DNA of 9,992 bases from Candidatus Bathyarchaeota archaeon (GTDB lineage Archaea > Thermoproteota > Bathyarchaeia > 40CM-2-53-6). The notes under the pieces are model-generated. The model did not search any database and was not told where the DNA came from. It worked only from the letters and a program-made list of their open reading frames with translations. Shown here piece by piece: positions 1 through 9,992 of this stretch. Position 1 is the stretch's first letter; every line of letters starts with the position of its first letter. Made by a program: the position numbers and the translations under genes. Location: the NCBI GenBank assembly GCA_005888695.1, contig VBBH01000155.1:1-9992 (forward strand), written 5' to 3'.

Positions 1-113
1 TCTTGTCCCTCTATCCATCCAAGCCGTTCAACGGTCTCATTTGGCAACACAACAACGTACTTGACGTAGACTTTGTTTCCTCGTTTCTGTGAAAGCTGTT
101 TCTGTAATCTCAA
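1..113 (-). CDS. AbrB-like small DNA-binding protein, N-terminal part only
   Basis: A leftward gene runs off the left edge. From a TTG at 113 the frame reads 37 codons with no stop, starting MRLQKQLSQKRGNK and continuing KYVVVLPNETVERLGW. The pattern 'K-Y-V-V-x-L/I-P-x-E-x-x-E-x-L-G-W-x-x-G' is the N-terminal half of archaeal AbrB/MazE/SpoVT-type swapped-hairpin proteins, which bind DNA as dimers and often repress their own or neighbouring genes. An AT-rich box on the same strand (150-142) sits about 30 nt ahead of the TTG, so the transcript could be leaderless; no Shine-Dalgarno is seen. The C-terminal half lies outside the window, so length and partners are unknown. Family assignment is by motif only. 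Confidence 0.6.
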   Translation of the reverse strand, partial: MRLQKQLSQKRGNKVYVKYVVVLPNETVERLGWIEGQ

Positions 114-127
114 AGCAGGCCGGCTTT

Positions 128-164
128 TCGGTACCTAATTGTTAAATAATGCGTCGGTACCTAA
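128..164. repeat. Two 11-bp direct repeats flanking a TATA-like box
   Basis: TCGGTACCTAA occurs at 128-138 and again at 154-164, a start-to-start spacing of 26 bp. Each copy contains the palindrome GGTACC. The AT-rich stretch TTAAATAAT (142-150) lies between them. The arrangement sits in the gap between a leftward AbrB-like gene and a rightward tRNA-like locus. Paired sites bracketing a TATA element are a typical archaeal repressor layout, so this is a candidate operator, possibly for the AbrB-like protein next door. That role is inferred. Confidence 0.6.
142..150. promoter_or_regulatory. Candidate TATA box, possibly serving both directions
   Basis: TTAAATAAT is the only strongly AT-rich box in the gap. 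On the minus strand it reads ATTATTTAA and is centred about 33 nt from the TTG at 113, which would start the mRNA close to that codon. On the plus strand it would start RNA near 170-175, ahead of the tRNA-like locus. Position and composition are the only evidence. Confidence 0.45.
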
Positions 165-218
165 ATAGAACTCATGGAACCATTACAAGCGTCCGACCTG
201 AAAGACGCCGTAGGAAGT

Positions 219-309
219 AAACCGGTGACTCTACCGACTGTCGCCAGTTCGTCGGAAGACGAACGACCTCACACGGCGAAGGTCGTGGGTTCGAATCCCA
301 CCCGGCCCA
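219..309 (+). tRNA. tRNA-Val(CAC)-like locus, intron-interrupted, degenerate 5' half
   Basis: The 3' half is convincing: T stem GTGGG (285-289), loop TTCGAAT, T stem CCCAC (297-301), acceptor strand CCGGCCC (302-308) and A at 309, with no encoded CCA. The anticodon loop CTCACAC (268-274) gives anticodon CAC (Val), and its 3' stem GGCGA (275-279) pairs exactly with TCGCC (241-245). The 22 nt between are an intron-like hairpin. The 5' half is poor. The acceptor partner would be AAACCGG (219-225), which pairs at only four of seven positions. The D arm (228-239) would have three pairs and a 4-nt loop without the usual GG. No GGGCCGG lies upstream in the window. It may be a decayed tRNA, the 3' half of a split tRNA, or a duplicated integrase attachment site. 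Confidence 0.55.
246..267 (+). other. Intron-like 22-nt hairpin in the tRNA anticodon arm
   Basis: Removing these bases joins TCGCC to CTCACAC and GGCGA and restores a normal 5-bp anticodon stem with a 7-nt loop. The insert itself folds as GTTCGTC (247-253), loop GGAA, GACGAAC (258-264), a perfect 7-bp stem. The junction falls near tRNA positions 31/32 rather than the usual 37/38. One C can be assigned to either side, so the exact splice points may shift by a base. Flanking pairing (240-243 with 264-267) only loosely fits a bulge-helix-bulge motif. Confidence 0.55.
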
Positions 310-340
310 CTACTACGTTAGTCCGGGGCGCACAAGACTG

Positions 341-360
341 TTTCTTTTTTCGTTTACTTT
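341..360 (+). terminator. T-rich terminator after the tRNA-like locus
   Basis: The tract TTTCTTTTTTCGTTTACTTT begins about 30 nt after the tRNA-like 3' end. Runs of T without a required hairpin are the usual intrinsic stop for archaeal RNA polymerase. It suggests the tRNA-like locus is, or was, a transcription unit separate from the gene at 410. Confidence 0.5.
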
Positions 361-383
361 CAAAAACAGGATTCCACAAGGTG

Positions 384-393
384 TAGTTTAATT
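384..393 (+). promoter_or_regulatory. Candidate TATA box for the MarC-family gene
   Basis: TAGTTTAATT lies 17-26 nt ahead of the TTG at 410, and no Shine-Dalgarno lies between them. This spacing fits a leaderless or nearly leaderless archaeal transcript. It is supported by position only. Confidence 0.35.
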
Positions 394-409
394 CTCGCCA
401 GTTCAGCCC

Positions 410-1054
410 TTGTCAACGATCCATCGCAAGGCTGGGGAAGAATATTTGGCTCCGGGTGACTTTCTCTTTGAACTGTTGAAAGCAACCGTCGCACTCTTTG
501 TAATCGTGGATCCGATTGGTCCTGTTCCTATATTTGCGAATCTCACGAAGACATTGACCCCTGTGGAGAAGAGGAAGGTTTTCAGAACGGCGGCGATCGT
601 TGGGGCAGTCCTGCTAGCCGCTTTTGCACTGGTTGGCCAAGAACTTCTGCTGCTATTCGGGATTACACTCCCTAGTTTTCAGATCGCTGGAGGATTCATT
701 CTGTTCATATTAGCTATCGACATTATCTTTAGGGGAGAGCGCACCGACAAACAAGCTCTCTCCTCAATTGAGGAAACTGCCGTCTTCCCGATCGCATTCC
801 CATTGCTCGTAGGTCCTGGAGCAATCACAACAACTATGATCTCCATCCAGTCATCCGGAATAGCGATAGCACTGATCGCCATAGTTATCGTCATGTCTCT
901 GAGCTGGATAGTCCTCAGACTCACAGATAGAATCTACCGGATACTAGGAAGGACCGGTTCCGCTGTTATCGCGAGAATAATGGCGCTCTTCATCGCTGCC
1001 ATAGCCGTCGAGTATGTTTTGCTTGGAATACAGCACTACTACCCGCCAGTATAA
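410..1054 (+). CDS. MarC-family integral membrane protein
   Basis: This 214-residue protein belongs to the MarC (UPF0056) family of inner-membrane proteins. Bacterial E. coli MarC was once linked to multidrug resistance, but the substrate is not established. Hydrophobic segments lie at about residues 18-42, 59-83, 87-107, 124-146, 148-170 and 186-208, matching the usual six helices. Two family signatures are clear: DPIGPVPIF at 34-42, and AVFPIAFPLLVGPGAIT at 124-140, where Pro-Gly-Ala-Ile-Thr is typical. The length is normal for the family. The start is taken as TTG at 410; a second TTG at 449 (residue 13) is also possible, because most family members begin only a few residues before the first helix. 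Its end converges on the giant gene with only 21 nt between the stop codons, so it is not part of that cluster. Confidence 0.9.
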   Translation: MSTIHRKAGEEYLAPGDFLFELLKATVALFVIVDPIGPVPIFANLTKTLTPVEKRKVFRTAAIVGAVLLAAFALVGQELLLLFGITLPSFQIAGGFILFILAIDIIFRGERTDKQALSSIEETAVFPIAFPLLVGPGAITTTMISIQSSGIAIALIAIVIVMSLSWIVLRLTDRIYRILGRTGSAVIARIMALFIAAIAVEYVLLGIQHYYPPV

Positions 1055-1075
1055 GTTGGACGAACATTTCACTTT

Positions 1076-4000
1076 CTAGTCATCGTCCTTCTTCTCCCTG
1101 TCTTCTTTGTCTTCGAAAGCTTTTGTTTCCCAACCTTCTTCGTCCTCGACGACCTTCTCTTTCCTATCACCGAAATACTCAGGCTCAGCCTCCACCTCTC
1201 GATGAGTGGGAGATTGCCAATATTGTCTAGTTGCATAGATCCCGAAAACCAATGCAACGATAGCAATTATAGCAATTACTAGCAATACGAAGTACGAAGT
1301 AACAGCACCACAATTGACAATCGGGTTCACTTGACATTCATAGTGTCCCGAGACAGTCCCCTTTGTGCTGAGGTCCGCACGAAGGTTCTCAGAGAAGAAC
1401 GAATCCCTCTCACCAAGCGGACTCATTGCCCATGAACCAGAGAGAGACCTAAACAACGCACTCCTTCCGGCAACGCTGAAAGATGAGCCTAGCGAGCCAA
1501 CTAGAGACCTGAAGAGGGAGGTCTTCTCAACAAAGCTCGATGCTGAACCAAACGAAGCACTCAGGTATACACTACGTCCTCTAAACAAGGAACTTGCAAG
1601 ACTCAACGAATCTGTCAAAGACCTGAAGAACGAATACTTCTGGGCATGATTTGAAGCCGAACCAAGTGAGGAAATCAAAACCCTGGCGAAGCCCTTGGTC
1701 TCTGAAGCAGCAAGGCCTATCGAACCGGTCAGAGATCTGAAGAGGGAAGTTCTCTCTACAACGCCTGAGGACGATCCCAGCGAAGCGCTGAGACTTTTGG
1801 CGAGCCCTTTGGCTTGGGAACCAGCAAGACCTATAGAGCTAGACAGAGTTCTAAACATGGAAGAACTTTCCGCAAAACCTGAGGTTGACCCCAGCGAACT
1901 AGTCAGAGACTTCGCGAGACCCTTAGTCTCTGAAATGACAAGCGACAGTGAACTAGACAGAGACCTAAACATAGAAATCTTGTCCGCAAGGCCCGATGCT
2001 GCACCCAGTGAAGTACTCAAGTTCACAGTACGACCTCTAAAGAGGGAACTAACAAGACTCACCGAACCGCTCAAAGACCTGAAGAAGGAACCTTTCTCAA
2101 CAAGACTAGAGGCCGAGCCAAACGAAGCACTCAAACCCTTGGCGAGGCCTTTGGTCTGAGAACTCACAACACTAAACGTGCCGGTTAGAGTTCTGAAAAT
2201 CGAAGTGTGCTCAGCAGAAGCAGACCCTGATCCCAGTGAACCTGTGAAGGACCTCGCAAAACCCTTGGTTTCAGAGGTAGCGAGGGACCACGAGTCAGTC
2301 AACGATCTGAAAAGTGAAGTGTGTTCGGTGAAAGCCGCGTTGGTAGTCCACGAATCACTCAGAGACCTGAAGAGGGATACTTTCTTGGCAAAACTGGAGG
2401 TTGAGGATAATGACCCGGACAGCGACCTGAAGATGGAAGTCTTCTCCGAGAAGGTTGACGTAGAACCTATCGAGGCAGACAAGTACACGGTATGCCCATT
2501 GAAGAATGAGCTCACGAAGCTTAGCGAATCGGTAAATGACCTGAAGTAAGACGCTTTTTCTGCAAAAAACGAGTTCACCGCCCAGCCTCCAATCAAAGAT
2601 CTGGAGATCGAGAGTCTTTCCACGAATCCTGTGCTTGATGAAATGGAACCAGCGAAGGACCTAGACCAGGAAAGCCTCTGGACGAAATTGGAAACAGTAG
2701 ATACTGAGTCGAGAAGCAAACGGAAGTAAGACGTCCTTTGCGAAATGCTTCCCAAAGAGCCGACCGAAGCGCTCAAGTTAACAGTTCTACCCCTGAGGAA
2801 AGAGACCACCATGCTCAGTGAACCGGTCAGAGACCTGAAGAACGATGCACTTCTGGAAGAACCGGAAGCTGACCCGAGAGAGACAGTCAAGGTAATGCTG
2901 CGACCATTGAATAGTGAGCTTGCCAGACCTAGGGAGCTGGCGATGGACCTGAACAACGACAGGTGCTTAGATAGGCTTGGGGCCGAACCTAGCGACCCAC
3001 TCAGGGTCTTACCCCAACCCTTGACCTGAGAACCGGCCAGGCTCAATGAGGTCGTGAGCGACCTGAAGAGGCTAGACTTCTCAGAAACGGTTGAGGATGA
3101 ACCGATCGAAACGCTCAGGTTCAGGGTCCTCCCGTTGAAGAACGAGCCAACGAAACTCAGCGAACCACTGAAAGCCCTGGAGTAGGACATTTTCTTAGTT
3201 ATCCCTGAGTTCACAGCCCAACCTGCACTGAAAGCCCTGAAACTCGAAATCTTTTCACTGAAACTTGAGGTCGAAGAGAAAAGACCTGCAAGAGACCTGA
3301 ATATGGACAGCCTCTCCACAAACGCGGAAGCGGCGGAGGCCGTTGCACTCATTGTCCTGAAGAGTGAGAATCGTTGAGTAGGACTAGATGCTAACCCGAT
3401 TGCAGTCGCGAGATTAACAGTACGTCCTCTGAAGAAAGATGCTCCGAAACCCAATGAACTAGTTAGAGTCCTGAAGAACGAGTTCTTCTCAGCGAGACCT
3501 GAAGCCGAGCCTACCGAGGCCGTCAGTCCAAGGATCCGACCTTTGAACAGTGAACCTCCGATAGTGAATGATCCGGTCAAAGATCTGAACCACGACATTT
3601 GTTCGGAGAAGCTAGTAGAGGAACCTAGCGATCCGACCAGATTCTCGATTAGACCCTTAGCCTGCGAACCGGCCAGACCCAAACTAGTGGTCAAAGACCT
3701 TAGCACTGATTTCCGCAAGTTGATAGCAGATGATATGGATAGGGAACCGCTAAGGGATCGGAAATAGGAGGACTTCCCGGCAAATCCGTAAGATTGGGAG
3801 ATCGATCCCATGAAAGACCTGAAGAGAGAAAGTCTTTCAGAGAGACTGGAGCCGGAACTCACAGCACCAGCAAGAGATCTGAAGTATGAGGTTTTATCTG
3901 ACACAGAGGAGAGCGAGGAGAATGATCCCGCAAGACTCCTGATGATAGAAAGCCTCTCCAGGAATCCGAGAGACGCCGACAGTGAACCGGCCAAAGCTCT

Positions 4001-7000
4001 GAATAACGATGATTTCTCACCTAGACCTGAGGCCGGACCAACGGAAGCGCTCACAGTTACAAACCGACCCCTAATGTAGGAACTAGCAAGACTCAAGGAA
4101 CTCATCAGCGTCCTGTAAAGGGAACTCTGCCTCGATAGGGTGGAGCTCGGACCCAGCGCCGTAGTTAGCCCGATGATACGTCCTCTAATAATGAAGCCTG
4201 AAAGACTCAGAGAGCCGGTGAGAGTCCTGACATACGAGAATTTCTCCGTCAGCGCTGTGACCGAGCCAAACGCTCCAGCAAAAGATTTGGCGAGTCCCTT
4301 TGTTTGAGAGCCGGCAGGAGAGATTGACCCACTCAAGGATCTAACGTAGGAATAGCGCTCAGAGACGCTCAGGACAGAACCCAGCGAACTGGTGAAGGAC
4401 CTGGTAAAGCCCCTCACTTGATTGCCCGCAAGACTCAACGAACCTGTCAGTGTCCTGAAGAACGATGATTTCTCAGCAAACCCTGAAACCAAAGAAAACG
4501 AGCCTGTCATCGACATGAAGAAGGAAGACTTCCCCGAGAAATTCGAGGAAATGCCGAAGGTACTACTCAGAATCTTGGCGATACTCCTACCCTGAGACTC
4601 GCCTAGTGAAATTGAGCCGGTCGCCGACCGGAAGTACGAAGTTTTCTCGTTAAAACCTGAAACTGAAGCCAATGAACTACTGAGACTCCTGAAGAGGGTC
4701 AGTTTCTTGGCCGGACCTGACACTGACGATAATGCACTGGTCAGGGACCTCAAGAAAGAGGACTTTTCCGCCAGGCTTGAGACCGAGCTTAAGGCGTCAG
4801 TCAACGACCGGAACAATGATGTATGTTCAGTGAGAGTTGTGACCGACCCGACAGAAACTCCGAGGTTTTCGGTCTTACCCGTGAAAAGCGAGGTGCCGAG
4901 CGTAATCGAACCCGTCAGAGTCCTGAGATAGGAGAATTTCTCGGCCAAAGCCGAAGACATGCCCATGGAAATGGTGAAGAATCTCGGGAAGTTCTTGCCC
5001 ATGGAACCCACAGCGCTTATCGAGGTGGCCAGAGACCTGAACAGCGCCGTGTTCCCAGCAAGACCTGAACTCAGACCCATGGATACCGTTGGTGACCTGA
5101 ATAACGAGATTTTCTCCGCAAAACTCGAAACGAGAGTGAGCGAAGCAGTAACGGACCTGAAATAAGATGATTTCTGGGCAGATCCTGAGTTCAAAGTCAG
5201 CGACCCGATGAGCGAACGCGACAGGGAGACCTGTCTGGCGAAGCTCGCAGCCAGAGTCCATGCACCGCTCAAAGATCTGAAAAATGAAGATTGTTCAGCG
5301 AAAGCTGATGTTAGACTTAGCGAACCGCTCAAGTTCTTGTAAAGACCCTTGACCTGCGAAGAACCTAGAGACAATGTGCCTGTTAGCGATCTGAAAAGAG
5401 AAACTTGCCTAGAGAAGCTCGAGACTGAAGCGAGTGAACCGCTTAGAGAACGGAATAGCGAATTCTTCTCGGCAATACTGGAGATTGAGGCGATCGAACC
5501 AGCCAACGAACGGAAAAGAGAATCCTGTTTGGCCAAGCTCATCGCCGAGCCAAATGATCCCGCCACGGACCTGAACAACGAATTCTTCTCGGCGAGGCCT
5601 GACGAAGGGCTTAGCGAGGCCACTAGGGCCTTACCTATTCCCTTTGCAATAGAAACGGCAGCGGTCAAAGTGTCGCTAAGAGATCGAAAGGAAGACGCCT
5701 GCTTCCCAAGACCCGATGCCATGTTCCAGTTTGCGGTAACCGTGGTCGAGCAGGATCGAGGACTAGTGTTGCAAACGAGCTTTCCGGAATCGACGTTCGC
5801 TACTAGGTTGCCTATTGTGATCGTGATCGAATCAGTGAGTGTTCTGAAAATGCCGTTCGAAGCAGCTCCGCTCGATGCTCTAGTTAGGAAGCCAATTAGC
5901 GATCTGAAGAATGACAACTTATCCGCAAGGCTTGAGGCTGATGCAAGCGAAGCACTCGCGCTCCTGAGAAAGGCGGTGTGCTCTGCAAGATTCGAAGCGG
6001 AAGTCAGGGCACCACTCAGGGATCTGAAAATCGAAGATTTCTCAGCTAGGCTCGAAGATGCAGTTAAGAAAGCCGATAGGATTTTGATGTAAGTAGTCTT
6101 CTCTGCAGAGTTTAGAATAAGAGATCCACTGAGACTCTGAGCTGAGTCCCAGTTGGGAGTGATAATGTCCGAAGCTGTGGAGACCGTCGTTTCTGTGGCT
6201 GTCGTGGCTGAGGTTGAACCAGAATATTGCATCACTGTCCAATACTCGACCGCGAGATACTTTCCGCTCCACCCACTAAACGTTGGCTGAGTCGCGGAAG
6301 TCCAAGTGTACTTCGTCGCAGTGGTTGACCCAATCACGTTATTCGTGGAGGTGTCCCAATTCTTGAACAGAAATGTACAGCTTCCGAGGCTGTTAGTTCC
6401 ACACTGCCACACCGTAATCCATAGTCTTCCAACAGGAGCCGTCGAACTTGCCGCGACGGTCAGGTCGAACTGCCAAGCGCCTGAGAAGATGTCCGATAGC
6501 CCGCTCTGGATCCCCGCCGTATTGTAGACCCAGGCGTAGCCGCTCGGAGAAGTCGTACTTGGCGTCCCGGTCGTTGTGCTGCTGGCAACATCAGGGCTGA
6601 TTGGATAGAATTTGACGGCGGACTGGAGAGCGTCGCAAATTACGAGCCAACGGTTGGAGTTTGTTCCGAACGGGCATGTCTGGCTCCCTGCACTGGAGGT
6701 GCCACCATCTTCTATGGCGTTACTAGCACCCGTTGCGGCAACGGTTGCCCTCAAGTTGAAGGGGGCCCCCCCGCTAGTTTCGGTTATCGAGCTTTCAGAA
6801 CCGAAGAGACCGACGACCAGATCGTTTGCATTTAGCGTCGTAACTCCTGTCGTAAGTTGTGGAGTGTTGGGGCCGCCTCCTGAACACTTCGAGTTTTGGT
6901 CGCTCAACGTTCCGAAGCCGGACGCCTGATCGAAAGCCCAATTGACAATAGTGCCCGTGGGCTCCTTTGCCCCCGTATAAGCGATAATCTGTCCGCTGAC

Positions 7001-7492
7001 AGCAGTCGGAGTTCCGCCAGCAAGAGTGATTGTCGTGGTCACTGAGGATAGAGCCGCTGATGTTGTCCCGATCCATTCTTCCATTCGTGCCGCACAATTG
7101 GTCGGAGTGTAGGTTTGGCGTGGGGTGGCTTGGAACGCTATGCCTGACGCTGATGGTGGAGTCGAGGCGGACACGGTTATCGATTGAGGATTGGTTACCA
7201 CTAGGAGGATGATTACATCGGATGTTCCAGAGGTGGTAAGCCCAGTAATTGTGAAAGTTGACCCTGAAGACCATGTTCCCGTCCTGTCAGGAGCGCTACC
7301 GGAATCCAAAGCTGGGCTCGAACCAATCGCGACACTCTGCGAGGTTCCAGTGTCTGCCGTACCAGAACTTGTTGCCAGTCCCTCGCACCTGCCGCTACAA
7401 CCTGGTACGCTTGAACTCCCGAGATAGAATGTGTGTACGTTGTTAACCGCGTGTCCGATAGGCATGGCTACCGCTAGAAGGCAGAGTATCAA
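1076..7492 (-). CDS. Giant repeat-rich cell-surface protein with C-terminal membrane anchor
   Basis: The protein has about 2,138 residues and is very probably extracellular. From the N-terminus it has a hydrophobic signal ending near GHA (residues 13-15), a Ser/Thr/Gly-rich beta-type region to about 450 containing patterns such as NANDLVVGLFG and FNLRATVAATG, and about 80 degenerate 20-residue repeats to about 2030. A linker with Cys-x6-Cys then leads to a membrane helix (about 2066-2086). A highly charged tail of about 46 residues follows, ending EKKDDD. The topology is outside-facing with a cytoplasmic acidic tail. The repeats resemble the Ser/Leu 'R-S-L-x-x-S-L-S' repeats I know from other archaeal surface proteins. 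The TTG start at 7492 gives a signal lacking basic residues. The frame stays open upstream to 7595 and encodes KLRLLTA just before it, but contains no ATG, GTG or TTG. It may act as adhesin, fibre or sheath; function is unknown. Confidence 0.8.
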   Translation of the reverse strand: MILCLLAVAMPIGHAVNNVHTFYLGSSSVPGCSGRCEGLATSSGTADTGTSQSVAIGSSPALDSGSAPDRTGTWSSGSTFTITGLTTSGTSDVIILLVVTNPQSITVSASTPPSASGIAFQATPRQTYTPTNCAARMEEWIGTTSAALSSVTTTITLAGGTPTAVSGQIIAYTGAKEPTGTIVNWAFDQASGFGTLSDQNSKCSGGGPNTPQLTTGVTTLNANDLVVGLFGSESSITETSGGAPFNLRATVAATGASNAIEDGGTSSAGSQTCPFGTNSNRWLVICDALQSAVKFYPISPDVASSTTTGTPSTTSPSGYAWVYNTAGIQSGLSDIFSGAWQFDLTVAASSTAPVGRLWITVWQCGTNSLGSCTFLFKNWDTSTNNVIGSTTATKYTWTSATQPTFSGWSGKYLAVEYWTVMQYSGSTSATTATETTVSTASDIITPNWDSAQSLSGSLILNSAEKTTYIKILSAFLTASSSLAEKSSIFRSLSGALTSASNLAEHTAFLRSASASLASASSLADKLSFFRSLIGFLTRASSGAASNGIFRTLTDSITITIGNLVANVDSGKLVCNTSPRSCSTTVTANWNMASGLGKQASSFRSLSDTLTAAVSIAKGIGKALVASLSPSSGLAEKNSLFRSVAGSFGSAMSLAKQDSLFRSLAGSIASISSIAEKNSLFRSLSGSLASVSSFSRQVSLFRSLTGTLSLGSSQVKGLYKNLSGSLSLTSAFAEQSSFFRSLSGAWTLAASFARQVSLSRSLIGSLTLNSGSAQKSSYFRSVTASLTLVSSFAEKISLFRSPTVSMGLSSGLAGNTALFRSLATSISAVGSMGKNFPRFFTISMGMSSALAEKFSYLRTLTGSITLGTSLFTGKTENLGVSVGSVTTLTEHTSLFRSLTDALSSVSSLAEKSSFLRSLTSALSSVSGPAKKLTLFRSLSSSLASVSGFNEKTSYFRSATGSISLGESQGRSIAKILSSTFGISSNFSGKSSFFMSMTGSFSLVSGFAEKSSFFRTLTGSLSLAGNQVRGFTRSFTSSLGSVLSVSERYSYVRSLSGSISPAGSQTKGLAKSFAGAFGSVTALTEKFSYVRTLTGSLSLSGFIIRGRIIGLTTALGPSSTLSRQSSLYRTLMSSLSLASSYIRGRFVTVSASVGPASGLGEKSSLFRALAGSLSASLGFLERLSIIRSLAGSFSSLSSVSDKTSYFRSLAGAVSSGSSLSERLSLFRSFMGSISQSYGFAGKSSYFRSLSGSLSISSAINLRKSVLRSLTTSLGLAGSQAKGLIENLVGSLGSSTSFSEQMSWFRSLTGSFTIGGSLFKGRILGLTASVGSASGLAEKNSFFRTLTSSLGFGASFFRGRTVNLATAIGLASSPTQRFSLFRTMSATASAASAFVERLSIFRSLAGLFSSTSSFSEKISSFRAFSAGWAVNSGITKKMSYSRAFSGSLSFVGSFFNGRTLNLSVSIGSSSTVSEKSSLFRSLTTSLSLAGSQVKGWGKTLSGSLGSAPSLSKHLSLFRSIASSLGLASSLFNGRSITLTVSLGSASGSSRSASFFRSLTGSLSMVVSFLRGRTVNLSASVGSLGSISQRTSYFRLLLDSVSTVSNFVQRLSWSRSFAGSISSSTGFVERLSISRSLIGGWAVNSFFAEKASYFRSFTDSLSFVSSFFNGHTVYLSASIGSTSTFSEKTSIFRSLSGSLSSTSSFAKKVSLFRSLSDSWTTNAAFTEHTSLFRSLTDSWSLATSETKGFARSFTGSLGSGSASAEHTSIFRTLTGTFSVVSSQTKGLAKGLSASFGSASSLVEKGSFFRSLSGSVSLVSSLFRGRTVNLSTSLGAASGLADKISMFRSLSSSLSLVISETKGLAKSLTSSLGSTSGFAESSSMFRTLSSSIGLAGSQAKGLAKSLSASLGSSSGVVERTSLFRSLTGSIGLAASETKGFARVLISSLGSASNHAQKYSFFRSLTDSLSLASSLFRGRSVYLSASFGSASSFVEKTSLFRSLVGSLGSSFSVAGRSALFRSLSGSWAMSPLGERDSFFSENLRADLSTKGTVSGHYECQVNPIVNCGAVTSYFVLLVIAIIAIVALVFGIYATRQYWQSPTHREVEAEPEYFGDRKEKVVEDEEGWETKAFEDKEDREKKDDD
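1390..6130 (-). repeat. About 80 tandem degenerate 60-nt (20-aa) repeats
   Basis: This is the repeat array inside the giant gene. The main unit (type A) reads roughly EKxSLFRSLTGSLSxxSSxx and repeats every 20 residues, so the DNA has a 60-bp period. Two variant units alternate with it: type B, KGLAKSLxxSLGSxSxxxE, and type C, RGRTVNLSASVGSxSxxxE. A to B spans 18 residues and B back to A spans 20. The count of about 80 comes from array length divided by period, not from alignment. Copies are diverged, with no long identical stretches, so the array looks old and kept by selection on protein sequence. Alternating Leu/Phe and small residues suggest a beta-solenoid or fibre. Confidence 0.85.
5720..5850 (-). 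other. Non-repeat insert within the giant protein's repeat array
   Basis: At about residues 548-592 the repeat register is broken by a segment reading TDSITITIGNLVANVDSGK, then a Cys-x6-Cys stretch (CNTSPRSC) and VTANW, before units resume. It has no FRSL core and carries the only cysteines of the array. It might be a small disulfide-closed loop or domain marking a hinge. The call rests on visible sequence only. Confidence 0.6.
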
Positions 7493-7569
7493 TGCGGTCA
7501 GGAGTCTGAGTTTCGCGGCTTCGACTCTCCCCTGTGAAGGGAACGGCCAACTAGTCCGGCGGACGAATA

Positions 7570-7587
7570 CACGTGTTGTAACACATG
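7570..7587. promoter_or_regulatory. 18-bp near-perfect palindrome upstream of the giant gene
   Basis: CACGTGTTGTAACACATG has arms GTGTT and AACAC around a GT centre. The symmetry continues for three more positions on each side with one mismatch. It lies about 80-95 nt ahead of the giant gene's TTG in the 214-nt gap. Its size and symmetry fit a dimeric regulator's binding site. No clear TATA box was found beside it, so the promoter remains unplaced. Confidence 0.4.
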
Positions 7588-7643
7588 ATGTTCAGCACGG
7601 GAACCTAGGGCGATGGCATTCGCTGTTCGAAGAGGTCGGGATT

Positions 7644-7667
7644 ACTCGGAGACTAAAACATCCGAGT
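7644..7667. terminator. Hairpin between the secreted-protein gene and the giant gene
   Basis: ACTCGGA (7644-7650) and TCCGAGT (7661-7667) form a perfect 7-bp stem around a 10-nt loop. On the leftward transcript the loop contains TTTT. It starts about 40 nt after the stop codon of the gene ending at 7707. It could end that transcript, protect its 3' end or separate expression of the two genes. There is no U-run directly after the stem, so the terminator label is tentative. Confidence 0.35.
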
Positions 7668-7706
7668 CTCGGGTTTAGCTTTCCTGCATGCGCTGATTGG
7701 CACGCC

Positions 7707-8402
7707 TTAGCTCCACGTCCAAGTGATGGTCCACGTGATCTGTATCGTGTCCCCAACCTGGAGCGTGATGGCGCTGAATGTTGCAGCGGCGAGGTTTACT
7801 CTTTGGGCTGCGTTGTTCGCAGCTTGGTTTACCAAGCAGCTCTGGGCAACGGTAGTCGCTACAGTGTTGTCAGTGAAGGTGTTTATGACCGTAGAACTCT
7901 TCGGTGAGCTTCCCGTGATGTCTGTCACTGCACCCCCAACGGCGACGAAGCCGTTCGTTGTAAGCTCTGCCCCACCGTTTTGACCACCAGAACCACCTGC
8001 GTTCCCGCAGTCACCGCTTGACGATGCGCCGTTCACTCCAGTAGACGACTGCCCAGGTAAGGGAGCGGCAGTGTTGCTAGACATGGCGATAAAGTGGAAG
8101 CTGCAAGATGCTGATACTGCACAGAATCCCTCGTTATTGGACGTGACCAGTTTTTCGACGTATTGAGCACCAGTGTCGAACATTACGTTGTGGACTGACT
8201 GACACTGAGGAGTGCCACCAGCTGGGGTGTAGCATTCTTGGAAGTTCGCGTCTAACACTTGGTAGTAGTGTCTGTTGCCCCATGGATTCCAGTTCCCGGT
8301 GGCCACGTAGCCTCCGATGAAGAAACTGGAGATTACAAGTGCCGTCGCCAAGAGAGCAATAGTACCCCTCTTCTTGTTCAATTCAATTTTGAGAAACTTC
8401 AA
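7707..8402 (-). CDS. Secreted or pilin-like surface protein with phage-tail-like C-terminal domain
   Basis: The protein has 231 residues. The N-terminus MKFLKIELNKKRG is basic and is followed by a hydrophobic stretch (about 14-36), then an outside region. The KKRG-hydrophobic pattern resembles archaeal class III (type IV pilin) signals cut after Gly, though an uncleaved anchor is also possible. Residues about 100-231 (FHFIAMSSNTAAP, ELTTNGFVAVGG, FSAITLQVGDTIQITWTI) resemble a domain I know from archaeal and phage structural proteins, usually 'IALSxDxxAP...EITTNGL...GDxLxxTWT'. Six cysteines (57, 67, 94, 100, 132, 189) could form disulfides. A Gly/Ser/Asn-rich stretch at 125-144 looks like a linker. 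The TTG start is fixed by a strong Shine-Dalgarno. It probably acts at the cell surface with the giant protein encoded next in line. Confidence 0.65.
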   Translation of the reverse strand: MKFLKIELNKKRGTIALLATALVISSFFIGGYVATGNWNPWGNRHYYQVLDANFQECYTPAGGTPQCQSVHNVMFDTGAQYVEKLVTSNNEGFCAVSASCSFHFIAMSSNTAAPLPGQSSTGVNGASSSGDCGNAGGSGGQNGGAELTTNGFVAVGGAVTDITGSSPKSSTVINTFTDNTVATTVAQSCLVNQAANNAAQRVNLAAATFSAITLQVGDTIQITWTITWTWS

Positions 8403-8411
8403 TCTATTCTC

Positions 8412-8421
8412 TCACCTCCTT
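8412..8421 (-). promoter_or_regulatory. Strong Shine-Dalgarno fixing the TTG start at 8402
   Basis: On the minus strand the sequence reads AAGGAGGTGA, a full match to the 16S anti-Shine-Dalgarno, 9 nt ahead of the TTG. It is far stronger than anything before the other genes here and suggests heavy translation of a structural protein. Confidence 0.8.
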
Positions 8422-8524
8422 CCGACTGCTTATTCCGAGAGGCGCATTGGACTCCTTTCTTCTCGCCTTTGTAACCCTACGAAACCTGGACCGGTACTAT
8501 GCCGAAAAACGGAGGACCTGATTG

Positions 8525-8920
8525 TCAGTCCTGCACTGGTTCATGTTCATCTTCTACTCCTCCCTCTTCTTTCCTCGGAGACTCCTCCCATTCATCTTCT
8601 CGTGCAGACTTGAACACTGTACCTGATGGGAATGCTCCTCCTACACGAGGTGCGTTGCTGACATGCTTGGACGCTTCACGTCGGAACGAGAACAGGCTGA
8701 GACCGGCAACGATCACTGAAACCAACAGAATCATTATCGTAGTAGGCGTGAAGCTTGCCTCTGGTCCTGCCGAGTTGCCCACGTTGAGTGATCTCTGATA
8801 GGGAATCCCAGCGTAAACGAAAACACTCGCGCTGATTATGACTAGTGTCGAAACCAGTAGGAGCTCCAACCTGAAAGATTTCTTGTCGACAAGATTCAGG
8901 ATTACTCTGAGGTTTTTCAT
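8525..8920 (-). CDS. Two-helix membrane protein with acidic C-terminal tail
   Basis: I do not recognise this 131-residue protein. It starts with a basic MKNLRVILNLVDKKSFR, has a helix at about 18-38, a short probably external loop and a second helix at about 60-80 (TTIMILLVSVIVAGLSLF). A cytoplasmic tail containing DEWEESPRKEEGG then ends in an acidic extension. The second helix and tail align with the C-terminal part of the protein encoded just upstream (pattern TPxT...F-R-x-A-S...A-P...W-E-E-S-P-x-K-E-E-G). The ATG follows the upstream stop by 3 nt, with GAGGGTGA about 10 nt before it, so translation is probably coupled. The end of the gene seems to have lost its original stop, adding about ten residues. 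A membrane role linked to its neighbours is likely; activity is unknown. Confidence 0.75.
   Translation of the reverse strand: MKNLRVILNLVDKKSFRLELLLVSTLVIISASVFVYAGIPYQRSLNVGNSAGPEASFTPTTIMILLVSVIVAGLSLFSFRREASKHVSNAPRVGGAFPSGTVFKSAREDEWEESPRKEEGGVEDEHEPVQD
8546..8593 (-). repeat. Duplicated gene-end module, copy 1
   Basis: This copy encodes EWEESPRKEEGGVEDE near the end of the two-helix gene. It matches copy 2 at 28 of the first 30 positions, then differs by 2 nt in length, then matches for the last 13 nt (AGTAGAAGATGAA). The shared block in copy 2 spans stop, gap and next start, so copy 1 preserves a former stop-start junction now read through. Confidence 0.8.
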
Positions 8921-8965
8921 CTTCTACTGCTCACCCTCTTCTTTCGTCGGAGACTCCTCCCAATC
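8916..8965 (-). repeat. Duplicated gene-end module, copy 2
   Basis: This copy covers the DWEESPTKEEGEQ end of the five-helix gene, its TAG stop, AAG, and the ATG start of the two-helix gene. It appears to be the intact form of the duplicated block; copy 1 lies 370 bp further along the transcript. Confidence 0.8.
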
Positions 8966-9571
8966 GTCGTTTACTCGCATAGACCGCAGCTGCAAGGGCA
9001 AGCTTCCTGCTTCCTCGGTTGAAGACAGGCCTATTGCCGACGCATCTGGAGGCATCGATGACGGACTTGTAGGCGATAACCCCTGTCTACCTGGAGCATA
9101 GCCAATTCTCATTGACGCACCACGTTGTAACCAGAACATGCCGAAATTGACGACGAGTATCAAGACTGCCACGATCACAAAGGTAACAGGCGAGAGGACT
9201 ACTTCTCCGCCGCTTCCTATGAAGGAAGAGGCGAAGAGCGCTGAGATCGTGAATATCGGCATTGTCAGTGCTCCCGAGAAGACTGACGCTAGAGCCATCT
9301 TCCGGCGTACTACCGCCAGGTAGACGTTGAGGCCAACAACAGTGGAAACTGCTGACGTGAGATAGACGACGCTGAGCGAGAGGCGCGTGCCGTCATTCGC
9401 TGCCCGGCTTAGGATACCGGTATTGATGAAGGTTTGACTCATGAAGAGTTGCACGAGACCTATAATCGCTACTCCCTGGAAGAGATAGGGAAACAATGAG
9501 GGCATGTCAAAGTCGAATAAGGCAATGAGCAGGCTCATGGCCAGGAAAATTATTATCCCCAGAACTATCAA
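8924..9571 (-). CDS. Five-helix membrane protein with acidic C-terminal tail
   Basis: I do not recognise this 215-residue protein. Hydrophobic segments lie at about residues 2-19, 27-48, 65-88, 92-117 and 126-148. A cytoplasmic tail of about 65 residues follows, Pro/Ser-rich in the middle and ending DDWEESPTKEEGEQ. From about residue 126 on it resembles the two-helix protein encoded next, which suggests a shared module. The only usable start is TTG at 9571, because an in-frame TAG lies about nine codons upstream and no other start codon falls between them. GGAG precedes the TTG by only 3 nt, a poor spacing. It follows the AbrB-like gene by 44 nt in the same direction and is probably cotranscribed. 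It could be a membrane scaffold or assembly partner for the surface proteins; no catalytic motif is visible. Confidence 0.75.
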   Translation of the reverse strand: MIVLGIIIFLAMSLLIALFDFDMPSLFPYLFQGVAIIGLVQLFMSQTFINTGILSRAANDGTRLSLSVVYLTSAVSTVVGLNVYLAVVRRKMALASVFSGALTMPIFTISALFASSFIGSGGEVVLSPVTFVIVAVLILVVNFGMFWLQRGASMRIGYAPGRQGLSPTSPSSMPPDASAIGLSSTEEAGSLPLQLRSMRVNDDWEESPTKEEGEQ

Positions 9572-9615
9572 GAACTCCGGAAGTAGCGCCGTCTTCTATC
9601 CAGCCCTGATTCTCT

Positions 9616-9804
9616 CTACTTCTGCTTCTGCTCGTTCAGGGAACGTTCCTTGATCTCGTAGATCAGTCGTTGTCCCTTCGGCGACTCTCCGATCGAGAGT
9701 ACTAGGACACTCTGATCATTGATCTCAAGCAGTTGCGCCAGATCCTTCGGAATCAGGAGGTAGTGGCTTCCCTTGATTCGTGTCGGTGTTAGTTGAATTG
9801 CCAA
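9616..9804 (-). CDS. AbrB-like (swapped-hairpin) transcriptional regulator
   Basis: This is a 62-residue protein. Residues 4-50 fit the AbrB/MazE/SpoVT fold: a strand with basic residues (LTPTRIKGSHYLLIPKDL), a short helix (AQLLEI), then a strand rich in Val/Leu (SVLVLSIGE). The 'LLIPKDLAQLLEI' core is the family's most recognisable part. Such proteins form dimers and bind DNA as repressors, or serve as antitoxins. No toxin gene lies beside it; the next gene is a membrane protein, so local control of the surface cluster is more likely. It is the first gene of the leftward series. The start is TTG at 9804 with only a weak AGG-type site before it. No clear TATA box was found. Confidence 0.6.
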   Translation of the reverse strand: MAIQLTPTRIKGSHYLLIPKDLAQLLEINDQSVLVLSIGESPKGQRLIYEIKERSLNEQKQK

Positions 9805-9847
9805 ACCTGCTTATTTCTCCCAACCAGACGGCTAACCGGAACTAAGC

Positions 9848-9987
9848 TACGGCTGGGGAATACCCCTGTTGTAACCTCGAACTGGAAACTAGAAGGAACA
9901 GATCCCTGTTTCCACAAGGATGCAGAATCAGCGGGAATGCGTGAACTGTCCGGTAGAAACGCTCTTCGCAGAATGGGCCAAGAATGA
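9848..9987 (+). pseudogene. Possible C-terminal remnant of an IS605-type OrfB (TnpB) gene
   Basis: In the plus frame ending at TGA 9985 the sequence reads NTPVVTSNWKLEGTDP, CFHKDAESAGMREL and ends GQE. This resembles the loosely conserved tail after the zinc finger in some archaeal OrfB/TnpB proteins. No zinc-finger cysteines or catalytic DED-type residues precede it, so at most a short end remains. A small hairpin, GGGG-AATA-CCCC (9855-9866), lies at its start. The opposite strand is also open throughout. The resemblance is from memory, and the stretch may be noncoding. Confidence 0.25.
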
Positions 9988-9992
9988 TTCGG

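What the first reader, a model, noticed from the sequence alone, without database searches (positions are those of the whole stretch)
7707..9571. Candidate surface-appendage locus: pilin/tail-like protein plus two tail-sharing membrane proteins beside a giant repeat protein
Four leftward genes combine a secreted protein with a pilin-like N-terminus and phage-tail-like domain, two unknown membrane proteins with the same C-terminal module, and a 2,138-residue anchored repeat protein. A small AbrB-like regulator precedes them. Co-direction, short gaps and shared tails suggest one envelope or appendage system that I cannot match to a named one.
Basis: partly seen in the sequence, partly recalled or inferred. 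Interest (0 to 1): 0.7.

Follow-up and report, generated by a model that had tools for sequence, protein, structure and literature searches.

The report
Surface-fibre operon of soil Bathyarchaeia
A conserved gene set in soil archaea (Bathyarchaeia) probably builds a long membrane-anchored surface fibre, and it sits where a close relative carries genes for thread-type pili, pointing to a membrane protein that may help assemble such pili.

Summary
AbrB-like, mem215, mem131, secreted and giant genes recur in this order in 15 public loci, 13 titled Bathyarchaeota, with few gaps besides contig ends. No Pfam, NCBIfam or PHROG family over cut-off covers mem215, mem131 or the secreted protein.

Best reading: a surface fibre or adhesin system related to thread/bundling-pilus loci, the giant being its stalk. 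Assembly and function are inferred. The secreted protein's fold prediction failed (pLDDT 35); its phage-tail likeness found no support.

The parts
9616..9804 (-). AbrB/MazE-like 62-aa protein, first gene of the operon
   Evidence: Found in 12 of 16 loci including the window; 2 of the 4 misses (L001, L014) are contigs that start inside the secreted gene. The L060 orthologue hits PF04014 MazE_antitoxin only below cut-off, E 0.022.
8924..9571 (-). mem215: polytopic membrane protein (about 5 helices) with a DDWEESPTKEEGE tail, inferred to be cytoplasmic
   Evidence: Hydropathy; W204-E205-E206 invariant in 22 rows; 60 of 256 class genomes hold a relative at E 0.001 or better.
8525..8920 (-). mem131: pilin-type export segment at the N-terminus, mem215-type last helix plus WEESP tail at the C-terminus
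   Evidence: hhalign to pilin-type family A3 (39 columns, probability 90.6) and to mem215 (69 columns, probability 99.4); W111-E112 invariant in 14 rows.
7707..8402 (-). secreted231: N-terminal helix, then a part with 6 invariant cysteines and a DTIQITW C-terminal motif
   Evidence: 303 homologues at E 0.001 or better, 120 listed; invariant columns over 18 rows; 16 of 256 class genomes.
1076..7492 (-). giant protein: head, 20/18-residue repeats, C-terminal cysteine module, helix and acidic EGWETK tail
   Evidence: Autocorrelation peak at 38 residues is highest in 10 of 11 giants and second to 20 in the eleventh, L003; C-terminal module conserved in 11 rows and in 16 of 256 class genomes.
7565..7583 (-). 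palindrome-like motif TGTTACAACACGTGTATTC upstream of the giant gene
   Evidence: GTTACAACA core upstream of the giant in 16 of 16 loci, 15 with the full motif and L003 with a 2-nt insertion; 0-3 sites per genome in 6 genomes at up to 2 mismatches, reversed control 0.
9858..9876 (-). related motif GGTTACAACAGGGGTATTC upstream of the AbrB-like gene
   Evidence: 3 mismatches in the window, 2 in L002; 5 to 9 mismatches, within or near the range of shuffles, in the other 10 loci tested.

Best explanation
The locus encodes a surface fibre or adhesin system of soil Bathyarchaeia that is related to thread/bundling-pilus loci. mem215 is a membrane partner that elsewhere goes with thread-type pilins. 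Here the pilin pair is absent and mem131, secreted231 and the giant stand in its place. Proposed mechanism: the giant is exported, stays anchored by its C-terminal helix, and stands out from the cell as a long repeat stalk with an exchangeable head. mem215 and mem131 form the membrane base. The acidic W-E tails of giant, mem215 and mem131 hold them together, or to a common partner, in the cytoplasm. secreted231 is an exposed co-subunit. Shown: gene order, replacement between the same flanks, homologies, tails, motif, and the predicted pilin fold of one member of the alternative cargo. Inferred: topology, complex formation, stalk shape, adhesion role, and which arrangement is older.
Against: secreted231 shows no profile similarity to the pilins beyond a weak 24-29-column signal match (probability 2 and 14), and its model failed. 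Foldseek alone puts 7pnb seventh (E 1.7e-3), behind FimA entries. G001 carries both the pilin set and the giant set, at separate sites, with no mem215 beside the giant set. The giant's tail is not homologous to the others by profile. The reversed control of the EGWE-type pattern had 2 hits in the same 18 genomes. The tree does not resolve the direction of change: the two pilin-linked W-E mem215 rows group with 2 other rows at 81/96, and the neighbours of those rows were not seen. Completeness of the genomes is not told, so absences are soft. No expression or protein data.
Confidence: 0.55

Rival explanations
1. The giant protein is a cell-wall stalk (S-layer-like, as recalled for tetrabrachion) and the small membrane proteins are its export or anchoring helpers; the link with pilins only reflects a general role of mem215 in handling secreted surface proteins.
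For: C-terminal anchor and long repeats. Two mem215-like genes outside the class (L121, L122) lie beside long proteins that look extracellular by eye, not pilin-type ones.
Against: Giant frames range from 1174 to 2703 residues (some may be cut or frameshifted) and heads differ, unusual for a lattice protein. The pilin-type neighbour is very regular inside the class (28 of 31).
Confidence: 0.25
2. secreted231 is a type IV pilin and the locus feeds the ordinary archaeal type IV pilus machine.
For: KK or KR plus G before a hydrophobic helix in most homologues. Peptidase A24 found in 15 of 20 and a T2SSE ATPase over cut-off in 15 of 20 clade genomes.
Against: No ATPase, FlaJ-like or A24 gene recognised by eye in the ORF maps around the loci (output partly cut). 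S replaces G in 6 of 109 homologues. No pilin family hit for the window protein.
Confidence: 0.12
3. The genes are independent neighbours kept together by chance or slow rearrangement.
For: Flanking Suf-like, MscL-like and MarC genes are also syntenic in several loci, so some order is plain vertical inheritance. The giant has its own upstream motif.
Against: In G001 mem131, secreted and giant stay together away from the usual flanks (L003), and the tail motif is shared by these proteins and by no other of the 174 ORFs examined.
Confidence: 0.08

Closest known systems
Archaeal thread filament (Saci_0406, PDB 7pnb)
   Different: The window has no such pilin; its cargo is mem131, secreted231 and a giant. 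[quoted passage not shown] whether mem215 occurs beside Saci_0406 was not tested.
[quoted passage not shown]
   Different: The window lacks the subunit. The original paper is not held, so its gene neighbourhood could not be compared.
TasA/TapA/SipW of Bacillus subtilis
   Same: Idea of a small operon with a fibre subunit, an accessory subunit and a membrane protein (PMC9674648, passages).
   Different: No TasA or camelysin family over cut-off for the proteins scanned; a SipW-like gene was not searched for.
Archaeal type IV pili
   Same: Charged residues before an N-terminal helix in secreted231; clade genomes hold A24 peptidase and ATPase genes.
   Different: No machinery gene recognised at the locus and no pilin family hit for the window protein.

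Membership tests
Thread/bundling-type donor-strand pili (window locus) | a pilin subunit of the thread/bundling fold encoded in the locus | tested here: inconclusive
   By sequence not met: pilin profile A7 hits 2 of 20 clade genomes, in neither case beside the giant-type genes, and secreted231 is not similar by profile. The fold of secreted231 itself stayed unknown.
Thread/bundling-type donor-strand pili (relatives beside mem215) | subunit fold | tested here: met
Thread/bundling-type donor-strand pili (relatives beside mem215) | donor-strand exchange between subunits | not testable with these tools
   No complex prediction or filament data available.
Archaeal type IV pili | class III signal cleaved by an A24 peptidase | tested here: inconclusive
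   G before the helix in 103 and S in 6 of 109 homologues; peptidase in 15 of 20 genomes.
Archaeal type IV pili | assembly ATPase at the locus | tested here: not met
   Over-cut-off T2SSE hits lie on contigs other than the operon's, or about 77 kb away (G019). Two short sub-cut-off hits lie about 4 and 8 kb away on operon contigs (G018:C139, G002:C38) (against places).
Archaeal type IV pili | membrane platform protein (FlaJ/TadC type) at the locus | not tested
   Only looked for by eye.
TasA/TapA/SipW system | TasA-family subunit | tested here: inconclusive
   No such Pfam family over cut-off for the window proteins or the pilin-type proteins scanned; TasA is not among the 50 rows shown, which proves nothing.
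TasA/TapA/SipW system | SipW signal peptidase in the operon | not tested
   No search made.
Phage tail protein | similarity to known phage families or viral contigs | tested here: inconclusive
   No PHROG hit up to E 1; no relative confirmed in IMG/VR contigs. The fold could not be tested.

The most novel reading that the evidence does not exclude
mem215 is the missing membrane assembly factor of archaeal thread/bundling-type pili across Bathyarchaeia. In soil lineages it has been re-tooled: a chimeric pilin remnant (mem131), a six-cysteine secreted protein and a giant stalk replace the pilin, and a cytoplasmic W-E tail code ties the parts together. That would be an appendage type with no named counterpart.
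Probability: 0.3. Interest if true: 0.85.

Novelty: new variant of a known kind. Interest (0 to 1): 0.66.

Why it matters
[quoted passage not shown] A membrane protein family that directly precedes thread-type pilin genes at 28 of 31 sites examined in one archaeal class is a concrete candidate for part of it. The window shows the same membrane partner linked to a very different giant cargo, so the two could be compared. Bathyarchaeia are abundant and largely uncultured (general knowledge), so surface structures that could govern attachment in soil are worth knowing.

Tried and rejected
Tried without result: Pfam, NCBIfam and PHROG scans of the window proteins, with only sub-cut-off matches such as Cation_efflux E 0.01 for mem131 and Phage-MuB_C E 0.0082 for the giant; PDB sequence searches with A3 and A1, no match better than E 0.4; Rfam and ARAGORN; the AlphaFold model of secreted231, pLDDT 35, not used; profile comparison of secreted231 with the pilins; comparison of giant heads with the second genes of pilin-type loci, at best E 4e-4 over a signal-containing stretch, not counted as homology.

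Rejected: the giant tail as a homologue of the mem215 tail; a viral origin, as far as IMG/VR tells; the upstream motif as proof of one regulon. Of 11 motif sites in 6 genomes, 5 precede giants and 6 lie near other genes, and the pilin-type loci L059 and L060 have no site within 4 mismatches.

Rows dropped: L123 (fragments) and L124, L125 (marginal hits at unrelated genes) were left out of the 31 sites; L121 and L122 lie outside the class set and have no pilin-type neighbour; L059 and L060, which have one, are told apart. The 31 sites are those whose surroundings were fetched, not all sites of the 60 genomes. Family A3 was built from genes next to mem215 at 14 of the 31 sites, so there the adjacency is partly circular; of the 17 sites that did not feed it, 14 have the neighbour. 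The tail searches covered 18 of the 20 clade genomes (G009 and G014 left out) and 10 of 20.

Literature: searches. No paper in that library holds 'archaeal bundling pili' with 'Bathyarchaeota' or 'bathyarchae' with 'donor strand'. Passages only were seen of PMC9715654 and PMC9674648; the others were seen as listings.

Full report
What is there. Five leftward genes lie between 1076 and 9804: AbrB-like, mem215, mem131, secreted231 and the giant. Gaps are 3 nt (mem215 to mem131), 122 nt and 214 nt. Hydropathy gives about five helices in mem215, two in mem131, one N-terminal helix in secreted231, and an N-terminal segment plus a C-terminal helix in the giant. Pfam gives no family over cut-off for any of the five, NCBIfam none for mem215, mem131, secreted231 and the giant, PHROGs none for the three small ones. 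MarC at 410-1054 is the one clear Pfam hit of six proteins scanned (E 5.3e-47).

It is a conserved locus. A genome-collection scan with the secreted protein gave 15 loci, 13 titled Candidatus Bathyarchaeota, one 'archaeon' and one 'bacterium'; many titles bear a depth in cm, from which soil is inferred. Counting the window, the secreted and giant genes are in 16 of 16, mem131 in 14, mem215 in 13 and the AbrB-like gene in 12. L001 and L014 begin inside the secreted gene, which explains those misses. L003 lacks mem215 and AbrB at the site, and L015 lacks a detected AbrB. No relative was confirmed in IMG/VR. In 256 genomes of the class, secreted231, full-length mem131 and the giant C-terminus are each found in 16 genomes, all numbered G001 to G020, though not the same 16. 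mem215 is wider: 60 of 256, and 25 of 398 in a draw from the phylum, mostly the same class.

A replacement between the same flanks. In L060 (genome G008) the run between a SufC-like gene and MscL/MarC reads AbrB, mem215 with a W-E tail, a 192-residue pilin-type gene and a 339-residue gene that the pilin profile also hits (E 3.7e-5). MscL there is a Pfam hit; SufC and MarC were recognised by eye. In L010 and others the same flanks enclose AbrB, mem215, mem131, secreted231 and the giant. G001 has both sets at separate places: the pilin set beside MscL/MarC-like genes (L059) and mem131-secreted-giant elsewhere (L003). The pilin profile finds only these 2 of 20 clade genomes; their completeness is not told. 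Which arrangement is older is not settled: the mem215 tree puts the two pilin-linked W-E rows with two rows of unseen context at 81/96. The wide spread of the pilin set favours it as ancestral, which is inference.

mem131 as a chimera. Its N-terminal part resembles the export segment of the pilin-type family over 39 columns (probability 90.6, E 1.3e-6; 83.1 with the larger alignment). Its last 69 columns are the last helix and tail of mem215 (probability 99.4).

Shared tails. EGWE-type coding sites occur 21 times in 18 genomes, 20 of them at giant C-termini; the other codes for EGWERK on another contig; the reversed control had 2 hits. [DE]WEE[SA]P-coding sites occur 15 times in 10 genomes, 14 of them in mem215 or mem131, reversed control 0; the last lies in a frame without evident resemblance to them. 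Among 174 ORFs of at least 100 residues in 16 loci, 22 carry an acidic W-E motif in the last 60 residues, and all 22 are mem215, mem131 or giant. The giant tail is not homologous to the others by profile, so the likeness is a short motif. Basic residues after the last helix suggest cytoplasmic tails (inference).

The giant. In the window 55 anchor matches are spaced 20 or 38 residues in 49 of 54 cases; a 38-residue period, read as 20+18, is the strongest in 10 of 11 giants and second to 20 in L003. The head differs between giants: the window head aligns over nearly its whole length to 5 of the 10 others (L003, L056, L008, L006, L011), partly to L004 and L009, and not at E 1e-5 to L007, L010 and L013. 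The C-terminal cysteine-helix-tail module is conserved.

Regulation. A motif TGTTACAACAYRYGTATTC lies upstream of the giant in 15 of 16 loci and, with a 2-nt insertion, in L003. Six genomes hold 0 to 3 sites each, the reversed control none. Five of the 11 sites precede giants; six lie near other genes. The window and L002 carry a weaker copy before AbrB. The AbrB-like protein as its binder is only a guess.

Mechanism. I take the system to be a membrane base (mem215, mem131) that displays a tethered giant stalk with secreted231 as co-subunit, the W-E tails acting inside the cell. Only anatomy, distribution and the fold of one member of the alternative cargo are shown. Type IV pili remain possible for secreted231, since these genomes have A24 peptidase (15 of 20) and T2SSE ATPases over cut-off (15 of 20) elsewhere.

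Noticed in passing
window 174-386 (+): The short ORF encodes KVVGSNPTRPTTTL, a stretch often seen where a tRNA 3' end is misread as protein (recalled); ARAGORN and Rfam found no tRNA, so an intron-bearing tRNA is possible.
   Followed up: partly
L060:9630-9980 and the like place in several giant-type loci: An MscL channel gene (PF01741, E 3.1e-21 in L060; the others by eye) lies between the cargo genes and MarC, but is absent from the window, where giant and MarC are 21 nt apart.
   Followed up: partly
L021, L023, L024 around 1500: The same palindrome-like motif precedes a gene of about 140-165 aa that looks alike in all three; the L021 copy has no Pfam family over cut-off.
   Followed up: partly
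L013:4588-12913 and L009:8876-11617 (-): L013 has several giant-type frames in tandem, and L009 has a frame on the other strand that shares a head domain with the giant.
   Followed up: no
L042 and L049, downstream of the pilin-type gene: A class III-type archaeal pilin-like gene and an A24-peptidase-like gene, recognised by eye, lie near the thread-type pilin gene.
   Followed up: no
L041, L042, L049, L054 upstream of mem215-like genes: A different small regulator-like gene stands where the window has the AbrB-like gene (by eye); Pfam names none for the L042 copy.
   Followed up: partly
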